Source of the DNA: Solirubrum puertoriconensis
GTDB lineage: Bacteria; Bacteroidota; Bacteroidia; Cytophagales; Hymenobacteraceae
Direction: 5' to 3'
Length of the DNA: 64,000 nucleotides
Assembly (NCBI RefSeq): GCF_001483135.1
Contig: NZ_LNAL01000003.1
Coordinates: forward strand, 186,001 to 250,000
A program made the translations under genes and the position numbers. The notes beneath the pieces were generated by a model, which was given only the letters and a program-made list of their open reading frames with translations, did not search any database and was not told the origin of the DNA. How positions within the stretch are numbered: position 1 is the stretch's first letter; every line of letters begins with the position of its first letter. This document shows, one piece after another, positions 1 through 64,000 of this stretch.

Positions 1-416
1 TTCGACTCGTAGGTGGCGTACATTTCGGGCTCCGTGAACACCGTCTTCAGTTCGGTGTCGGCGTCGGAGTACACGCGGTTCATTTCGGCGGCCATGCCGG
101 TGGTGTCGTTGGCGTACTTGCTGTGCAGCTCACCTAGGCGCTTCGAGCGGTTGTAGTACACGGTGCGTACTTTCTCGCGAGTGGCGTCGTCGAGCTTCAT
201 GTTGCTCGCCATGTCCTGCGAAATCCGATCGGCGCGGCTGTTGTAGTCGGCATCGGAGTAGCCGCCCATGGCAGCCGAAGCGTTACCGGTGGCCGAAGTC
301 TCAGTGGTCGTGGTTTCGGTGGTGGTAGCCGTCGAATCAGTGTTGCTGTTATCGCTGCTACACGAGGCCATGGTCAGCGCACCCGCGCAGGCCAATAGCA
401 TGAAGGTCTTTTTCAT
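1..416 (-). CDS. Putative lipoprotein, 3' end cut by window edge
   Basis: Reading leftward from ATG 416-414 the product opens with a lipoprotein signal peptide (MKKTFMLLACAGALTMASC) whose lipidated Cys is residue 19. A low-complexity Ser/Thr/Glu linker (about residues 20-45) follows, then a charged, probably helical part containing SKRLGELHSKYAN. The frame is open to base 1, so the C-terminus lies outside the window. Expected location is the periplasmic face of a membrane. I do not recognise the family. The 137 bp to the next gene hold no other coding signal. Confidence 0.75.
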   Translation of the reverse strand, partial: MKKTFMLLACAGALTMASCSSDNSNTDSTATTTETTTTETSATGNASAAMGGYSDADYNSRADRISQDMASNMKLDDATREKVRTVYYNRSKRLGELHSKYANDTTGMAAEMNRVYSDADTELKTVFTEPEMYATYES

Positions 417-553
417 ATCTAAGTAAGTCAACAGTTGAAGAAGGTACAGCGCCGTGGATGCCCTTGCCGGGCGTGCCACAGCACCATACACACCAGCTTA
501 TACGAAGCTGTTAATGTTGCGTTACCTAGATAATTGAGTACTTCTTAGATAAG

Positions 554-1807
554 CTACGCCCGGCGCAGCTCAAACACCGTGATTTCGGGCAGGAAGCCCA
601 CGCGACCAGGATAGCCGATGAAGCCGAGGCCGGTGTTTACGTACAGCAACTGCTTGCCGCGCTCGTACAGGCCCGCCCACTGCCGATATACATACTGCAC
701 GGGGCTCCACTTAAGGTGCGGCAGGTTCACGCCAAACTGCATGCCATGCGTGTGGCCCGAAAGCGTGAGGTCGATGTCGTTGTACTCCAGTACTTGCGCC
801 TCCCAGTGCGAGGGGTCGTGCGAGAGCAGGATTTTAAAAGGCGCATCGCCCGCCGAAGCGTAGGTTTTGGGCAGGTCGCCGTACTTAGCAAATCCGCGCT
901 GGCCCCAGTTCTGCACGCCCAAAATGGCAATCTTCTCGCCGTTCCGCTCAATGTGGTGCGTTTCATCGAGCAGCAGGCGCCAGCCAATTTTGGCGTGGTT
1001 TTGCTTGATGCGGGCCAGGTTGGCGGCCTTGGCCTCGGCGCCACCTAGGGGGCCCCAGTCCACGTAGTCGGAGTAGTCGTGGTTGCCGAGCACCGAGAGC
1101 TTGGCTCCGCCCGAGGTAATACCGGCCAGCGTTTCAATGTGCTCCTCTACCTCGTGGGCGAAGTTGTTTACTAGGTCGCCGGTCATCACTACCAGGTCGG
1201 CACCCTGTTGGTTGATGAGTTCCACAGCCCGGCGGAGCGGCTCTTTCGATTGGAAGGAGCCCGTATGCAGATCCGAAATCTGCACCATCTTGAAACCATC
1301 GAACGAAGCCGGTAGGTTCGGGAACCGCAACGTCACGCGCTTGATGCGGTAATCGGTGGCGCCTTTTACCATGCCGTAAATCAGCGCCACAAACGGAATA
1401 CCCGCCGTAAGCAGGGCCATTTTGCTCAGGAACTCGCTGCGCGTAATAGGCGCGCCGCTTGCCACGGCACCATCGCCCGAGCGCGTGAACAACCGCGCCA
1501 CCCAACGGCCCAGGCGTACAACGTCTTCGGGTACCAAAAAAAGCAGCACAATGAGCTTGGCTACCACAAACGCCAGCAGCAAGCCGCCGATGTATGATTT
1601 AACGGCACTGCCACCCATGTGGCGGGTGCTCATGGCCCAAATACCCGCCACCCATAGGCCAACGGTTACCAGCCAGTAGGCCGCCGTAACCACGCGCCGG
1701 GTGTTTAGCGAATAATGCTGCAACAGCGTGCGAATGGCTTGCGAGCCGTACCACTCGGCCACCACCAGCAGCGCCAGAAAAAAGAACGATGAAAACAGAC
1801 GAGACAT
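554..1807 (-). CDS. Membrane-anchored metallophosphoesterase (calcineurin-like, YkuE type)
   Basis: 417 aa. The first 150 residues contain four hydrophobic segments (about 3-22, 40-60, 68-92, 128-148), placing the enzyme at the inner membrane. The catalytic part has the ordered metal-binding motifs of calcineurin-like phosphoesterases: DLHTG near residue 178, GDLVNN near 208, GNHDY near 239, SHDPSHW near 326 and GHTHG near 350. These bind two metals and hydrolyse phosphoesters. The substrate cannot be read from sequence; YkuE-type relatives have been linked to lipid or nucleotide phosphoesters. It is divergent from the radC-like gene, with a 112 bp gap. The ATG at 1807 directly precedes a hydrophobic N-terminus, which supports this start. 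Confidence 0.85.
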   Translation of the reverse strand: MSRLFSSFFFLALLVVAEWYGSQAIRTLLQHYSLNTRRVVTAAYWLVTVGLWVAGIWAMSTRHMGGSAVKSYIGGLLLAFVVAKLIVLLFLVPEDVVRLGRWVARLFTRSGDGAVASGAPITRSEFLSKMALLTAGIPFVALIYGMVKGATDYRIKRVTLRFPNLPASFDGFKMVQISDLHTGSFQSKEPLRRAVELINQQGADLVVMTGDLVNNFAHEVEEHIETLAGITSGGAKLSVLGNHDYSDYVDWGPLGGAEAKAANLARIKQNHAKIGWRLLLDETHHIERNGEKIAILGVQNWGQRGFAKYGDLPKTYASAGDAPFKILLSHDPSHWEAQVLEYNDIDLTLSGHTHGMQFGVNLPHLKWSPVQYVYRQWAGLYERGKQLLYVNTGLGFIGYPGRVGFLPEITVFELRRA

Positions 1808-1919
1808 ATCGAGGCTAACAAACTCCGCGGCGGCCGTATGGTTGCAGCCGCGCGTCTGTACGTAAGACGAACAAGTTGAAATTTTACTTTACTCCGCCCC
1901 TCAACAATTGTAGTGCCGT

Positions 1920-2663
1920 ATGAATTCGCTTGACATGATGTCGGAAGAGGAAAGCGTACCGGGCAGCTACCAGGCGCCGGCGAGTTTCAGCATCAAGAGC
2001 TGGGCCGAAGAAGACCGCCCCCGCGAAAAGCTGCTGCTCAAGGGCCGCGCTGCCCTGTCGGATGCCGAGCTGATGGCCATTTTACTCGGTTCGGGCACGG
2101 CTAAGCTCTCGGCCGTGGATGTGGCCAAGCTGGTGTTGGCCTCTACCGGCAACGACTTAAACCAGTTAGCCAAGCTTTCGGTGAAGGAGCTAATGCGCCA
2201 CAAAGGCATTGGCGAGGCCAAAGCCATAACCATTGTGGCAGCCCTCGAGCTGGGCCGGCGCCGTAAAGAAACCGCTGCGGCCGAGCGCACCACCATCACC
2301 TGCTCCACTGATATATATAACCTTGTGCGCCCCAACCTCCAGGACTTACCGCACGAAGAATTTTGGGTGATTATGCTGAACCGGGCCAACGTGGTAATGC
2401 GGCAGGAGAAAATCAGCAGCGGGGGAGTAGCCGGCACCGTGGCCGACCCCAAAATGATCTTCAAGCACGCTCTGGAGCAGCTGGCCAGCAGCATTATCCT
2501 AGTACACAATCACCCCAGCGGCAACCGCCAGCCCTCCGCCGCCGACATTGCCCTCACGAAAAAGCTGAAGGAAGCTGGCAAGTTTTTGGACCTGCCCGTG
2601 CTCGACCATCTTATCTACACCGACCGCGGCTATTACAGCTTCATGGATGAAGGCATCTTGTAA
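1920..2663 (+). CDS. radC: RadC-family JAB-domain protein
   Basis: 247 aa, the usual size of RadC. The N-terminal part carries RPREKLLLKG and GxAxLSDAELMAILLGSG, then a helix-hairpin-helix-like stretch HKGIGEAKAITIVAALELGRR. The C-terminal JAB/MPN domain has the metal motif HNHPSG near residue 196 followed by Asp near 209 (ADIAL). The family was named as DNA repair, but its real function is unsettled; RadC-like JAB proteins are often tied to mobile elements or natural transformation. Met6 and Met7 are alternative starts. A 16-bp inverted repeat begins two bases after the stop and may end its transcript. Confidence 0.9.
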   Translation: MNSLDMMSEEESVPGSYQAPASFSIKSWAEEDRPREKLLLKGRAALSDAELMAILLGSGTAKLSAVDVAKLVLASTGNDLNQLAKLSVKELMRHKGIGEAKAITIVAALELGRRRKETAAAERTTITCSTDIYNLVRPNLQDLPHEEFWVIMLNRANVVMRQEKISSGGVAGTVADPKMIFKHALEQLASSIILVHNHPSGNRQPSAADIALTKKLKEAGKFLDLPVLDHLIYTDRGYYSFMDEGIL

Positions 2664-2665
2664 CC

Positions 2666-2723
2666 GCCGCCCTAGGTGCCGCTTGCTGTTGTGAGCTGCG
2701 CGGGGCACGGCACCTAGGGCGGC
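2666..2723. terminator. 16-bp perfect inverted repeat with CCTAGG in each arm
   Basis: Arms 2666-2681 and 2708-2723 are exact reverse complements and each contains CCTAGG within GCCCTAGGTGC; the loop is 26 nt. It lies just past the radC-like stop and upstream of the DUF1684 promoter. There is no T-run, so it could be a Rho-dependent end, an RNA stabiliser or a protein-binding site rather than a classical terminator. Confidence 0.5.
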
Positions 2724-2770
2724 AGCCATGAAATCAGCCCAGGCCAACGCATCACTCGCTCCGGCGATGC

Positions 2771-2778
2771 TAGCTTTG
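2771..2778 (+). promoter_or_regulatory. TAnnTTTG (-7) promoter box, probably giving a leaderless mRNA
   Basis: TAGCTTTG matches the Bacteroidota -7 consensus TAnnTTTG. Only four bases separate its last G from ATG 2783, so transcription would begin at or next to the start codon. No clear -33 TTTG was seen. Confidence 0.5.
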
Positions 2779-2782
2779 CGGT

Positions 2783-3412
2783 ATGGCGAAAATTTCAGTG
2801 CCCAGAATATTATTAGGTGTCGGCCTGGTCGCAGTGCTTGGCTACATCTTTTCCGACTTAGTTCTCAACGACGACCAGTACGCGTTTAAGCTGAAGCAGG
2901 AGCGGAAGCAGAAAAACGAGCAGTTCCGCAGCCACAGCGACTCGCCCCTGCCCGAAGAGCTCCACGAAAAGTTCGACAGCCTGCGCTACTACACGCCAAA
3001 CCGCGAGTGGCGCATTGTAGCCAAAATTGAGCGCCTGGCTGAGGGCGACACCATTAGCCTGCAGCTAACCGAAGGCGGCGCCGACAAGTACACGCGCTTT
3101 GCCCGCGCCACTTTTGAGGTTGCCGGCCAGCCGCAGGCACTCACGTTGCTCAAGCGCGCCAGCAAAACCGACCCGACGCTGTTCGTGCCCTTCACCGATA
3201 AAACCAACGGCCTCACCACCTACGGTGGCGGCCGCTACCTCGATGTGGAAACGCCCGGCGAGAACGACAAGCAAGTAGTGCTCGATTTTAACCGTACCTA
3301 CAACCCCTACTGCGCCTACGGCGACAGCATCGCCTCGTGCCCGATGCCACCCAAAGAGAATTGGTTAAGCGTAGAGGTGCCGGTAGGGGAGAAAACTTAC
3401 AAGGAGCTATAG
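2783..3412 (+). CDS. DUF1684 domain-containing protein
   Basis: 209 aa. An N-terminal hydrophobic anchor (about residues 5-25) is followed by the DUF1684 core with FVPFTDKTNG, TYGGGRYLDV, FNRTYNPYCAYG and CPMPPKENWL, the conserved C-terminal blocks of the family. The biochemical role of DUF1684 is unknown to me. The anchor suggests the core faces the periplasm. It appears to be transcribed alone from the TAGCTTTG box just upstream and is followed by a palindromic repeat. Confidence 0.8.
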   Translation: MAKISVPRILLGVGLVAVLGYIFSDLVLNDDQYAFKLKQERKQKNEQFRSHSDSPLPEELHEKFDSLRYYTPNREWRIVAKIERLAEGDTISLQLTEGGADKYTRFARATFEVAGQPQALTLLKRASKTDPTLFVPFTDKTNGLTTYGGGRYLDVETPGENDKQVVLDFNRTYNPYCAYGDSIASCPMPPKENWLSVEVPVGEKTYKEL

Positions 3413-3416
3413 CGCC

Positions 3417-3519
3417 TGTAGCGCGGACTTTGTAGTCCGCGTCCCCAGATAGTAACTTCTGATCAGCTTAACGATTGAGACTACTATCCTAGGACGCGGG
3501 CTACAAAGTCCGCGCTACA
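3417..3519. repeat. Palindromic intergenic element, family A copy 1
   Basis: Arms 3417-3444 and 3492-3519 match at 27 of 28 positions (TGTAGCGCGGACTTTGTAG at the outer end). The inner part contains GATAGTAACTTCT, which recurs in the copy at 42857. It is noncoding, between the DUF1684 gene and pheT. Related copies are at 38633, 42857 and 48717, so this is a dispersed REP/MITE-like family. Confidence 0.8.
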
Positions 3520-3534
3520 TCGTTCGGCACCGTT

Positions 3535-3542
3535 TACCTTTG
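3535..3542 (+). promoter_or_regulatory. TAnnTTTG promoter box upstream of pheT
   Basis: TACCTTTG matches the Bacteroidota -7 consensus and lies 54 bp before the pheT ATG, giving a leader of about 50 nt that contains one CCTAGG at 3571. Confidence 0.5.
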
Positions 3543-3596
3543 CTGCTTCAGCCCAAACGGCCCAGGGCTACCTAGGCCGCAGCCAACTGACCATAT

Positions 3597-6032
3597 ATGA
3601 AGATTTCCCTCGACTGGCTCCGCACCCTGTTTCCCACCGATAAAACGCCGGCCGAGATTTCGGCGCTGCTCACCAGCACGGGCCTCGAAGTAGAGGGCCT
3701 CGAGGAGCTGGAAAGCGTGCCGGGCGGTTTGCAGGGCGTGGTGCTGGGCACGGTGCTCACCTGCCAGAAGCACCCCGATGCCGATAAGCTCAGCATTACC
3801 ACCGTGGATGTAGGCGACGCCACGCCGCGCAACATTGTGTGCGGTGCGCCCAACGTGGCTGCCGGCCAGCGCGTGGTGGTAGCTTTGGAGGGTGCTATGC
3901 TGCACCCCACCAGCGGCGAGCCGTTCAAAATAAAGAAGTCGAAAATCCGTGGTGCTGCCTCGGAGGGCATGATCTGCGCTGAGGATGAAATTGGCGTGGG
4001 TACCTCGCACGCCGGCATTATGGTGCTCGACACCGACCTGCCCAACGGCACACCGGCCGCCGAGTATTTCGGCCTTGGCTCCGACCATGTGCTGGAGATT
4101 GGCCTGACGCCGAACCGCGCCGATGCCGCCTCGCACTTCGGCGTAGCCCGCGATTTGCGCGCCCTGCTGCGCCAGCCCGTGCAGCTGCCCGATGTAACGC
4201 AGTTCCACGCGCCGGCTCAGGCCAACGGCACGGCTATTGGCGTGCAAATTGAGGATGCTGATGCGTGCCCGCGCTACGCGGGCTTGCTGCTCGAAGGCGT
4301 GCAAGTAGGCCCCTCGCCCGAGTGGATGCAACGCCGCCTGCGCAGCATTGGCCTCTCGCCCATCAACAATGTCGTCGACGTAACCAACTACGTGCTGCAC
4401 GAGCTGGGTCAGCCGCTGCACGCGTTTGATGCCGACCAAATTGGCGGCAACGGCATTCGGGTGCGCCGCGCCGCGGCCAGCGAGCAGTTCGCTACCCTTG
4501 ATGGCATTGAGCGCACCCTCAAGGCCGAGGATTTGGTTATTGCCGATGCCGAAGGCCGTGCCTTGGCGCTGGCGGGGGTATTTGGCGGCAAAACCTCGGG
4601 CGTTACCGAAGGTACCACCCGCGTATTCCTCGAAAGCGCCTACTTCAACCCGGCCGTAGCGCGCAAAACCGCCCAAAACCACCAGCTCAAAACCGACGCG
4701 TCGTTCCGCTTTGAGCGCGGTACCGATCCGCACATGGTACCGCTGGCCCTCAAGCGGGCGGCCCTGCTGCTGCAAGAGGTGGCCGGTGCCCGCGTGGCTT
4801 CGCCAGTAGTAGACGAATTTCCTAAGCACATCGAGCACACGCCGGTGCGCCTGCTGCTGCCGCGCGTCGAGAAGCTCATCGGCCACTACATCGCGCCCGA
4901 CCGCATCCGTCAGATCCTAACCGATCTGGACATCCTCATTGTGGAGGAAAACGACGTGCACGGCGGGCCGGAGTGGATTGTATCGGTGCCGCCGTATCGC
5001 GTGGACGTAACCCGTGAAGCCGATGTGGTGGAGGAAATCTTGCGCATTTACGGCTACGACCACGTGCCGCTGCGCACCCACAACGCCGCCGACTACCTGG
5101 CCAACTTCCCGCAACCCGATGCCGAGCTGCTCCGCCGCGACGTGTCGCAGTTGCTCAGCGGTCAGGGCTACTCCGAAATCGTAACGAACTCGCTCACCAA
5201 CTCGCGCTACTTCGAAACCGCGGAACAGCCCGATGGCAACCTGGTGCGCGTACTCAACTACAACTCGGCCGACCTCGACGTGATGCGCCCCACGCTGCTG
5301 CACTCGGGCCTCGAAATTGTACGCCACAACGTAAACCGCCGCCAGCGCGACCTGAAGTTGTACGAGTTCGGCCGTAGCTACCACCGCCAGCCCGATGGCA
5401 GCTACAAAGAGCGCCCCACCCTAGGTATCTTCCTGACGGGCAATGTGCAGGCCGAAAGCTGGCAGCAGCCCGACGCCAAAACGGCTTACCACCACCTGGC
5501 CGGCGCCGTGCTGCAGGTGCTGCGTAGCCTGGGCCACCTGCAGCCGGGTCAGCAACCCGTGCAGCACCCGTACCTCAACGGCGGCCTTACCCTGCTGTTG
5601 CACAACCAGCCGGTGGTGCACCTGGGTAGCGTATCGCCGAAGGTGCTGAAGCAGATGGACGTGAACCAGCCCGTGTGGTACGCCGAGCTCGACTGGGCGT
5701 GGCTGACCAAGAAGTATCGAGGGGCCCTCACGGTGCAGGAACTGCCCAAGTTCCCCGAAGTCCGCCGCGACCTGTCGTTGGTAGTCGACCTAGGCGTGAG
5801 CTTCGAGCAACTGCGCCAGATTGCCACCAAAGCCGAGAAGAAGCTGCTGCGCGAAGTGAACGTGTTTGACGTGTACCAGGGCGAAAACCTAGGTGCCGGC
5901 AAAAAGTCGTACTCGCTGAGCTTCCTGCTGCAAGACCCCGAGCGCACGCTCACCGACCAAGCCATCGATCAGGTGATGCAAAAACTCATGACGCAGTTCG
6001 AGCAGCAGGCCGGAGCGGTTATCCGGAAGTAG
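3597..6032 (+). CDS. pheT: Phenylalanine--tRNA ligase beta subunit
   Basis: 811 aa, full length for the bacterial beta chain. It pairs with PheS (not in this window) as an alpha2beta2 enzyme that charges tRNA-Phe. Seen in order: N-terminal MKISLDWLRTLFP; a tRNA-binding EMAP-like domain (about 40-150, with KHPDADKL); the B3/B4 editing region (FERGTDPHMV); the B5 domain (about 410-480, with DVTREADVVEEILRIYGYD); and the C-terminal anticodon-binding FDX-ACB domain (about 715-811, with PKFPEVRRDLSLVVD and SYSLSFLLQDPERTLTD). It is followed in the same direction by the coiled-coil gene, zapA and rny, a neighbourhood common in Bacteroidota. Confidence 0.97.
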   Translation: MKISLDWLRTLFPTDKTPAEISALLTSTGLEVEGLEELESVPGGLQGVVLGTVLTCQKHPDADKLSITTVDVGDATPRNIVCGAPNVAAGQRVVVALEGAMLHPTSGEPFKIKKSKIRGAASEGMICAEDEIGVGTSHAGIMVLDTDLPNGTPAAEYFGLGSDHVLEIGLTPNRADAASHFGVARDLRALLRQPVQLPDVTQFHAPAQANGTAIGVQIEDADACPRYAGLLLEGVQVGPSPEWMQRRLRSIGLSPINNVVDVTNYVLHELGQPLHAFDADQIGGNGIRVRRAAASEQFATLDGIERTLKAEDLVIADAEGRALALAGVFGGKTSGVTEGTTRVFLESAYFNPAVARKTAQNHQLKTDASFRFERGTDPHMVPLALKRAALLLQEVAGARVASPVVDEFPKHIEHTPVRLLLPRVEKLIGHYIAPDRIRQILTDLDILIVEENDVHGGPEWIVSVPPYRVDVTREADVVEEILRIYGYDHVPLRTHNAADYLANFPQPDAELLRRDVSQLLSGQGYSEIVTNSLTNSRYFETAEQPDGNLVRVLNYNSADLDVMRPTLLHSGLEIVRHNVNRRQRDLKLYEFGRSYHRQPDGSYKERPTLGIFLTGNVQAESWQQPDAKTAYHHLAGAVLQVLRSLGHLQPGQQPVQHPYLNGGLTLLLHNQPVVHLGSVSPKVLKQMDVNQPVWYAELDWAWLTKKYRGALTVQELPKFPEVRRDLSLVVDLGVSFEQLRQIATKAEKKLLREVNVFDVYQGENLGAGKKSYSLSFLLQDPERTLTDQAIDQVMQKLMTQFEQQAGAVIRK

Positions 6033-6220
6033 CTTTTAGAAGAACGTGGCGCCAACTTTGTGGCCTGCGCGAGTAAGGTAGTAAGCTCAACAACTGAGCG
6101 CTACCGCTCCGCGGAGTTACAGGGGTTGGTGCCACGGCTATTTACTTCCTGGCTCTTTCGGGCAGAAAAGGGCTAGTAGCTCGATGCATTTCGTTACTTT
6201 GCCTCAGAAATTCCCTGATT

Positions 6221-6517
6221 ATGGCCTCCTCGCAGCAGCTTGCCCAACTCGACCGATTGGAACGGCAGGTAACCACTTTAGTGGCTGCCTATCAGCAAGT
6301 GCGCGAAGAACTGGCCGATGCTCACACCACCATACAGCAGCTCCAAGCCGAGCTGCGCGACCGTGACAAGCAGCTACGAGAGCACCAGAACCAGGAAAAT
6401 ATTGTTAAACTTGCTAACACCATAGCTGGCGAACCGGCTACCGCAACCGAGCTGAAACAACGTCTCAACGAATACATCCGCGAACTAGATAAGTGCCTTG
6501 CCTATTTGAGGGAGTAA
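6221..6517 (+). CDS. Small coiled-coil protein upstream of ZapA
   Basis: 98 aa, almost entirely heptad-patterned helix (LAQLDRLERQVTTLVAAYQQ, IQQLQAELRDRDKQLREHQ), ending in a more polar helix (ELKQRLNEYIRELDKCLAYL). It ends 34 bp before zapA, and in Bacteroidota a short coiled coil often precedes zapA. By size and position it may work with the Z-ring, in the manner of ZapB, but similarity to ZapB itself is not evident. A TTACTTTG sequence near 6194 resembles a promoter box. The real-gene call rests on composition and context. Confidence 0.75.
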   Translation: MASSQQLAQLDRLERQVTTLVAAYQQVREELADAHTTIQQLQAELRDRDKQLREHQNQENIVKLANTIAGEPATATELKQRLNEYIRELDKCLAYLRE

Positions 6518-6551
6518 CCACCTAGCCGACCCACCCAAAGCACCCGCGACT

Positions 6552-6842
6552 GTGACCGAACTATCCATCAAAATCCGCATTGCCGACCGCGACTATCCCC
6601 TTCGGGTAACGCCGCAGGAGGAAGAACGCCTGCGCCTAGCCGGGCGCATGCTCAACGAACGGATCAAGGAATTTCGGGAGCAATACGGCATTCAGGACAA
6701 GCAGGACTTGCTGGCCATGATTGCGCTTACCACACTGGCCGACCGCATGAAGGCCGTGAAGGAAAAGGACGGTACTGATGCGGCCCTGACCGAGCGCCTC
6801 TCCCGCCTCGATCAGCTGCTGGCATCGGTGGTACTCGCCTAA
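6552..6842 (+). CDS. zapA: Cell division protein ZapA
   Basis: 96 aa, with a GTG start at 6552. ZapA-like features: N-terminal beta segment (LSIKIRIADRDYPLRVTPQEE), EERLRLAGRMLNERIKEFR, then a dimerisation helix with MIALTTLADRMKAVKEKD. ZapA bundles FtsZ filaments at mid-cell. It is in the same direction and close behind the coiled-coil gene, consistent with one transcript. The 114 bp to rny contain no obvious terminator, so rny may be co-transcribed. That gap is too short for a full 6S RNA. Confidence 0.85.
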   Translation: MTELSIKIRIADRDYPLRVTPQEEERLRLAGRMLNERIKEFREQYGIQDKQDLLAMIALTTLADRMKAVKEKDGTDAALTERLSRLDQLLASVVLA

Positions 6843-6956
6843 CATCGATTTCGCTTACGGCTTAGGGCAGACGGCCCGGCCGGTAACTGCCGTTGCGGCA
6901 GAACGCTTTGCGCAGGCTATGGTGTTTGTTTCATCCTCCCCAACATACACCATACC

Positions 6957-8621
6957 ATGCTCGAAATAATATACATCGTGCTGGCAGCTGTAGTGGCCCT
7001 TGTTATGGGCTTCTTCATCGGCCGGCAGATGGCTGGTAAGGCTCGGCAAGATGCTGAGGTGCAGGCGCAGGCCCGTGCCCAGGAGCTTTTGCAAGAGGCC
7101 GAAGCCAAAGCCAACCGAATTCGTGAGGAGCGAATTCAGCAGGCCAAAGACAAAGCCCGCCAGATTCGGAACGAGTCTGAGCAGGAGCTGCGTCGCCTCC
7201 GCCAAGAGGCCGAACAAGACCTTTCGCAGCGCCGCGAAGTAGTGGTGCAGCAAGAAGCCAGCATCAAGCAGCTTACCCAAGCCACCCAGCGCCAGCTGGA
7301 GCAGGTGCAGCGTAAGGAGAAAGAACTCGATACGTTGCGCGAGAAGGTACAGAACGACGCCCAGCGCCAGCAGGAGCGCCTCGAATCGCAGGAAGAAAAG
7401 CGCCGCGCTGCCCACGAACAGCTGGTTGATCAGCTGCGCCAAGACCAAGACGAAGTTGACGAGCAGCGCCACCAGTTGCAGCGCCAGCTCGAGGCCATTG
7501 CCGGCCTCACGGCTGCCGAAGCCCGCGAGCAGCTAGTAGAGTCGCTGAAGAACGAGGCCCAAATTCAGGCTTCGTCGTACATCAAGGATACCGTGGCGCA
7601 AGCCCGCCTCACGGCTACCAAAGACGCCAAGAAGGTGGTGCTGGAAACCATTCAGCGCACTGCCGCCGAACACGCCATTGAGAACTGCGTGTCGGTGTTC
7701 AACATCGAATCGGACGATGTTAAGGGCAAGATTATCGGTCGCGAAGGCCGTAACATCCGGGCGCTGGAAGCCGCTACCGGCGTTGAAATCATCGTTGATG
7801 ACACGCCCGAGGCCATCATCATTTCGGGTTTCGATCCGGTGCGCCGCGAAATTGCCCGCCTCTCGCTGCACTTGCTCGTGAAAGACGGCCGCATTCACCC
7901 GGCCCGCATCGAGGAGATTGTGGCCAAAACGCGCAAGAACATCGAGGAAGAAATCGTCGAGATTGGCGAACGTACCATCGTCGACCTAGGAATCCACGGC
8001 TTGCACCCCGAGCTGATCAAGATGGTAGGCCGCATGCGCTTCCGCTCGTCGTACGGCCAAAACCTGCTGCAGCACTCGCGCGAAGTAGCCAACCTGTGCG
8101 CCACCATGGCCGCCGAGCTGGGCCTGAACGTGAAACATGCCAAGCGTGCCGGTCTGCTGCACGACATTGGTAAAGTGAGCACCGAAGAACCCGAGCTGCC
8201 CCACGCCATCCTAGGTATGGAGCTGGCGAAGAAGTACAAGGAGCACCCCGACGTGGTAAACGCCATCGGCGCCCACCACGACGAAATCGAGATGACCGCG
8301 CTCATCTCGCCCATCGTGCAGGCTTGCGACGCCATCAGCGGTTCGCGCCCCGGCGCCCGCCGCGAAATGATGGAGAGCTACATCAAGCGCCTGAAGCAGC
8401 TTGAAGAAACGGCGCACGCCTTCAAAGGCGTTAACCAGTGCTACGCCATTCAGGCCGGCCGCGAGTTGCGCGTAATCGTGGATGCCGACAACGTAACCGA
8501 CGACCGCGCCCTGGAGCTTTCCTCCGAGATTTCGCAGAAGATCGAGAAGGAAATGCAGTACCCCGGCCAGATCAAGGTGACGGTTATCCGCGAAATGCGC
8601 GCCGTAGCCTACGCTAAGTAA
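6957..8621 (+). CDS. rny: Ribonuclease Y
   Basis: 554 aa. One N-terminal membrane helix (about 4-24, ending GFFIGRQ) is followed by a long coiled coil (about 30-215) rich in Gln, Glu and Arg. Next come a KH domain ([13 protein letters not shown], about 250-300) and an HD domain with LLHDIGK near residue 400 and HHDEIE further on. This is the domain order of RNase Y, the membrane-bound endoribonuclease that initiates mRNA decay. It is slightly longer than the usual 520 aa because of the coiled coil. A strong hairpin terminator follows. Confidence 0.96.
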
Positions 8622-8643
8622 GCTACTGCACTTTCCGCAGTAC

Positions 8644-8680
8644 AAACGCCTGCCGCAACAGCTGTTGCGGCGGGCGTTTT
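8644..8680 (+). terminator. Intrinsic terminator of rny
   Basis: AACGCCTGCCGCAAC pairs with GTTGCGGCGGGCGTT around a short loop (one G-T type mismatch), followed by TTTT. It lies about 20 bp after the rny stop. Confidence 0.75.
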
Positions 8681-8798
8681 AATTTGGTACCTAGGGCAGT
8701 TAACGGCTAGCTCAAGCGCAACGCCAGAATAATCTCGACAGTTGCACAACGAAACGCGGCTTCGTACGTTGTGCTAGCGCAAACCATTACCCGTTGCT

Positions 8799-9530
8799 GT
8801 GGCCGTACGTCGACTGTTGCTGTTGGGCCTGCCGCTGCTGAGTAGCTGTGCCTCTGTTTATTTTCCGCCACCTGCTGCCGCGCCCATGCTCACGCAAAAG
8901 GGCGAGTTCAGCGGCGGCCTGCATACCAATTGGAAAGCCAACGTTAGCGCTCAAGGGGCCTATGCAGTAGGCGAACACGTGGGCCTAATTGCCACGGGTT
9001 CGTTTCTGCACACCAATGGCAAGCGCAAAGTCTACGACCAAGATTTTGGCGAAGTGGGCGCGGGCTACTACACTCGCTTCGGAGCCGACCAAAGCCGCAT
9101 TTTGGAGGTGTACGCCGGCGCCGGTTACGGCAAAGGCAAGCGCACCGAACGTACCCGCGCCGGCGAAGTAACAGAAACCGTTGAAGCCCGGCTCGAAAAG
9201 TACTTCGCGCAGGTAAACTACACCAAGAAAGACCGCGAGGAGTTCGAGTTCCTAGGTCGTACGTGGCCGTTCCGCTACGGGGCAGCCCTCCGCCTGAGCT
9301 ACATGAACACCCCCGAGCTGCGCCTGAACGGCCAGCGCATTCCGGGCGAAGACAACATTTTCTTCGAGCCCGTTACCTATACCCGCATCGGCCTGATTGG
9401 CCCATTGAAGTTTCAGGCCATGAGTGGCTGGAACTTCGGCCTGAAAAACCGCAAGTACCTTACTGCGGGCAACTCGGTGTTCAGCCTAGGTCTAATTGTG
9501 AACGTGGGTGGTGATGGGCGAGGGGATTAG
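8799..9530 (+). CDS. Outer-membrane-type lipoprotein, unknown function
   Basis: 243 aa with GTG start. The signal peptide MAVRRLLLLGLPLLSSC has a lipobox ending at Cys17. The mature part has alternating aromatic/glycine strands (GGLHTNWKANVSAQGAYAVG, FGEVGAGYYTRFG, VYAGAGYGKG, FRYGAALRLSY) like a small outer-membrane beta barrel or porin-like fold, ending VFSLGLIVNVGG. No enzyme motif was seen. It stands alone between rny and the repeat-rich gap before sucD. Confidence 0.75.
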   Translation: MAVRRLLLLGLPLLSSCASVYFPPPAAAPMLTQKGEFSGGLHTNWKANVSAQGAYAVGEHVGLIATGSFLHTNGKRKVYDQDFGEVGAGYYTRFGADQSRILEVYAGAGYGKGKRTERTRAGEVTETVEARLEKYFAQVNYTKKDREEFEFLGRTWPFRYGAALRLSYMNTPELRLNGQRIPGEDNIFFEPVTYTRIGLIGPLKFQAMSGWNFGLKNRKYLTAGNSVFSLGLIVNVGGDGRGD

Positions 9531-9564
9531 CTTGGTGAGGGTATCGGTGTTTGGCGTTACTTGT

Positions 9565-9711
9565 TGTTATCCTGACAGAAGAAATACCTTGCCGCGTCCG
9601 CACACTTTTTGGTTATCCTGAGCACAGCAAAGGACCTTACCACGTCAGATACCGCCTTGCCCTAGCCCGTTCTAGCGAGTGAAGGTCCTTCGCTGTGCTC
9701 AGGATGACAGG
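9565..9711. repeat. Palindromic intergenic element with TCCTGAGC termini
   Basis: TATCCTGAGCACAGCAAAGG at 9614 pairs with the reverse complement ending in GCTGTGCTCAGGATGACA at 9709. A third half-copy (GTTATCCTGACAGAAG) begins at 9565. The outer ends resemble those of the elements at 19363, 42809 and 62790 (a TCAT-x-C-x-GAGC theme). Noncoding. It fills most of the 262-bp gap between the lipoprotein gene and sucD, two convergent genes. Confidence 0.7.
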
Positions 9712-9738
9712 TGCGAGGCAACGTTTTCTGCAAACAAA

Positions 9739-9768
9739 GAGCCCTGGTCGATTGCTCAGCCAGGGCTC
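9739..9768 (-). terminator. Terminator of sucD
   Basis: GAGCCCTGG and CCAGGGCTC form a 9-bp perfect stem with a 12-nt loop. Read on the minus strand it is followed by TTTGTTT, as expected for an intrinsic terminator of sucD. Confidence 0.7.
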
Positions 9769-9792
9769 TTCGTGTTTCTGAACCTAGGGCAA

Positions 9793-10686
9793 TTACGCCT
9801 CTACTTTCTCGCCTTTCAGCACGCGCAGCATCGTCTCGCCGATTTCGGCGGGCGAGTCAACTACGTGGATGCCGCACTCGCGCATGATGGCCATTTTGGC
9901 AGCAGCCGTGTCGTCGGCGCCGCCTACAATGGCACCAGCGTGGCCCATGCGGCGGCCGGGAGGTGCAGTTTGGCCGGCGATGAAGCCTACTACGGGCTTC
10001 TTGTTACCGGTTTCTTTAATCCAGCGAGCCGCTTCGGCTTCCATACCGCCGCCGATTTCGCCGATCATTACGATGCCCTCGGTTTCGGGGTCGTTCATGA
10101 GCAGCTCAACGGCTTCTTTGGTGGTGGTGCCGATGATGGGGTCGCCGCCGATACCGATAGCCGTGGTTTGGCCCAGGCCGGCCTTGGTCAGCTGGTCAAC
10201 GGCCTCGTAGGTCAGCGTGCCCGATTTCGATACGATACCTACGCGACCTTTCGAGAAGATAAAGCCGGGCATGATGCCCACTTTGCACTCGCCGGCGGTC
10301 ATTACGCCGGGGCAGTTCGGGCCGATCATGCGCAGGCCTTCGCGGTTTTTCAAGTACTCCTTCACCGCAATCATATCCTTGGTCGGGATGCCTTCGGTGA
10401 TGGTTACGATAACCTTGATGCCGGCATCAGCAGCCTCCATGATAGCGTCGGCAGCAAATGCCGGGGGCACGAAAATGATGGTGGTGTCGGCGCCGGTTTC
10501 GCGTACGGCGTCGGCTACGGTGTTGAATACGGGCTTGCCGAGGTGGGTTTGACCGCCTTTGCCGGGCGTTACGCCACCCACTACGTTGGTGCCGTAGTCC
10601 ATCATCTGCTGGGCATGGAACGAGCCTTCGGAGCCCGTGAAACCCTGCACAATCACTTTCGAGTCCTTATTGACCAGTACGCTCAT
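9793..10686 (-). CDS. sucD: Succinate--CoA ligase (ADP/GDP-forming) alpha subunit
   Basis: 297 aa, the standard length. It opens [21 protein letters not shown] (CoA-binding Rossmann domain), carries TPGKGG and VKSGTLTYE-like blocks ([11 protein letters not shown]), and has the phosphohistidine motif GHAGAIVGG near residue 248. With the beta subunit SucC (not in the window) it converts succinyl-CoA to succinate in the TCA cycle with substrate-level phosphorylation. It is transcribed alone here, as in many Bacteroidota, from a predicted promoter at 10742-10749. Confidence 0.97.
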
Positions 10687-10741
10687 GTGGGAATGGAGTG
10701 AAGATAAATCAGTGGAAAAGCCCGCCTACGGCGAGCCGTGC

Positions 10742-10749
10742 GCAAAGGT
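10742..10749 (-). promoter_or_regulatory. TAnnTTTG promoter box of sucD
   Basis: On the minus strand the sequence reads TACCTTTG, 55 bp upstream of the sucD ATG. It matches the Bacteroidota -7 consensus. Confidence 0.5.
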
Positions 10750-11017
10750 AGGCTTTTCGGCGGCTGAGGCAAGGCAAGAAACCATACGTGGGGCCCTAGG
10801 TGGTAGCGGCTACTCGGGTGTGGGCAGTAAGAGGGTTATTTGCCAAGCTCTGCGTGGCCGGGTATGCATCTACATAGAGCTAGGCAGGGCTACTAATTGC
10901 ACCTAGCGGGCACAAACAAGGCCCCGAAAGTGTTAGGAACCGATTGGCAAGGGTAATACCTAGGGCCAAGGTTTGTTAGCTACCACTAACAGTAGTTCGG
11001 CTGCAAGGGCAAAACTG

Positions 11018-11025
11018 TACCTTTG
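11018..11025 (+). promoter_or_regulatory. TAnnTTTG promoter box of the beta-synthase gene
   Basis: TACCTTTG lies 21 bp before ATG 11047, so the leader would be about 15-20 nt. Its position argues for ATG 11047 over an upstream TTG at 11023, which overlaps the box. Confidence 0.5.
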
Positions 11026-11046
11026 CGCTTTCCCAATCTCCCACGC

Positions 11047-12027
11047 ATGTACCTAAACAACATCGTTGAAGCCATCGGCAACACGCCGCTGGTGAAGCTT
11101 AATAAAGTAGCCGAAGGCATCCCCGGTACCATCCTGGCCAAAGTTGAGTACTTCAACCCCGGCAACTCGGTGAAAGACCGCATGGCGCTGCGCATGATCG
11201 AGGACGCTGAAAAGGCGGGCCTGCTCAAGCCGGGCGGTACCATTATCGAAGGCACCTCGGGCAACACTGGCATGGGCTTGGCCCTGGCGGCCATCGCGAA
11301 AGGCTACAAGTGCATCTTCACGATGTCGGACAAGCAGAGCAAGGAAAAGCAGGATATCCTGAAAGCTGTGGGTGCCGAAGTGATTGTGTGCCCCACCAAC
11401 GTGGCCCCCGACGACCCCCGCTCGTACTACTCGGTAGCCCGCAAGCTGAACGCCGAAATTCCGAACTCGTTCTATCCGAACCAGTACGACAACCTTTCGA
11501 ACTCGGCCGCGCACTACGACACTACTGGTCCCGAGCTGTGGCAGCAGACGGAGGGTAAAATCACGCACTATGCCTGCGGCGTGGGCACTGGCGGTACCAT
11601 TTGCGGCACCAGCAAGTACCTGAAGGAGCAAAACCCGAACTTGGTAACTGTTGGCCTCGATACCTACGGCTCGGTGTTCAAGAAGTACAAGGAGACCGGC
11701 ATCTTCGACGAAAACGAGATTTACCCTTACAAAACCGAGGGTATCGGCGAAGATATTCTGCCCAAGAATGTGGACTTCGACCTGATCGACTTGTTTATCA
11801 AGGTAGCCGATAAGGATGCCGCCATCATGACGCGCCGCTTAGCTAAAGAAGAAGGCTTGTTCGTGGGTTGGTCGTGCGGTTCGGCCGTGCACGGTGCCCT
11901 TGAGTACGCCAAAGAAAACCTCAAGCCCGAAGACACCATGGTAATTGTGTTGCCCGACCACGGCACGCGCTACCTAGGTAAGATCTACAACGACGACTGG
12001 ATGCGCGAGCAGGGCTGGCTCGATTAA
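11047..12027 (+). CDS. PLP-dependent cysteine synthase / cystathionine beta-synthase-like enzyme
   Basis: 326 aa. The N-terminus MYLNNIVEAIGNTPLVKLNK is the classic beta-family PLP start, with the PLP lysine in NSVKDR near residue 43, the phosphate/substrate loop GTSGNTG near 73, and GVGTGGTICG. These enzymes replace a beta substituent on serine or O-acetylserine. The late features (VFKKYKETG, LFVGWSCGSAVHG, YLGKIYNDDWM) resemble the catalytic domain of cystathionine beta-synthase more than CysK, but there is no C-terminal CBS-domain pair. Substrate choice is therefore open. ATG 11047 is preferred because of the promoter box. Confidence 0.88.
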   Translation: MYLNNIVEAIGNTPLVKLNKVAEGIPGTILAKVEYFNPGNSVKDRMALRMIEDAEKAGLLKPGGTIIEGTSGNTGMGLALAAIAKGYKCIFTMSDKQSKEKQDILKAVGAEVIVCPTNVAPDDPRSYYSVARKLNAEIPNSFYPNQYDNLSNSAAHYDTTGPELWQQTEGKITHYACGVGTGGTICGTSKYLKEQNPNLVTVGLDTYGSVFKKYKETGIFDENEIYPYKTEGIGEDILPKNVDFDLIDLFIKVADKDAAIMTRRLAKEEGLFVGWSCGSAVHGALEYAKENLKPEDTMVIVLPDHGTRYLGKIYNDDWMREQGWLD

Positions 12028-12097
12028 TTTCAGTATCTTTAGCATACCCGACTGCAAGGCGTGGCCGGTATTGTTTCAACTATCACAGGCCTACGCA

Positions 12098-12514
12098 ATG
12101 TCACGTAAACTCAACCAGGTGGTTCTTATTGACGATAACGAAACCACTAGTTTCTTGAACAACCGCTTGTTGCAGCGGCTCGATCTGGCCGAGAACATTC
12201 TGTTGTTCACCAACGCCGAGCAAGCCTTCAACCAACTTTGGGGCAAAGGTGCGGCAGCCGGCGATGCAAAGCCGGAACTGGTTTTTGTAGACCTGAAGAT
12301 GCCCGGTATGGATGGCTTCGAGTTCTTAAACCAGTACAGCCAACTGCCCGCCGAAGTGCGCGAAAAAACCGTAATGGCGGTGCTAACCACCTCCATGCAC
12401 TCCGCCGATACCTCGCGGGTATCGCAGTACGAAGGCGTAGAGTACCTGGCCAAGCCGCTCACCGAAGAGAAGATGCGCATGCTCCTCGAAAAGCGCTTCG
12501 AGATGGTAAACTAA
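12098..12514 (+). CDS. Single-domain response regulator
   Basis: 138 aa consisting only of a receiver domain: acidic pair LIDDNE, phospho-acceptor Asp in VFVDLKMPG (about residue 65), the conserved Thr in VLTTS and Lys in LAKPL. There is no output domain, so it probably acts by protein contact or in a phosphorelay with a histidine kinase encoded elsewhere. ATG 12098 gives the best receiver start. It sits 70 bp after the PLP enzyme; a near-consensus box TATCTTTA at 12034 could start it separately. A strong bidirectional terminator follows. Confidence 0.88.
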   Translation: MSRKLNQVVLIDDNETTSFLNNRLLQRLDLAENILLFTNAEQAFNQLWGKGAAAGDAKPELVFVDLKMPGMDGFEFLNQYSQLPAEVREKTVMAVLTTSMHSADTSRVSQYEGVEYLAKPLTEEKMRMLLEKRFEMVN

Positions 12515-12537
12515 GCTTCATCGAGCTTCTATTTTCA

Positions 12538-12583
12538 CAACAGAAAGGCCGCCGGAACAGTTGTTCCGGCGGCCTTTCTGTTG
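12538..12583. terminator. Bidirectional terminator between response regulator and adenine deaminase genes
   Basis: A perfect stem of more than 20 bp (CAGAAAGGCCGCCGGAACA against TGTTCCGGCGGCCTTTCTG, 2-nt loop, plus flanking ACAA/TTGT) lies between two convergent genes. It has T-rich sequence on the plus side. Confidence 0.8.
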
Positions 12584-12604
12584 TTGCGTCGGGGTAGCAA
12601 AGAG

Positions 12605-14272
12605 CTACATCAGCACGGATACAAACTCAAATTTTTCGCCATCGAAAAGGCCTTTGTCGCTCAGTTTTAGGGCAGGAATTACCAGCAGCGCCATGAACGA
12701 CAGTGTCATGAACGGAGCGCGCAACGGACTGCCTAGGTGCTTGGCTAGCTGATCGACGGCCGTATAGGCTTCGGCTACGGCATACCCCTCGCCATCCGAC
12801 ATTAAGCCAGCTACGGGCAGCGGCAACAGCAGATCCTCGCCGTTGTCGCCCACGGCAGCCAGGCCGCCTTTGGCTTCGATTACCAAGTTCACGGCCCGGG
12901 CAATGGCTTCATCGGAGCAGCCTACGGCCGTGATGTTGTGCGAGTCGTGGCCTACGCTACTGGCCAAGGCACCGCGCTGCAGCCCAAACCCACGGATGAA
13001 CGCCACGGCGGGCTTGGCATCGGCTTGGTAGCGGTTCACCACGGTAAGCTTCAGCACATCGTTGGCCACATCGGGCACCAGCAGGCCGGCTTGCACCGGT
13101 ACGCTGGCTGGGTCGGCCGATGTAATTAGCTGGCCATCGTAGCACCGAATGGCTCGCACTTGGGCTGCTGTCGCGTTAGCATCCTGGGCACCTAGGGCAA
13201 AATCGGTGGGCTGCACCGGCTGGGCCACAAAGTTATTGGGCGCCGCGTTGCGGCCGGGCGGCAGCAGCGCGCGGCCGTGCTCGGCTACCAACTCGCCGCG
13301 CAGGTAGGTTTGCTGCACCCTGAAATCCTGCAGGTTATCAACCACGATGAAATCGGCGGCGTCGCCGTCGCGGAGTTGGCCTAGGTCGAGGCGGTAATGC
13401 TGCACGGGGTTGAGGCAGGCAGCTTGCAGCACCTTCCAAACATCAATACCGCGGGCCACAGCGCGGCGCACCAGCTCGTCGATGTGGTTGAGCACTAGTG
13501 AGTCGGGGTGCTTGTCGTCGGAGCAGAACATGATGTTGGCCGAATGCTCGTGCAGCAAATCCACCAGCGCATCGAAGTTGCGCGCGGCCGAGCCTTCACG
13601 AATGAGGATGTGCATGCCGCAAGCCAGCTTATCTAAAGCCTCGTCGGCCGTAAAGCACTCGTGGTCGGTGCTCATGCCAGCGGCAGCGTAACGACGGGCA
13701 TCCTCGCCGCGCAGGCCCGGAGCGTGCCCATCAACGGGGCGGCCGTATTGCCGGGCCAGGGCAATTTTGTGCATCACGTCGGTGTCGCCGTGCAGCACAC
13801 CAGGCCAGTTCATCATCTCGGCTAAGTAGCCAATTTCGGGCCGCTGAAACAGCTGCTCGATGTCGTCGGCGGTGATGATAGCGCCAGCCGTTTCGAACAC
13901 CGTAGCCGGCACGCACGAGGGCGCGCCAAAGCAGAAGTGAAACGGCGACTGCCGGGCATTATCAAGCATAAACTCTACGCCGGCTACGCCCAGTACGTTG
14001 CCGATTTCGTGCGGATCGGAAACGGTGGCGACCGTGCCGTGCACCACAGCCAAGCGCGCAAACTCGGCGGGTACTAGCAAGGAGCTTTCTACGTGCACGT
14101 GCGCATCCACGAAGCCAGGCAGGGCATAGGGCAGGGCAGGGTCGGACGTGGTTCTCGTGGCCTCGTACTCAATCCGCTCGATGCGGCCGCCGGCTACCCA
14201 AATGGTGCCCGGACGGGTGGTTTTGTTACGGATATCGACAACGTTGGCGCGCAGCGCAAAATCAGCTGACAT
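12605..14272 (-). CDS. ade: Adenine deaminase
   Basis: 555 aa from ATG 14272. An amidohydrolase-superfamily protein with PGFVDAHVHVESS (metal-binding HxH), TVATVSDPHEIGNV, GDTDVMHK, GHAPGL, DHECFTADEAL and FCSDDKHPDSL, the signature order of bacterial adenine deaminase. It converts adenine to hypoxanthine plus ammonia for purine salvage. The C-terminal part (GHDSHNITAVGCSDE, GGLAAV) is the typical second domain. A TTG two codons upstream is a weaker start. Convergent with the response regulator gene. Confidence 0.94.
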   Translation of the reverse strand: MSADFALRANVVDIRNKTTRPGTIWVAGGRIERIEYEATRTTSDPALPYALPGFVDAHVHVESSLLVPAEFARLAVVHGTVATVSDPHEIGNVLGVAGVEFMLDNARQSPFHFCFGAPSCVPATVFETAGAIITADDIEQLFQRPEIGYLAEMMNWPGVLHGDTDVMHKIALARQYGRPVDGHAPGLRGEDARRYAAAGMSTDHECFTADEALDKLACGMHILIREGSAARNFDALVDLLHEHSANIMFCSDDKHPDSLVLNHIDELVRRAVARGIDVWKVLQAACLNPVQHYRLDLGQLRDGDAADFIVVDNLQDFRVQQTYLRGELVAEHGRALLPPGRNAAPNNFVAQPVQPTDFALGAQDANATAAQVRAIRCYDGQLITSADPASVPVQAGLLVPDVANDVLKLTVVNRYQADAKPAVAFIRGFGLQRGALASSVGHDSHNITAVGCSDEAIARAVNLVIEAKGGLAAVGDNGEDLLLPLPVAGLMSDGEGYAVAEAYTAVDQLAKHLGSPLRAPFMTLSFMALLVIPALKLSDKGLFDGEKFEFVSVLM

Positions 14273-14332
14273 AGGCAAAAGCAGAAATAATTTCCAGAGT
14301 AAAGAGTGGCCAAGCCACCCAACAAAGAAGGT

Positions 14333-14340
14333 TATCTTTG
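14333..14340 (+). promoter_or_regulatory. TAnnTTTG promoter box of the 53-aa lipoprotein gene
   Basis: TATCTTTG matches the Bacteroidota -7 consensus exactly and is followed after 19 bp by GTG 14360, supporting that this small gene is expressed. Confidence 0.55.
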
Positions 14341-14359
14341 TTTAAAAACCGATTGACTG

Positions 14360-14521
14360 GTGAGAAAGACCATAACCCTGTTGCTTTCGGCGCTTACCTT
14401 GGCTACGGCTACGCCGTTGCTTACGAGCTGCGCCCGCATGACGCCGCAGCAGAAAAAAACTGCTTCGTTTAAGCGCAAAGCCCGCGGTGGCAAAACGCCC
14501 TGCCCCTGCGAAAGCCACTAG
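14360..14521 (+). CDS. 53-aa Cys/Lys-rich putative lipoprotein
   Basis: GTG start, 53 codons then TAG. Residues 1-24 form a signal peptide ending in the lipobox LLTSC (Cys24). The 29-residue mature part is very basic (QQKKTASFKRKARGGK) and ends with TPCPCESH, a CxC pair near the C-terminus. It has its own TATCTTTG promoter box. Short basic lipoproteins of this shape are easily missed by gene finders. Function unknown; the CxC-His end could bind metal or form a disulfide. Confidence 0.65.
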   Translation: MRKTITLLLSALTLATATPLLTSCARMTPQQKKTASFKRKARGGKTPCPCESH

Positions 14522-14577
14522 CCGCGCCTGCTACCTAGGGCCGCCCGCAACTCGCTCCACCTCTTCGTTTTGTTTCT

Positions 14578-15283
14578 ATGACCCACGTTTACCCGCGAGG
14601 CCGCCGTGCAGCCCTGCGCAGCATGTGCGCCGCGGCGCTTTTCCTAGGTCTTCATACAGCGGCCTCGGCGCAGGCCGACCTGATTGTCGGGCTTGGTGCG
14701 TACGGCCGTTAATGTAACCATGCTTGCCACGGCCGACCATCAGTTTGCGCGCAAAGGGAAAGGTAGCTACCAACTCGAGGCCAATGCCGCTACCTGGCAG
14801 CCCGCCAAGCTGCTGCTCACCAATAATTTGCTGCAGGCTGAGACCGGCAAGGACGAGCAGCGCTACAGCCTGGGCGAGCTGCGACAAGCCGTTATTGGCA
14901 CCGATACGTTCGCGGTAGTACACAGCGTGCAGTTTCCGCCGAGCGGCAAAGACAAGCAGCCAGTGCCACCAACCACCGTGCTGGGCCGCCGCACGTGGCG
15001 CCGCCCGCAGGTCGAGCTGTTCGAGTTTGCCAGTGCCGGCGGCATGGTGCCGGTGCTGCGGTTCCCCAACCAAAAAGCCTTGGCCCTGCCTACGCAGCGC
15101 AAAGAGTTTCAGCAGGCCATGCAGGCCGTGGTGGCCGACCACCCCATGCTTAGCCAGCAGCTGCAAAGCGGCCAGCTCGACGTGACGCACACCCGCGCCA
15201 TTTTGGATGCCTACTTGCGCAACAAGCCCGAAGGCTTTAATACAAACGCCATTTTTGCCCGTCAGCCCACCGGCGCCGAGTAG
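14578..15283 (+). pseudogene. Secreted family protein split by an apparent one-base frameshift
   Basis: From ATG 14578 a clear signal peptide is read (ALRSMCAAALFLGLHTAASA, then QADLIVGLG) but the frame stops at 14712. The rest continues in the neighbouring frame from about 14684 to 15283 without its own signal peptide. Removing one T near 14692 (GGGCTTGG) would join them as IVGLVRTAVNV. The body resembles the next gene: VLRFPNQKALALPTQRKEFQQAM and DHPMLSQQL match DGPVRVLPRKRAEFRQAM and DHPTLPQEL. So it is either a recent frameshift mutation or an assembly error. A separate internal TTG start is possible but would leave a cytoplasmic product. Confidence 0.65.
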
Positions 15284-15307
15284 TATCTGCCCACACGTAC
15301 ATTTTCA

Positions 15308-15976
15308 ATGAGTTTAGTAGCCCGATTCAGGTGGCTGACGCTGGCCCTAGGTGCCGGGCCGGCCTGCGCGTTTGGACAGGCCTTCCCGAGCTACTCGCCG
15401 CCGCGTATGCCACCGCCCATGCCGGGGCAGCCAGGCATGCCCATGTATTACAGCCCGCGCAATGCCGTAACGTTTGAGCGCGGCCGCTTTCAGTTGGCCG
15501 ATGGCCGTTGGAACGACGCCCAACTGGCGCCCGGTACCGATAGCTTTGCCGTGGCTAATGACGACCGCCGCAACAAAACGCCCACTTGGTACGACCCGCG
15601 CGAAGTGCAGCGCTACGTAGTGCGCCAAGACACCTTTGTGGTAGCCCGGAATTTCTCGGTGCGGAAAGGAACCGTTGAGCAGGCGTTCGTGCGGCAGCTC
15701 TACCGTAAAGCCGGCTACGCGGTACTGCGCTACGATGCCCCCGAAACCCTGTTGCTAGCCTTGCCGGGCGATGGGCCCGTGCGGGTGTTGCCGAGAAAGC
15801 GCGCCGAGTTTCGCCAAGCCATGGCCGAAATCTTGCACGACCACCCTACGCTGCCGCAGGAGCTGGCCAAGGTAGATGTAGGCCCCGAACACATCGGCAA
15901 AATCCTTGATATCTACCTCAGCTGGAAGGCAAAGGCTGCCCCGGCCGGTGCTATTCCGGCCACGACCATGCCGTAA
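15308..15976 (+). CDS. Secreted protein of unknown function, paralogue of its neighbour
   Basis: 222 aa with an N-terminal signal peptide (about 1-24, ending ACAFGQ) and a Pro/Met-rich linker (PPRMPPPMPGQPGMP, about 32-46). The mature domain contains GRFQLADGRWNDAQL, YDPREVQRYVV, DTFVVARNF and the block LPRKRAEFRQAMAEILHDHP. The same pattern is found in the frameshifted gene just upstream and, more distantly, in the gene at 59320. Probably periplasmic or surface-exposed. Family not recognised. It starts 24 bp after the preceding frame, suggesting co-transcription. Confidence 0.75.
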   Translation: MSLVARFRWLTLALGAGPACAFGQAFPSYSPPRMPPPMPGQPGMPMYYSPRNAVTFERGRFQLADGRWNDAQLAPGTDSFAVANDDRRNKTPTWYDPREVQRYVVRQDTFVVARNFSVRKGTVEQAFVRQLYRKAGYAVLRYDAPETLLLALPGDGPVRVLPRKRAEFRQAMAEILHDHPTLPQELAKVDVGPEHIGKILDIYLSWKAKAAPAGAIPATTMP

Positions 15977-16040
15977 CCACTGCCACGGCCAGCCCGTTGC
16001 CGTAAGAGGTAATTGTCTTCCGCGTTTAGCCTTTTTGCCT

Positions 16041-16436
16041 ATGTCCTCCGAAAACCCCCTTGCCCACATTCACCAGGCTGCCGAAGCCGTGCGCCAGCAA
16101 CTGCGGGTAAACGACTTCGACGAAGCCGCCGTGCAGCGCCTCGCCAACTTTATTGAAGAGCAGCGGCCTTTGCTTAATCGCGACAACATCCAAGGCGTGG
16201 TGGTGGCCCTAGGTGCTTTTTTGGGCCAGTGCATGGTGCAGGGCTACCAAGGCGAGTGGGCCACCGGCCCCGACGGCACCACGGGCGTGGGTTTCCGGGG
16301 CGAGCGGTTCTTCAACCCCTTCTTCCGGGTGGCGCTGCAATTCGACAACGGATTGAAGGAATCGGTGGCCGATTTCTTTGCTTCGATACCGTCGAGATTG
16401 GCCGAGCCAGTAAAGCGCAAAGGTTGGATACAGTAG
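16041..16436 (+). CDS. Unknown 131-aa cytoplasmic protein, first of a tandem pair
   Basis: 131 aa from ATG 16041. Opens with AEAVRQQLRVNDFDEAAVQR and LANFIEEQRPLL, then GAFLGQCMVQGYQGEW, and ends ADFFASIPSRLAEPVKRKG. No signal peptide or membrane segment. The next gene (16607) is clearly its paralogue across the whole length, so this is a tandem duplication. No known domain recognised; a small alpha/beta fold is likely. A clear intrinsic terminator follows. Confidence 0.75.
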   Translation: MSSENPLAHIHQAAEAVRQQLRVNDFDEAAVQRLANFIEEQRPLLNRDNIQGVVVALGAFLGQCMVQGYQGEWATGPDGTTGVGFRGERFFNPFFRVALQFDNGLKESVADFFASIPSRLAEPVKRKGWIQ

Positions 16437-16482
16437 GCATGCCTACTAGTACTTTCCCTGAAAAATCTTATTGTTTTTTCAT

Positions 16483-16510
16483 AATCGTCTCTTTAGAGGC
16501 GATTTTTTTT
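16483..16510 (+). terminator. Intrinsic terminator between the tandem paralogues
   Basis: AATCGTCTC-TTTA-GAGGCGATT forms a short stem with one G-T pair, directly followed by eight Ts. It ends the transcript of the first copy, so the second copy needs its own promoter. Confidence 0.75.
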
Positions 16511-16606
16511 GCCTGTAATTCTGCTATCCAGCAAAACTTTTGTAACTACGTTATCACTCGCTCGCGAGTTTGTTCTTCTTTCCTTCTTTCTATTTCACCT
16601 ATTGCC

Positions 16607-17026
16607 ATGGAAGAGTTGCGTGCTGCCGCCGAAGCTGTGCGGCAACAACTCAATGTATCTGCCTTCGACGAAGCCGCTGTGCAGATACTTGCCGAATTTA
16701 TTGAAAAGCAGCGCCAGGATATCGGCGATGCCGACAAGCCAAACGTAGTCAATGCCTTAGGGTGCTTTTTGGGAGAGTGCATCATCCGGGCATTTGGGGG
16801 GCAGTGGATACACAATGAAGCCGGAGTGGTGGGCATCCAACTTGGAGCGCATACCTTTGTGCGGCCGTTCGAGCATGTGGACCGCCAACTGACGCATGGA
16901 CTCGCCGAATCGGTGTCTGGGTTTTACCAATCGGTACCCAGCCGGTTATCGGTGCAGCCCGCTCGTCGGTTGACGTGGATTCCGCTTCCGCTCCCGACGA
17001 CGGCCCGCCGACCGCTCACCAGATGA
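16607..17026 (+). CDS. Unknown 139-aa protein, second of the tandem pair, overlapping cmk
   Basis: 139 aa from ATG 16607. AEAVRQQLNVSAFDEAAVQI, LAEFIEKQRQ, LGCFLGECIIRAFGGQW and YQSVPSRLS align with the gene at 16041; the C-terminal tail (PLPLPTTARRPLTR) is longer and Pro-rich. Its TGA overlaps the cmk ATG as ATGA (17023-17026), so the two are probably translationally coupled. The link with cytidylate kinase is unexplained. The T-rich DNA at 16571-16600 before the start is unlike the rest of the region. Confidence 0.72.
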   Translation: MEELRAAAEAVRQQLNVSAFDEAAVQILAEFIEKQRQDIGDADKPNVVNALGCFLGECIIRAFGGQWIHNEAGVVGIQLGAHTFVRPFEHVDRQLTHGLAESVSGFYQSVPSRLSVQPARRLTWIPLPLPTTARRPLTR

Positions 17027-17727
17027 AAAACATCGTCATAGCCATCGACGGCTACTCTTCCTGCGGCAAAAGCACTACGGCCAAAGCCGTTGCCGCCGAA
17101 CTTGGCTATGCTTACATCGACACCGGGGCTATGTACCGTGGTGTTACGCTTTACCTCCTCGAGCACAACATCTCGTTCGAGGACTTGCCGCGGGTGGAGG
17201 AAGCCCTTCACCAAATGCAGATTACCTTCAAGCGGAACCGCCGCTCGGGGCGCAACGAATTGTGCCTCGACGGCGTCATCCGCGAGGATGAAATTCGGCA
17301 GATGCGCATTTCCAATGCCGTAAGCGAAGTTTCGGTTATTCCGGCCGTGCGCCACGCCATGGTGCGCCAGCAACAGCGCATGGGGCGTAAGCGCGGCGTG
17401 GTAATGGATGGCCGCGACATCGGAACCACTGTGTTTCCGGACGCCGAGGTAAAAATCTTCATGACCGCCGACGTGCACACCCGCGCCATGCGCCGCCAGG
17501 TAGAGCTGGCTGCCAAGGGCGAGCAGGTGTCGCTCGATGACATTGTGCAGAACCTGCAGAAACGCGACTACCTTGACTCGACGCGTGCCGAAAGCCCGCT
17601 GCGCCGCGCCGCCGACGCCGTGCTGCTCGATACCTCGCATATTACGATCGATGAGCAGGTCGATTTCGTACTAGAGCGCGTTTCGTCCGTACTGGTTGAT
17701 GGGCTACGAGCAGCTGAAATTGGCTGA
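17023..17727 (+). CDS. cmk: Cytidylate kinase
   Basis: 234 aa from ATG 17023. P-loop AIDGYSSCGKST at residues 5-16, then the CMP-binding block YIDTGAMYRGVTLY, VMDGRDIGTTVFPDAEVKIF and the lid/Arg region QVELAAKGEQVSLDDIVQ-x-L-x-KRDYLDSTR. It phosphorylates (d)CMP to (d)CDP. Start overlap with the preceding unknown gene implies coupling. It is followed after 105 bp by ispH; in many bacteria cmk and ispH are neighbours, so this pair is conserved context. Confidence 0.95.
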   Translation: MKNIVIAIDGYSSCGKSTTAKAVAAELGYAYIDTGAMYRGVTLYLLEHNISFEDLPRVEEALHQMQITFKRNRRSGRNELCLDGVIREDEIRQMRISNAVSEVSVIPAVRHAMVRQQQRMGRKRGVVMDGRDIGTTVFPDAEVKIFMTADVHTRAMRRQVELAAKGEQVSLDDIVQNLQKRDYLDSTRAESPLRRAADAVLLDTSHITIDEQVDFVLERVSSVLVDGLRAAEIG

Positions 17728-17832
17728 CAATACGCCCGCTCCGGAGGAGTTTGGAATGATTAATGCCCTAGGGCACGTTAGTCGGCAGAGCTGAGGGAAG
17801 GCAAGCCGGCTGGGCTACAAGAACCGACTGAC

Positions 17833-18717
17833 ATGAACGTCACCATCGATAAGAATTCCGGGTACTGCTTCGGCGTGGAGTACGCCATTCAGATGGCCGA
17901 AGACGAGCTGGAGCACTCCGCGGAGCTGTACTGCCTGGGCGACATTGTGCACAACCGCATGGAAGTGGAGCGCCTGCACCAACAGGGCCTGCGCGTAATC
18001 GACCGCGAGCAGTTGGGCCAGCTGCACGACTGCAAAGTGCTGATTCGGGCCCACGGCGAGCCACCCGAAACCTACCAGTTGGCCCTGCGCAACAACATCG
18101 AGCTGATCGATGCCTCGTGCCCGGTGGTGCTGAAGCTGCAAAACCGCGTGAAGCACGCCTTCGATGCCACGCGCCGGCACGATGGCCAGATTGTGCTGTA
18201 CGGCCAGCCTGGCCACGCCGAGGTAACCGGCCTGAACGGCCAAACCGGCAACCGCGCCATTGTGGTGATGACTGAGCAAGACTTGGATCAGATCGACTTT
18301 AAGCGCCCGGTTACGCTGTTTAGCCAAACCACCAAGAGCACGGCCGGCTTCTACCGCATGAAGCAAATCATCGAGGAGCGCATTGCCGCTGCCGGTGGCG
18401 ACCTAACTACCTTCGATGCCAACGATTCCATCTGCCGGCAGGTATCCAACCGCGAGCCGCAGCTACGCAAGTTTGCCCACGAGCACGATGTAGTAGTGTT
18501 TGTGAGCGGGCGCAAGAGCTCGAACGGCAAAGCGCTGTTTGGCGTAGTAAACCACGAAAACCCGCGCAGCTACTTCGTAGAAAACGAGCAGGAGCTGCAA
18601 GATGAATGGTTTGATGATGCCGCCTCGGTAGGCATTTGTGGCGCTACAAGCACGCCCATGTGGCTTATGCAGCGCGTAGCCGACCGCATTGCCGAGGTAG
18701 GCGAAGCCGTAGCCTAA
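17833..18717 (+). CDS. ispH: 4-hydroxy-3-methylbut-2-enyl diphosphate reductase
   Basis: 294 aa, normal length for IspH/LytB. The iron-sulfur cysteines are visible as SGYCFGV (Cys12), DASCPVV (about Cys97) and the C-terminal Cys within GICGATSTPMWL; AHGEPP and FSQTTKST are also family blocks. It catalyses the last step of the MEP isoprenoid pathway, yielding IPP and DMAPP. Convergent genes are absent downstream; DUF502 follows in the same direction. Confidence 0.96.
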   Translation: MNVTIDKNSGYCFGVEYAIQMAEDELEHSAELYCLGDIVHNRMEVERLHQQGLRVIDREQLGQLHDCKVLIRAHGEPPETYQLALRNNIELIDASCPVVLKLQNRVKHAFDATRRHDGQIVLYGQPGHAEVTGLNGQTGNRAIVVMTEQDLDQIDFKRPVTLFSQTTKSTAGFYRMKQIIEERIAAAGGDLTTFDANDSICRQVSNREPQLRKFAHEHDVVVFVSGRKSSNGKALFGVVNHENPRSYFVENEQELQDEWFDDAASVGICGATSTPMWLMQRVADRIAEVGEAVA

Positions 18718-18791
18718 TACTGCACCTTGAAACCTGCTGCTTTTAGTAGTTTGCGCCTGGCTTTTGGCCGGGCGCTTTGTTTTTCGCCTCG

Positions 18792-19331
18792 ATGAAAAAA
18801 ATCCTTGGCTACTTTCTGCGCGGGCTGCTAATTCTGGCACCCGTTACGCTCACGGTCTACATTCTGCTGGCCATATTCCGCTGGCTTGATAGCTCTTTTC
18901 AGCTTTGGGACATCCCAGGCTTAGGGCTCGGCGTGGTGGTAGTACTACTCACCGTGGTGGGGTACGTGGGTACCCAAGTGCGGCCGTTTATTGTGCTGGG
19001 CGAGCGTATTCTAAATCGGCTTCCGGTTGTCAATATACTGTATTCCAGCATCAAAGATATCTTCGATGCTCTGCTTGGTGAGGAGCCGAAGTTTAACACG
19101 CCGGTGCTAGTGAAGGTATTTGCCGGTACCGAGTGCTACAAGCTAGGGTTCATAACGCAGGAGTCGATGGTGGCGATTCACCGCGAAGACCTGATGGCCG
19201 TGTACTTTCCCGACTCCTACAACTTTTCGGGCGAGCTGCTGCTGGTACCCCGCGAAAACGTGGTACACCTTGATATGCCCAGCGCCCAAGTAATGAAGTT
19301 CGTGGTATCGGGCGGTGTGGCGAAACTGTAA
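18792..19331 (+). CDS. DUF502 family membrane protein
   Basis: 179 aa from ATG 18792 (a TTG five codons upstream is less likely). Two membrane segments: about 8-28 (LRGLLILAPVTLTVYILLAIF) and 44-64 (GVVVVLLTVVGYVGTQV). The rest has the DUF502 pattern, including NILYSSIKDIFDALLG and GFITQES, and ends with a hydrophilic beta-rich tail. The role of DUF502 proteins in bacteria is not established. A near-perfect 32-bp stem element lies 30 bp downstream. Confidence 0.8.
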   Translation: MKKILGYFLRGLLILAPVTLTVYILLAIFRWLDSSFQLWDIPGLGLGVVVVLLTVVGYVGTQVRPFIVLGERILNRLPVVNILYSSIKDIFDALLGEEPKFNTPVLVKVFAGTECYKLGFITQESMVAIHREDLMAVYFPDSYNFSGELLLVPRENVVHLDMPSAQVMKFVVSGGVAKL

Positions 19332-19362
19332 GCTTGTGTGTAAACCAGGCTGGCGGTAAATC

Positions 19363-19434
19363 CAGAACGTCATTCCGAGCATGTTGCGCTTCGATTCCTT
19401 GCTCGAAGCGCAACATGCTCGGAATGACGTTCTG
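19363..19434. repeat. Perfect 32-bp inverted repeat with 8-nt loop
   Basis: Arms 19363-19394 and 19403-19434 are exact reverse complements (outer sequence CAGAACGTCATTCCGAGC). It lies between DUF502 and the hydrolase gene. The outer GTCATTCCGAGC resembles the ends of the elements at 9614, 42809 and 62790. It may serve as a terminator for the DUF502 gene, but the size and shared ends suggest a dispersed palindromic repeat. Confidence 0.8.
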
Positions 19435-19480
19435 ATTTATTCGGATGCCGTACTGCTTACTCTCCTAGTCATCCTCAATC

Positions 19481-20293
19481 ATGTTCGTCGAATCGGGCCG
19501 TACCAAGCTGCATTACCAGGTTTATGGCCGCGGGCCGTTGCCGGTGCTGGCCTTCCATGGCTACGGCCAAAACGAAAGTCACTGGCGCAGTGTAGCCTCG
19601 TTGTTGGGCGAGCGGGTTACCATTTACTCCTTCGACTTATTTTACCACGGCCGCAGCCGCTTGGCCAAGGCCGATGCCCCCATTCGGAAACCGCGTTTGG
19701 CCGAACTCCTAGGTCAGTTTCTGAAGGAGCAAGGCATTGAGCACTTCGGGCTGCTGGCCTTTAGCATGGGCGCCAAGTTTGCCCTGAGCATGGCGGAGCA
19801 CTTTGCCGAGCGTGTGGCGCACCTTTGGCTGATTGCGCCCGACGGCATCAAAACACAGTTTTGGTACTCATTGGCTACCTACCCGCCTTGGATGCGCAAT
19901 GTGTTGGGCCGCGCCGTGTTGCGCCCACAACGTTTGCTCAACCTCATCGAGGCCTTAGGTCAGCGGCGCATTGTGGATACCGGGCTGGTGCGCTTTGCTC
20001 AATGGCAGCTCGATAGCCGCGAAAAGCGCCTGCGCGTGTACCGCAGCTGGACGGGTTTCCGCCACCTCGTGTTTGATACGCGCCAACTGGCCCAAGTGCT
20101 CAACCGCAGGCCCACGCCCGTTACGTTTTTCCTGGGGCGCTACGATCGGGTAATCCCGCATGCTGGCCTGCGCGAGTTTATCGGTTCGCTCAACAATGCT
20201 CACACCGTAATGCTGGAAGCCGGCCACGCCGGGCTCATCTACGATGTGGCCAGTTACCTGCGCCGCCACCCCGAGGAGCTGCGCTGGGCCTAG
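19481..20293 (+). CDS. Alpha/beta hydrolase
   Basis: 270 aa. Alpha/beta hydrolase fold with oxyanion block FHGYGQNESHW, the nucleophile elbow AFSMGAK (Ala instead of the first Gly of GxSxG), acid in GRYDRVIP and catalytic His in EAGHAGLI. Substrate unknown. No signal peptide, so cytoplasmic. Its TAG stop lies inside CCTAGG and overlaps, base for base, the TAG stop of the convergent macrodomain gene. Confidence 0.85.
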   Translation: MFVESGRTKLHYQVYGRGPLPVLAFHGYGQNESHWRSVASLLGERVTIYSFDLFYHGRSRLAKADAPIRKPRLAELLGQFLKEQGIEHFGLLAFSMGAKFALSMAEHFAERVAHLWLIAPDGIKTQFWYSLATYPPWMRNVLGRAVLRPQRLLNLIEALGQRRIVDTGLVRFAQWQLDSREKRLRVYRSWTGFRHLVFDTRQLAQVLNRRPTPVTFFLGRYDRVIPHAGLREFIGSLNNAHTVMLEAGHAGLIYDVASYLRRHPEELRWA

Positions 20294-20850
20294 GCTTCGG
20301 ATAAGGCCGCTAGCTCGCGTTCGTACAGGTGCAGGTTTTCCTCATCGAACAGCACAAACACTACAATCTCGGGCAGCTCGTGGTGCATGAGGTAATCGCG
20401 CACGGTTTGCACGGCAATGCGCGCCGCTTCGGCTTTGGGGTAGCCGTAGATGCCGGTGCTGATGCCTGGAAACGCAATGCTGCGCAACTGGTGCTCGGCC
20501 GCTAGCTCCAGCGAGCTGGTGTAGCAATTGGCCAGCTGTTGGGGTTCTTCTTGCCCACCGCCTTGCCACACCGGGCCTACGGTGTGGATAACGTGGCGCG
20601 CGTGTAGTTTGCCGCCGCTGGTTATTACAGCTTTGCCGGTAGCCAAGCTGCCGTGGCGTGCCCGAATGGTACGGCACTCATCGAGAATTTGGGCACCACC
20701 CGCGCGGTGAATGGCCCCATCGACCCCGCCGCCACCTAGGAGCGAGGAGTTGGCGGCGTTGACAATGGCGTCGGTGTCGAGTTTGGTAATATCGCCGTGA
20801 GCGAGCAGGATGCGGCCGAATTCGTGGGAAGCAGAGTGGGGGAGAGACAT
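20290..20850 (-). CDS. ymdB: Macrodomain protein, O-acetyl-ADP-ribose deacetylase-like
   Basis: 186 aa, one macrodomain. Shows GDITKLDTDAIVNAANSSL, the ADP-ribose loop GGGGVDGAIHRAGG, TPGGKLHARHVIHTVGPVW-like blocks and FPGISTGIYGYP, all close to E. coli YmdB-type deacetylases. These remove ADP-ribose or O-acetyl groups and YmdB can also modulate RNase III. Convergent with the hydrolase gene: the stop codons overlap in one CCTAGG palindrome at 20289-20294. Confidence 0.9.
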   Translation of the reverse strand: MSLPHSASHEFGRILLAHGDITKLDTDAIVNAANSSLLGGGGVDGAIHRAGGAQILDECRTIRARHGSLATGKAVITSGGKLHARHVIHTVGPVWQGGGQEEPQQLANCYTSSLELAAEHQLRSIAFPGISTGIYGYPKAEAARIAVQTVRDYLMHHELPEIVVFVLFDEENLHLYERELAALSEA

Positions 20851-21036
20851 ACTGCAGCAGGAATGGTGAATGAATAAGGCATGGAATGCTGGCCGCGGCT
20901 CGCCTACACTTCGTCGGTCTTTTTAGACGGTTCAGCCCGAAATGGTTGCCGTTTGGGGCATAAAAAATTGACCTAGGCTACTTGTGCACAGTACATTCGG
21001 GTATTCTAATTCTTCTGACCGACACCAAACACTGCC

Positions 21037-21330
21037 ATGACCACTTCCGACCGCGACCCCCAAATCTGGCGTATGGCCCGGGCGCGTGCCAAGTTCAAAT
21101 CGCACGCGCTTACCTACCTACTCGTAAACGCCCTGCTCTGGACAATTTGGGCCGTTACCAGCCGCCAAACGGGCGACTACGGCGTGCCGTGGCCCATTTG
21201 GCCTACCGTGTTCTGGGGTATTGGCCTCGGTATTCAGGGGCTGGCTACCTACGGCCGCTTCGGGCAAGAAAACTGGTCGGAGCGCGAGTACGAGCGGCTG
21301 ATGCGCGAGCGGCAAGCCGGCCGGCTTTAA
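21037..21330 (+). CDS. 2TM domain-containing membrane protein
   Basis: 97 aa. Two hydrophobic segments, about 26-44 (LTYLLVNALLWTIWAV) and 55-73 (WPTVFWGIGLGIQGLATYG), flanked by basic N-terminal RARAKFKSHA and an acidic/basic tail (WSEREYERLMRER). This matches the 2TM domain family, often found in Bacteroidota alone or fused to histidine kinases. No catalytic residues seen. Role unknown. Confidence 0.8.
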   Translation: MTTSDRDPQIWRMARARAKFKSHALTYLLVNALLWTIWAVTSRQTGDYGVPWPIWPTVFWGIGLGIQGLATYGRFGQENWSEREYERLMRERQAGRL

Positions 21331-21370
21331 GCTGCGCAACCTTTGCCTAGGAGCAGCAGTTGGTAGCGGT

Positions 21371-22477
21371 ATGATCCGCCGACTGCTGCCCCTGCTTTTT
21401 TTGTTGCCCTTGGCTGGCGCAAGTCCTGTGGCTGCGCTCGATAACCTCAGTAACATCAAGCTGCCGGCGGGCTTCCGCATCAGCTACTTTGCCCAAAATG
21501 TGGGCGGGGCCCGCTCGCTGGCCCTAGGTGCCGATGGTACCGTGTATGTAGGCACCCGCGGCACCAAAGTGTACGCGCTGCCCGACCGCAACCGCGACGG
21601 CCGCGCCGACGAGGTAGTAACGGTAGCATCGGGCCTGAACGAGCCCAACGGCGTGGCCGTGCGCAACGGCGCCCTGTACGTGGCCGAAATCAGCCGCATC
21701 CTGCGCTACGACAACATTGCTGCCCGCCTAAAGCAAAATCCTAAACCAGCGGTGGTGTACGACCAATTGCCCGACCGGGAGCACCACGGTTGGAAATACA
21801 TCAACTTCGGGCCCGATGGCAAGCTCTACATCCCCGTAGGTGCGCCTTGCAACGTGTGCCTGCCCGAGCAGCGCATCTTTGCTACCATCAACCGCATGAA
21901 CCCCGACGGCTCGGGCCTCGAAACCATTGCCTACGGGGTGCGCAACTCTGTGGGCTTCGATTGGAGCCCCGCGGATAAGGCCTTGTGGTTTAACGACAAC
22001 GGCCGCGATATGCTCGGCGATGACAAACCCGCCTGCGAGCTGAACCGCCTGCCTACACCGGGTTTGCACTTCGGCTTTCCGTTTGTGCACCAGGGCGACA
22101 TCCTCGACCCGCAGTTTGGCAAAGGCAAAAGCCTGCGCACCTACGTGCCACCGGCCCGCAAGCTTGGTCCGCACGTAGCGCCATTGGGTATGAAGTTTTA
22201 CACCGGAAGCATGTTTCCGGCGCAGTACCGCAATCAAATCTTCATTCCGGAGCATGGCTCTTGGAACCGCTCCAACAAAATCGGCTACCGCATTACCCTG
22301 GTGCGCCTCGATGCCAGCGGAAAACAAGCCACCAGTTACGAAACCTTTGCCTCGGGCTGGTTGCAGGGGCAGCGGAACTGGGGCCGCCCGGTAGCGCTAC
22401 TGGTAATGCCCGATGGCTCGCTGCTTGTTTCCGACGACCAGAACGACTGCGTGTACCGCATCAGCTACGCGGGCTAA
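21371..22477 (+). CDS. Secreted PQQ-type sugar dehydrogenase (GSDH family)
   Basis: 368 aa with signal peptide (about 1-22, LLPLLFLLPLAGASPVAA). The mature protein is a six-blade beta propeller of the glucose/sorbosone dehydrogenase type: GARSLALGADGTVYVGTRG, GLNEPNGVAVRNGALYVAE, REHHGWKYINFGPDGKLYI, GVRNSVGFDWSP, FIPEHGSWNRS and SLLVSDDQNDCVYRI. It probably oxidises sugars or similar compounds with pyrroloquinoline quinone in the periplasm, but PQQ synthesis genes are not in the window. It starts 40 bp after the 2TM gene. Confidence 0.85.
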   Translation: MIRRLLPLLFLLPLAGASPVAALDNLSNIKLPAGFRISYFAQNVGGARSLALGADGTVYVGTRGTKVYALPDRNRDGRADEVVTVASGLNEPNGVAVRNGALYVAEISRILRYDNIAARLKQNPKPAVVYDQLPDREHHGWKYINFGPDGKLYIPVGAPCNVCLPEQRIFATINRMNPDGSGLETIAYGVRNSVGFDWSPADKALWFNDNGRDMLGDDKPACELNRLPTPGLHFGFPFVHQGDILDPQFGKGKSLRTYVPPARKLGPHVAPLGMKFYTGSMFPAQYRNQIFIPEHGSWNRSNKIGYRITLVRLDASGKQATSYETFASGWLQGQRNWGRPVALLVMPDGSLLVSDDQNDCVYRISYAG

Positions 22478-22556
22478 GCGCACCTAGGGCTTAGCCAGAA
22501 GAAAAAATAAGCGGTACCTGCCCAGCTACTCGCGGCCGCACTCGTATTTTGCTGCC

Positions 22557-23036
22557 GTGAAAAAGGCCCACCCCCGACGACCCCCGAAACGAATCGTAGG
22601 CCGCCGCGAGCTTGTCGACTTTCCGCAGTTTCAGCTGCGTGGGGTAGAGGCCAAGGTGGATACCGGCGCGTTTACGGGCGCCATTCATTGCTCTGACATC
22701 CACGTGGATACGCTGCCCGATGGGCGGCCGCTGCTGCGTGTGTTGCTCCTCGACGATGCGCACCCAGCTTTCCACGGCATGCCGCTGCAGTTCGAGGAGT
22801 TTTCGCTGCGCGACATCCGTTCTTCGAATGGCGAAGTGCAGGAGCGCTACGTGATTAGGACCGTGATTCGGCTGTTTGGCGAAGATTTCGAAACGGAATT
22901 TTCGCTTTCCGACCGCTCCGACATGAAGTACCCCGTACTTATTGGGCGGATGCTGTTGCGCCGGGCCCGGTTGATGGTGGATGTGTCGAGGCGTAACCTG
23001 TCGTACAAAAGCCAGCACTTGCGCATCGCCGACTAG
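22557..23036 (+). CDS. rimB: RimB-like retropepsin-type protease (ATP-dependent zinc protease family)
   Basis: 159 aa with GTG start. VDTGAFTGAIH has the aspartic-protease-like DTGA motif near residue 39; the rest (VGRRELVDFPQF, KYPVLIGRMLL, FLVDVSRR-like MVDVSRRN) matches the family annotated as ATP-dependent zinc protease, which includes RimB of the rimABK operon. It lies 51 bp before rimK in the same direction, which strongly supports the assignment. It is proposed to process glutamyl tails added by RimK. A TATTTTG sequence just upstream may be the promoter. Confidence 0.82.
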   Translation: MKKAHPRRPPKRIVGRRELVDFPQFQLRGVEAKVDTGAFTGAIHCSDIHVDTLPDGRPLLRVLLLDDAHPAFHGMPLQFEEFSLRDIRSSNGEVQERYVIRTVIRLFGEDFETEFSLSDRSDMKYPVLIGRMLLRRARLMVDVSRRNLSYKSQHLRIAD

Positions 23037-23087
23037 CCGGTTGCCTGCTTCCCTGTTTTCTTCCTCAGCTATACCCTCGTTTACCAT

Positions 23088-24035
23088 ATGAAACTGGCGA
23101 TTCTCTCGCGTGAGCCCAAACTGTACTCCACGAAGCGCCTGGTGGAAGCGGCCGAGCTGCGCGGCCATCAAGTCGAAGTCATCGACCATTTGCAGTGCAA
23201 CCTGGTGCTGGAAAAAGGTGCCCCCAGCATTGTGTACGAGGGACGTAAGCTCGAAGACTTCGATGCCGTTATTCCGCGCATCGGGGCCTCCGTTACTTTC
23301 TACGGCACAGCGGTGGTGCGCCAGTTCGAGATGATGAAGGTGCGCACCGCCGTCGAAAGCCAAGCCATTGTGCGCTCACGCGACAAGCTGCGCTCCATGC
23401 AGATTTTGGCTCGTGCCGGCGTGGGCATGCCCAAAACGGCCTTCACCAACTACTCCGACGAAGTGCTGGAAATGATTCAGCAGGTAGGCGGCGCCCCCGT
23501 AATCATTAAGCTGCTTGAGGGCACGCAAGGCCTAGGTGTGGTACTAGCCGAAACCGAAAAGGCCGCGCAGTCGGTGATTGAGGCCTTTCATAACCTGAAG
23601 GCCCGCATTATTGTGCAGGAGTTTATCGCCGAAAGCAAAGGCGCCGACTTGCGTGCGTTTGTGGTGAACGGCGAAGTGGTGGGCGCCATGAAGCGGCAGG
23701 GCAAAGAGGGCGAGTTTCGCTCGAACCTGCACCGTGGCGGCACGGGCAAGCTCGTGAAGCTAACGCGCGCCGAAAAAGCGGCTGCCTTGCTGGCCACCAA
23801 AGCCCTGGGCCTAGGTATTGCCGGCGTTGACATGCTGCAGAGCAAGCGCGGCCCGCTGGTGCTGGAGGTGAACTCGTCGCCGGGGCTCGAGGGCATCGAG
23901 AAAGCCACCGGGCTGGACATTGCCGGTAAAATCATCGAGTACACCGCGGAGCTGAGCAAGCACAAAAAAGGCAGCAAGAAGAAAGGCGGCACCAAATCGG
24001 CCGCCAAATCGCTGCCCGATACGCAGTCGGATTAG
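23088..24035 (+). CDS. rimK: Ribosomal protein S6--L-glutamate ligase RimK
   Basis: 315 aa. ATP-grasp fold: [18 protein letters not shown] at the start, [65 protein letters not shown] and [18 protein letters not shown]. RimK adds Glu residues to the C-terminus of ribosomal protein S6 and thereby remodels ribosomes. The last 30 residues are a Lys/Ser-rich tail ([18 protein letters not shown]) beyond the usual family end. Encoded with rimB; an M14-like deacylase that often travels with this pair is at 27.5 kb. Confidence 0.94.
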
Positions 24036-24157
24036 GAACTGCTTTTTCGGGGTAATAGCCACGCGCTCTGCTGCCAGCGGCGGAGGAGCGGTGCCGGGTT
24101 GGTGGGTTACGTTGGGCCCGCTGGGTTATTAACAGGGTACCTCAATCCAGCACTGTT

Positions 24158-24700
24158 ATGCTGCCCGCTCGTCGATACTGCTTGCTGTGGATTTTGCTTT
24201 TTACCAGCGTGTTGTGGGGCTGCGACGGCCAGTGGGGCTGGCTGCAGCCTTATCCCTTCGAGAATGCGCCTGCCCAGCGTCCGCTCAACCTGGCGCATGT
24301 GCTTGGGCGCCAACTCACACTCACATCGGCTACCGACACGCTCGAACTGCTGATACGCTTTGAGCGCTCATCGCGCACCAGCGTTGTACTCGATGCCACT
24401 ACTGGCGACACATTGCTTAGCGGCTGGGTAACGCGCTACCGCGGGCTCTATTACTTTGCCGAGCCCCGCGCCGATTCAACCTACTGGGTGCACGCCTGGC
24501 GCATCAAAGGCAATCATGTGCAAGGACTTATGGAACATTGGGCGCAGATGCTGGCCCTGCGCGACGCCGTGGAGCACGGACGCTTTGCCGAGCTAAAGCG
24601 TGGCTCAGTTACCGATACTGTTGTGCGCCTGCACTACGATGCCCCAAAGCTGCATGCGTTTTACGAGGCCGCGTGGATAGCTGCAGCGTGTACCGCCTAG
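24158..24700 (+). CDS. Unknown secreted protein, possibly frameshifted from a T9SS tail
   Basis: 180 aa. Hydrophobic N-terminus with a Cys (LLFTSVLWGCDG) that could be a lipoprotein site, although WG before Cys is atypical. The mature part is mixed alpha/beta (LGRQLTLTSATDTLELLIRF, RYRGLYYFAEPRADSTYWVHAW) and ends AAWIAAACTA at a TAG inside CCTAGG. Immediately downstream, in another frame, is a type IX secretion sorting domain. Reading CCTAGG as Leu-Gly in that other frame would join both parts. Family not recognised. Confidence 0.65.
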   Translation: MLPARRYCLLWILLFTSVLWGCDGQWGWLQPYPFENAPAQRPLNLAHVLGRQLTLTSATDTLELLIRFERSSRTSVVLDATTGDTLLSGWVTRYRGLYYFAEPRADSTYWVHAWRIKGNHVQGLMEHWAQMLALRDAVEHGRFAELKRGSVTDTVVRLHYDAPKLHAFYEAAWIAAACTA

Positions 24701-24723
24701 GTAGCCAAGCGGCGCACCAGCCC

Positions 24724-24987
24724 ATGGCACCAGCAGCCGAAAGCGTGATTACCAGCGTGTACCCCAATCCGGCTGTGGAGCAAGCCACTGTAGAGCTTGC
24801 CGGCACGGGAGTTTACCGCCTCGAGGTGCTCGACGCCCAGGGGCGTACCTTGCTAACGCAGCCAGCGGTACAGCGGGTGGTTAAGCTAGAGGTAAGTCGT
24901 ATGCCGGCGGGTACTTACTGGGTGCGGGCCCGCGATGCGCGCAACGGCCGAACGGCTACCAAACAGTTCGTGGTGCAGCGGCCCTAG
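24724..24987 (+). pseudogene. Type IX secretion C-terminal sorting domain, out of frame with its likely cargo
   Basis: The frame ending at 24987 encodes VITSVYPNPAVEQATVEL, YRLEVLDAQGRTLL, RMPAGTYWVRAR and TKQFVVQ. This is the YPNP...G-xY...F-V-x pattern of the roughly 80-residue T9SS type A sorting domain found at the C-terminus of Bacteroidota secreted proteins. No full-length gene precedes it in this frame: upstream it runs as VDSCSVYRLGSQAAHQP with no start signal. The simplest reading is that it is the tail of the 24158 gene after a frameshift near 24670-24695. ATG 24724 is given as a nominal start only. Confidence 0.6.
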
Positions 24988-25249
24988 GTGTCAGGCCTTG
25001 CCAGTAGGGCCGCAGCTTAACGCTGGGCTATTCTTGCGTCCTGCAATCTATGCCGCTCCGCAGTAGCCCAGCAGGTGCGGCACCTACCCGGCGTAGCCGA
25101 TGTATCACCGGACTCCGACATTCAGCTGCCGCCCCCGGATAGCTCGCTTACGTGGTAAGGCTTGGCTGACTGATGACGTGGGCCTGCGCTGGCAATAAAA
25201 TGACCCCAAGGTTTCGTCGGCCAGAATTTGCGGTGACCTTTGCGGCATT
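24988..25249. other. 262-bp gap before the helicase gene
   Basis: No complete gene. One short frame near 25060-25160 reads QQVRHLPGVADVSPDSDIQL before a stop, which could be a decayed coding remnant. GACCTTTG just before ATG 25250 resembles a -7 box with one mismatch. Confidence 0.4.
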
Positions 25250-27313
25250 ATGGAGAATTCGCCGGTGATTAACGCCACGGAACAGGAAGAACGGGAGTAT
25301 CTCGAAGAAATAAAGGAGCAACTGGTGTTGGCGGTAAGGCGCGTCGACGATGCCGTGCGGCAGTTTTCCGGCGAGCTGCGCCAGCAAAAGCAGTACCTGC
25401 ACGAGCACCAGTCGGGCCTCGACGACGCCGACATGGTGGCCGCCGAGCAATCCATCAACCGCATGGCCTACACCGGCGAGGGCGCCGTGGCCCGCAAGCG
25501 CCGCTTACTTAAGCTGGTGCAGTCGCCGTACTTTGGCCGCATCGATTTCACGACGCTCAATGGCATCAGCACGCCGGTATACATTGGGGTGCACGCTTTT
25601 GCGGGCGAAGGACAGCGCCAAAATTTGATTTACGACTGGCGGGCCCCGATTTCGTCGCTGTTCTACGACTTTGAGCTGGGCGAGGCCTCGTACGCCTCTC
25701 CGAACGGGACAGTGCCCGGGCGCATCGACCTGAAGCGGCAGTACCGCATCCGCGATGGGCGCATGGAGTTCATGCTCGACAGCGACGTGAACATCCACGA
25801 CGACGTGCTGCAGCGCGAGCTGGCCAAGTCGTCGGACGACAAGATGAAGAACATCGTCGCCACGATTCAGCGCGACCAAAACGCGGTTATTCGCAACGAG
25901 GAGGCCTCGGTGATGGTGATTCAGGGCGTGGCCGGCTCGGGCAAAACCTCTATTGCCCTGCACCGCATTGCCTTTTTGCTTTACCGCTTCCGCGACACCA
26001 TCGCGGCCAAAAACATCCTCATCATCTCGCCCAACAAGGTATTTGCCGACTACATCAGCAACGTGCTGCCCGAGCTGGGCGAGGAGCACATCCCGGAGCT
26101 GGGCATGGAGGAGCTGGCCGCCGATTTGCTTCAGGGGCAGTTCCGGTTTCAGACATTCTTCGAGCAGGTATCAGCGCTGCTCGAGCGGCACGATGCGGCC
26201 TTCATCGAGCGGATTCGGTTTAAGTCGTCGGCGGAGTTCCTGAGCCAGCTGAACCAGTACCTGCTGCACGTCGAGAACAGCTACTTCAGCGTAGCCGACC
26301 TGCGCGTGGGCCGCACGGTGGTGCCCGGCGCTTTTATTCAGCAGAAGTTCAAGGCCTACCACCGGGTGCCGCTGCTCAAGCGCTTTGGGCAGGTGGCCAA
26401 CGACGTGCGCGCCTACGTGCGCGACAAAGTGGACCGCAAGCTGACGGGCGGCGAAAAAGCCACCATCGGGGAGGGCATTCCGCGCATGTTCCGGTATGGC
26501 AACGTGCTTGATTTTTACCGCGACTTCTACCGTTGGGTTGGCCGGCCCGAGCTGCTCAAGCTCGACCCGCAGCGGCCCCTGGAGTACGCCGATGTGTTTG
26601 CCCTCATTTACCTGCGCATTCGCATGGAAGGTCTCGCGGGCTATGACCACGTGAAGCACCTGCTCGTCGACGAAATGCAGGACTACACTCCGGTGCAGTA
26701 TGCGGTGCTGTCGCGCCTGTTCCACTGCCGCAAAACCATCCTGGGCGACGTGAGCCAGACGGTGAACCCCTACAGCGCGTCGTCGGCCGAAACCATCGAA
26801 CGGGTGTTTCCGCAGGCCGACGTGGTGAAGCTCTACCGCAGCTACCGCTCCACGCTGGAGATTACGGCCTTCGCGCAGCGCATCAGCCCCAATCCGAACA
26901 TTATGCCGCTGGAGCGCCACGGCCCCGAGCCCGCCGCGGTGCGCTACGCCAGCCCGGCCGAAGAGCTGCAAGCCTTGCCAGTGCTTGCGGCCGCGTTTCG
27001 CAGCTCCGGCAGCCATTCCCTAGGTATCATTTGCAAAACCCAGCGGCAGGCCACGCAGGTGCACGATGCGCTGCACGGCCCGGGCGTGTATTTGCTGACC
27101 GAGGAGTCGACCGCTTTCAAAGAAGGCGTCGTCATCACCACGGCGCACCTGGCCAAGGGGTTGGAGTTCGACGAAGTGCTGGTGCCGTTCGTGTCGGCCC
27201 GGAACTACCGCACCGAGGTCGACAAGAGCATGCTTTACGTGGCGTGCACCCGGGCCATGCACCGCCTCACGCTCACGTACAGCGGCGAGCCGACGGCGTT
27301 CTTATCTGTCTGA
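25250..27313 (+). CDS. helD: HelD-like superfamily 1 helicase / RNA polymerase recycling factor
   Basis: 687 aa. The N-terminal 100 residues are an antiparallel-coil type helix region (EEREYLEEIKEQLVLAVRRV, FSGELRQQKQYLHEHQSGLD), as in HelD. Then come a 1A-like core with DWRAPISSLFYD, Walker A GVAGSGKTSIALHR near residue 228, LIISPNKVFADYISNVLPELGE, Walker B LLVDEMQDYTPVQ, LGDVSQTVNPYSA, YRSYRSTLEIT and the C-terminal TTAHLAKGLEFDEV and YVACTRAM motifs. HelD proteins use ATP to pry stalled RNA polymerase off nucleic acid. Classing as HelD rather than UvrD rests on the N-terminal coil and DWRAP block. Isolated transcript. Confidence 0.82.
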   Translation: MENSPVINATEQEEREYLEEIKEQLVLAVRRVDDAVRQFSGELRQQKQYLHEHQSGLDDADMVAAEQSINRMAYTGEGAVARKRRLLKLVQSPYFGRIDFTTLNGISTPVYIGVHAFAGEGQRQNLIYDWRAPISSLFYDFELGEASYASPNGTVPGRIDLKRQYRIRDGRMEFMLDSDVNIHDDVLQRELAKSSDDKMKNIVATIQRDQNAVIRNEEASVMVIQGVAGSGKTSIALHRIAFLLYRFRDTIAAKNILIISPNKVFADYISNVLPELGEEHIPELGMEELAADLLQGQFRFQTFFEQVSALLERHDAAFIERIRFKSSAEFLSQLNQYLLHVENSYFSVADLRVGRTVVPGAFIQQKFKAYHRVPLLKRFGQVANDVRAYVRDKVDRKLTGGEKATIGEGIPRMFRYGNVLDFYRDFYRWVGRPELLKLDPQRPLEYADVFALIYLRIRMEGLAGYDHVKHLLVDEMQDYTPVQYAVLSRLFHCRKTILGDVSQTVNPYSASSAETIERVFPQADVVKLYRSYRSTLEITAFAQRISPNPNIMPLERHGPEPAAVRYASPAEELQALPVLAAAFRSSGSHSLGIICKTQRQATQVHDALHGPGVYLLTEESTAFKEGVVITTAHLAKGLEFDEVLVPFVSARNYRTEVDKSMLYVACTRAMHRLTLTYSGEPTAFLSV

Positions 27314-27500
27314 TAACCCCGCGCTGCCTGCGCCCGGGTGCGGCTCCTAGGTGCCGTGGCACGGCCCGGTGCAGGCAGGCAGTGGGCCAGGCAAAGTGCT
27401 GCCGCCGGAAATCAGCAAATAATAGGTAATTAGAAGCGGTGTGGCCCGGTGGTTGCTGATAGCTGCTAAGCCACACCTTCGGTTCCTAGTTTCTGCGCAC

Positions 27501-28487
27501 TTGAGTACACCTGCCGCACCTCCCGCCCGCAACCCCGATATCCTGCTCAACAACCAAATCATCAGCCCAGGCGAGCAGGTGCTCACGCGGTTGGTTATTT
27601 CCAGGCTGCCCTCGGGCACGGTAATCGATGTGCCGGTGCACGTGTTTCGGGCCACCGAGCCCGGGCCTACGGTGCTCCTGATGGCCGGCATGCACGGCGA
27701 CGAGGTAAACGGCATCGAAACCATTCGGCGCATGATTCGGCGGGGGCAACTCCAGCACCCGTTGCGCGGCACCATCATTGCCATTCCCATTCTCAACATC
27801 TACGGCTTCCTCAACTTCTCGCGCGAGGTGCCCGATGGCAAGGATGTAAACCGCTCGTTCCCCGGTTCACCCAGGGGCTCGGTGGCCAGCAGGGTAGCGC
27901 ACCGCTTCATGCGCGAAATCATGCCTTTGGTTGATTACGGCATCGATTACCACACGGGCGGCGCGGCGCGCTCCAACCACCCGCAAGTGCGCTGCCTGAT
28001 GGGCGAAGACGCTGAAACCGATGCCCTGGCTGCCGCTTTTGCCGCGCCCTTTACGCTGCACGCCGATTTGCGCCCCGGATCGTTGCGCGAGGCGGCCATG
28101 CGGCAAGGCCGCCGCATCATCGTGTACGAAACCGGCGAGTCGTTGCGGCTCGATGAGTACGGCATCGAAATAGCTACTGCCGGCACCTTCCGCTTTCTCA
28201 AGCACCTAGGCATGCTAGCCGAAGCGCCCGAGCCTACGCAAGCCCCGGTGGTGTGCCGCAAGCACACTTGGCTACGGGCCAAGTTTGCGGGCCTGTTCCG
28301 AACGCACATGCAAACGGGCCAGTACGTGGAGAAAGGGCAGGAGTACGGGATAGTAGCCGACCCTTACGGCGAAATGGCCGTGCGGCTGGTGTCGCCGGTA
28401 AGCGGCTACATCATCGGCCTTAACCACATGCCCGTGGTAAACCAAGGCGACGCGCTGCTGCACATTGGCGTGCCCGAAAGAGGGTAA
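27501..28487 (+). CDS. Succinylglutamate desuccinylase/aspartoacylase-family (M14-like) deacylase
   Basis: About 328 aa from TTG 27501; a GTG at 27441 would add 20 unlikely residues. Zinc-peptidase fold: ligands in GMHGDEVNGIETI (His, Glu) and in DYHTGG (His), with DVNRSFPGSP and the later YETGESLR carrying the catalytic Glu. A C-terminal beta domain (KHTWLRAKFAGLFR, GIVADPYGE, ISGYIIGLNHMPVVNQGD-like) is typical of the AstE/AspA-like group. Such enzymes cleave amide bonds to amino acids. Relatives often neighbour rimK, suggesting a role in removing or recycling glutamyl groups. That link is inference. Confidence 0.82.
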   Translation: MSTPAAPPARNPDILLNNQIISPGEQVLTRLVISRLPSGTVIDVPVHVFRATEPGPTVLLMAGMHGDEVNGIETIRRMIRRGQLQHPLRGTIIAIPILNIYGFLNFSREVPDGKDVNRSFPGSPRGSVASRVAHRFMREIMPLVDYGIDYHTGGAARSNHPQVRCLMGEDAETDALAAAFAAPFTLHADLRPGSLREAAMRQGRRIIVYETGESLRLDEYGIEIATAGTFRFLKHLGMLAEAPEPTQAPVVCRKHTWLRAKFAGLFRTHMQTGQYVEKGQEYGIVADPYGEMAVRLVSPVSGYIIGLNHMPVVNQGDALLHIGVPERG

Positions 28488-28765
28488 CATGCTGGCGTGC
28501 TTCGGCCACCTAGAAAGCAGTTCAGATAAGCCTGTAACCGCATATTAAAAAGTACTGCCTCGGTTGCTTGCGTAGCACCCAAACAAGATAGTGCCGCGCA
28601 CCGCTGGGCTCCGAGGTGCCGTGTGGCCTGCAACACCTAGGGCAATAGCACGGTGCAAGTGGTGGCGCAGCTCATTTCTGCATCTATACCAAAACCTGCA
28701 GGTTTCTGCGTTTCTTTGCCGGAAGCCGGTGGCCGTAGCCGGTGGGTTTTTCGATTTTCTAACGC
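28488..28765. other. 278-bp gap upstream of the OmpH gene
   Basis: No gene supported. It contains one CCTAGG (28636) and a locally AT-richer stretch near 28540-28560. Confidence 0.4.
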
Positions 28766-29416
28766 ATGAAGAATTCGCTTCAACTGGCGCTGAACGCTAT
28801 CCTGCTGATAGCCGTGGGCGTGTTGTTTTACCTCCACTTCTCCCACAAGCCCGCTGCTCCGGCACCTACTGCTGCGGCCGCGCCAGCCAAGGATACCAAG
28901 GTGGTGACCCTCGATTCGGCCAAAGCAACACCGGCCTTGCCTGAGGACAACCTGCGCAAAGTCGCGTACGTGGAGTCGAGCAAGCTGCTCGATCAGTACA
29001 AAGGTCTGCAGGATGCGCGCAAGGCGTTCGAGCGGAAGGTAGCCGGATGGGAGCGTCAGCACGAGCAAAACGTGCGCGGCCTGCAAGCTGCTGCCCAAGC
29101 CTACGAAAAAACCGCCGCTGGCCTCACCGATGAGCAGCGCGCCGCCACCGTGCAGCGCCTGCAAGCCCAAGAGCAGCAAGTGGCCGCCAAGCAGCAGCAG
29201 TTGCAGCAACAGGCACAGCAAGAGGAAGCCAAGATGACCGAGCAAGTGCTGACGCGCGTAAACAAACTGCTCGAGAGCTACGGCAAGGAAAACGATTACG
29301 ACCTGATACTGGTAGCTGGCGGCGGCACTATTGCCTACGCCCGTCCCGGCCTCGATATCACAAAGGAAATCCTCGACCGCCTGAACGCCGAGTACGCCAA
29401 CCGCAAGAAAAAGTAA
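28766..29416 (+). CDS. OmpH/Skp-family periplasmic protein
   Basis: 216 aa. An uncleaved-looking N-terminal hydrophobic segment (LALNAILLIAVGVLFYLHF, 6-25) and an Ala/Pro-rich linker lead to the OmpH core: KVAYVESSKLLDQYKGLQDA, a long Gln-rich coiled coil (about 90-175, QQQLQQQAQQEEAKM), and ending NDYDLILVAGGGTIAYARPGLDIT. Skp/OmpH proteins are trimeric chaperones for outer-membrane proteins; this one seems membrane-tethered. A 38-bp perfect palindrome acts as its probable terminator. Confidence 0.88.
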   Translation: MKNSLQLALNAILLIAVGVLFYLHFSHKPAAPAPTAAAAPAKDTKVVTLDSAKATPALPEDNLRKVAYVESSKLLDQYKGLQDARKAFERKVAGWERQHEQNVRGLQAAAQAYEKTAAGLTDEQRAATVQRLQAQEQQVAAKQQQLQQQAQQEEAKMTEQVLTRVNKLLESYGKENDYDLILVAGGGTIAYARPGLDITKEILDRLNAEYANRKKK

Positions 29417-29434
29417 GCAGCCCCGCTGCCACGG

Positions 29435-29472
29435 CAACGCCCCGCCAGAACCTAGGTTCTGGCGGGGCGTTG
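29435..29472 (+). terminator. 38-bp perfect palindrome centred on CCTAGG, probable terminator
   Basis: CAACGCCCCGCCAGAACCT and its exact reverse complement abut with no spacer, so CCTAGG is the exact centre. It lies 18 bp after the OmpH stop. In RNA the loop would be formed from the CCTAGG bases. It is weakly T-rich downstream (TTGTG). Confidence 0.65.
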
Positions 29473-29578
29473 TGCTTATGAAGCCAATGGTTGTGCACTT
29501 GCCAATTAAACCTAGGGGCGGCTTGTTGATCTAACGAGTAGAAAACCAGTGCCCACACGCGGGCACTGCCCAACAGCT

Positions 29579-29845
29579 ATGAAAACACTCCTGAAAACCT
29601 CATTGGCCGCGCTGGTAGCCGTTGTGGGCGGCCTGCTGAGCAGCTGCGTTACGCCGGCGCGCACCGTGGTGGTAGCGCCCGCTCCGCCACCTCCGGTAAT
29701 AGTGCGCCACTACCCAGCTCCGCGGCCCTACTACGCACCCCGCCCGCCGCGTTACTATCGCCCGGCGCCGTACCGCCACGGCTATCGTGCGCCCTACTAC
29801 CCGCCGGGGCCCCGGCGGGGTGGCCGGGTCATCATTGTGCGGTAA
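29579..29845 (+). CDS. Small Pro/Tyr/Arg-rich putative lipoprotein
   Basis: 88 aa from ATG 29579. Signal peptide with lipobox GLLSSC (Cys23), then a repetitive mature part made of Pro, Tyr, Arg and Gly (VVVAPAPPPP, YYAPRPPRYYRPAPYRHGYR, PRRGGRVIIVR). Such low-complexity lipoproteins are common in Bacteroidota; function unknown, possibly cell-wall or surface contact. A bidirectional terminator follows. Confidence 0.72.
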   Translation: MKTLLKTSLAALVAVVGGLLSSCVTPARTVVVAPAPPPPVIVRHYPAPRPYYAPRPPRYYRPAPYRHGYRAPYYPPGPRRGGRVIIVR

Positions 29846-29865
29846 GCACCTAGGGCCTTGTAACG

Positions 29866-29899
29866 ACAACGGCCGCCGGAGCAATCCGGCGGCCGTTGT
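29866..29899. terminator. Bidirectional terminator
   Basis: ACAACGGCCGCCGGA and TCCGGCGGCCGTTGT form a perfect 15-bp stem with a 4-nt loop between the convergent genes at 29579 and 29933. Confidence 0.75.
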
Positions 29900-29932
29900 T
29901 GGTAGTGCAGAGGAGCTGGACGCAGCCCTAGG

Positions 29933-30514
29933 TTAGAACGTGAAGCGGATGCTCACGGCACCATCGGAGTAAGCGGCGGTGCGGCCATCGAAGATGTCGA
30001 AGTACGGTTTAAAGTCGACACCCACTACGATGGGCAGGTCGTCGAACTTGTACTCGGCACCGGCCAGGAAGTCGCCGCCGAATACGGGGTACATCTTGTC
30101 ATCGTAGTAATAGTAGCGGTACACCTCGTACTTCTTGCCCTTCTGACGGTACGCTACATCGTAGTAGTAGCGGCCGCGGTAGGCCCCGGCATGAAGGCCG
30201 GCGCCCACGTAAAACTGGAAGCCGCGCAGGTCTTTCAGCGGAAAGTGCTTTTCGAACAGCAGCGTACCGCGCACGCCCTTGGCGTAGTACTCGGTGGTAA
30301 TCAGCCCTTCGATGGCTACGTTGTTGCCGCCGGTGAAGTGCTTAATGGTAAGGCCCGAGGCGTAGTTGCCGCCGCGCAGGCCAATAGCCGTTTTGTAGCC
30401 CGAGCCGCCGTTGCCGCCCGACGATTTGGATGAGCTCTTTTTCGATTGAGCCGAAACCCAGCTTACCGGCAGGCTCAAGGCCAGCAGGAGCAGGATGATA
30501 GCAGGTTTGTTCAT
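29933..30514 (-). CDS. Secreted beta-barrel-like protein
   Basis: 193 aa from ATG 30514 (MNKPAIILLLLALSLPVS signal peptide, cleavage near SAQ). A Ser/Lys/Gly-rich linker (KKSSSKSSGGNGGSGY) follows. The rest shows alternating strands typical of a small outer-membrane barrel (IGLRGGNYASGLTIKHF, FQFYVGAGLHAGAY, VFGGDFLAGAEYKF, VVGVDFKPYFDIF) and ends AVSIRFTF, a terminal-Phe outer-membrane signature. Unknown function. A run of Tyr codons occurs at YEVYRYYYYDD. An ATG four codons upstream is possible but less likely. Confidence 0.75.
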   Translation of the reverse strand: MNKPAIILLLLALSLPVSWVSAQSKKSSSKSSGGNGGSGYKTAIGLRGGNYASGLTIKHFTGGNNVAIEGLITTEYYAKGVRGTLLFEKHFPLKDLRGFQFYVGAGLHAGAYRGRYYYDVAYRQKGKKYEVYRYYYYDDKMYPVFGGDFLAGAEYKFDDLPIVVGVDFKPYFDIFDGRTAAYSDGAVSIRFTF

Positions 30515-30591
30515 GGAATGGTACAAGAAATGCTAAGCGTAAGCCGTTTGTTAATGCACTATTCGACAAACATACGGCTTGCGGTGCAATT

Positions 30592-31281
30592 CTAGGCTGT
30601 GGGCGATATGCCAGCTGTTATTTCATCGGAGAGGTACACGCGCACCCCGCCGCCCTCTTGGTAAGCGGCATTGAGCATGCCTTGCGCTACCGCTTGGGCC
30701 GCTATGCCACGGTAGCGCTTGAGCGGGCCAACCAGCAGCGGGTTGATGAGGCGCAGCAGCACAGTGCCAATTTGCTCGCCCAAGCGCTTCTCGGTCCGCT
30801 CGCCCAATAGCAACGAGGGCCGGAAAATATGAATGGCCCGAAACGGCGTTTGGCGCACGGCCGCTTCCATGTCGCCCTTAACGCGGTTGTAATAGAAAGT
30901 GGACGCGACATCGGCTCCCATAGCCGATACTACCATAAACTGCGCCGCGAAGTTGGAAGCCGTAAGCGCCGCCAGCTTCACCACGTACAGGTAATCGACT
31001 TTGTAAAACGCCTCTTTGGAGCCGGCTTGCCGCATGGTGGTGCCAAGGCAGCAAAACACGTCGTCGGCGATAAGCGAGAGGCGGTGGTCTTCGAGGCGGT
31101 CGAAATCGACCACGCGCTGATCGAGCTTGGGGTGTACGAGCTGCAGCGGGCGGCGGCTCAGCGAAATTACTTTGGAGTAGCGTCCGCTGTTTAGTAACAA
31201 CGGCAGCAGGCAGCTGCCTACGAGGCCGCTGGCACCGGCTATGAGGGCTACTTTTTGGGGGGCCGACGAAGGAGGGGCCAT
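30592..31281 (-). CDS. NAD(P)-binding Rossmann oxidoreductase (TIP30/HTATIP2-like)
   Basis: 229 aa. N-terminal nucleotide-binding motif ALIAGASGLVGSCLLPLLL (GxxGxxG), then DDVFCCLGTTMRQAGSKEAFYKVDYLYV, VVSAMGADVASTFYYNRVKGDME (SxnYxxxKG-like) and FRPSLLLGERTE, the atypical-SDR pattern of HTATIP2/NAD-dependent epimerase-like proteins. Substrate unknown. Cytoplasmic. It is preceded by the cvfB gene in the same direction, 83 bp apart. Confidence 0.82.
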   Translation of the reverse strand: MAPPSSAPQKVALIAGASGLVGSCLLPLLLNSGRYSKVISLSRRPLQLVHPKLDQRVVDFDRLEDHRLSLIADDVFCCLGTTMRQAGSKEAFYKVDYLYVVKLAALTASNFAAQFMVVSAMGADVASTFYYNRVKGDMEAAVRQTPFRAIHIFRPSLLLGERTEKRLGEQIGTVLLRLINPLLVGPLKRYRGIAAQAVAQGMLNAAYQEGGGVRVYLSDEITAGISPTA

Positions 31282-31364
31282 GGCGCGTAGAGGAGCAGTG
31301 GGGAGTATAGTTCGGCGGTTTTCCCAACGGAGCCTGAGCCCGAAGGTTGCCTCCGTATCCGGGG

Positions 31365-32195
31365 TTACTCTTCCTCGATGAGGCGGGTGTGGTCGTCGGC
31401 GAGGTGTACGGCGCCGCGGCGGTACAAGGCACCTAAGGCTTTTTTAAACACTTTTTTGCTCATACCCAAGCGGCGGTAAATTTCTTCCGGGTCGCTGTGG
31501 TCGGTGATGGGCAAGGTGCCACCGGCTTTGCGCAGGGCCTGTACCAGGGTGTCGGCGGCGGCCAGGGCTTCATCGTAGCCTTGGCGCTGCAGGCTTACGT
31601 CTACCTTGCCATCGGGGCGCACTTGGCGCACGTAGCCGCGCAGCACATCGCCGATGCTCATGGGCCGAAACACCTCGTTGCGGAACAGCATGCCCTGGTA
31701 GCGGCTATCTACCACGGCGGCGTAGCCTAGGTCGCTTTCGCCGGCAATCAACAGCTGCACCTCCTGGCCGGGCTGCAATTGCGGCTCGCGGTCGGTAAAC
31801 TTCTCCCACTTGGCGGTGGCCACAAGGCGGTCGGAAGCGTCGTCGACGTAAATGAAAACCACCACCCGGTCGCCAGTGCGCACGCGCTTGGGTTGGTTGC
31901 GCAAGGGCAGGAGCAGGTCCTTCATCAGGCCCCAATCCAGAAACGCGCCCATGCCGGTTACGTCCTTTACGGTAAGCGCGGCAAAATCGCCCACCCGCGC
32001 CAGGGGCTGCTCGGTAGTAGCCACAAGGCGGTCTTCGGAGTCGCGGTACACGAACACGCGCAGCATGTCGCCGATTTGCACGCCGGTCGGCACGTAGCGG
32101 TCGGGCAGCAAAATGTCGCCGTCGTCGGAAGTGAGGTACACCCCAAATTCGACAAAGCGGGCTACTTCCAGTTCGTTGTAATCACCTAAGTTCAT
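31365..32195 (-). CDS. cvfB: CvfB-type S1 RNA-binding protein
   Basis: 276 aa. Tandem S1-like beta barrels: MNLGDYNELEVARFVEFGVY, VGDFAALTVKDVTGMGAFLDWG, LLPLRNQPKRVRTGDRVVVF, YRGMLFRNEVF-like YQGMLFRNEVF, then IGDVLRGYVRQVRPDGKVDVSLQ and a C-terminal winged-helix (YRRLGMSKKVFKKALGALYRRG). This is the CvfB layout (three S1 domains plus winged helix), an RNA-binding regulator first described in Staphylococcus aureus. Its targets here are unknown. Confidence 0.9.
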   Translation of the reverse strand: MNLGDYNELEVARFVEFGVYLTSDDGDILLPDRYVPTGVQIGDMLRVFVYRDSEDRLVATTEQPLARVGDFAALTVKDVTGMGAFLDWGLMKDLLLPLRNQPKRVRTGDRVVVFIYVDDASDRLVATAKWEKFTDREPQLQPGQEVQLLIAGESDLGYAAVVDSRYQGMLFRNEVFRPMSIGDVLRGYVRQVRPDGKVDVSLQRQGYDEALAAADTLVQALRKAGGTLPITDHSDPEEIYRRLGMSKKVFKKALGALYRRGAVHLADDHTRLIEEE

Positions 32196-32390
32196 GGGCG
32201 GGCAGTAAGCAAGTCGGGAGGGCCATGGCTACTGAGCCCTGCTCAATGCCATACGCACGGGTACAAAGGTGGGGTTTTTAGGACTGATCGTGGCGCCCGG
32301 TGGTTGGGCGGGGCTTGCGCCTAGGTGCAGCCACGCAAAATAACGGCGGTAGCTAGCGTATTCTGCGTCGATCACGCATCGGCCCAGCCC

Positions 32391-34325
32391 TTACTGAAAC
32401 TGATCGTAGCGCACGATGCTGGGCTGGCCGAAGCTAAAGTCGCTGAAGGTGTAGTAATTGCGCGTGGTCTGAAAAATGCGGGAGCCAGTGCCGTCGCCAA
32501 AGCCGCGCGGATAAAAGCCGAAGTACAGCTGAATGGTATTTACGGCGAGGTATTCGTTGCGGAAGCGCAGGCCAAAGCCGAAGCCCGTGTACGGTTTGTC
32601 GCGGAACGGTGAGGTGCGGCCATTGGTGCTCAGCCAGGCCGCATCAACAAAGGCAATACCGGCCAAGCGGAAGCCCAAAAAGGACACCGGCGTAAATACG
32701 TTGGCCTCGTAGTTGACGACAAAGCGCGAACGGCCGCGTAGCTGCTGCTCGGAGCGAAATCCGCGCAGCCCGCGCTGCTCCTCAATGTTCAGCGGCAGGT
32801 CGTCGGGCAAGCGGTTGATGCCGATGAGCGTGCGGTTCCAGAAGAAGTGGCGCCACTGCCAGTTGCCCGTGTGGTAGAGGCGCGTAAAGGCCAATACCTC
32901 ACCGGTAAATGCGCCCTGCTCCCAGCGGCCGTTGCGCATAAAGCGGCCGTACTCGCCGCTCATGTACAGGTAGCCCCGGAGCGGGCTGAAGCCTGCCAAA
33001 CCCAGGCGCGTACCAACGTAGGGGCGGTTGCCGTTTTCGTTGAAATCGTAGCCGCCCGTGAGGGTGAGCAGGCTGCCGGTAGGTACATCTTCGGTACGGC
33101 CAAAACCGAAGAGGTAACGGTCTTTGTAATAACGCCGCACGCTGTAGCCCACGCTCATCAGCCCTAAGGTGCTGTTGCCGTACGTGGCATTGGGCTTGCG
33201 GGCATAATCGGTGCGCACCAAGCGGCCGGCCACAATTATGCGGGCCGGGTTTTCGTACCCTAGGTCGTAGGAGCGCGGTTGGTAGGCACGGCCCAGCCAG
33301 GCATCAACCACGGTAAAATCGAGCGGGCTAAAGCTGGGTTCCTGGCCCGGCTCGGGGTTGCCTTGCTGTATGCCGTAGTGGTACTGCGCAGCACCTAGGG
33401 AGTAGGCGTAGCGCGTGTTTACGGCCACAAACCCGCGCGAAAGCGAGGCCATTTTCTCGTCAATCTGGTACTGATTGCGGTAGCGTGCCTGCGCCAGCAA
33501 GTAGTTGCGCAGCGGCACGGTGTAGCTGCCCTCGTACGACCAGCCCTGCGGATCGGGCCGGCCGTAGCTAAACCGGTTCCGAAAGTCGTGCCCGCGCGCC
33601 ACAAAGTTTTTGTCGCGCAGGGTAAGCACGCCCGCGCCCACGTCGCGAATCTGTAAGCCCGCGCTGGTGCTGAACACGTCTTTGGTGATGACCTTGATAT
33701 CGACGCTGTCGCGCGTGGAGGTACGCTCGTTTACTACCACGCGCGCATCCAGGATAAAGTTGGTTTGGCGCAGCAGGCGTTCGGTTTCGGCCAGCGCCTG
33801 CGGCTGCAGCTCCTGCCCCGGCCGAAACAGCAGCAGCTTGCGCACTTTGCGCCGCGCCGTTACGATGTGCAGCGCGTTGCCACCCTTCTCCAGAAAGTTG
33901 CGCGGCACGCGGGTGGTATCGTTGATGTTGAAGCCGAACGCGTCGAGCGTTTGCACCTCCACGCGCCGCACAATCTTGTAGTTGTGGCGGTCGTACTGGC
34001 GGTCGAGCAGGGTGGCATCGAGGCCGGCTTGCTCCTCGCTGCGCTCCGTGAAGTTGAACAGCGCCGAAGCTGCCCGGCTAATCAAGGTTTTGCGCCGCAC
34101 ATAGTTGCGCAGCCCGCTCAGGATACGGTGCTCATCGAGGCGCTTACGCACCGTGTCGGTAGGCTGGGCAATGGGCTGGCGCCGCGCGGTATCGGCGGGG
34201 CTGGTGGCAGGCACCTGCTGGGCAATAGCCGAGCTGGCTGGCATGCAGCAATGCAGCAGCAACAGGAGGAACAGTAAGCTAAAGCGCGGCAATAGGCTGA
34301 ACACGGTAGAGCAGGCCCGCGCCAC
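32391..34325 (-). CDS. BamA/TamA-like outer membrane protein
   Basis: 644 aa with GTG start. Signal peptide (LLPRFSLLFLLLLLHCC region, cleavage near AIAQQ). Residues about 100-215 are POTRA-like (RRVEVQTLDAFGFNINDT, FRPGQELQPQALAETERLLRQ, ILDARVVVNERTSTRDSVDIKVIT). The remainder consists of amphipathic beta strands of a 16-strand-type barrel and contains RGFRSEQQLRGRSRFVVNYEA, like the conserved RGF loop. It could be an accessory outer-membrane insertase or exporter; it is smaller than BamA, with fewer POTRA units. It ends SIVRYDQFQ rather than with a terminal Phe. Confidence 0.75.
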   Translation of the reverse strand: MARACSTVFSLLPRFSLLFLLLLLHCCMPASSAIAQQVPATSPADTARRQPIAQPTDTVRKRLDEHRILSGLRNYVRRKTLISRAASALFNFTERSEEQAGLDATLLDRQYDRHNYKIVRRVEVQTLDAFGFNINDTTRVPRNFLEKGGNALHIVTARRKVRKLLLFRPGQELQPQALAETERLLRQTNFILDARVVVNERTSTRDSVDIKVITKDVFSTSAGLQIRDVGAGVLTLRDKNFVARGHDFRNRFSYGRPDPQGWSYEGSYTVPLRNYLLAQARYRNQYQIDEKMASLSRGFVAVNTRYAYSLGAAQYHYGIQQGNPEPGQEPSFSPLDFTVVDAWLGRAYQPRSYDLGYENPARIIVAGRLVRTDYARKPNATYGNSTLGLMSVGYSVRRYYKDRYLFGFGRTEDVPTGSLLTLTGGYDFNENGNRPYVGTRLGLAGFSPLRGYLYMSGEYGRFMRNGRWEQGAFTGEVLAFTRLYHTGNWQWRHFFWNRTLIGINRLPDDLPLNIEEQRGLRGFRSEQQLRGRSRFVVNYEANVFTPVSFLGFRLAGIAFVDAAWLSTNGRTSPFRDKPYTGFGFGLRFRNEYLAVNTIQLYFGFYPRGFGDGTGSRIFQTTRNYYTFSDFSFGQPSIVRYDQFQ

Positions 34326-34477
34326 CGGCGCGGGGTTGCTGCCGAAGATACGAAAGCATAAGCGCGCCGTTGAACTCGGGAACTAATTCTAAAAAAATTA
34401 GTCGGGCTTTTTGACGGAACATTGTTGCGTAATCAGCGGTTTTTCTATTTGTTTACACCCCGAAAGCTACCCTTTTG

Positions 34478-35803
34478 ATGAACGAGCGGATTCAGGAAAA
34501 GCTAAGTATTTTGGCAGATGCCGCGAAGTACGATGCATCGTGCTCGAGCAGCGGTGGCAAGCGCAAAAACGAGAACCGTGGCCTAGGCAACGCCGAGGGC
34601 ATGGGCATTTGCCACTCCTACACTGAAGATGGCCGCTGCGTATCGCTGCTGAAGATTCTGCTCACCAACCACTGCATTTTCGACTGCGCCTACTGCGTGT
34701 CGCGCAAGAGCAACGACGTGAAGCGCGCCGCCTTTACGGTAGAGGAAGTGGTTGACCTGACCATGAATTTCTACCGCCGCAACTACATCGAGGGCTTGTT
34801 CCTAAGCTCGGGCATCTTTTCTTCGCCTGACTACACCATGGAGCGCCTCGTGCGCATCTGCAAGAAGCTGCGCCTCGAGCAAAAGTTCAACGGCTACATC
34901 CACCTGAAAACCATTCCGGGCGCCTCGGAAGAGCTGATTCAGGAAGCCGGCCTGTACGCCGACCGCCTCAGCGTGAACATTGAGCTGCCCTCGGAGCTGA
35001 GCCTGAAAACCCTCGCGCCCGAGAAGAACTACGAGGAGATTCTGACGCCTATGAGTCAGATTCAGACCAAAGTGGCCGAAAACCGCGAGGAGCGCGAGCT
35101 GTTCCGGAAAGTGCCACAGTTTGCTCCCGCCGGCCAAACCACGCAGCTGGTAGTGGGCGCTTCGCCCGAAACCGACCACCAAATCATCAAGCTTGCCGAT
35201 GGCCTCTACAAAGGCTACGGGCTGAAGCGCGTGTACTACTCGGGCTACGTGCCCGTGAGCGGCGACGACCGCCTGCCGCAAGTGGTGCAGCCCCCGCTGA
35301 TGCGCGAGCACCGCTTGTACCAGAGCGACTGGCTGATGCGCTTCTACGGCTTCGATGCCGATGAAATCCTCGACCCGCAGCACCCGCACCTCGATCTGGA
35401 AATCGACCCGAAGCTGGCGTGGGCGCTGCGCAACCGCCACGTGTTTCCGGTGGATGTAAACACCGCCGATTACGAGCTTATCCTGCGCGTGCCCGGCGTG
35501 GGCATGAAGTCGGCGAAGCGCATTGTGGCCGCCCGCCGTTTTGCCCCGCTCACGCTCGACCACCTGCACAAGTTTGGCGTGGTGCTGCGCCGGGCCCGCT
35601 ACTTCATCACGTGCCGCGGCATGGCCCTTGAAAAGCGCGACTACGACGAGCAGACCGTGCGCCGCAAGATTTTGTACGGCGACGGGCAAACCCGCTCGGC
35701 TTTGGTAAAGCGCCAGCTCGATCTGTTTGCCCCCGAGCCCACCATCATCGCGCCGCCCGATTTGGTGTCGCCTCAACTCGATTTGTTTCGCCAGGCCGGT
35801 TAA
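34478..35803 (+). CDS. Radical SAM protein, putative DNA modification/repair (TIGR03916 type)
   Basis: 441 aa from ATG 34478. Radical-SAM iron-sulfur motif CIFDCAYC (CxxxCxxC, Cys66/70/73), preceded by the family block GRCVSLLKILLTNHC and followed by SSGIFSSPDYTMERLV and YIHLKTIPGASEELI. The C-terminus carries a helix-hairpin-helix (VPGVGMKSAKRIVAARRF, about 340-358), which suggests DNA binding. The family is annotated as a putative DNA modification/repair radical SAM protein and is normally paired with a DUF4130 (TIGR03915) protein; that partner is here at 37130. The chemistry is not established to my knowledge. Confidence 0.9.
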   Translation: MNERIQEKLSILADAAKYDASCSSSGGKRKNENRGLGNAEGMGICHSYTEDGRCVSLLKILLTNHCIFDCAYCVSRKSNDVKRAAFTVEEVVDLTMNFYRRNYIEGLFLSSGIFSSPDYTMERLVRICKKLRLEQKFNGYIHLKTIPGASEELIQEAGLYADRLSVNIELPSELSLKTLAPEKNYEEILTPMSQIQTKVAENREERELFRKVPQFAPAGQTTQLVVGASPETDHQIIKLADGLYKGYGLKRVYYSGYVPVSGDDRLPQVVQPPLMREHRLYQSDWLMRFYGFDADEILDPQHPHLDLEIDPKLAWALRNRHVFPVDVNTADYELILRVPGVGMKSAKRIVAARRFAPLTLDHLHKFGVVLRRARYFITCRGMALEKRDYDEQTVRRKILYGDGQTRSALVKRQLDLFAPEPTIIAPPDLVSPQLDLFRQAG

Positions 35804-35839
35804 GGCTTAGGCATTCGACTTCTTCCTCTCCACACCACC

Positions 35840-36013
35840 ATGACCATTTCGCACCGCGATTCCGCCACCGAGCAAGCTGCGGATCAATCCCAAAAAGTTA
35901 CCCGCATGGCTTGTTGCTGCAAGTTGTCGGATCTGTTGCCGATTGTGCGGCAGCAGCTGCTTGCCAAGCGCGACGCCGCCCAAGGCGTACGCCCCGAGGC
36001 CGAAGCTGCCTAG
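35840..36013 (+). CDS. 57-aa Cys-triplet protein next to the radical SAM gene
   Basis: 57 codons then TAG within CCTAGG. The start ATG follows the radical-SAM stop by 36 bp, so both are probably on one transcript. Polar N-terminus (MTISHRDSATEQAADQSQKV), central RMACCCKLSDLLP with three consecutive Cys, then a helix (IVRQQLLAKRDAAQG). No signal peptide. The Cys triplet could bind metal or an iron-sulfur cluster. A 21-bp perfect hairpin begins 12 bp after the stop. Not recognised; gene status is supported by codon-like composition, position and clean termini. Confidence 0.55.
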   Translation: MTISHRDSATEQAADQSQKVTRMACCCKLSDLLPIVRQQLLAKRDAAQGVRPEAEAA

Positions 36014-36024
36014 GTGGTGCAGCG

Positions 36025-36075
36025 CCCTAGGTGCCGCAGGTTGCCCATGTTAACGGCAACCTGCGGCACCTAGGG
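36025..36075 (+). terminator. 21-bp perfect hairpin with CCTAGG near each end
   Basis: Arms 36025-36045 and 36055-36075 are exact reverse complements with a 9-nt loop; each outer end is CCCTAGGTGCCG or its complement. It follows the small Cys-triplet gene and precedes the hydrolase. No T-run. Confidence 0.6.
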
Positions 36076-36117
36076 GCAGCGTCACAACTTCTTGCTGCCG
36101 GTAGGGTATATGGGGGC

Positions 36118-36993
36118 ATGGCCTACGAACTCGAGCACCATTACCTGGAGACTAACGGCATCAGGCTGCACGTGGTGCAGTGCGGCCCTCAAAACGCTCC
36201 GTTGGTGGTTCTGCTGCACGGTTTTCCGGAATTTTGGTACGGCTGGCACCGCCAACTACAAGCCCTGGCCGAAGCCGGTTACCGCGTATGGGCGCCCGAT
36301 CAGCGCGGATACAACCTCTCGGACAAACCGCCGCGCGTTGCCGACTATGCATTGCCGAAGCTCGTGGATGACGTGCTGGGGCTAATCGATGCCGCCGGGC
36401 AACGCAAAGCGTACTTAGTGGGGCACGATTGGGGCGGCATTGTGGCTTGGCATCTAGCCATGAACCACCCCGAGCGGCTGCATCGCGTAGCTATCCTGAA
36501 TGTGCCGCACCCGGCCGTGTTTGGGCGCACGTTGCGGAGCAGTACCCGGCAATTGCGCAAAAGTTGGTACGTGTTCTTCTTTCAGCTGCCGTGGCTGCCC
36601 GAAACCTTGACCAGCCTAGGTAACTACTGGGCAGGCTGGCAAACCCTGCTGAGCAGCAGCCGGCGCGGCACCTTTTCGTCTGCCGATTTGCGAGAGTATC
36701 GCGCGGCTTGGGCCAAACCCGGTGCCATGCGCAGCATGATCAACTGGTACCGCGCCGCTGTACGCTTTGGCCGACGCGGCATGAAGCCGGGCCGCATAGC
36801 CGTACCGCTGCACATTTTGTGGGGTAAGCGCGATGCGTTTTTGCGAGCCGATATGGCGCAGCAAAGCCTTGCCTACTGCGACGACGGCTGGCTCACGTAC
36901 TTCGACAAAGCCACGCACTGGCTGCAGCACGAAGAACCCCAACGCGTAACGGAGTTGCTGCTGAGCTTTTTTCGGGAGCATGCAACCGAGTAA
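36118..36993 (+). CDS. Epoxide-hydrolase-like alpha/beta hydrolase
   Basis: 291 aa from ATG 36118. LHGFPEFWYGWHRQ carries the HGxP oxyanion motif and VGHDWGGIVAW the nucleophile elbow with Asp as nucleophile, the hallmark of epoxide hydrolases and haloalkane dehalogenases. Later ILWGKRDAFL (acid) and FDKATHWLQHEEP (catalytic His) complete the triad. The HGFPE and absence of dehalogenase Trp/Asn features favour epoxide hydrolase, but the substrate is unknown. It lies inside the radical-SAM/DUF4130 gene pair in the same direction. Confidence 0.85.
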   Translation: MAYELEHHYLETNGIRLHVVQCGPQNAPLVVLLHGFPEFWYGWHRQLQALAEAGYRVWAPDQRGYNLSDKPPRVADYALPKLVDDVLGLIDAAGQRKAYLVGHDWGGIVAWHLAMNHPERLHRVAILNVPHPAVFGRTLRSSTRQLRKSWYVFFFQLPWLPETLTSLGNYWAGWQTLLSSSRRGTFSSADLREYRAAWAKPGAMRSMINWYRAAVRFGRRGMKPGRIAVPLHILWGKRDAFLRADMAQQSLAYCDDGWLTYFDKATHWLQHEEPQRVTELLLSFFREHATE

Positions 36994-37044
36994 CTGTTCT
37001 CGAAAGGGTAGCGTGCCTAGGTTGTGCAGGCGGCGCGGACCCCC

Positions 37045-37102
37045 ATCAACCACCCCAGCCGCGGCTGCGCCGCGGCGTCCGCTCCTCCTATGAGGAGGGG
37101 AG
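37045..37102. repeat. Partial copy of a CCTC-stem palindromic repeat
   Basis: CTCCTCCTATGAGGAGGGGAG at 37082-37102 and ATCAACCACCCCAGCCGCGG at 37045 correspond to the two halves of the larger element at 51014-51153 (CAACCACCCC plus CCCCTCCTCA...TGAGGAGGGG). Between them is a CCGCGG-CTGCG-CCGCGG hairpin. It is noncoding, just upstream of the DUF4130 gene. Confidence 0.6.
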
Positions 37103-37129
37103 CTGTTTGTTCTGTTTCTGCATCCTCTG

Positions 37130-38044
37130 ATGAAACCGCCCCGCCGCACCAACTTACCTGCCAAAGCCAACGCTGCTGCGGGCATGCGCCGTGCCACGGC
37201 CCTGCCGCCCAGCTTCGATGGCACTGCCCGCTTCACCTACGACGGCTCCTTCGATGGTTTGCTGTGCGTGTTGCTGGCGTGTTGGGAAAGCCGGCGGTGG
37301 CCCGAGGCTATTCAGAGCGAAGACGTGGCGCAAGGCGGGCTGTTCAGCGAAACCCAGTTTGTGCCTACCGACGAGGCCCGCGCCCGGCGCGTGTGGGAGG
37401 GCATGCTGAAATACATGCCCGGCGAGGCACGTACCAACCTCTACAAAGCTTTTTTGTCGGAAAGCCCCGAGCGCGAGCTGCTGATTTTCCGCTACGTGCA
37501 ACTGGCCATTGAGGCCGGCGGGCAGGACATCAGCGAGAACTTCGGCAACGATACGGTGCGGGCCATTGCCGATATCACGAAGCAGATGTTTCGCGAAAAG
37601 CACCGCATGGAGGCGTTTGTGCGCTTCGAGAAAACGCACGACGGGCTGTTTCACGCCACCATCGAGCCCGACTACGACGTGCTGCCGCTTATTGCCGAGC
37701 ACTTCACCAAGCGCTACGCCGATCAGCGCTGGCTGATTTTCGACCGCCGACGCCGCTACGGACTGTACTACGACCTCGAGCGCACCGACATCGTGAGCTT
37801 TGATGCCGAAGCCGGGCAGGCGGGCAGTAAATCGGCCGTATCGGCTGCTGTGCTCGACGAGCGGGAGCCGCTGTTTCAGTCGCTGTGGCAAACCTACTTC
37901 GACCACGTGAACATACCCGAGCGGCGCAACATTAAGCTGCACCGCCGCCACATGCCCAAGCGTTACTGGAAATACCTCACCGAAAAGCAACCGCGCGAGC
38001 GGCACTTCCGGCCCATCGACAACAAGCAGCGGCCGCAACAATAG
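37130..38044 (+). CDS. DUF4130 (TIGR03915) putative DNA metabolism protein
   Basis: 304 aa. The core contains FTYDGSFDGLLCVLLACWESRRWP, YLYKAFLSES-like TNLYKAFLSESPERELLIFR, FVRFEKTHDGLFHATIEPDYDVLPLIAEHF and RRYGLYYDLE, which match the TIGR03915/DUF4130 family, a relative of uracil-DNA glycosylases that almost always accompanies the radical SAM protein encoded at 34478. The two together are predicted to act on damaged or modified DNA. The N-terminal 25 residues are basic and Pro-rich. The C-terminal tail HRRHMPKRYWKYLTEKQPR is strongly basic. Confidence 0.88.
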   Translation: MKPPRRTNLPAKANAAAGMRRATALPPSFDGTARFTYDGSFDGLLCVLLACWESRRWPEAIQSEDVAQGGLFSETQFVPTDEARARRVWEGMLKYMPGEARTNLYKAFLSESPERELLIFRYVQLAIEAGGQDISENFGNDTVRAIADITKQMFREKHRMEAFVRFEKTHDGLFHATIEPDYDVLPLIAEHFTKRYADQRWLIFDRRRRYGLYYDLERTDIVSFDAEAGQAGSKSAVSAAVLDEREPLFQSLWQTYFDHVNIPERRNIKLHRRHMPKRYWKYLTEKQPRERHFRPIDNKQRPQQ

Positions 38045-38085
38045 CGCTTTGCAACCTGCGCTTTGGCGCTGCGTTCAGCAGCAGC

Positions 38086-38616
38086 ATGAGCCGAGGTTTT
38101 GTAAAAGAAGACGACTCGCAGCAGCCGCCCATTGTGCCGCCCCGCGCCGCGCTGCCGCCCAACACACCCAACTACGTTACCCCACGTGGCCTCGAACTGC
38201 TGCGCCAAGAGCTGGCCGAGCTGGAAGCCGAGCGCGGGCAGGCCGAAACCAACCGCGACAACGACACCGACCGCACCCGCCAGCTAAGCCTCATCAACGG
38301 CAAGCTGAGCCTGCTAGCTGCGCGCATTGCCTCGGCCAAAGTAATAGACCCGCGCCAGCAGCCCGCCGAAGAAGTACGTTTTGGCGCCACGGTTACGCTG
38401 GTTACACGCAGCGGCGGCAAGCCCAGTACCGAGCGGCGCTTTACCATTGTAGGCGTTGACGAAGCCTCCATCGCCGAAGGCAAAATAGCTTTTGTGGCGC
38501 CCATTGCCCGCGCGGTGCAAGGTGCCCGCCTAGGTCAGCAAGTAACGCTGCACCTAGGGCCCAAACCCGAAGTGGTGGAGGTAACGAGTATCAGCTATGA
38601 AGGCGGCGCTAGCTGA
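38086..38616 (+). CDS. GreA/GreB-family transcription elongation factor
   Basis: 176 aa. An N-terminal Pro-rich extension (about 1-30) is followed by the coiled-coil tip YVTPRGLELLRQELAELEAERGQAE with ENDTDR-like acidic tip residues (NRDNDTDRTRQLS), and a C-terminal FKBP-like domain (VRFGATVTLVTRSGGKP, FTIVGVDEASIAEGKIAFVAPIARAVQGARLGQQVTLHLG). Gre factors insert the coiled coil into RNA polymerase and trigger cleavage of backtracked RNA. The domain begins as in GreB. It starts 41 bp after the DUF4130 gene and may be co-transcribed. Confidence 0.85.
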   Translation: MSRGFVKEDDSQQPPIVPPRAALPPNTPNYVTPRGLELLRQELAELEAERGQAETNRDNDTDRTRQLSLINGKLSLLAARIASAKVIDPRQQPAEEVRFGATVTLVTRSGGKPSTERRFTIVGVDEASIAEGKIAFVAPIARAVQGARLGQQVTLHLGPKPEVVEVTSISYEGGAS

Positions 38617-38632
38617 GCATGCGTTACCCAAT

Positions 38633-38727
38633 GTAGCGTGGGCTTCAGCCCGCGTTTGTCAGAACGTAATAGTTGCGCCGGTTCAGTACCAGTCGTGCAC
38701 GCAAACGCGGGCTGAAGCCCACGCTAC
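38633..38727. repeat. Palindromic intergenic element, family A copy 2
   Basis: Perfect 26-bp arms (38633-38658 and 38702-38727) starting GTAGCGTGGGCTTCAGCC. It sits between the convergent Gre-like and DUF416 genes. The outer GTAGCG-GG-CTT sequence is shared with copies at 3417, 42857 and 48717. Confidence 0.8.
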
Positions 38728-38746
38728 TGTAGCGCTACAGCAGCAG

Positions 38747-39340
38747 TTAGGCCGATACCCGCGCCAGATCGATGATGCTGCCGCTGCCATTTAGTCGGCG
38801 CAGCTGATGAATGCTCGTCGCGTCGAACTCGTGGATGCTGAGCAGGGCTTCGGTGAGGCGGTGCTGCCGAGCTACTTCGGCCTGTAGGTAGGTGTTGGCG
38901 GCCACGGCAGCCTCAAAGTCGCGGCGGTTGGGGTCGAGGTCTTGGTGCTCTTGCGCAAAAGCATCAACGCTATCGGTAGCGGCCGTGGCGCAGTGCAGAA
39001 TGTGGCTTTCCTGCTTGTCGATGAGAAAGCGCAGGGCTTCTTCCAGCGCTATGCACGCATCGAGGGCAAAAGGCGTCAGGCTACTGGCAAAATCCGACAG
39101 CGCGGGCGTAACAAAGGCAAGCTTTTCGAGCAAGGAGGCAGCTTCTTGGCTATGAAAAACACCTAGGCCCGAGTTGTAGAGCAGTTCAATGCCCCGCTCG
39201 TACACGGCCGGGCTGCCCCACTTAGCAGCTTCGCAAAACGCCTCGTACTGCGGGTACAGCCGCTCGCAGACCAGCCCCGCAAACACTACTTTTTGGTTGT
39301 CGGATAAGCTGATGATCTGCGCGTGGATGTGTTCGGCCAT
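38747..39340 (-). CDS. DUF416 (YjaG-like) protein
   Basis: 197 aa. ISLSDNQKVVFAGLVCERLYPQYEAFCE near the start and a helical DACIALEEALRFLIDKQESH in the middle match the DUF416 family of E. coli YjaG. All-helical, cytoplasmic, no catalytic signature; function unknown. It is transcribed from a TAGCTTTG box only four bases upstream of its ATG, so its message is probably leaderless. The AraC-family gene lies immediately upstream (9 bp) in the same direction. Confidence 0.82.
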   Translation of the reverse strand: MAEHIHAQIISLSDNQKVVFAGLVCERLYPQYEAFCEAAKWGSPAVYERGIELLYNSGLGVFHSQEAASLLEKLAFVTPALSDFASSLTPFALDACIALEEALRFLIDKQESHILHCATAATDSVDAFAQEHQDLDPNRRDFEAAVAANTYLQAEVARQHRLTEALLSIHEFDATSIHQLRRLNGSGSIIDLARVSA

Positions 39341-39344
39341 GCTG

Positions 39345-39352
39345 CAAAGCTA
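39345..39352 (-). promoter_or_regulatory. TAnnTTTG box 4 bp before the DUF416 start
   Basis: Minus-strand TAGCTTTG, four bases before ATG 39340, the same spacing as the DUF1684 promoter at 2771. It overlaps the 3' end of the AraC-family gene, so the DUF416 gene may have its own leaderless transcript. Confidence 0.5.
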
Positions 39353-40282
39353 GCCCACAAGGCACTGCTTCTTGTACAGCCCCGGCGTAAGGCCTTCGTA
39401 TTTGCGGAAAAGTTTCTGGAAATACGCCGGGTTGTTGAAGCCGGTGCGGTAGCACACCTCGGCCACGGTGCTCAGCGGATGGCGCAGCAGGCGCTTGGCC
39501 TCTTTCAGCCGCTCCTGAATAATGTACTCGACGGGCGTAAGGCCAAACTCGCGCTTGAACAACCGGAAGAACGTGGCCTTGCTCATGCAGGCTAGCTCGC
39601 TCAGCTTTTCCACCGGCAAGGGCTCGGCCAGGTTGCGCTTGATGTACTGCACCACGTGCGCAAAGCGGTGGGTGGTAAGGTGCTGGGCGTAGTTGTCGAA
39701 AATGAGCTTGCGGGCTTGCGTTTGCATCAGGCGCACCAGCAGCTCTTGCAGGGTGAAATTGGCCAGCACATCCTTCGCGGCCGTGGTTTCTTGCGACACC
39801 CGAATGATGCGCTCCAAGGTGCCGGTAAGCTCGGGGGTGTTGTGCAGGTGGGCGTAGTCTTGGTCGTGCTGCAGCTGCCAGGGCGTGTGCTCCTCCACGC
39901 GCGGGTACCGCTCGTTCAGCAAATCCACGGTGCCGCGAATGGTTTCGGCCGGAATGGCAACGGCTAGGCACTGCGTGGGCGAGGCTTCGTTGGCTTCCGG
40001 AAAATCAATTTCCATGGTTTGCTGCTCGCCCACCACCACCGATTCGCCGGGTAGGTAATCGAAAGCCGGGCGGCCGGGCAGGTGCATTACTTTTTTGCCG
40101 CGCAGCATGGTAGTGAGCACCAAGGCGCCTAGGTTGAGCGGCACGCGGTGGGCCTGCTGGTGCGTCTCGAAGATGTTCAGCTCGAAGGCATTAAGCGAGT
40201 ACACCGTGCGGTTCTCTACCAGTGTGGAGAGGTCGGCGGGGCGGTGCAGCGCGACGGACGAGGGCAGCAGGGGTCGGCTCAT
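39350..40282 (-). CDS. AraC-family transcriptional regulator
   Basis: 310 aa from ATG 40282. An AraC-type N-terminal ligand/dimerisation domain (LNAFELNIFETHQQAHRVPL, PGESVVVGEQQTMEIDFPEA) is followed by the two helix-turn-helix units of AraC proteins (VEKLSELACMSKATFFRLFKREFG and TVAEVCYRTGFNNPAYFQKLFRKYEG) in the last 100 residues. Divergent from the aldehyde dehydrogenase gene across 256 bp, and so likely its regulator; AraC/aldB/DUF779 groups are seen in other bacteria. An upstream extension of the frame lacks typical coding character and was not used. Confidence 0.9.
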   Translation of the reverse strand: MSRPLLPSSVALHRPADLSTLVENRTVYSLNAFELNIFETHQQAHRVPLNLGALVLTTMLRGKKVMHLPGRPAFDYLPGESVVVGEQQTMEIDFPEANEASPTQCLAVAIPAETIRGTVDLLNERYPRVEEHTPWQLQHDQDYAHLHNTPELTGTLERIIRVSQETTAAKDVLANFTLQELLVRLMQTQARKLIFDNYAQHLTTHRFAHVVQYIKRNLAEPLPVEKLSELACMSKATFFRLFKREFGLTPVEYIIQERLKEAKRLLRHPLSTVAEVCYRTGFNNPAYFQKLFRKYEGLTPGLYKKQCLVG

Positions 40283-40538
40283 GGGAAAACTACATCGGGC
40301 GGCGGAGCGAGTAGCACCTAGGAAGAAACGAATGCGCAGTGCAGCGTAGCATAAGGCAGCTGAAAACAACCAGCTTACACCTGCAAAGTTGCCGAGCTGC
40401 CCTAGGTGCTGAGTGCCCACCCGGGCGGTTAGGCAACATGCGACGATAGCACGCTTACATGAGAGAATATTACAGCTTTTTGGGCAAGAAAGGAATGACC
40501 TTGGGCTACCACTAACCCAAACCCTAATTCCCATCCGC
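40283..40538. promoter_or_regulatory. Divergent control region of the AraC and aldehyde dehydrogenase genes
   Basis: 256 bp, no gene. Holds two CCTAGG sites (40317, 40401) and the AT-richer stretch 40441-40475 (GAATATTACAGC) where the dehydrogenase promoter probably lies. No exact TAnnTTTG box was found, which fits activator-dependent control. Confidence 0.45.
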
Positions 40539-42065
40539 ATGGAAACGCTCGAAAGAACCACCACCCTCGTCGACCGCCCCAAGTTCAAAGACCACTACGA
40601 CAACTTTATTGGCGGCAAGTGGGTGGCCCCGGTGAAAGGCCAGTACTTCGACAACCTGTCGCCCATCGATGGCAAGGCGTTCTGCAAAGTGGCCCGCTCC
40701 ACCAAAGAGGACATCGAGTTGGCCTTGGATGCTGCCCACGAAGCATTTAAAACCTGGAAAAGCGCCTCAGCTACCACGCGCAGCAACATTCTGCTGAAGA
40801 TTGCCGACGCCATGGAGCAGAACCTCGACCACTTGGCCGCCGTGGAAACCGTGGAAAACGGCAAGCCCATTCGCGAAACCCTGAACGCTGACCTGCCCCT
40901 GGCCATCGACCACTTCCGCTACTTCGCCGGCGTAATTCGGGCCGAAGAAGGCTCCGTGGCCGAGCTCGATGCCACCACTATTTCGCTGAACGTGCACGAG
41001 CCCATTGGCGTGGTGGGCCAAATCATTCCCTGGAACTTCCCGCTGCTGATGGCTACCTGGAAGCTGGCCCCAGCCCTGGCTGCCGGCTGTTGCGTGGTCA
41101 TCAAACCCGCCGAGCAAACCCCCGCCAGCATTATGGTGCTGATGGAGCTGATTCAGGACATCGTGCCGGCTGGCGTAATCAACGTGGTGAATGGCTTTGG
41201 CCTCGAGGCCGGCAAGCCGCTGGCTACCTCGCCGCGCATTGCCAAGGTGGCCTTTACGGGCGAAACCACTACGGGCCGGTTGATTATGCAGTACGCTGCC
41301 GAAAACATCATCCCCGTAACGCTGGAGCTGGGCGGCAAGTCGCCGAACATCTTCTTCAAATCGGTGATGGATGCCGACGACGACTTCCTCGACAAGTGCA
41401 TTGAGGGCGCCGTGATGTTTGCCCTGAACCAGGGCGAGGTGTGCACCTGCCCCTCGCGCATGCTGGTGCACGAGGACATCTACGACGAGTTCATCGAGCG
41501 CGTAATTGCCCGCGTAAAGGCCATTAAGCTGGGCAACCCGCTCGACAAAGACACCATGATGGGCGCCCAGGCCTCGAACGACCAGTTCGAGAAGATCCTG
41601 AGCTACCTGGAAATCGGTAAGTCGGAAGGGGCCGAGGTGCTGGTGGGCGGCGATGCGTACTCGCAGGACGACCCCGCCTTGGCCGAGGGCTACTACATCC
41701 AACCCACGCTGTTCCGCGGCCACAACAAGATGCGCATCTTCCAGGAAGAAATCTTCGGGCCGGTAGTGTCAGTAACTACTTTCAAAACCACCGAAGAAGC
41801 CATTGCCCTTGCCAACGACACGCTCTACGGCCTAGGTGCCGGCGTCTGGACGCGCGACGCCCACGAGCTGTACCAAGTGCCGCGCGCCATTGAGGCCGGC
41901 CGCGTGTGGGTAAACTGCTACCACCACTACCCGGCCCATGCCCCGTTTGGTGGTTACCATAAGTCGGGTTTTGGCCGCGAGAATCACAAAATGATGCTCA
42001 ACCACTACCGCCAAAACAAGAATATGCTCATCAGCTACAGCCAGCAGAAACTGGGCTTTTTCTAG
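40539..42065 (+). CDS. aldB: NAD(P)-dependent (acet)aldehyde dehydrogenase, AldB/ExaC type
   Basis: 508 aa from ATG 40539. Close in layout to E. coli Ald[93 protein letters not shown] (catalytic Glu), [11 protein letters not shown] (catalytic Cys, about residue 302) and EEIFGPV. Oxidises acetaldehyde and similar aldehydes to acids, using NAD(P). Divergent from the AraC regulator and followed by DUF779, a common partner of this enzyme type. The frame continues upstream of ATG 40539 but without coding character. Confidence 0.94.
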
Positions 42066-42362
42066 TAGCTAGTCGTTATTGGCGCCGCCGCTGAACAGGG
42101 CCAGCGGCGGCGCACCAACGCAGCGTGTGGGGCGCTGCACTGCACTGCCAAGCCTGGGTGTGCGGGTGCTGCCGGCACTTGGCGCCCAGGCTTGGCAACA
42201 GCCGCAAGGCTGCAAGCCCCGCCGCCAAACTGCGTTGCCGCCGCAGGCCGCGTATGTCGCCATTGTAAGCGGCAGCGCGGCCTGTTGCGTTGGTGGCAGG
42301 CACACTGCCCTAGGTGCCACTTCCGCAGTATTTATTCAACACCCTTCAACTCCCACCCAACC
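42066..42362. other. Structured 297-bp gap between aldB and DUF779 genes
   Basis: No gene. It contains at least two strong hairpins: GCGCCGCCGCTG/CAGCGGCGGCGC at 42082-42113 (probable aldB terminator, no T-run) and GCCAAGCCTGGG/CCCAGGCTTGGC at 42147-42196. A possible third, GTGGCA...TGCCAC, ends in CCTAGGTGCCAC at 42320. The sequence is unusually GC-rich with repeated CCGC/GCGG words, and only the last 40 bp look like a promoter (TATTTATTC). Confidence 0.5.
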
Positions 42363-42773
42363 ATGAGCAATCCAACGCCCCGCGTGCTGGTAACAGCCGC
42401 GGCCGAAGCCACCATCGATGTACTCCGCGACGAGCACGGCCCGCTGATGTTTCACCAGAGCGGCGGTTGCTGCGATGGGTCGTCGCCGATGTGCTTTCCG
42501 GCGGGCGAATTCCGCGTGAGCACCAACGATGTGTGGCTGGGCAACATCCACGGCTGCGACTTTTTCATGAGCGCCGCGCAATTTGAGTACTGGAAGCACA
42601 CTCAACTGACGGTGGATGTAACCAAAGGCCGCGGCGCCAGCTTTTCGCTCGAAATTCCCCTAGGTGTGCGCTTTCTTATCAGGTCGCGCATGTTCACGAA
42701 GGAAGAGGAGGAAAACCTCACGCCGATTTATGACGGCGAGGAGTACTTAACCCGGCCCAATGCTGTGGGGTAG
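42363..42773 (+). CDS. DUF779 domain-containing protein
   Basis: 136 aa from ATG 42363. Contains HQSGGCCDGSSPMCFPAGEF, the Cys-rich signature of DUF779, and GCDFFMSAAQFEYWKHTQL; ends RMFTKEEEENL. DUF779 genes commonly sit beside aldehyde dehydrogenases of the AldB type, but their function is unproven; the CC-x(6)-C pattern could bind metal. The frame is open upstream to 42192 but those residues are not family-like, so ATG 42363 is chosen. Confidence 0.9.
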   Translation: MSNPTPRVLVTAAAEATIDVLRDEHGPLMFHQSGGCCDGSSPMCFPAGEFRVSTNDVWLGNIHGCDFFMSAAQFEYWKHTQLTVDVTKGRGASFSLEIPLGVRFLIRSRMFTKEEEENLTPIYDGEEYLTRPNAVG

Positions 42774-42808
42774 CTCTTGGGCTTGTTTCGATTTCGGCCA
42801 CCTAAGGG

Positions 42809-43002
42809 CGTCATGCTGAGCCCTGCCGAAGCATCTCTACCGCTTCAGTGGCGCAGTGTAGCGCGGACTTTGGCTACGCCGACCTGTGGTTGTAGTCCGC
42901 GTCCACGGATAGTAACTTCTTCTCGCACAAGGTCACTAGCCAACATCAGCGGGAGAGATACTTGGCTACGCCGACCTACGGTTCGGCAAGCTCAGCATGA
43001 CG
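42809..43002. repeat. Composite palindromic element: family B interrupted by a family A half
   Basis: The outer ends CGTCATGCTGAGC (42809) and GCTCAGCATGACG (43002) are reverse complements with pairing into CTGCCGAAG/TTCGGCAAG. Inside, from 42857, is the left half of a family A repeat (TGTAGCGCGGACTTTGG, then GATAGTAACTTCT as at 3454). The right A arm is missing. GGCTACGCCGACCT occurs twice within it and again in copy 48717. This fills the 325-bp gap between DUF779 and the DUF4440-like gene. Confidence 0.75.
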
Positions 43003-43043
43003 TTCGGAGTTGGAGTGTGCTCTTTTCCTAGGTGCTAAAACAA

Positions 43044-43078
43044 CCGCAGCCCCGGCAGAAGCTCTGCCGGGGCTGCGG
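43044..43078 (-). terminator. Terminator of the DUF4440-like lipoprotein gene
   Basis: CCGCAGCCCCGGCAGA and its exact complement form a 16-bp stem with a 3-nt loop. On the minus strand it is followed by TTGTTTT, so it ends the gene at 43099. Confidence 0.8.
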
Positions 43079-43098
43079 TGTGTTGAGGGAGTAAACGT

Positions 43099-43572
43099 TT
43101 AGCGCGTACGAGCTCGTACGGGCAGGCCTTCTAGCTGCGCGTAGCTCAGCTTCCAAACGCCTTTAGGGTTCTTCTTCCAGATCAGCGTGAAGTTGCCGGC
43201 GCCTTCGCCCATGGGTAAGGCCGGGTTGGCGGGCAGCACATCTACCGAAAAGGTACCAGCCTCGTAGGCGAGCTGCGTGTCGGCGCCGGTGCTAACCGGG
43301 GAGAGGCGCAGGTTGGCAATGGTGCCCATGGTTTCGCGTACCCAGCGGTTCGATACCTCGGAGCGGCCTTGGTAGTGGGCTTCGCCTTGGATGTAGTGCA
43401 CATCGTCGGCAAACAGGGTGTCCAGCTGAATGGCGTTCTTGCTGTTCCAGGCACCAACAAACTGTTGGTTAAGCGTCTGCACGTTTACGGCTTCTTCTTT
43501 TTTCTCGGTTTTGGTGCAAGAGGCAGAGGCAAGGGCTGCGCCAACGAGCACCATGCAAAGGAGGGGCTTCAT
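43099..43572 (-). CDS. SnoaL/DUF4440-like lipoprotein
   Basis: 157 aa from ATG 43572. Lipoprotein signal MKPLLCMVLVGAALASASC (Cys19), then a nuclear-transport-factor-2-like fold: LNQQFVGAWNSKNAIQLDTLFADDVHYIQGEAHYQGRSEVSNRWV and AGNFTLIWKKNPKGVWKLSYAQ. DUF4440/SnoaL-like proteins are a broad group including isomerases; catalytic residues are not clear here. Probably a periplasmic binding or unknown-function protein. Confidence 0.82.
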   Translation of the reverse strand: MKPLLCMVLVGAALASASCTKTEKKEEAVNVQTLNQQFVGAWNSKNAIQLDTLFADDVHYIQGEAHYQGRSEVSNRWVRETMGTIANLRLSPVSTGADTQLAYEAGTFSVDVLPANPALPMGEGAGNFTLIWKKNPKGVWKLSYAQLEGLPVRARTR

Positions 43573-43660
43573 AAACCTAGGGTTTTGGGGAACGTGGGAA
43601 AGTAATTCGCCGACTTCGGCACGGGGCTGAAGTCGGCGAAACTTATCAGAAAGCGCGGAC

Positions 43661-44254
43661 TTACCAGCTCTTTCTACGGTATTCCGAAGTCGGGTACTCC
43701 GTAGAACGGTCACCATACGACTCGTTGGGCAAATAAGCTGCACTCATGGCCATCGGGGCACCAGCAGCGGCACCGGTGTAGAGCATGGCCGGGGCCCCGG
43801 CAGCGGCAAAGCCGTTAGCCATAGCAGGGTATTGCTGGGCTTGGGGCATCTGCGGCACTTGCTGTTGAGCCAGCGCAGCTTTTTTCTCGGCAGCTTCGGC
43901 GCGGCGGGCCAGGGCGTTGCGCTCGGCGCGGGCAGCAGCAGCTTGGCGCTCGGCACGAGCCGCACGGTTAGCTGCAGCTACGCGGGCAGCCTCAGCGGCT
44001 TCGGCCTTGCGCTTGTTTTGCACGTTGCGGCCGATCATGTAGCCAGTACCGGCACCGGCGGCGGCACCTACTGCACCACCTACCACGCGGTTGCGCTTAT
44101 GAATGATAGCACCGGCAGCTGCGCCGCCTAGGCCACCAATTACGGCGCCCTTAGCTTGGGGGCTCCACGGTTTGCGTTCTTGAGCCTGGGCTTCGCCTGC
44201 GAAAAGCGCGGTTACCAACAGCACCAGGGACATGATATAGCTCAGGGTTTTCAT
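43661..44254 (-). CDS. Glycine-zipper (YMGG-like) protein
   Basis: 197 aa from ATG 44254. Signal peptide (MKTLSYIMSLVLLVTALFAG, cleavage near AQA), followed by a glycine zipper: AKGAVIGGLGGAAAGAII and VVGGAVGAAAGAGTGYMIG. A long Ala/Arg-rich helix (about 95-140, AEAARVAAANRAARAERQAA) and a Gln/Pro/Met-rich C-terminal part follow. YMGG-like zipper proteins are thought to insert in or associate with membranes. It is divergent from the Mn-catalase gene over a 537-bp gap. Confidence 0.8.
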   Translation of the reverse strand: MKTLSYIMSLVLLVTALFAGEAQAQERKPWSPQAKGAVIGGLGGAAAGAIIHKRNRVVGGAVGAAAGAGTGYMIGRNVQNKRKAEAAEAARVAAANRAARAERQAAAARAERNALARRAEAAEKKAALAQQQVPQMPQAQQYPAMANGFAAAGAPAMLYTGAAAGAPMAMSAAYLPNESYGDRSTEYPTSEYRRKSW

Positions 44255-44791
44255 GGCTTCGTAAAGTTTAGTGGATTGCTTTACAACTACATCCGTCGTT
44301 TGCAAGCACCGTGCCATAACGCAAATTATACTCTGCAGGTTAAGCCCGGGCTTGGCGGTTGGTGTCTCAGCTGCGACAACCAACCCAACGAGCGGCAAGG
44401 CTAGGTGGCGTTTCCAAGTAGCCCGTCGTTGTTGCGGAGGTATTTCCGAAAACCGTGCCAATTCTGACGAAGCACTCCACAACCAACTGCCCAAACCTAG
44501 GCAGGGCCGCTGAGCGAGTAGCCGCCTTAATTACACGCAAGAAGCAACTAGCACACGCTGCTGCGTCCACAACCTCAACATTCAGTAGTTACAGAAATGT
44601 AACCGTAGTAATACCTAAGGCTCGGTTTGTAACTGATTGTGGATCAACGGGTACATGTGCAGTTGATACCTAGCAGCTGAACCATATCGAAGAAACCTCG
44701 GCCTTAACGACCAAGCGGATATGGGGGTATGGTTTTGCTACGCCCCTGCATAAAAGGGCAACCCTTACCACTACCAAAACCCTACACCCTT
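44255..44791. promoter_or_regulatory. 537-bp divergent gap upstream of manganese catalase
   Basis: No gene supported. AT-richer than the flanks around 44560-44650 and 44690-44790. Contains one CCTAGG (44496), a CCTAAGG (44610) and no clear TAnnTTTG box. This probably holds the control region for both the zipper and catalase genes. Confidence 0.4.
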
Positions 44792-45691
44792 ATGTTTTAC
44801 CACGATAGAGAGCTGCAGTACAAAGTGCGCGTTGATAAGCCCAACCCTGTGTTTGCCCGCATGCTGCAGCAGGCCATTGGCGGCATCGAAGGCGAAATTC
44901 GTGTGTGTTTGCAGTACCTGTTTCAGGGCTGGGGCTCGCGCGGACCGCAGAAATACCGCAACATGCTGCTCGAAACCGGCACCGAGGAAATTGCCCACAT
45001 CGAGATGTTGGCCACGGCCGTTGCCCTCAACCTCGAAGGCGCCCCAATGAGCGTGCAGGATGAATTTGCCAAGGATAAAATGGTGGGTGCGGTGTTGGGT
45101 GGCATAGACCCGCGCCACGTGCTGTCGTCGGGCTTGGCAGCAATGGCCGTCGATGCCAACGGTGTACCCTTCAACGGCTCGTGGGTGGTGGGCAGCGGCA
45201 ACCTCGCCGCCGATATGCACGCCAACGTAATGGCCGAAGCGACCGGCCGTGTGCTGGCTACGCGCCTGTGGGAAGCTACCGACGACCCTGGCATGAAGGA
45301 CATGCTAGCGTTTTTGATTGCCCGCGACACCATGCACCAAAACCAATGGCTGGCCGTGCTCGAAGAGATTGGCGGGCTTGCCGGTGCGCATCCTATCCCC
45401 AACAGCTTTCCCCAGAGCGAGGAAAACCAGAACTTCAATTACTCATTCGTGAGCACCTACATCGGCAACGATACTACCGAAGGCGGGCGCTGGACGTCGG
45501 GCCCTTCCATCGATGGCAAAGGAGAGTTCCGCGTCGAGAAAGCACAACCCCTAGGTGGCATACCGCAATTGGCGCCACCCGAGCCGCGAGGCCACGCGCA
45601 AACCGAACAAATGACCGCCACAGATGCCATGCTGGGAACCGTAGCCGACAAGGTGAAGGGCACACTAAGCGGCAGCGGCAAAGGCGGCTGA
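44792..45691 (+). CDS. Manganese catalase
   Basis: 299 aa from ATG 44792. Ferritin-like four-helix bundle with the Mn ligands in GGIEGEIRVCLQYLFQGW (Glu), TGTEEIAHIEMLA (Glu/His) and later LAADMHANVMAEATGR and DTMHQNQWLAVLEE (His/Glu). This is the dimanganese catalase pattern; it breaks down H2O2 without haem. The C-terminus is a loose tail (PPEPRGHAQTEQM, KGTLSGSGKGG). The long upstream gap suggests regulated, perhaps stress-linked, expression. A 27-bp-stem terminator follows. Confidence 0.93.
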   Translation: MFYHDRELQYKVRVDKPNPVFARMLQQAIGGIEGEIRVCLQYLFQGWGSRGPQKYRNMLLETGTEEIAHIEMLATAVALNLEGAPMSVQDEFAKDKMVGAVLGGIDPRHVLSSGLAAMAVDANGVPFNGSWVVGSGNLAADMHANVMAEATGRVLATRLWEATDDPGMKDMLAFLIARDTMHQNQWLAVLEEIGGLAGAHPIPNSFPQSEENQNFNYSFVSTYIGNDTTEGGRWTSGPSIDGKGEFRVEKAQPLGGIPQLAPPEPRGHAQTEQMTATDAMLGTVADKVKGTLSGSGKGG

Positions 45692-45718
45692 CGCCGATAG
45701 GCCTGCACGTAGCTGCCA

Positions 45719-45780
45719 CCCCACGCGAAAAGCCCCGCCGCGGTACCAACTGATACCGCGGCGGGGCTTTTCGCGTGGGG
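45719..45780. terminator. Strong hairpin terminator after manganese catalase
   Basis: 27-bp perfect stem (outer CCCCACGCGAAAAGCCCC) with an 8-nt loop, 28 bp after the catalase stop. Because of its AAAAGCCCC/GGGGCTTTT composition it can act in both directions. Confidence 0.75.
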
Positions 45781-45845
45781 CACTTACACGTCGTAACTCA
45801 AGCTGAACAGTCACGTAAAAGAAAGGGCCCGAATTCCGCCCGTGC

Positions 45846-46313
45846 ATGCTGCTCGCTTCGCCTACACCTCTTGTCGACATTTCTTACCGGCCCGATCTGC
45901 ACATTGTGGTGGTGCGCTGGCTGAGTGTAACCACCGACGACGAAACCCGACAGGTATACCGTTGCCTGGGGCAATTGCCCGAGCTGCAGTGCCGGTTTTG
46001 GCTACTCGATGCGCGCCGGCGGCCCAGCTCGAGCCCGGCCGTAACCAACTGGATTTTTGAGGTGCTGGCCCCGCAACTGGCGCAGCGCCTTGGTGGCCCC
46101 ATCTACCTGAGCTACCTCATTTCGCCCAGCCACTTGGCCGCCGCCGAAAGCTTTCAGGAGGAAAGCGGTGCTACCCTAGGTTCGCGGATGCCGTACCGCC
46201 TTAATTACGCCAGCCAAGAGGGCGACGCTACCGATTGGCTGCTGCAAGCTCAGCGTACCGAGGCCGCCGGAGCTGCCCAAGCCATTACCGACCCACTGCC
46301 GGCTATCAGCTAA
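45846..46313 (+). CDS. Unknown 155-aa protein
   Basis: 155 aa. Starts MLLASPTPLVDISYRPDLHIVVVRWLSVTTDDETRQVYR, then LPELQCRFWLLDARRRPSSSPAVTNWIFEVLAPQLAQRLGGP. Hydrophobic beta strands alternate with helices, like a small alpha/beta (STAS- or RAGNYA-like) domain, but I cannot place it in a family. No signal peptide. Convergent with pbpC, only 13 bp apart. Confidence 0.65.
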   Translation: MLLASPTPLVDISYRPDLHIVVVRWLSVTTDDETRQVYRCLGQLPELQCRFWLLDARRRPSSSPAVTNWIFEVLAPQLAQRLGGPIYLSYLISPSHLAAAESFQEESGATLGSRMPYRLNYASQEGDATDWLLQAQRTEAAGAAQAITDPLPAIS

Positions 46314-46326
46314 CCCTAGGTGCAGT

Positions 46327-48678
46327 TTAGAGCCGCTCCACCAGCACCTGCACATCGGTGTTGCGGCCGTGGTCGTCGGCGCACGAAATTTTGAGCACCC
46401 CGCTGCCGGGCCGTATGAACACGGCCTCGGTAGGCGCGGCGGCCCGCACAAACTGGTCGTTGGCGTACCAGTACACCTGGCGCACATCGTTGGCGGCGGC
46501 GCAGCGCAGTTGCAGCTGTTGCGAGTCGCGGCCATCGAGCACGTACTCGGCGTTGGGCGTGGGCGAGAGGATGCGCGGCGCCTGCTGCGGGTCGTCGTCG
46601 GAGCGCACGAGCGTGCAAGCGGGGTTGTGCGGCGGCCGAATGGCGTGCGGCAGGCCGTTGGCGGCTTTAAATGCCAGCACTTCGGGCGTGAAGTTGGGGT
46701 ACAGCTCGCGGCGGTAGCCAACGGCGGGCAAACAGGCGCGGCAATAGCTTACATCGGCCGTCGGCGATACAAACACTTCTTGCTGATGCTCGCAGCGGCG
46801 CGTATCCGATACGCCGGGCAGGTAGTAATCCATTACCTGGTTGGGGCAATGCGTGCCCGGCACTTGGCCCGTAACCGAGCACACCAGCCGGAAATCGAGC
46901 CCGGCGGGCGGTACAAACCACTCGCCGCCGTCGTTGTAGCTAATGGCGTTGAACAAGTCGAAGAGCAGGGGCGTGGCCACATCGGTGCCGGTAAGGGCTG
47001 GGGCACCCTGCCCGGCAAAGTTGCCCACCCACACGCCAATGGTATAGTGGCGGTTGTAGCCAATGCTCCAGGCGTCGCGGCGGCCGTAGCTGGTGCCGGT
47101 TTTCCAGGCGATGCGCGGCAGGCGAAGCGAGTTTTCGTAGCCCACCGGCAAATCGGGTCGCACCAACTGCGACAGGATATCGGTAACGAGGTAGGCTGAG
47201 GCTTCCGACACCAACTGCGTTGGGCGAGCAGCGGGAGCGTCGGCGGTAAAGCGCAGGGGCGCATAAGCGCCTTTGTTCGCCAGCGCAGTATATAAGCCCA
47301 CCAGTTCTTCGAGCGAAGCGCCGCAGCCACCCAAAATGGTGCTCAGCCCCAGCTGCGGGGCTTGCCGCGCTACTGTTCGGAACCCAGCCCGGCGCAGCTG
47401 CTGCGTAAAAGTGCCCACGCCTACTTGCTGCAGCACGTGCACGGCCGGGATGTTGAGCGAGTGCCCTAGGGCGCGCTCCAGCGTAACCTCGCCGTTGCAG
47501 CGCTTATCAAAGTTTTCGGGCCGGAAGCCGCTGAAGTTGGTGGGCACATCGGGCAGCACGCGCTTGGGCGTAACGTGCCCTAGGTCGGCAGCCACGGCGT
47601 AGAGGAAGGGCTTGAGCGTGCTGCCCGGCGAGCGTACCGCCCGAATGCCATCAACCTGCCCCTGGCCGAGTACATCGCCGAAATCGGCCGAGCCCACGTA
47701 GGCCTCCACGGTGCGGGTGCGGTTGTTTACCACCAGCACGGCCGCTTGCGTAATACCTAGCGGAGCGAGGCGGCGTACGTAGTGGCGTGTCAGCTCCTCG
47801 GCTTTGGCTTGTTTGGCCCGCACCAGCGTGGCTTGCAGGCCGGCTTTGGAGCCCGCAAAAGTGCCCGCCTTCTGTAGCTCGGCCTGCACCAACCGCCGCG
47901 AAAGGTGCGGAGCCAGCCGCGGCGCTGGTCGGCGCTGCGCCAGCAAGGGCTCCTGCAAGGCATTTGCTACATCCTTGGCCGGGAAGACACCTGCGGTACC
48001 TAGGCGGCGCAGCCACCGGTTGCGGGCCTGCAGCAGCCGGGCGTTGTGCCGGCCTGGCGCCAACCCCGTGGGGTTGTTGGGTACGATGGTCAGCGTTACG
48101 GTTTGCGCCAGCGAGAGGTAATGCGGGGGCTGCCCGTAGTACAGCAGCGCTGCCGATTTTACACCCTCCACGTTGGAGCCGTAGGGCACCAGGTTGAGGT
48201 ACAGCTGCAGGATTTCATCTTTGGAATAGTGCACCTCCAGCTGCAATGCGCGCAGCATTTCGAACAGCTTGTTGCCCAAGGTGCGCTCCTTTGGCTCGAG
48301 CATGCGCGCTACCTGCATGGTAATGGTGCTGGCACCGGTGCGGTGCCCATCACCCAAGGCGTTGCGCCAGGCCGCTTGTACTAGGGCTACGGGGTTGATG
48401 CCCGGGTGATAGTAAAACCACTGGTCCTCTTTGGCAACAATGGCCTTGCGCAGGGTGGGCGTTATGTCGCGCAACTCGGCGGCCATGCGCCACTTTTGGT
48501 CGGGCGATAAGTAAGCGTGCAGCACCGAGCCATCGGCAGCCATTACCACGGGTGAGTAGGGCGGTGGAGGAGGCAGCGGAAATAGCCAGTTCAGCCCTAG
48601 GGCTACCGCCAGTGTACCCGACAGCACTAGCAGCGGCCAGCGCAAGCGGCGCAACACGGGAGCAAGTGGGCGTGGCAT
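46327..48678 (-). CDS. pbpC: Penicillin-binding protein 1C
   Basis: 783 aa from ATG 48678. One N-terminal anchor (LRWPLLVLSGTLAVALGLNWL), then the GT51 transglycosylase domain with the catalytic Glu in AKEDQWFYYHPGINP (about 82), TITMQVARMLEP and EILQLYLNLVPYGSNVEG. The transpeptidase domain follows with SPGSTLKPF (Ser nucleophile near 350), SLN and KTGTSYGRRDAW (near 524), and a C-terminal BiPBP_C domain ending RNTDVQVLVERL. It makes cell-wall glycan; PbpC usually partners an alpha-2-macroglobulin, encoded here at 51204. Confidence 0.94.
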   Translation of the reverse strand: MPRPLAPVLRRLRWPLLVLSGTLAVALGLNWLFPLPPPPPYSPVVMAADGSVLHAYLSPDQKWRMAAELRDITPTLRKAIVAKEDQWFYYHPGINPVALVQAAWRNALGDGHRTGASTITMQVARMLEPKERTLGNKLFEMLRALQLEVHYSKDEILQLYLNLVPYGSNVEGVKSAALLYYGQPPHYLSLAQTVTLTIVPNNPTGLAPGRHNARLLQARNRWLRRLGTAGVFPAKDVANALQEPLLAQRRPAPRLAPHLSRRLVQAELQKAGTFAGSKAGLQATLVRAKQAKAEELTRHYVRRLAPLGITQAAVLVVNNRTRTVEAYVGSADFGDVLGQGQVDGIRAVRSPGSTLKPFLYAVAADLGHVTPKRVLPDVPTNFSGFRPENFDKRCNGEVTLERALGHSLNIPAVHVLQQVGVGTFTQQLRRAGFRTVARQAPQLGLSTILGGCGASLEELVGLYTALANKGAYAPLRFTADAPAARPTQLVSEASAYLVTDILSQLVRPDLPVGYENSLRLPRIAWKTGTSYGRRDAWSIGYNRHYTIGVWVGNFAGQGAPALTGTDVATPLLFDLFNAISYNDGGEWFVPPAGLDFRLVCSVTGQVPGTHCPNQVMDYYLPGVSDTRRCEHQQEVFVSPTADVSYCRACLPAVGYRRELYPNFTPEVLAFKAANGLPHAIRPPHNPACTLVRSDDDPQQAPRILSPTPNAEYVLDGRDSQQLQLRCAAANDVRQVYWYANDQFVRAAAPTEAVFIRPGSGVLKISCADDHGRNTDVQVLVERL

Positions 48679-48716
48679 CAGAATGTGAAGGCGAAGCAGG
48701 TCTGACTTGCAGAATG

Positions 48717-48855
48717 TAGCGCGGGCTTGGCTACGCCGACCTTTGGTTTGGTCCGCGTTTGCCAGCACGACTGGTTCTGCGTGGAACTGCGCTGACGATT
48801 ACGTTCAGTTAAACGCGGGCTAAACCAAAGGTCGGCGTAGCCAAGCCCGCGCTAC
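48717..48855. repeat. Palindromic intergenic element, family A copy 4
   Basis: Perfect 34-bp arms (48717-48750 and 48822-48855), GTAGCGCGGGCTTGGCTACG outward. It includes the module GGCTACGCCGACCT-TTGGTTT also present in the 42857 copy. It lies between pbpC and the glycosyltransferase gene. Confidence 0.8.
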
Positions 48856-48884
48856 CGCAAGGTCAGTAAGTTAACTGGCCTAGG

Positions 48885-49763
48885 CTACACCTCAAACGCA
48901 GGCATGCGCCACCGCCGGCCGGTAAGCTTGCGCAGGGTGCGCTGCCAACCGGCAAGGTTGCGGTAGGCCAGCTCGGCGCGGTGTACCTCGGGCAGGCCTA
49001 GGGCATCGAGACGGCGCAGCAGCTCCTCGTGGCTGGCGCTTTGATAACGTGCAAACAGCGCCGCCAGGGTGGGGCGCACCGCTTTCAGGTTCCAGTAATG
49101 CACCACGTAAGGCTTAGCCTCTTGCACGGGACCATCCACGGCAAAGCGCATGCTGAAGGCCAACTGCTCCATCATGTGCTTGTGGTAAGTGGCATAGAGC
49201 TGTTCGGCCAGCTGCATTACATCGCGCAGCAGGGCCGCCTCGTGGCTACGAAAACCGATAACGCCTGAGTTGAACAGGAGCGTAGCGGGCGTTACCTGCA
49301 CCTGATAGGCGCCAATTCGGAAGGTGTGGCCCTTCAAGTGGCGGTACACTTTGCGGCTGAGCGTGTTGCCGGTAGCCAGCAGGCCTTCGTTGTCGTGCAT
49401 AAAGCGCGTGCCCTGGCCAATTTGCTCGAAAATGGGCGTAGGGTCGCGCTGCCAAATGGTGTCGGTGTCAACGAACAGCAGGTTGCCGGGGTAGTGCGCG
49501 GCGGCGTGTTCGAGCACGCCAATCTTCAGTAGGTATACCATGTTGGCACTGCCCCGCCAGGCCTGCCATTCGGCCTCCGTTACGCTGGGGTACAGCACAT
49601 CGGGCCGCTCGCCCAGTACTTGCCGGAAAGCGTCGGGCGCATCGGTATAAATGAGTACCTGAGCCGGCAGCACCGGCGCCGCGCGGAAATAAGAAAGCAG
49701 GCTGTACAAGGCTTCGCTGCGCAGCTCGGCCGGGCCGTGGGCCAGGTAAATCAAGTAGTTCAT
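48885..49763 (-). CDS. Putative GT-A-fold glycosyltransferase
   Basis: 292 aa from ATG 49763. NYLIYLAHGPAELRSEALYSLLSYF at the start, LYSVLIYTD-like VLIYTDAPDAF, and the divalent-metal motif LLFVDTDTIWQRDPTPIFEQI (DxD near residue 98), which is typical of nucleotide-diphospho-sugar transferases. The acceptor is unknown. It lies between pbpC and the protease-inhibitor gene, all on the minus strand, so a cell-surface glycan role is plausible but inferred. Confidence 0.75.
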   Translation of the reverse strand: MNYLIYLAHGPAELRSEALYSLLSYFRAAPVLPAQVLIYTDAPDAFRQVLGERPDVLYPSVTEAEWQAWRGSANMVYLLKIGVLEHAAAHYPGNLLFVDTDTIWQRDPTPIFEQIGQGTRFMHDNEGLLATGNTLSRKVYRHLKGHTFRIGAYQVQVTPATLLFNSGVIGFRSHEAALLRDVMQLAEQLYATYHKHMMEQLAFSMRFAVDGPVQEAKPYVVHYWNLKAVRPTLAALFARYQSASHEELLRRLDALGLPEVHRAELAYRNLAGWQRTLRKLTGRRWRMPAFEV

Positions 49764-49769
49764 CGGCGG

Positions 49770-49777
49770 CAAAGATA
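49770..49777 (-). promoter_or_regulatory. TAnnTTTG box 6 bp before the glycosyltransferase start
   Basis: Minus-strand TATCTTTG, six bases before ATG 49763. As at 2771 and 39345, transcription would start at the ATG or within a few bases. It argues against a TTG start at 49772, which lies inside the box. Confidence 0.5.
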
Positions 49778-49860
49778 GGCGCCTAGGTGTGGTACCGAAC
49801 GCTTGCTGAACCCGCTAAAGGTGGCCGCTGTGGAAGGCTGCGTAGCACTATGCGGCTACT

Positions 49861-50087
49861 CTGGCGCGAGTCTTAGCGCGTTAGCGCGCGACTCGTGCCG
49901 CCGCATGGAGGGGAGTCTCCAGACTCCCGTCACGAGAACAGCACTTAGGGAACGACTTGCTGGCGGAAGCAGCTTAGCTTCCCCGACCCCAACGGCACCT
50001 AGGGCACCGTACAACGCCCGTGAGTCTGGAGACTCCCACCCATGCGCCGGCACGAGTCGCGCGCTAACGCGCTAAGACTCGCGCCAG
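49861..50087. repeat. 227-bp near-complete palindrome with perfect 40-bp ends
   Basis: Ends 49861-49900 and 50048-50087 are exact complements (CTGGCGCGAGTCTTAGCGCG outward). Inner parts also pair: GGGAGTCTCCAGACTCCCG at 49911 with GAGTCTGGAGACTCCC at 50023. Only a central region of about 80 bp (with CCTAGG at 49998) is unpaired. It resembles a MITE or snap-back repeat. No ORF. It fills the gap between the glycosyltransferase and inhibitor genes. Confidence 0.8.
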
Positions 50088-50128
50088 CGTTGGTACCAGC
50101 ATTTTGCGTCCTGCGCCACCAATAAGCC

Positions 50129-50881
50129 TTACGGTACCGTTACATCCAGCACAAAGTCGCGCTTGGGCGGGGTGTCGTTGTTGGTGCCGTCGCGGTACAG
50201 AAAGCGGATGGTGGTTTGGCCGGGGTTGAGCGCCTGAAAATTGAAGGTGATATCCTGCGGAGTGCCGGGCTTCGGCTTTTTCTTCGATTTTTTTTGCTCC
50301 TGCTCGGTTTGGGTGTTTACCAGCTTCACTATCTCGTTGGCTATCGGCATTACCTCCCACCGGAAAGCGGAACCGGCAGTGGTGCCTAGCTTGATGCTAA
50401 GCTGGTCGCCTTTGTTCACGGTTACGCGGCTGCGGTTGCCGTACTCCGTGATGTTGACGTTTTTAGCCACACCGGGCTGGTTGATGGTGAGGTACACGTG
50501 GAAGTAGCTGCCCACCGGCGAGTAGCCCGTGCCCGGCAGCGCCGCCACCAGTACCAGATCGAGCCCACCCGAGCCGATGGTTTGGAAGTGCATTTCGTGG
50601 GTGGCTGGTGCACCGGGTACGCCACTGCTCACGCCGGGCAAAGTTTGGTTGCTTACTAGCGTGAGCTGGCCCGGGTAGTTCTGCACCAAGCGCCAGCCAT
50701 AGCGCGGGGCCGCCGTGGGCAAGCGCACAATCAGCCGGTCGCCCACGGTTAGCTGCACTTCCTTGCCGTTTTCGGCGGCCGTGATGGTGGTAATGGCGCC
50801 TTGCGCCTGCGCACCTAGGGTGCAAAGCAGCAGGCCGAACACAAGAACAAATCGAGCGAAAACGATGGAGCAACGAGGCAT
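50129..50881 (-). CDS. Secreted chagasin-like (I42) protease inhibitor with two domains
   Basis: 250 aa from ATG 50881. Signal peptide (VFARFVLVFGLLLCTLGAQAQ). Two tandem domains, about 28-135 and 143-250. The first has TVGDRLIVRLPTAAPRYGWRLV, the second NKGDQLSIKLGTTAGSAFRWEVM, both with the T-x(4)-[YF]-x-W loop seen in chagasin-type inhibitors of papain-like cysteine proteases. Both end with LxxLxxGxTxI...R-F/D-like strands (NPGQTTIRFLYRDG). The inhibitory loops are not classic NPTTGF. Encoded next to a predicted protease-trapping alpha-2-macroglobulin. Confidence 0.75.
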   Translation of the reverse strand: MPRCSIVFARFVLVFGLLLCTLGAQAQGAITTITAAENGKEVQLTVGDRLIVRLPTAAPRYGWRLVQNYPGQLTLVSNQTLPGVSSGVPGAPATHEMHFQTIGSGGLDLVLVAALPGTGYSPVGSYFHVYLTINQPGVAKNVNITEYGNRSRVTVNKGDQLSIKLGTTAGSAFRWEVMPIANEIVKLVNTQTEQEQKKSKKKPKPGTPQDITFNFQALNPGQTTIRFLYRDGTNNDTPPKRDFVLDVTVP

Positions 50882-51013
50882 AGCTAAGGGGCTGGAGTGC
50901 GCAGGTTGTACGCGCATGCCACCGCGCAAGCTATGGTTGAGGTAAGGCTATATGCCTCTCCATCGAGTTGTGCAGGATGCGTCAGGAAATGAAAAGCAAT
51001 GCTAAGGTTAGGG

Positions 51014-51153
51014 CTAGTTCCCCTCCTCAGATGAGGAGGGGCTAGGGGTGGTTGAAGAACTAGAACTAGAACTAGAACTAGAGGCTAGATCTAGTAACTG
51101 TTCAACGAGTCGTCAACCACCCCTGGCCCCTCCTCATCTGAGGAGGGGAACTA
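51014..51153. repeat. Palindromic element with 42-bp arms and AACTAG tandem core
   Basis: Arms 51014-51055 and 51112-51153 match at 41 of 42 positions. Each arm is itself a smaller hairpin (CCCCTCCTCA-GA-TGAGGAGGGG). The centre contains about four head-to-tail AACTAG/GAACTA units (51057-51082). It lies in the 322-bp gap between the inhibitor and alpha-2-macroglobulin genes. A partial relative is at 37045. Confidence 0.8.
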
Positions 51154-51203
51154 GCTTGTAGCCTTAGCTTCAGCAGAGTTCAGCACCGTGATGATTTAGG
51201 GGC

Positions 51204-54200
51204 CTATCTCACCCTTACCACGCCAGGGCCTGCGTACGAGTGGTATTCGGCGTTGTACATGGCATCGGCGCTAACCGGACCTAGCTTGAACGTGCCCTTC
51301 GACACAGCCCGCGCCAGGTAGTAGAACGACTTGGGCTGCGGGGTAGCGGTGGTGAACAGGTTGATGCGGTCGTCGCGCACGTCGAGGTAGTCGGGGGTGG
51401 CGGTGTCGGTGGCCCAGGTAAGCTCGCGCACGGCGCCGATGCGCGGGTTCTCGATTTCGAGGCCGGCGGGCAGCAGGTCGGTAATGGCTACGTTGGGCAC
51501 TTCGCCGGCGTAGTCGGCAGCTTGCAGCGTGATTTTGACAACTACCAGGTCGTTCTGCCGGAACTCGGCCCGACCTAGGGGCTGGCCGGTGCGGTCGAGG
51601 AACTGGCGGCGCACCTGCAGGTACTGGTCTTCTTCGCGCACCTGGCCAGTGGGCGAAATGCCTTCCAGCGTCCAGAAGTAGTACAAGGGCCCGGTGCCGG
51701 CCGTTTGCAGGCTGAGTCGGCGGTTGGCTACGTTGTTCACGGTCAGGTTTTGCGGGCCTTTGTATTGGCCCAGCACCTTGCCACCCGTTTCGGCGAGGGT
51801 GGCCGTTACGGTGCTGTTCTTGTTCTGATGGGCCACCTTACCCAAGGCCAGCAGCGCAAACGCGCGCTCCTGGGTGCTCAGCCAACCTGCCCCTTTCACC
51901 AGGCGCGACAGTTGCCGGGCCATGCTCGTTACAAGCGGGTTTTCGGGGTCGGCTTCGATGAGGGTGTTCAGCGCCAGCCCTAGGTCGCGCACGGGCGAGT
52001 AGAACGAGCCATCGAGGGCGCGGCGGGCGGCGGGTTCCGAAAAGGAGCGGGGCAGCAGGTCGCGGAAGCCTTGCGTTTGGCCCGACAGCGCGCTGGTGCT
52101 GGCCAGCACAAAGCGCGAGTCCTGCGCGAGCAGGCGCTGGTTGGCGCGGTAGTAGTTCAGCGCTACCGGGTCGGGCTTGCCGGCCAAGGCCAGCACGTAG
52201 AGCGAGTAGGCAATTTCCTTTTTGGCAATGGTCTTCTCGCGGGCTACGTTGTTGGCGTCGAGGTACTGGTAGGGCTCGGTTTCGCGCTTTTTGGTGCGGT
52301 ACTGCAGGTAGCGCAGTGTTTTGTCCAGAATGCCTTGGTTCACGGCGAAGCCGGCGCGCTTGGCTTCGAGCAGGAAATGCGCGGCGTAGGCCGTGGTCCA
52401 CCAGTTGTCGTAGTCGCCGCCGGGCCAGTAGCTCAACGATCCGTTGTGGAGCTGCTGCGCCTCAATCTTGCGAATGGCCTCCTGCACGTGGTAGTTGGGG
52501 TTGTAGCGCTGCGCCTTGCCCGCCTGACCTAGGGCCGCGGCCAAATCGGGGTAGTACAGCTGCGGGAAAGCGGCAGATACCGTTTGCTCCAGGCAGCCGT
52601 AGGGGTACTGCAGCAGGTAGCGCAGGTCTTTGCTGAACTCCGTCATGGGCGAGCGGCTCAGTACCAGCTGGCTGCGCTGCGACGTCGGCAGGAAATCGGT
52701 GCGCAAATCCAGCGGCTGCATTTTGCCGCCCTGCACCACGCCCGATCCGGTACGCATCTGCAACGGCGAAGCGGGACGAACGGGTAGCTCGATGGTTTCG
52801 GTGGAAGTTTGCTTCGTGGAGTTGTTGTAGAAGCTTACATCAACCTTGGTATTTCCAATAGGTCCTTTTGCGAAGATTCGGAACACAACCCGACCTTCGG
52901 CCCCGGCCCGTAAGCTGACTACTTTGGCGTCGGTGAAGGGAGTAGTCTTGTCAGATACGTCTCCATTATGCACCACCTCTAAAGGGCCACTCAAGCTCAA
53001 ATCCTTGGAGGAAGACCCAGCTACCTCAAGTAAAATGCTGGCCGTGCCGTCCATAGCCTTTCCCGTCGTATTCGTCAGCGTTACCGGCACATCAATCGTG
53101 TCGCCGGGGCTGAGGAAGCGGGGTAGGGCGGTGCTGATAACCACCGGGTCGGCTACGCGCATGGTGTGCTCGGCCGAGCCGAACGCGTCGCCTTTGTAGG
53201 CCACGGCCATCAGCCGCAGCGCCCCGCTAAACTGCGGCACGCGCACCCGCACCTGCACGCGGCCGTTGGCATCGGCGCGCTTCACGCCGCTCCAGCGGGC
53301 TACCAGCTGCACGCGCCGCGAGGGCACGGGCGTGGTGCGGCGCGCCAGGTCATATCCGTCGCCGCCGGTGCTGCTGGTGCCTAGCTCGGGCAGCAGGAAG
53401 GGGTACACATCGTGGGCCGATACTTCGAGGGCGCGCTTCTGGTAGAAGTAGCCGAAGGGGTCGGGCGTGCGGTAGTTCTTCATCTGCAAAATGCCCTCGT
53501 CTACCACGGCCAGCGTTACGGCTGCGTTGGGCTTGGTTTGCACCTCCACCGTTTGCCAGGTTTGGGAACGGCTTTGCGCCACGGCCTTGATGGCTACAGG
53601 CAGGCGCGAATCGGGCTTCTCCACCGTCAGGGGCACAAAGCCGCGGGCAACGGTCAGCGGAATTTTGGAATCGGCCGAAATAGGCCGAATGGCCGTGGCC
53701 GTAACGTACACGTTGGGCACGTGGCCGGCGCGGATGGGCACCGTTACGCGCGCCGATTTCTCGTCGGTATCCACGTAAAAATGCTCCAGCACGCGGTTGC
53801 GCTCCACCGTCACGAGCACGCGGCCAGCAAAGGGCGTTTTGAGCAGCAGCGTGGCTTTGTCGCCGGGCTGGTACTTGGGCTTGTCGGCCTCAATCTGCAC
53901 CTGCCCCTCGTTGCTCACCTCGAAGGCGTTGCTCTGCGTGTCGCCGTAGCCGTAGGCGTAGAAGCGGCTGGCCACGTAGGTAGCGGCGCCGGGCCGCGAC
54001 ACGCGCACCTCGTACTGGCCCGAGTAGGTAGGCGTGAAGTTCAGCACCGCCGCGGGGCCGGCCTGAATGGCTTGGCTGAGCACCGTTTGCTCGCGGCGCT
54101 GCGAGTTGTAGGTGTAGCGGCCGCCCTGGCGTTCCAACACGGTTTCCCAGAGCATGCGCACCACGCGCACCTCGCCGCGGGCCTGGGTGGGCTGGCCCTG

Positions 54201-56765
54201 CGGCGTAAGCGCCACTACCCGAATGGGCACGGCTTGCCGGGTGCTCAGCAGCTCGGGCAGCTGCTGCAACCCAAACATCACGGCCTGGGTGCGCACCTCG
54301 AAGGTGGCAAGGCGGTTTACGGGCCGGCCGGTTTCGTCGAACACCGTGGCAAAGGCAGTACCCTCGAGCGTGCCTAGGTCGCGGTACTCGGGCACCTGGT
54401 ACTCGGCCGTGCCGCGGCCCTGCTCGTTGGTGCGGCCTTCGCGCACGGCTTTCTCAAACCGCTCGTTCAGCGCCGACGCCGACTCCGGCTCTTCGCCGCC
54501 GTACTGGTTGCGCCGCTCCACGCCGCTCCGAATGCTGAAGTTGTAATCGGCGTATTCTTTGGGCGCGAAGGCCTTTTGCTTCAGCGAAAACTCTACCTCA
54601 AACTTGCGGTCGGTAGCGGGCGGGCCGAACAGGTTCTGGGCCAGCACTGCGGCGCGCACGGTTTGGCCGGGCTGCACCACCTTGGGCGCGGCCGTTACGG
54701 TTACTTTCAGGCGGTCGGGGATAAACTCCTCCACGCTGATTTTGCGCGAGGTCAGCAGCACGTCGTTGCCGGTGAGTACCTCTAGCGTGTAGAGGCCCGT
54801 CATCACCGAAGGAGGCACGATGAACTGCGCCTCAAACGAGCCGTCGCCGGGGCTCAGGGTGCGGCGGTAGCTGGCGTACTCCTTGCCAGTGGGCAGCAGC
54901 AGTCTGATTTTCATGGGCACGGCGCCGGGCACGCGCCAGTCGTCGGTGCGCACCACTGTGTTGGTGCGGATGGTGTCGCCGGGGCGGTACAGGTCACGGT
55001 CGCCGTATAGGAAAGCCTGGAACCGAGCCGCGTTGCTTTGCAGGCCGCCTACGTCGTAGCGCGAGGTTTCGACGCGGGCGCGCTCCAGCTGCAGAAAGGT
55101 GAAATCCTGACCGCTTTGCACCATCACCATATCCAGCCGGAAGCGGCTGTTGGCGGTGCTGTCGCTCTGCCCCAGCATGGCCACGCCGTTGCTGTTGGTC
55201 TGGCCCGTGAACATGGTTTGGTTGTTCTGGCTGATGAAGCGCACCGAAGCGCCGCCCACCGGCCTGGCCGTGCGCAGCGAATTCACGAACACCATGGCGC
55301 CGCCGGTGGCGTGGCGCTTCACTACCACCCCTAGGTCCGACACGGCCACCAGCTTCGATACTTGCAGCCACTGCCGCTCGGTATCCTGCACGCGCACCAC
55401 GTACAGGCCTTTCATTTGGTTGCCGAATTCCAGCTCGTCGAGCGAGAGGTGCAGCAGGCGCAGCGAGCCAGCTTTGGGCAGGGCGCTGGTGCTGTAGGTG
55501 CGCTCCGTGAGCAGGTTGCCGAAGTCCTCGGTGTTGTAGTACGTGTAGCTGCGGTCTATCCACTCGCCGTTTTCGTCTTGGGTTTCTTCGCCTTCCTCGC
55601 CGGCGTCGTAGCCGTACTGCTCGCCCGAGCGCAGCAGCTCCCGGATGTTGTTGGCGTACACCTTGTAGATGCTCACCTTCACGCGCTCCACCTCATTCAG
55701 GCGCAGCCCTAGGTTGCGCAAGCCCTGCGCGCCCAGGTACATGGCCTTTTCGCCGTTGGCAAAGCTGATGCTCGGCCGCTCGTCGCCGAACGACACGGCC
55801 TGGCTGAACGGCTCGGCCAAATGTCCACCTAGGGTGCCGTAAGCCCCGGACCCTACGCTCACGGTGTAGGTTTTGCCTACCTCGAAGCCGCCGCGCAGCA
55901 CAAAGCCGCTTTCCAGCGCCTCCACGCCGAAGGCTACTGCCGGCTGCACGCGTACCACCGCCTGCGCCTGCTCAGCCGAAATAGGTTGGTCGGTAAGCAC
56001 CGTCACCACCGGTTCGCCGTTGAGCAAGGAGCCCGTTAGCTCGCGCACCTGCAGCTGCTGCGGATCGGGCACGGTGCCCGAGGCATCGAGGGCGCGGCTG
56101 GTGCCTTTGCCGCCGCCCACGGGCTTCAGGCCAGGTTCCACGTGGAGCTGAACAGTACTGCCCGGCGCTACCGTTTGCGTGGGCCGAATGCCCACCACGC
56201 GGTCGGGCTCAGCCGATACTACCTCGAAGGGCACCTGCTGGCCGGCCACCGTCAGGCGCAGGTGCTGGCGCAGGTCGGCGGGGCGCACGGCGTAGTTGAA
56301 CACCGCGTTCAGGCGCACGGCCGGCTCGCTGCTGTTGGGCGAGGCTGTCCAGAACACCTGCGGCTCGCTCATCTGCAGGTAAGGCGTATGGAACTGCGTG
56401 CGGCTCAGCTTCGGCGGCTTCTGCTGCTTGCCGCTGGGCAGGGCCTGCGGCCGCAACTCAGCCCGAAAAGCCGTGCTCGGCCGGAACGGCTCGGCCGGCG
56501 AAAACACCAGCTCCCGCTCCGAGGTCCACTTAAACTTACCCCGTACCGCCGGCTCGAAGCGCACTACCTGCGTGGTGTCCCAGCGGTTTAGCTGGGTTTC
56601 CTTCGCAACTGGCTCATCGAAGCTGAACACCAGGTTTTCGTATGGGTCGATTTCATCGCCATCAGCGGAGGCAGTGTTATCGGTATTCTCGCCGGGTTTA
56701 GAGCACGCGCATAGCAATGCCAGCAGCACCAGCAGCGGCAGGCGGAGCAGTCGGGGGGTAGTCAT
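51204..56765 (-). CDS. Bacterial alpha-2-macroglobulin (lipoprotein)
   Basis: 1853 aa. Lipoprotein signal (LLRLPLLVLLALLCAC, lipobox LLCAC about Cys21). Extended MG/MG2 repeats include VFVNSLRTARPVGGASVRF, DRDLYRPGDTIRTNTVVRTDDWR and MADPVVISTALPRFLSPGDTI-like blocks. The thioester motif is intact as YPYGCLEQT near Cys1390. It is followed by the alpha-helical TED domain (YAAHFLLEAKRAGF, RALDGSFYSPVRD) and receptor-binding-like C-terminal beta domain. These proteins trap attacking proteases in the periplasm. It pairs with pbpC, though two genes and a large palindrome separate them here. Confidence 0.93.
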   Translation of the reverse strand: MTTPRLLRLPLLVLLALLCACSKPGENTDNTASADGDEIDPYENLVFSFDEPVAKETQLNRWDTTQVVRFEPAVRGKFKWTSERELVFSPAEPFRPSTAFRAELRPQALPSGKQQKPPKLSRTQFHTPYLQMSEPQVFWTASPNSSEPAVRLNAVFNYAVRPADLRQHLRLTVAGQQVPFEVVSAEPDRVVGIRPTQTVAPGSTVQLHVEPGLKPVGGGKGTSRALDASGTVPDPQQLQVRELTGSLLNGEPVVTVLTDQPISAEQAQAVVRVQPAVAFGVEALESGFVLRGGFEVGKTYTVSVGSGAYGTLGGHLAEPFSQAVSFGDERPSISFANGEKAMYLGAQGLRNLGLRLNEVERVKVSIYKVYANNIRELLRSGEQYGYDAGEEGEETQDENGEWIDRSYTYYNTEDFGNLLTERTYSTSALPKAGSLRLLHLSLDELEFGNQMKGLYVVRVQDTERQWLQVSKLVAVSDLGVVVKRHATGGAMVFVNSLRTARPVGGASVRFISQNNQTMFTGQTNSNGVAMLGQSDSTANSRFRLDMVMVQSGQDFTFLQLERARVETSRYDVGGLQSNAARFQAFLYGDRDLYRPGDTIRTNTVVRTDDWRVPGAVPMKIRLLLPTGKEYASYRRTLSPGDGSFEAQFIVPPSVMTGLYTLEVLTGNDVLLTSRKISVEEFIPDRLKVTVTAAPKVVQPGQTVRAAVLAQNLFGPPATDRKFEVEFSLKQKAFAPKEYADYNFSIRSGVERRNQYGGEEPESASALNERFEKAVREGRTNEQGRGTAEYQVPEYRDLGTLEGTAFATVFDETGRPVNRLATFEVRTQAVMFGLQQLPELLSTRQAVPIRVVALTPQGQPTQARGEVRVVRMLWETVLERQGGRYTYNSQRREQTVLSQAIQAGPAAVLNFTPTYSGQYEVRVSRPGAATYVASRFYAYGYGDTQSNAFEVSNEGQVQIEADKPKYQPGDKATLLLKTPFAGRVLVTVERNRVLEHFYVDTDEKSARVTVPIRAGHVPNVYVTATAIRPISADSKIPLTVARGFVPLTVEKPDSRLPVAIKAVAQSRSQTWQTVEVQTKPNAAVTLAVVDEGILQMKNYRTPDPFGYFYQKRALEVSAHDVYPFLLPELGTSSTGGDGYDLARRTTPVPSRRVQLVARWSGVKRADANGRVQVRVRVPQFSGALRLMAVAYKGDAFGSAEHTMRVADPVVISTALPRFLSPGDTIDVPVTLTNTTGKAMDGTASILLEVAGSSSKDLSLSGPLEVVHNGDVSDKTTPFTDAKVVSLRAGAEGRVVFRIFAKGPIGNTKVDVSFYNNSTKQTSTETIELPVRPASPLQMRTGSGVVQGGKMQPLDLRTDFLPTSQRSQLVLSRSPMTEFSKDLRYLLQYPYGCLEQTVSAAFPQLYYPDLAAALGQAGKAQRYNPNYHVQEAIRKIEAQQLHNGSLSYWPGGDYDNWWTTAYAAHFLLEAKRAGFAVNQGILDKTLRYLQYRTKKRETEPYQYLDANNVAREKTIAKKEIAYSLYVLALAGKPDPVALNYYRANQRLLAQDSRFVLASTSALSGQTQGFRDLLPRSFSEPAARRALDGSFYSPVRDLGLALNTLIEADPENPLVTSMARQLSRLVKGAGWLSTQERAFALLALGKVAHQNKNSTVTATLAETGGKVLGQYKGPQNLTVNNVANRRLSLQTAGTGPLYYFWTLEGISPTGQVREEDQYLQVRRQFLDRTGQPLGRAEFRQNDLVVVKITLQAADYAGEVPNVAITDLLPAGLEIENPRIGAVRELTWATDTATPDYLDVRDDRINLFTTATPQPKSFYYLARAVSKGTFKLGPVSADAMYNAEYHSYAGPGVVRVR

Positions 56766-56859
56766 CGGAAGGATAGAGGGGAGGGTAGCGGCGGGCGAAA
56801 GGTATAGAAAAACGCTAATGGAATGGATGTGGTATGTTTATCATTCCACTGTTTCAACC

Positions 56860-57543
56860 ATGCACCTAGCCACCCACTACACCGCCATGTGGCGAGAGGC
56901 ATTGCCTAGGTTAGAAAGCAACAGCATAGCCACAGACCCGCTAATTGACGACCCCAACGACCACCGTCTAGGTCTCACACTGGTTATCCGCCCTGCAGCC
57001 GAGGTTAAGCAACGCATGGTCGAGTTCGTGCAACAATTGCAAGGCTTCGAACCCGACCAATACTACTACCCGCCCTCCGACATGCACGTCACGCTGCTGA
57101 CGCTCATTTCCTGCTACGAGGGCTTTTCGCTAGACCAGGTAGACCTAGACGCCTACACCCAACTGCTGGCAGGCGTAGTGCAGGAAGCCCGGCCATTCAC
57201 CCTCGATTTCACGGGCATCACAGCCTCGGCCGCTACGGTAATGGTGCAGGGCTTTCCTAGGTCCGAAGCGCTGCAGCAGCTGAGAAGCCGATTGCGCACC
57301 GCCTTCCACGTATCAGGCCTGCCGCAAACTATCGACAAGCGTTACGTGCTGCAAACCGCGCACAGCACGGTAGCGAGGTTTAGGGCGCCGTTGCAGCAGC
57401 GACAGCGGTTCGTGGAAGCGTTGCAGCAATACCGGCAGCACGTTTTCGGCTCGATGCAAGTGGAGCAAGTAGAGTTGGTATGCAACGATTGGTACCACCG
57501 CGCAGCGGTAGGGCAACGGTTAACCGAGTTTTGGCTGGCGTAA
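56860..57543 (+). CDS. 2H phosphoesterase (2'-5' RNA ligase-like)
   Basis: 227 aa from ATG 56860; an ATG at 56818 would extend it by 14 residues. Two HxT/S motifs of the 2H superfamily are visible: SDMHVTLLTL and QTAHSTVARF, about 98 residues apart. Members act on 2'-5' or cyclic phosphate linkages in RNA or nucleotides. The long spacing and N-terminal helix are within family limits. Divergent from the alpha-2-macroglobulin gene. Confidence 0.8.
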   Translation: MHLATHYTAMWREALPRLESNSIATDPLIDDPNDHRLGLTLVIRPAAEVKQRMVEFVQQLQGFEPDQYYYPPSDMHVTLLTLISCYEGFSLDQVDLDAYTQLLAGVVQEARPFTLDFTGITASAATVMVQGFPRSEALQQLRSRLRTAFHVSGLPQTIDKRYVLQTAHSTVARFRAPLQQRQRFVEALQQYRQHVFGSMQVEQVELVCNDWYHRAAVGQRLTEFWLA

Positions 57544-57695
57544 GCATTAAGATAGCCCGTACTCACGCCAAGTACGTAACCCTAACTGAGTTGAATGGCT
57601 TGCCGATGCATAGGGAACCGACTGCCTAATGCGTTTGCTCGGGGGCCATTCAACCCTCCTGCTGCGATAGTTGCAGCACCTGCGAGAGCACAAAA

Positions 57696-57740
57696 AAGCC
57701 GCGCTGCAAAGGTGTGACGTAACCCTTTGCAGCGCGGCTT
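57696..57740. terminator. Bidirectional terminator
   Basis: AAGCCGCGCTGCAAAGG pairs perfectly with CCTTTGCAGCGCGGCTT (10-nt loop) between the convergent 2H phosphoesterase gene and the gene at 57761. Confidence 0.75.
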
Positions 57741-57760
57741 ATTGGTAGCATGGTTGCGAC

Positions 57761-58069
57761 CTAGGCGCCCCAGGTTATTTGCTCCACTACCCGCGGGAAG
57801 TGTTCCAGTTGTTTGCGCGCAGCTTGCTCGTTGCGCCGTCTGGCCCGAATTGCGGCCCGCTTCTGCTGCACGTGGTCGATGAAAGTGCGGGCCTCCTCAA
57901 CGGTTTGGAAGCGCGCCGGAGAAGTACGGGTTTTAAAATGCCCGTAACTGCGGTGCTTTAGCGTTTGCCATTTGCTCCAGGGCAAGTACCACACACTGCG
58001 GCGTTCTTCAACCTGAAAAGGCTGAACACCCGACAGTGGTCCTACTTGCACGATGCGAAAAGTATTCAT
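57761..58069 (-). CDS. Unknown 102-aa basic protein
   Basis: 102 aa from ATG 58069. MNTFRIVQVGPLSGVQPFQVEERRSVWYLPWSKWQT, then HFKTRTSPARFQTVEEARTFIDHV and a strongly basic segment (QQKRAAIRARRRNEQAARKQL). The Trp-rich start and basic C-terminus are reminiscent of small nucleic-acid-binding or phage-derived proteins, but no family is recognised. Its stop TAG is part of a CCTAGG. AT-rich DNA follows upstream. Confidence 0.6.
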   Translation of the reverse strand: MNTFRIVQVGPLSGVQPFQVEERRSVWYLPWSKWQTLKHRSYGHFKTRTSPARFQTVEEARTFIDHVQQKRAAIRARRRNEQAARKQLEHFPRVVEQITWGA

Positions 58070-58675
58070 GGTATGCGTAGTACTGCGTTGCAGTGAAGGT
58101 GTCGTGGGAGGGGAGGTAAACAGACGCGAGAAAACTGCCTTGCAACAAGCCTGCCGCGCCACATCGGATCGGGAGAACATCGCGCAACATGCTTCTGCAC
58201 CGGCAACCTGCAACACAACTCAGGCGCTAATTGCGGCCAGTTGGCTGAGCCTCAGGAAAGTGGCGGTGCAAGAGATGTAAATACGAAATGTGCTATTTGG
58301 CAACAAAGTTAAAGGCACTAGCTATACTTAGCAATAACGACCTTAGATTACTGTTGCGCTGTAATTCAATTCTTGCTGTTGCTTTAAGGTGGTGTTGTTA
58401 TATTGTAAAAGTATAATTTTTGTCGTGCCATGTGCTTTGGTGTTTGTACTCAACGCCAACTAGAGTGCACTGCAAATCGGAGCGCATTTGTCTGGGTATC
58501 AATCGGGCAAGTGCTCTGAAGCGAGCTTGGTTTTGATTCCGCAATCGACGCGACAGGTTGCCGGGACATAATGGTGGCTTTGCGCCCGCCGATGCCTATT
58601 TTGGCGGATCTTACTTGGTGGGTTGCTAAGCTATCCGCCAATGCTAAGCCCTGTTTTCACCACAACCAAACCGTT
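58070..58675. other. 606-bp gap with an AT-rich centre
   Basis: No convincing gene; short plus-strand frames look random. 58260-58450 is markedly AT-rich (TTATATTGTAAAAGTATAAT) compared with the rest of the window. It may be a regulatory or imported segment serving the TPR lipoprotein gene. Confidence 0.5.
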
Positions 58676-59197
58676 ATGTCCGCGTCTTTTTCCCACTTCG
58701 GCCTTGTTCTGGCTGGCGTTACTGCTTTGTCGCTGATGGCTGCTTGCAACCAGGCGCCCGCAACCAAAGTCGCCGAGAGTACAGCCGCCACCTCCGCGGC
58801 TCACCAAAAGGCCAACGCCTTGTTTGAAAAGCAAGCGTACGGCGAGGCGTTGCCCAAGCTCTACACGCTAGCGCAGAGCAACCCCACCGATGCCGAGCTG
58901 CACTACAAAATCGGCGTGGCTGAAGCCAACCAGAAAGAGTACGCCAAATCGACTGCCAGCTTCCGGACGGCCCTGCACCACGGCTACGACAAAGTGGCCA
59001 TCATGCGCAACATCGGCATCAACCACATCTGGACGCAGCGCCTCGATTCGGCCAAGCACTACCTGCGCACGGCACAAGCCCTAGCCCCCGAAGATGCCAA
59101 AACTCTGAAGGCATTTACCATCCTCAACAACGAGGAAAAACAGCGCTGGTCGAATAAGCTTGACAGTGTAAAGGCGAGCGTGCCGACGAAATTATAG
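58676..59197 (+). CDS. TPR-repeat lipoprotein
   Basis: 173 aa from ATG 58676. Lipoprotein signal (LVLAGVTALSLMAAC, Cys about 25). Three tetratricopeptide-like units: HQKANALFEKQAYGEALPKL, DAELHYKIGVAEANQKEYAKSTASF and AIMRNIGINHIWTQRLDSAKHYL. TPR proteins usually serve as adaptors. No enzyme domain. Unusually, it is preceded by the AT-rich gap. Confidence 0.78.
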   Translation: MSASFSHFGLVLAGVTALSLMAACNQAPATKVAESTAATSAAHQKANALFEKQAYGEALPKLYTLAQSNPTDAELHYKIGVAEANQKEYAKSTASFRTALHHGYDKVAIMRNIGINHIWTQRLDSAKHYLRTAQALAPEDAKTLKAFTILNNEEKQRWSNKLDSVKASVPTKL

Positions 59198-59319
59198 CCC
59201 CCTCGGAATGCTCCAATGGAAAATCCGAAGGTTATATAACTACGAAAAGATTCGTAAAATAATTTGCTTGTAGACAGCTGTTTGATGCAGCGGTAGGGTG
59301 GGTGCGGAGTCATTCCGGC

Positions 59320-60129
59320 ATGAAAACGCACCGCCTAGTACTCGCAATTAGTGCAGCGGCATCGGTGGGTTTGGCACCTTTAGCAGGAGCCGCCCAGCCG
59401 ATGGCCCGGGCACAACAGTTTGCCAGCAGCACCGTGGTGCTGAACTCTGGCGACACCCTCCGCGGCCCGCTCACGATGTACCTCGACCGCGACTTACTGC
59501 TGCTTACCCTACCCGATGGGCGCGTGCGCACCGTGCCGGCCAATGAGGTACGAACCTTTGCCGTGCGCGGCGACGGGCAACCCTTCGATGCTACCGCCAA
59601 CGGACACATGCAACCCTTGCGCAGCGGACGCGGCGAGCTGCCGTGGTTTGGCTACAACCGGGCGCGGCAGTTTCATGTGTACCGCTGGAGCCGCGATATG
59701 CCCAACGCCAACTTTACTTGCCCAGCATTTTTCGAGTTGATGAGTGGCGGCCCTGTAACCTTGTACCGACGCTGCAACCTAGTACTCCGGCGCGTGCCCT
59801 GGGCCGACCCCACTTTTTGGAGCCCCACGGCCATCCCAACGCGGCGCCTAAGCGACATGTACTACATGCCCGCCGATAAGTATTTCTTGGGTACGCCCGA
59901 TGGGTACATTGTGCGGCTGCGCCAGCCCAAGCGCGATTTGCTGGCTTATTTTGCTCGCGAAGCCCGCGATATTGAAAAGTTTGCCCGCCAGCACAACCTG
60001 CGATTTACCGACCCACGCCAATTAGCGCGCCTCGTCGACTACGCCAACAAGCTGCGGCCTTACTGGCCGGGCTCGAGCCCGGTAGCGCGCCGGCAAGCGG
60101 CTGCTCCCTCGCTTACTACCCAACCCTAG
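59320..60129 (+). CDS. Secreted protein, third member of the 15308 family
   Basis: 269 aa from ATG 59320. Signal peptide (MKTHRLVLAISAAASVGLAP, cleavage near GAA). Mature part: SSTVVLNSGDTLRGPLTMYLDRDLLLLTLPDGRVRTVPANEVRTFAVRGD, then a Trp/Tyr-rich middle and GTPDGYIVRLRQPKRDLLAYFAREARDIEKF. The latter echoes LPGDGPVRVLPRKRAEFRQAM of the 15308 protein. Likely periplasmic or surface protein; no known domain. Its stop codon TAG is inside CCTAGG at 60125. Confidence 0.72.
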   Translation: MKTHRLVLAISAAASVGLAPLAGAAQPMARAQQFASSTVVLNSGDTLRGPLTMYLDRDLLLLTLPDGRVRTVPANEVRTFAVRGDGQPFDATANGHMQPLRSGRGELPWFGYNRARQFHVYRWSRDMPNANFTCPAFFELMSGGPVTLYRRCNLVLRRVPWADPTFWSPTAIPTRRLSDMYYMPADKYFLGTPDGYIVRLRQPKRDLLAYFAREARDIEKFARQHNLRFTDPRQLARLVDYANKLRPYWPGSSPVARRQAAAPSLTTQP

Positions 60130-60142
60130 GTGCCGTTGGGCG

Positions 60143-60382
60143 CTAAGCACTTAACCGCCCCGGTTTGTGGGGCTTGCTGCGAAGCAAATCGCGGGTGGAG
60201 AGGCCCAGCAAAGCGTACAGCGGACTAAAACCGGTAAGCCCCGTGAAAAACAGCCCGGCCGAAAGAACTGCCAACAACGCCAACATGCTTTCGCTTTGGC
60301 CTTCCATGAAAAGCTCGGTGCCCAGCATCACAGCAAATAGCAAACGGATCAGACGATCGGGGAGGCCTAGGTTGCGACGCAT
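60143..60382 (-). CDS. DUF2892-like membrane protein
   Basis: 79 aa from ATG 60382. MRRNLGLPDRLIRLLFAVMLG is the typical DUF2892 start, with two membrane helices (about 9-27 and 32-54, LALLAVLSAGLFFTGLTGFSPLYALLG). The C-terminal tail is basic (RDLLRSKPHKPGR). Small inner-membrane proteins of unknown role. It is convergent with the gene at 59320, 13 bp apart, and divergent from the LysR gene. Confidence 0.82.
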   Translation of the reverse strand: MRRNLGLPDRLIRLLFAVMLGTELFMEGQSESMLALLAVLSAGLFFTGLTGFSPLYALLGLSTRDLLRSKPHKPGRLSA

Positions 60383-60565
60383 GACTACAGCAGTTTGGAG
60401 GACGACGCCAATAAGTAACACCCGACAAAGCCCAATCTGCAATGACTTCCGTCATAAAATTTGGCGGCGTGCAAATGCTGTTGTTATAGTTCAGTTTGTG
60501 GGTGCGGGCGGATGCCCGGCGGCGTACAAAGCGGCTACTTAGCGGCCTCGTTGTACCTTCCGGCC

Positions 60566-61474
60566 ATGCTTTCGCATCAACACGAAGTATTCCTGGAAGT
60601 AGCCCGTCGCCTCAGCTTCACCAAAGCCAGCCAAAGCCTGTTCATCAGCCAATCGGCCGTTAGCAAGCAGGTAAAAGCCTTGGAGGAGCACTACAAAACG
60701 GGCTTGTTTGAGCGCCTAGGCAATGCCGTGGCGCTTACGGCGGCCGGCCAGCTGCTCTACCAAAAACTACTGCAGGTGCAGCAGCTGCAAACCGAGCTCC
60801 AGCAGGAAATGGCCGATCTGAGCCCGCGCTTTACGCCCGACATCCGGATGGTAATCGGGGCCAGTACCACCATTTCGCTGTACGTGCTGCCGCCGGTGCT
60901 TTCGGCCTACCTAGGGCACCACCCGCACGTGCAGCTCACGCTCAAAAACCGCAACAGCGAAAACATCCTTAAAGCCCTGCTCGAGCACGAAATCGACCTA
61001 GGCGTAATCGAGGGTATACATCGCGTGAGCAACGTTACCTATACGCCCTTGCTCTCCGACGACGTGGTGGCCGTGTGCTCGGCCAAAAACCCGCTGCAAG
61101 GCCGCAAGCTGGAGCTCACCGACCTCTACCACGTACCGCTGGCTTTGCGCGAGCCTGGCTCGGGTACCTTGGCCGTAGTGGAGCAAGCCTTGCTGGCCCA
61201 GCGCATTCGGCTTGGCGATTTGCACGTGAAAGTGCGCCTGGGTGGCACCGAGGCCCTCAAGAACTTTGTGCGCGTCGACCCGAGCGTGCTGGCTTTTTTG
61301 CCTCGGCAAGCGGTGGTAAAGGAGCTGGCCGCCGGTGAGTTGGCCGAAGTACAGGTGGATGACCTGCAGCTGCGCCGGCACTTTGAGTTTGTGCAACGCC
61401 GCGGCACCGAGAACAACGCGCCATTTAAGGACTTTATGCAGTTTGCGCTGCGCTATTATTCGAAATCAGAATAA
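60566..61474 (+). CDS. LysR-family transcriptional regulator
   Basis: 302 aa from ATG 60566. N-terminal winged helix-turn-helix of LysR type (HEVFLEVARRLSFTKASQSLFISQSAVSKQVKALEEHYKTGLFER, about 5-50) followed by the periplasmic-binding-like effector domain (PDIRMVIGASTTISLYVLPPVL, EIDLGVIEG, VLAFLPRQAVVKEL). The target is unknown; threonine synthase lies 86 bp downstream in the same direction. ATG 60566 gives the best HTH start. Confidence 0.92.
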   Translation: MLSHQHEVFLEVARRLSFTKASQSLFISQSAVSKQVKALEEHYKTGLFERLGNAVALTAAGQLLYQKLLQVQQLQTELQQEMADLSPRFTPDIRMVIGASTTISLYVLPPVLSAYLGHHPHVQLTLKNRNSENILKALLEHEIDLGVIEGIHRVSNVTYTPLLSDDVVAVCSAKNPLQGRKLELTDLYHVPLALREPGSGTLAVVEQALLAQRIRLGDLHVKVRLGGTEALKNFVRVDPSVLAFLPRQAVVKELAAGELAEVQVDDLQLRRHFEFVQRRGTENNAPFKDFMQFALRYYSKSE

Positions 61475-61560
61475 GCCATGCGAAAATACCATGCTTTGGA
61501 GGCATAACCACTGAGGGGGTTGACAGCGTTCTTTGGGCAGTTTTCACCCAAACGCAAGCC

Positions 61561-62757
61561 ATGGCTACTATCACCGAACCTCTGAGTCGAGTAAGCGAGC
61601 TGGTGTGCTCGCGCTGCCACGCGCCGCATTCGGCGTTTTCCCCCCAAACCGTGGCTGAGTGCTGCGCTGCGCCACTGCTGGCCCGCTACACGCTCGAGAG
61701 AGGTTCACTGAACAAAGAAGCCTTGGCTGCCCGCCCGGCCACCATGTGGCGCTACCGCGAGGTGCTACCACTGCTCGATGATGCGCACATGGTGAGCCTG
61801 GGCGAAGGGTTTACGCCGCTGCTCACGCTCCGCAACCTAGGAGCCCGCTACGGCTTGGCTTCGTTGCTGCTGAAGGATGAAGGCCAAAACCCCACCGGCT
61901 CGTTTAAGGCCCGCGGCCTGAGCATGGCCATATCCAAGGCCAAAGAACTGGGAGCTGAAGGCTGCATTATTCCAACGGCTGGCAACGCGGGCGTGGCCAT
62001 GGCTGCGTACTGCGCCAAGGCCGGCCTGCCTGCCACCGTGGTAATGCCGCGCCACACGCCCAAAGCCTTTCGGGAGGAGTGCTACTGGTATGGCGCCGAT
62101 GTGCAATTGGTCGATGGCCTCATCAACGACTGCGCGGCCCAGGTGCGGCAAATCAACGCCGATGGCCACTTGCTTGATGTATCGACGCTGAAGGAGCCGT
62201 ACCGCATTGAGGGCAAAAAAACCATGGGCTACGAAATTGCCGAGCAGCTGCAGTGGCAATTGCCCGACGTGATAGTGTACCCTGCGGGCGGCGGCACCGG
62301 GCTCATCGGCATCTGGAAAGCTTTCGAGGAGATGAAAGCCCTGGGTTGGCTGGCGCCTGATGCCAAGCTGCCGCGCATGGTGGCTGTGCAAGCCACCAAT
62401 TGCTGCCCGCTGATCGAGACCATAGCCGGCAATCAGCCCAACAGCCAGCACTACAACGGCCGCCCCACCATTGCCAACGGCTTGGCAGTGCCACGCCCCC
62501 TAGGCGAGGCCCTGATGCTGCAAGTACTCGAGCAGTCGGACGGAACGGCCTTGAGTATCAGCGACGACGAAATGGTAGAAGGTATGCGCGAACTGGGCCG
62601 CTCCGAGGGCTTGTTTGTGGCGCCCGAAGGCGCCGCCGTGTGGATGGCCACCCGCAAGCTGCTGACAAGCGGCTGGCTGCGCGCCGGCGAGCAGGTGTTG
62701 CTGCTAAACACCGGCTCAGGTCAGAAGTACCTCGACAACGTAGAGGGCAGGTATTAG
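61561..62757 (+). CDS. thrC: Threonine synthase
   Basis: 398 aa. An N-terminal zinc-ribbon-like stretch (VCSRCHAPH...ECCAAPL) is followed by the PLP-dependent lyase core: SLGEGFTPLLTLRNLG, the PLP lysine in NPTGSFKARGL (about Lys116), PTAGNAGVAMAAY, YPAGGGTGLIG and QATNCCPLI. This layout fits the archaeal/plant-like class of threonine synthase (O-phosphohomoserine to threonine). Cysteate or diaminopropionate lyases share the fold, so the name is probable, not certain. Preceded by the LysR gene. Confidence 0.85.
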   Translation: MATITEPLSRVSELVCSRCHAPHSAFSPQTVAECCAAPLLARYTLERGSLNKEALAARPATMWRYREVLPLLDDAHMVSLGEGFTPLLTLRNLGARYGLASLLLKDEGQNPTGSFKARGLSMAISKAKELGAEGCIIPTAGNAGVAMAAYCAKAGLPATVVMPRHTPKAFREECYWYGADVQLVDGLINDCAAQVRQINADGHLLDVSTLKEPYRIEGKKTMGYEIAEQLQWQLPDVIVYPAGGGTGLIGIWKAFEEMKALGWLAPDAKLPRMVAVQATNCCPLIETIAGNQPNSQHYNGRPTIANGLAVPRPLGEALMLQVLEQSDGTALSISDDEMVEGMRELGRSEGLFVAPEGAAVWMATRKLLTSGWLRAGEQVLLLNTGSGQKYLDNVEGRY

Positions 62758-63052
62758 CCATAGCTGCCGGAGCTTCGTCGGCCAACACCCGCCCGTCCTG
62801 CTGAACGCAGTCGAAGCATTTCTATGGCTTCTTAAGCGCACATCAGCACCTTCTTCTCTAGAGTGTCATGCTGAGCTTGTCGAAGCATCTCGCGTGCTTC
62901 GTTGCAGTCAACCTAGCCCGTCATGCCGAGCGGCAGGCGAGATATTTCGCCTACTGATGCTGGAAAGAATATGCTATCCGACGAGATGTTTCGGCTGCGC
63001 CTCTGCATGACGACCTAGGAAAAGCGGTAGATAAATTAGCCCATTTATAGCT
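62758..63052. repeat. Cluster of fragments of the GTCATGCTGAGC palindromic family
   Basis: At least four half-elements: GTCCTGCTGAACGCAGTCG near 62794, GTCATGCTGAGCTTGTCG at 62867, CGTCATGCCGAGCGGCAGG at 62919 and CTCTGCATGACG reversed at 63012. They are broken remnants of the type present whole at 42809. No gene in this 295-bp gap. Confidence 0.65.
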
Positions 63053-64000
63053 GTGCGTATTAGTTGGCGCCCTTGGTGGTTGATACTGATTTTATTGGCC
63101 TTAGGGGCCGGTGGGTGGTTGCTCGGTAAGCTTCGGAATGGTTCTTTGCCGTATAGCCTATCCGCAAGCAACCAAGCCAACGCACCTATGCGCGCCAACC
63201 AAGAGCGGCTCTATGCCGATGTCAAGTTCCTGACCTCGCTGCAGCCGGCCCGCAACTACCGCAACCTCACTTCGCTCAACCAAGCGGCCGACTACATCCG
63301 CACCGAATTCGAAAAGTTGGGCTGCCCCGTGGAGGAGCAGTCATTTAAGGCCGATGGCCGCCAGTACCGCAACATCATTGCCACGTTCGGCCCCGCCGAT
63401 GCCGAGCGCATTGTTATCGGGGCGCACTACGATGTGTTTGGTGAGCAGCCCGGCGCCGACGACAACGCCTCGGCCGTAGCGGGCCTGCTCGAAACCGGGC
63501 GCCTGCTGCGGGAGATGCAGGCCAGCCTGCCCCCCGACCGCCGCATCGACCTGGTAGCTTTTCCCAACGAAGAGCCGCCGTACTTCGCCTCGGAGTACAT
63601 GGGCAGCGCCGTGCACGCCAAATCGTTGCACGATGCGGGCGTAACCGTGCGCGCCATGATCTGCTACGAAATGATTGGCTACTTCAGCGACGAGCCCGGT
63701 TCGCAGCGCTTCCCCACCGAAAACCTAGCCGAGCTGTACCCCAACACCGGCAACTTTATTACGGTGGTGGGCCGCGATGGGCAGGAGATGTTTACGCAGC
63801 GTGTGCAGCAACTTATGCGTGCCAAAGCCGAGGTGGATGTGCAGCGCATCAACCTCTCGGCCAAAGCGGGTTTGGCGGGCCTGTCGGATCAGCGCAACTA
63901 CTGGCCCTACGGCTGGAATGCCGTGATGATTAACGATACGGCCTTTCTGCGCAACCCCAACTACCACGAAACCACCGACACCATCGACACACTCGATTTT
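63053..64000 (+). CDS. M28-family zinc aminopeptidase, C-terminus beyond window
   Basis: GTG start at 63053; open to base 64000. N-terminal anchor (WLILILLALGAGGWLLG, about 9-25), then the M28 fold. It has the metal-binding set: GAHYDVF (His, Asp), GADDNASAV (bridging Asp), PNEEPP (Glu-Glu) and YHETTDTID (His). These aminopeptidases remove N-terminal residues from peptides. Membrane-tethered with the catalytic part probably in the periplasm. It is preceded by the repeat cluster at 62758. Confidence 0.88.
   Translation, partial: MRISWRPWWLILILLALGAGGWLLGKLRNGSLPYSLSASNQANAPMRANQERLYADVKFLTSLQPARNYRNLTSLNQAADYIRTEFEKLGCPVEEQSFKADGRQYRNIIATFGPADAERIVIGAHYDVFGEQPGADDNASAVAGLLETGRLLREMQASLPPDRRIDLVAFPNEEPPYFASEYMGSAVHAKSLHDAGVTVRAMICYEMIGYFSDEPGSQRFPTENLAELYPNTGNFITVVGRDGQEMFTQRVQQLMRAKAEVDVQRINLSAKAGLAGLSDQRNYWPYGWNAVMINDTAFLRNPNYHETTDTIDTLDF

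Follow-up and report, generated by a model that had tools for sequence, protein, structure and literature searches.

We identified a locus in Solirubrum puertoriconensis that we read, at a probability of roughly 58%, as a predicted DNA-damage-inducible (SOS) repair operon of Hymenobacteraceae, with a core formed by a radical SAM (rSAM) gene, a microprotein gene, and a DUF4130 gene, to which the Hymenobacter lineage would have added an epoxide hydrolase gene. All 4 ORFs lie on the + strand of the window, the whole 64-kb stretch of DNA that was analyzed. On sequence grounds the cluster looks DNA-damage-controlled, and next to 2 repair-type proteins about which little is understood it encodes a very small, strongly conserved one. 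The rSAM/DUF4130 pair occurs widely, and we found no paper establishing its chemistry; the locus offers a testable handle in the form of a conserved partner gene, 2 mapped candidate operators, and a natural experiment in genomes that retain the small gene although they lack the pair. The following features were annotated:

34389..34401, + strand: LexA-type SOS box CTAA-N5-TTAG (CTAAAAAAATTAG), upstream of the rSAM gene, a perfect match to the motif
34478..35803, + strand: radical SAM protein with C-terminal helix-hairpin-helix (TIGR03916, rSAM_link_UDG), 441 aa, start ATG, from profile matches
34502..34514, + strand: second, intragenic box (CTAAGTATTTTGG) within rSAM codons, one mismatch to CTAA-N5-TTAG
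35840..36013, + strand: 57-aa Cys-triplet microprotein ("ACCCKL"), conserved third gene
36025..36075, + strand: inverted repeat with perfect 21-bp arms (100% complementary) and a loop of 9 nt, located in the microprotein-hydrolase spacer
36118..36993, + strand: alpha/beta-fold epoxide hydrolase by homology (Abhydrolase_1, 5ng7), 291 aa, accessory gene of the Hymenobacter lineage
37130..38044, + strand: DUF4130 protein (TIGR03915), 304 aa, from profile matches, UDG domain not detected

The rSAM protein matched TIGR03916 at 681.8 bits against a curated cut-off of 343.5 (model positions 1-414 of 415), along with Pfam Radical_SAM (42.3 bits) and, in its tail, HHH_3 (32.9 bits, cut-off 27; residues 326-355, numbered from the ORF beginning at TTG 34475). 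The DUF4130 protein matched TIGR03915 at 273.9 bits (cut-off 112.25) and PF13566 at 180.7 bits (cut-off 27). The first-pass annotation, which had described an rSAM protein with a helix-hairpin-helix tail and a DUF4130 partner in the same direction, with a 57-aa Cys-triplet ORF and an epoxide-hydrolase-like gene between them, was thus borne out in its layout. Both families were identified in 146 of 150 Hymenobacteraceae genomes, with the remaining 4 carrying neither, and the pair was on the same strand in the 145 genomes having both on one contig, a pattern beyond chance; in G040, the 2 genes were on separate contigs. Gene content was compared across 88 Hymenobacteraceae loci, 72 of them from the Hymenobacter lineage (groups g1 and g5) and 16 from outside these groups. 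The gap between rSAM and DUF4130 ranged from 371 to 15,607 bp in g5 loci (15.6 kb between the domains in G117), and additional ORFs were found in the gaps of several relatives among those examined.

COG4277 is presumably the COG of the rSAM family TIGR03916. An SOS response was described in the phylum Bacteroidetes only in 2021, in a report giving CTAA-N5-TTAG as the operator motif, with such regulons in Hymenobacteraceae, and predicting a COG1573-COG4277 operon to be SOS-regulated in Bacteroidetes (PMC8565304). Our locus resembles that operon in its operator and in belonging to a family that the report names with large regulons, whereas the description there is of 2 genes and a uracil-DNA glycosylase (UDG), and here the partner has no detected UDG domain and the genome gave no TIGR03914 match; the third small gene, the epoxide hydrolase, and the intragenic second box are additions that the passages of PMC8565304 on this operon do not mention.

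The upstream box is the sole exact CTAA-N5-TTAG in the window, where 0.54 would be expected by chance, so that a single occurrence is unremarkable and its weight comes from the relatives. There, 86 of 88 loci had C(T/C)AA-N5-TTAG between -145 and -65 relative to the rSAM domain, with the exact CTAA-N5-TTAG in 61, and the 409,784 other bases of these loci contained the relaxed form once and the exact form never. A promoter box conserved in relatives, as for members of a Bacteroidetes SOS (LexA-like) regulon, was therefore found. Counting against the SOS reading, the upstream half-site was CCAA instead of CTAA in 25 of 64 g5 loci, G010 and G017 had not even the relaxed form upstream, and the window's own intragenic box deviates at one position. 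The intragenic box was exact in 40 of 88 loci and carried a single change, TTAG to TTGG, in the other 48. Its Leu codon was CTA in all 88, the sole fully fixed codon among 198 invariant residues other than Met and Trp, and CTA accounted for only 2.6% of the 4,951 Leu codons counted; judged by this fixed rare codon, the intragenic box is kept at the codon level.

The LexA-type boxes were confined to the 5' end of the gene set, which, together with the gene order and the short spacing in most species, fits one DNA-damage-inducible operon. By analogy with work on relatives, a Bacteroidetes-type LexA repressor would hold the promoter via 2 CTAA-N5-TTAG-like operators, the first of which starts 89 bp ahead of the rSAM ATG and the second of which lies inside the first rSAM codons, and DNA damage would release it, so that the microprotein would be induced together with rSAM and DUF4130. 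Counting against a single transcript, the 104 bp that separate the microprotein and hydrolase genes in the window contain a very stable hairpin. The spacer between the hydrolase and DUF4130 genes is 136 bp, and 2 overlapping terminator-like sites on the + strand (37082-37102) lie just before DUF4130, which may keep transcription from the SOS promoter from reaching it; the region had 6 terminator-like sites against 4.9 expected. Sigma-70-like promoter sites numbered 0 in the region, in a scan that does not cover Bacteroidetes promoters.

The microprotein gene was identified between rSAM and DUF4130 in 88 of 88 Hymenobacteraceae loci, with no copy elsewhere in these loci or on the opposite strand, and a protein profile found it in 202 of 204 Hymenobacteraceae genomes, the exceptions being G132 (without the pair, 87% complete) and G507 (94% complete). 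The conserved part is a core of 20-30 residues that includes a single invariant Cys and a stretch rich in Leu (consensus K-V-x-R/P-x-S/A-x-x-C-K/R-L-x-x-L-x-P), which is retained across 6 genera as the flanking residues drift, and its pN/pS was 0.10 in g1 and 0.37 in g5. From these values, the core is under purifying selection, and by the same comparisons the 57-aa ORF is not an incidental insert. Passenger genes in an insertion-prone spacer, with the small ORF a leader or RNA-level feature rather than a protein, would agree with the variable g5 gap, the other ORFs in several gaps, and the strong hairpin in the window's spacer, but this explanation is highly improbable against the low pN/pS, the near-complete recovery by a protein profile, and the core kept between drifting flanks. 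The microprotein had 0 matches to known families in NCBIfam, Pfam, and PHROGs (E<=0.01) or PADLOC (E<=0.1). A pattern scan of a genome collection returned 91 stretches; among the 80 listed, 73 were from Hymenobacter/Hymenobacteraceae, all with rSAM and/or DUF4130 in the retrieved stretch (58 with both, 15 with one), and the 7 others were read as chance matches. We rejected a metal-binding Cys triplet as the defining feature of the microprotein because the last Cys alone is invariant (88/88, compared with 80/88 for the first and 66/88 for the middle).

Strict placement between a near-perfectly co-occurring pair could mean that the microprotein serves rSAM/DUF4130 exclusively, as a subunit or an activator, for example as a donor of cysteine, a chaperone for a cluster, or a peptide that docks on DNA, with its single invariant Cys serving a cluster and the genomes devoid of the pair being recent losses that have not yet decayed. 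We consider this unlikely, though still a serious alternative, since a scan of both strands of 46 loci from other Bacteroidota families (220,149 bases) gave no match to the motif beside the same pair, the triplet itself is not conserved, and the microprotein was found without the pair. In 3 of the 4 genomes lacking both enzymes, G086 (E 2.3e-15), G110 (E 1.8e-15), and G126 (E 7.4e-17), it was identified next to a divergent TamA-like gene, which it also neighbors in the window, and 2, 1, and 2 exact SOS boxes, respectively, were located between the 2 genes. Core pN/pS for the 3 genomes was 0.07/0.68, 0.10/0.34, and 0.18/0.63, values in which change before and after the loss is not separable; the loss may be too recent for the microprotein to have decayed, and single and separate losses are both possible. 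Further, G007 has a 30-aa homologue that lies apart from the pair, in a region resembling a prophage.

That 3 pair-less genomes retain the microprotein suggests that it is more than an accessory part of the enzyme system; it may serve the damage response independently, and we infer that it represents a new family of SOS-controlled microproteins with a separate role. Because it is kept, and SOS-boxed, without the pair, it would most likely regulate the damage response, or serve it as a small adaptor, through a target of its own. The fuller version, to which we give less than even odds, is that this SOS-induced family, with a core of about 25-30 residues, acts alone, perhaps restraining DNA replication, division, or recombination after damage, that the pair and the hydrolase share its promoter, and that a temperate phage acquired a 30-residue version. 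If the microprotein works alone, it would be a new kind of SOS effector in Bacteroidetes; joint action with the enzymes would instead point to the component still missing from their system. Viral spread was searched for and none was confirmed: 7 pattern stretches in IMG/VR came without a confirmed relative, and one further pattern match, opposite another ORF, was read as chance. The microprotein had no match in phage records and only E 0.5-7 against plasmids, and rSAM and DUF4130 queries returned none in IMG/VR.

The hydrolase start was taken as ATG 36118, from which homologues align, the longest ORF beginning at GTG 36031. The protein matched Abhydrolase_1 at 112 bits, and its best solved-structure match was the epoxide hydrolase 5ng7 (E 3.3e-69, residues 5-284), with the stretches GHDWGG, WYVFFFQ, N(W/Y)YRA, and HW(L/V)Q aligned; we take these to hold the catalytic Asp, His, and lid Tyr, and the full-length match together with these stretches places it among alpha/beta epoxide hydrolases by homology. 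It differs from soluble enzymes of the 5ng7 type in sitting in an SOS-type operon. The gene was identified in 39 of 72 g1/g5 loci, always between the pair, and in 0 of the 16 others. The first-pass annotation would have been refuted by a small gene and a hydrolase not conserved near the pair in relatives; by this measure the small gene is conserved and the hydrolase about half so, and the earlier interpretation is partly supported.

That all 4 genes form one pathway, with the hydrolase as a working step on oxidized or epoxide-type DNA damage, would be in keeping with the orthologue (at least 55% identity) sitting at the rSAM/DUF4130 locus in 41 g1/g5 genomes with no match elsewhere at E<=1e-80 (at most 16 candidates scored per genome), with its co-inheritance with the pair (distance correlation r 0.62 and 0.61, p 0.001, n 38), and with its start 35-57 bp behind the microprotein stop in 26 of 38 measured loci, compared with 104 bp in the window. 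We regard it as improbable, given the absence from many loci, the other ORFs in relatives' gaps, and the 13 changes in hydrolase presence on the locus tree over which the other 3 genes stay. We read this history as one gain and many losses, and the hydrolase is genuine by homology but accessory, and seems to have been lost repeatedly; within the predicted SOS operon, it would be induced with the other genes yet dispensable, and may clear epoxides that react with DNA.

The rSAM CX3CX2C motif was located at Cys66/70/73, and Cys22, Cys45-His46, and Cys54 were also invariant in 46 proteins, with Cys22, Cys45, and Cys54 building a probable second metal or Fe-S site. With its SAM cluster, the probable second site, and the DNA-binding helix-hairpin-helix tail, the protein would use radical chemistry to alter a base that is damaged or modified. 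No spore photoproduct lyase (SplB) model was among its NCBIfam/Pfam matches (E<=0.01), PDB sequences gave only weak RuvA, ThiH, and HydG-type matches (best E 0.0021), and the structure model was poor (pLDDT 52). An anti-phage system was considered and rejected, PADLOC giving only a weak DpdD match for rSAM (E 0.014).

Known proteins include fusions of UdgX/TIGR03914 with TIGR03915; the window protein shares the TIGR03915 module but is stand-alone, with 0 matches to the TIGR03914 model (UDG/UdgX) in the genome. It also had no UDG family match among NCBIfam and Pfam models (E<=0.01), and the earlier proposal that DUF4130 is a glycosylase relative was not supported. DUF4130 has been associated with SplB-like rSAM proteins and UDG and predicted to be a mutagenesis-related enzyme (PMC3765255); the DUF4130-rSAM link is common to both settings, but here UDG was not found and a lineage-specific microprotein lies between the pair, as compared with the association outlined in that source. 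The undetected UDG domain speaks against a simple uracil-repair interpretation of the system in these bacteria. Given the near-universal pairing and the conserved polar residues, DUF4130 would act on the rSAM substrate or its product; in all, 28 of its residues were invariant in 49 proteins.

Searches with the DUF4130 structure model (pLDDT 62) pointed weakly to DHH/DHHA1, a superfamily that we take to include RecJ, NrnA, and Cdc45: RecJ, PAP phosphatase, Cdc45, and NrnA-like chains were matched, with a best Foldseek E of 0.026 (none <=1e-3) and a best VIA-align Z of 7.4, below 8, with nearly all top rows DHH/DHHA1. Against PDB sequences, DUF4130 gave nothing below E 0.67. Profile comparisons with RecJ, NrnA-like, and AlaRS gave probabilities of at most 0.2% (0.3% and 0.1% for the unrelated hydrolase and rSAM controls), a weak negative because several alignments held truncated or wrong ORFs.

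The 104-nt spacer between the microprotein and hydrolase genes in the window folds at -67.3 kcal/mol (z -6.2). The inverted repeat that it contains, which was absent from the terminator-like sites of the terminator scan, is a possible attenuator, stabilizer, or repeat element.

All four genes that the first-pass annotation had described, a radical SAM enzyme with a helix-hairpin-helix tail (hereafter rSAM) and its DUF4130 partner with two genes between them, were present in the window, and that observation stands:

34389-34401, exact CTAA-N5-TTAG box, 76 bp ahead of the rSAM ATG, the sole exact one in the window
34478-35803, rSAM (TIGR03916, 681.8 bits)
35840-36013, small gene, a 57-aa ORF
36118-36993, epoxide-hydrolase-like gene (5ng7 match, E 3.3e-69)
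37082-37102, two overlapping terminator-like sites ahead of DUF4130
37130-38044, DUF4130 gene (TIGR03915, 273.9 bits)

We read the locus, with a probability of a little under 6 in 10 and from comparative sequence evidence, as a putative SOS repair operon of rSAM, microprotein, and DUF4130 with the hydrolase, in which the microprotein would have a role of its own; the terminator-like sites ahead of DUF4130 make this reading slightly less secure. In outline, both the pair and its SOS control were known before. Within the searches made, the new elements are the conserved microprotein, its persistence without the pair, the lineage-bound epoxide hydrolase, and the putative operator inside the rSAM gene.

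Within the family Hymenobacteraceae, TIGR03916 was identified above the cut-off in 146 of 150 genomes, and TIGR03915 likewise in 146, with both missing together from the same 4 genomes (G086, G110, G126, and G132). The pair lay on 1 contig and 1 strand in 145 of the 146, the other genome (G040) having it on 2 contigs. Phylum-wide, 60 of 198 genomes had TIGR03916 above the cut-off. Genera g2, g3, g4, and g6 have a gap of about 260-400 bp between the 2 enzyme domains, with exceptions of 514, 625, and 1,009 bp, and the Hymenobacter lineage (g1 and g5) has one of anywhere from 371 to 15,607 bp. In genome G117 (G117:C19 70997-88589), about 14 kb separates the hydrolase and DUF4130, and in genome G133 (G133:C34 1814-2562), the DUF4130 match is in 2 pieces, perhaps through a frameshift or sequencing error. 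Outside the family, both enzyme genes were found in 29 of 30 and 15 of 16 loci of 2 sets and were mostly adjacent; 5 such loci (L157, L180, L190, L194, and L196) had at least 250 bp between the pair, with the small ORF absent. The 2 short ORFs between rSAM and DUF4130 in L157 are toxin-antitoxin-like by eye.

Besides the CX3CX2C cysteines, Cys22, Cys45, His46, and Cys54 of rSAM were invariant among 46 phylum proteins, and all these extra residues are N-terminal to that motif; TIGR03916 proteins thus likely carry an auxiliary cluster or metal site at residues 22/45/46/54. The DUF4130 protein had 28 invariant residues among 49 proteins, many of them polar and mainly in the C-terminal half, a pattern consistent with a predicted enzyme. 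It had no UDG match (NCBIfam and Pfam, E≤0.01), and TIGR03914 had 0 matches in the window's genome. Its structure model (pLDDT 62, fold uncertain) gave weak structural matches to the DHH/DHHA1 group, for which profile comparison gave no support. DUF4130 is treated in PMC3765255; no mention of TIGR03916, and nothing on UdgX together with radical SAM, was found in open-licence literature.

According to PMC8565304, noncanonical Bacteroidetes LexA proteins bind CTAA-N5-TTAG, Hymenobacteraceae have large regulons of this motif, and predicted members include a COG1573-COG4277 operon. Since 0.54 exact boxes are expected by chance in 64 kb, the weight of the window box rests on relatives, for which 88 family loci were fetched (g1, 8 of 8; g5, 64 of 66; g2, 2 of 2; g4, 4 of 8; g6, 4 of 16; and g3, 6 of 46, including its 3 widest-gap loci), leaving out G040 (split over contigs) and G117 (15.6-kb gap) from g5. 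An exact box lay at most 350 bp upstream in 62 of the 88 (g1, 8/8; g5, 40/64; g2, 2/2; g4, 3/4; g6, 3/4; and g3, 6/6), and in 61 it lay between positions -145 and -65 relative to that domain of rSAM, the only one in genome G137 being at -30. Its distance to the domain was almost constant inside each genus, and its half-sites were constant with a variable spacer. The remaining 25 of the 64 g5 loci, G137 included, had CCAA-N5-TTAG at -87 to -92 instead, possibly a shift in LexA specificity or a weakened site, and genomes G010 and G017 had an upstream box with a different single mismatch. In total, 66 exact boxes occurred in 30,800 upstream bases versus 0 in 409,784 other locus bases, a count that omits the rSAM domain's first 30 nt; C(T/C)AA-N5-TTAG occurred once in these other bases. 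Further, a scan of the genome collection identified C(T/C)AA-N5-TTAG within 200 bp upstream of 52 of 52 testable rSAM starts at named loci, 30 of them CTAA, counts that are not independent because the species are largely the same.

A second box, located in these omitted 30 nt, reads CTAA-N5-TTAG in 40 of the 88 loci and CTAA-N5-TTGG in 48, including the window. Its Leu codon was CTA in 88 of 88, a codon that makes up 2.6% of 4,951 Leu codons counted in g1 and g5, and this Leu was the sole single-codon residue of 198 invariant rSAM residues (Met and Trp excluded). We read this second box as a candidate intragenic operator.

A homologue of the small gene was identified in the gap of all 88 family loci, each with exactly 1 forward-strand motif match. 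As the motif was built from its own hits, the zero counts are the informative part of the scan: 0 reverse-strand matches in the 88 gaps, 0 matches in the family loci outside the gaps (333,887 bases), and 0 on either strand of 46 other-family loci (220,149 bases). Profile search found the gene in 202 of 204 family genomes, the 2 without it being G132 (87% complete), which also lacks the pair, and G507 (94% complete); outside the family, there was none at E<0.1 in 6 genomes of the order. Across the 88 aligned loci, the triplet's last Cys and a Leu 5 residues further are invariant, the first Cys is present in 80, and the middle Cys in 66. The pN/pS of a 22-codon core was 0.10 in g1 and 0.37 in g5, with 0.76 and 0.72 for the remainder of the ORF. 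Core conservation and the uneven triplet together therefore indicate a protein with a conserved core; a metal-binding triplet as its defining feature was rejected, as only the last Cys is invariant. No mention of the small gene was found in the accessible open-licence literature, supplements aside, and nothing on Hymenobacter, the SOS response, and a small protein together in that literature.

The small gene was retained in the other 3 pair-less genomes, G086 (E 2.3e-15), G110 (E 1.8e-15), and G126 (E 7.4e-17). There it adjoins a divergent TamA/BamA-like outer-membrane gene, as in the window (32391-34325) and by eye in the same place, and the stretch that separates the two holds 2, 1, and 2 exact CTAA-N5-TTAG boxes, respectively. 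By eye, a short ORF like the first rSAM codons is left over in G110. Core pN/pS among the 3 genomes (0.07/0.68, 0.10/0.34, and 0.18/0.63) was similar in pair-bearing relatives and is no proof of selection after pair loss. A second, 30-aa homologue was identified in genome G007 (L211 2676-2768, strand -), the only one of 204 with 2 matches at E≤0.001 among the matches listed (scoring covered up to 32 candidates per genome). Its neighbours encode Erf-like annealing, MazG-like pyrophosphohydrolase, and excisionase-like HTH proteins, for which reason we call the region prophage-like (early region).

The hydrolase, by homology an epoxide hydrolase, sits between the pair in 39 of the 72 g1 and g5 loci examined and in 0 of 16 others. 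In a genome-wide search at E≤1e-80 that scored up to 16 candidates per genome, at least 41 g1 and g5 genomes had an orthologue of at least 55% identity, all at this locus (G040's on the rSAM contig), and the other 32 matches listed (44-49% identity) were in other genera and elsewhere in the genome. Among named loci with both pair genes, 26 of 58 had the hydrolase, and all 26 have it between the two. Distribution and fixed position thus mark a positionally stable yet dispensable member. On the locus tree, its presence required 13 changes versus a shuffled mean of 24 (0 of 500 shuffles as low), which fits 1 gain and many losses, though a change count cannot separate gain from loss. Hydrolase divergence tracked DUF4130 divergence (r 0.62) and rSAM divergence (r 0.61), at p 0.001 and n=38.

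Of 38 measured spacers ahead of the hydrolase, 26 were 35-57 bp long; the spacer of the window is 104 bp and holds a perfect 21-bp inverted repeat. Further ORFs occurred in some of 14 gaps viewed and, by eye, include genes for a peptidase, a response regulator, and secreted repeat proteins; insertions are thus tolerated in this spacer. A 16-bp direct repeat (94%; 36007-36022 and 37014-37029) with CCTAGG in both copies flanks the hydrolase gene; it may reflect no more than the iterated palindrome, or it may be left over from gain and loss. No other of the 64 six-base palindromes was as enriched in the window as CCTAGG, which occurred 98 times versus 13.6 expected under an order-1 model (e.g., at 36009, 36026, 36069, and 37016); it was enriched in g1 loci (47 vs 12.3 expected) and not in g5 (34 vs 61.5), and is apparently a highly iterated palindrome specific to the genus. 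GGATCC and TTATAA were absent from the whole window (7.6 and 5.2 expected), which may reflect restriction avoidance. A long imperfect inverted repeat (GTAGCGTGGGCTTCAGCCCGCGTTTG..., about 38635-38735), REP-like by eye, lies in the interval from the GreA/GreB-like gene to the DUF416 gene.
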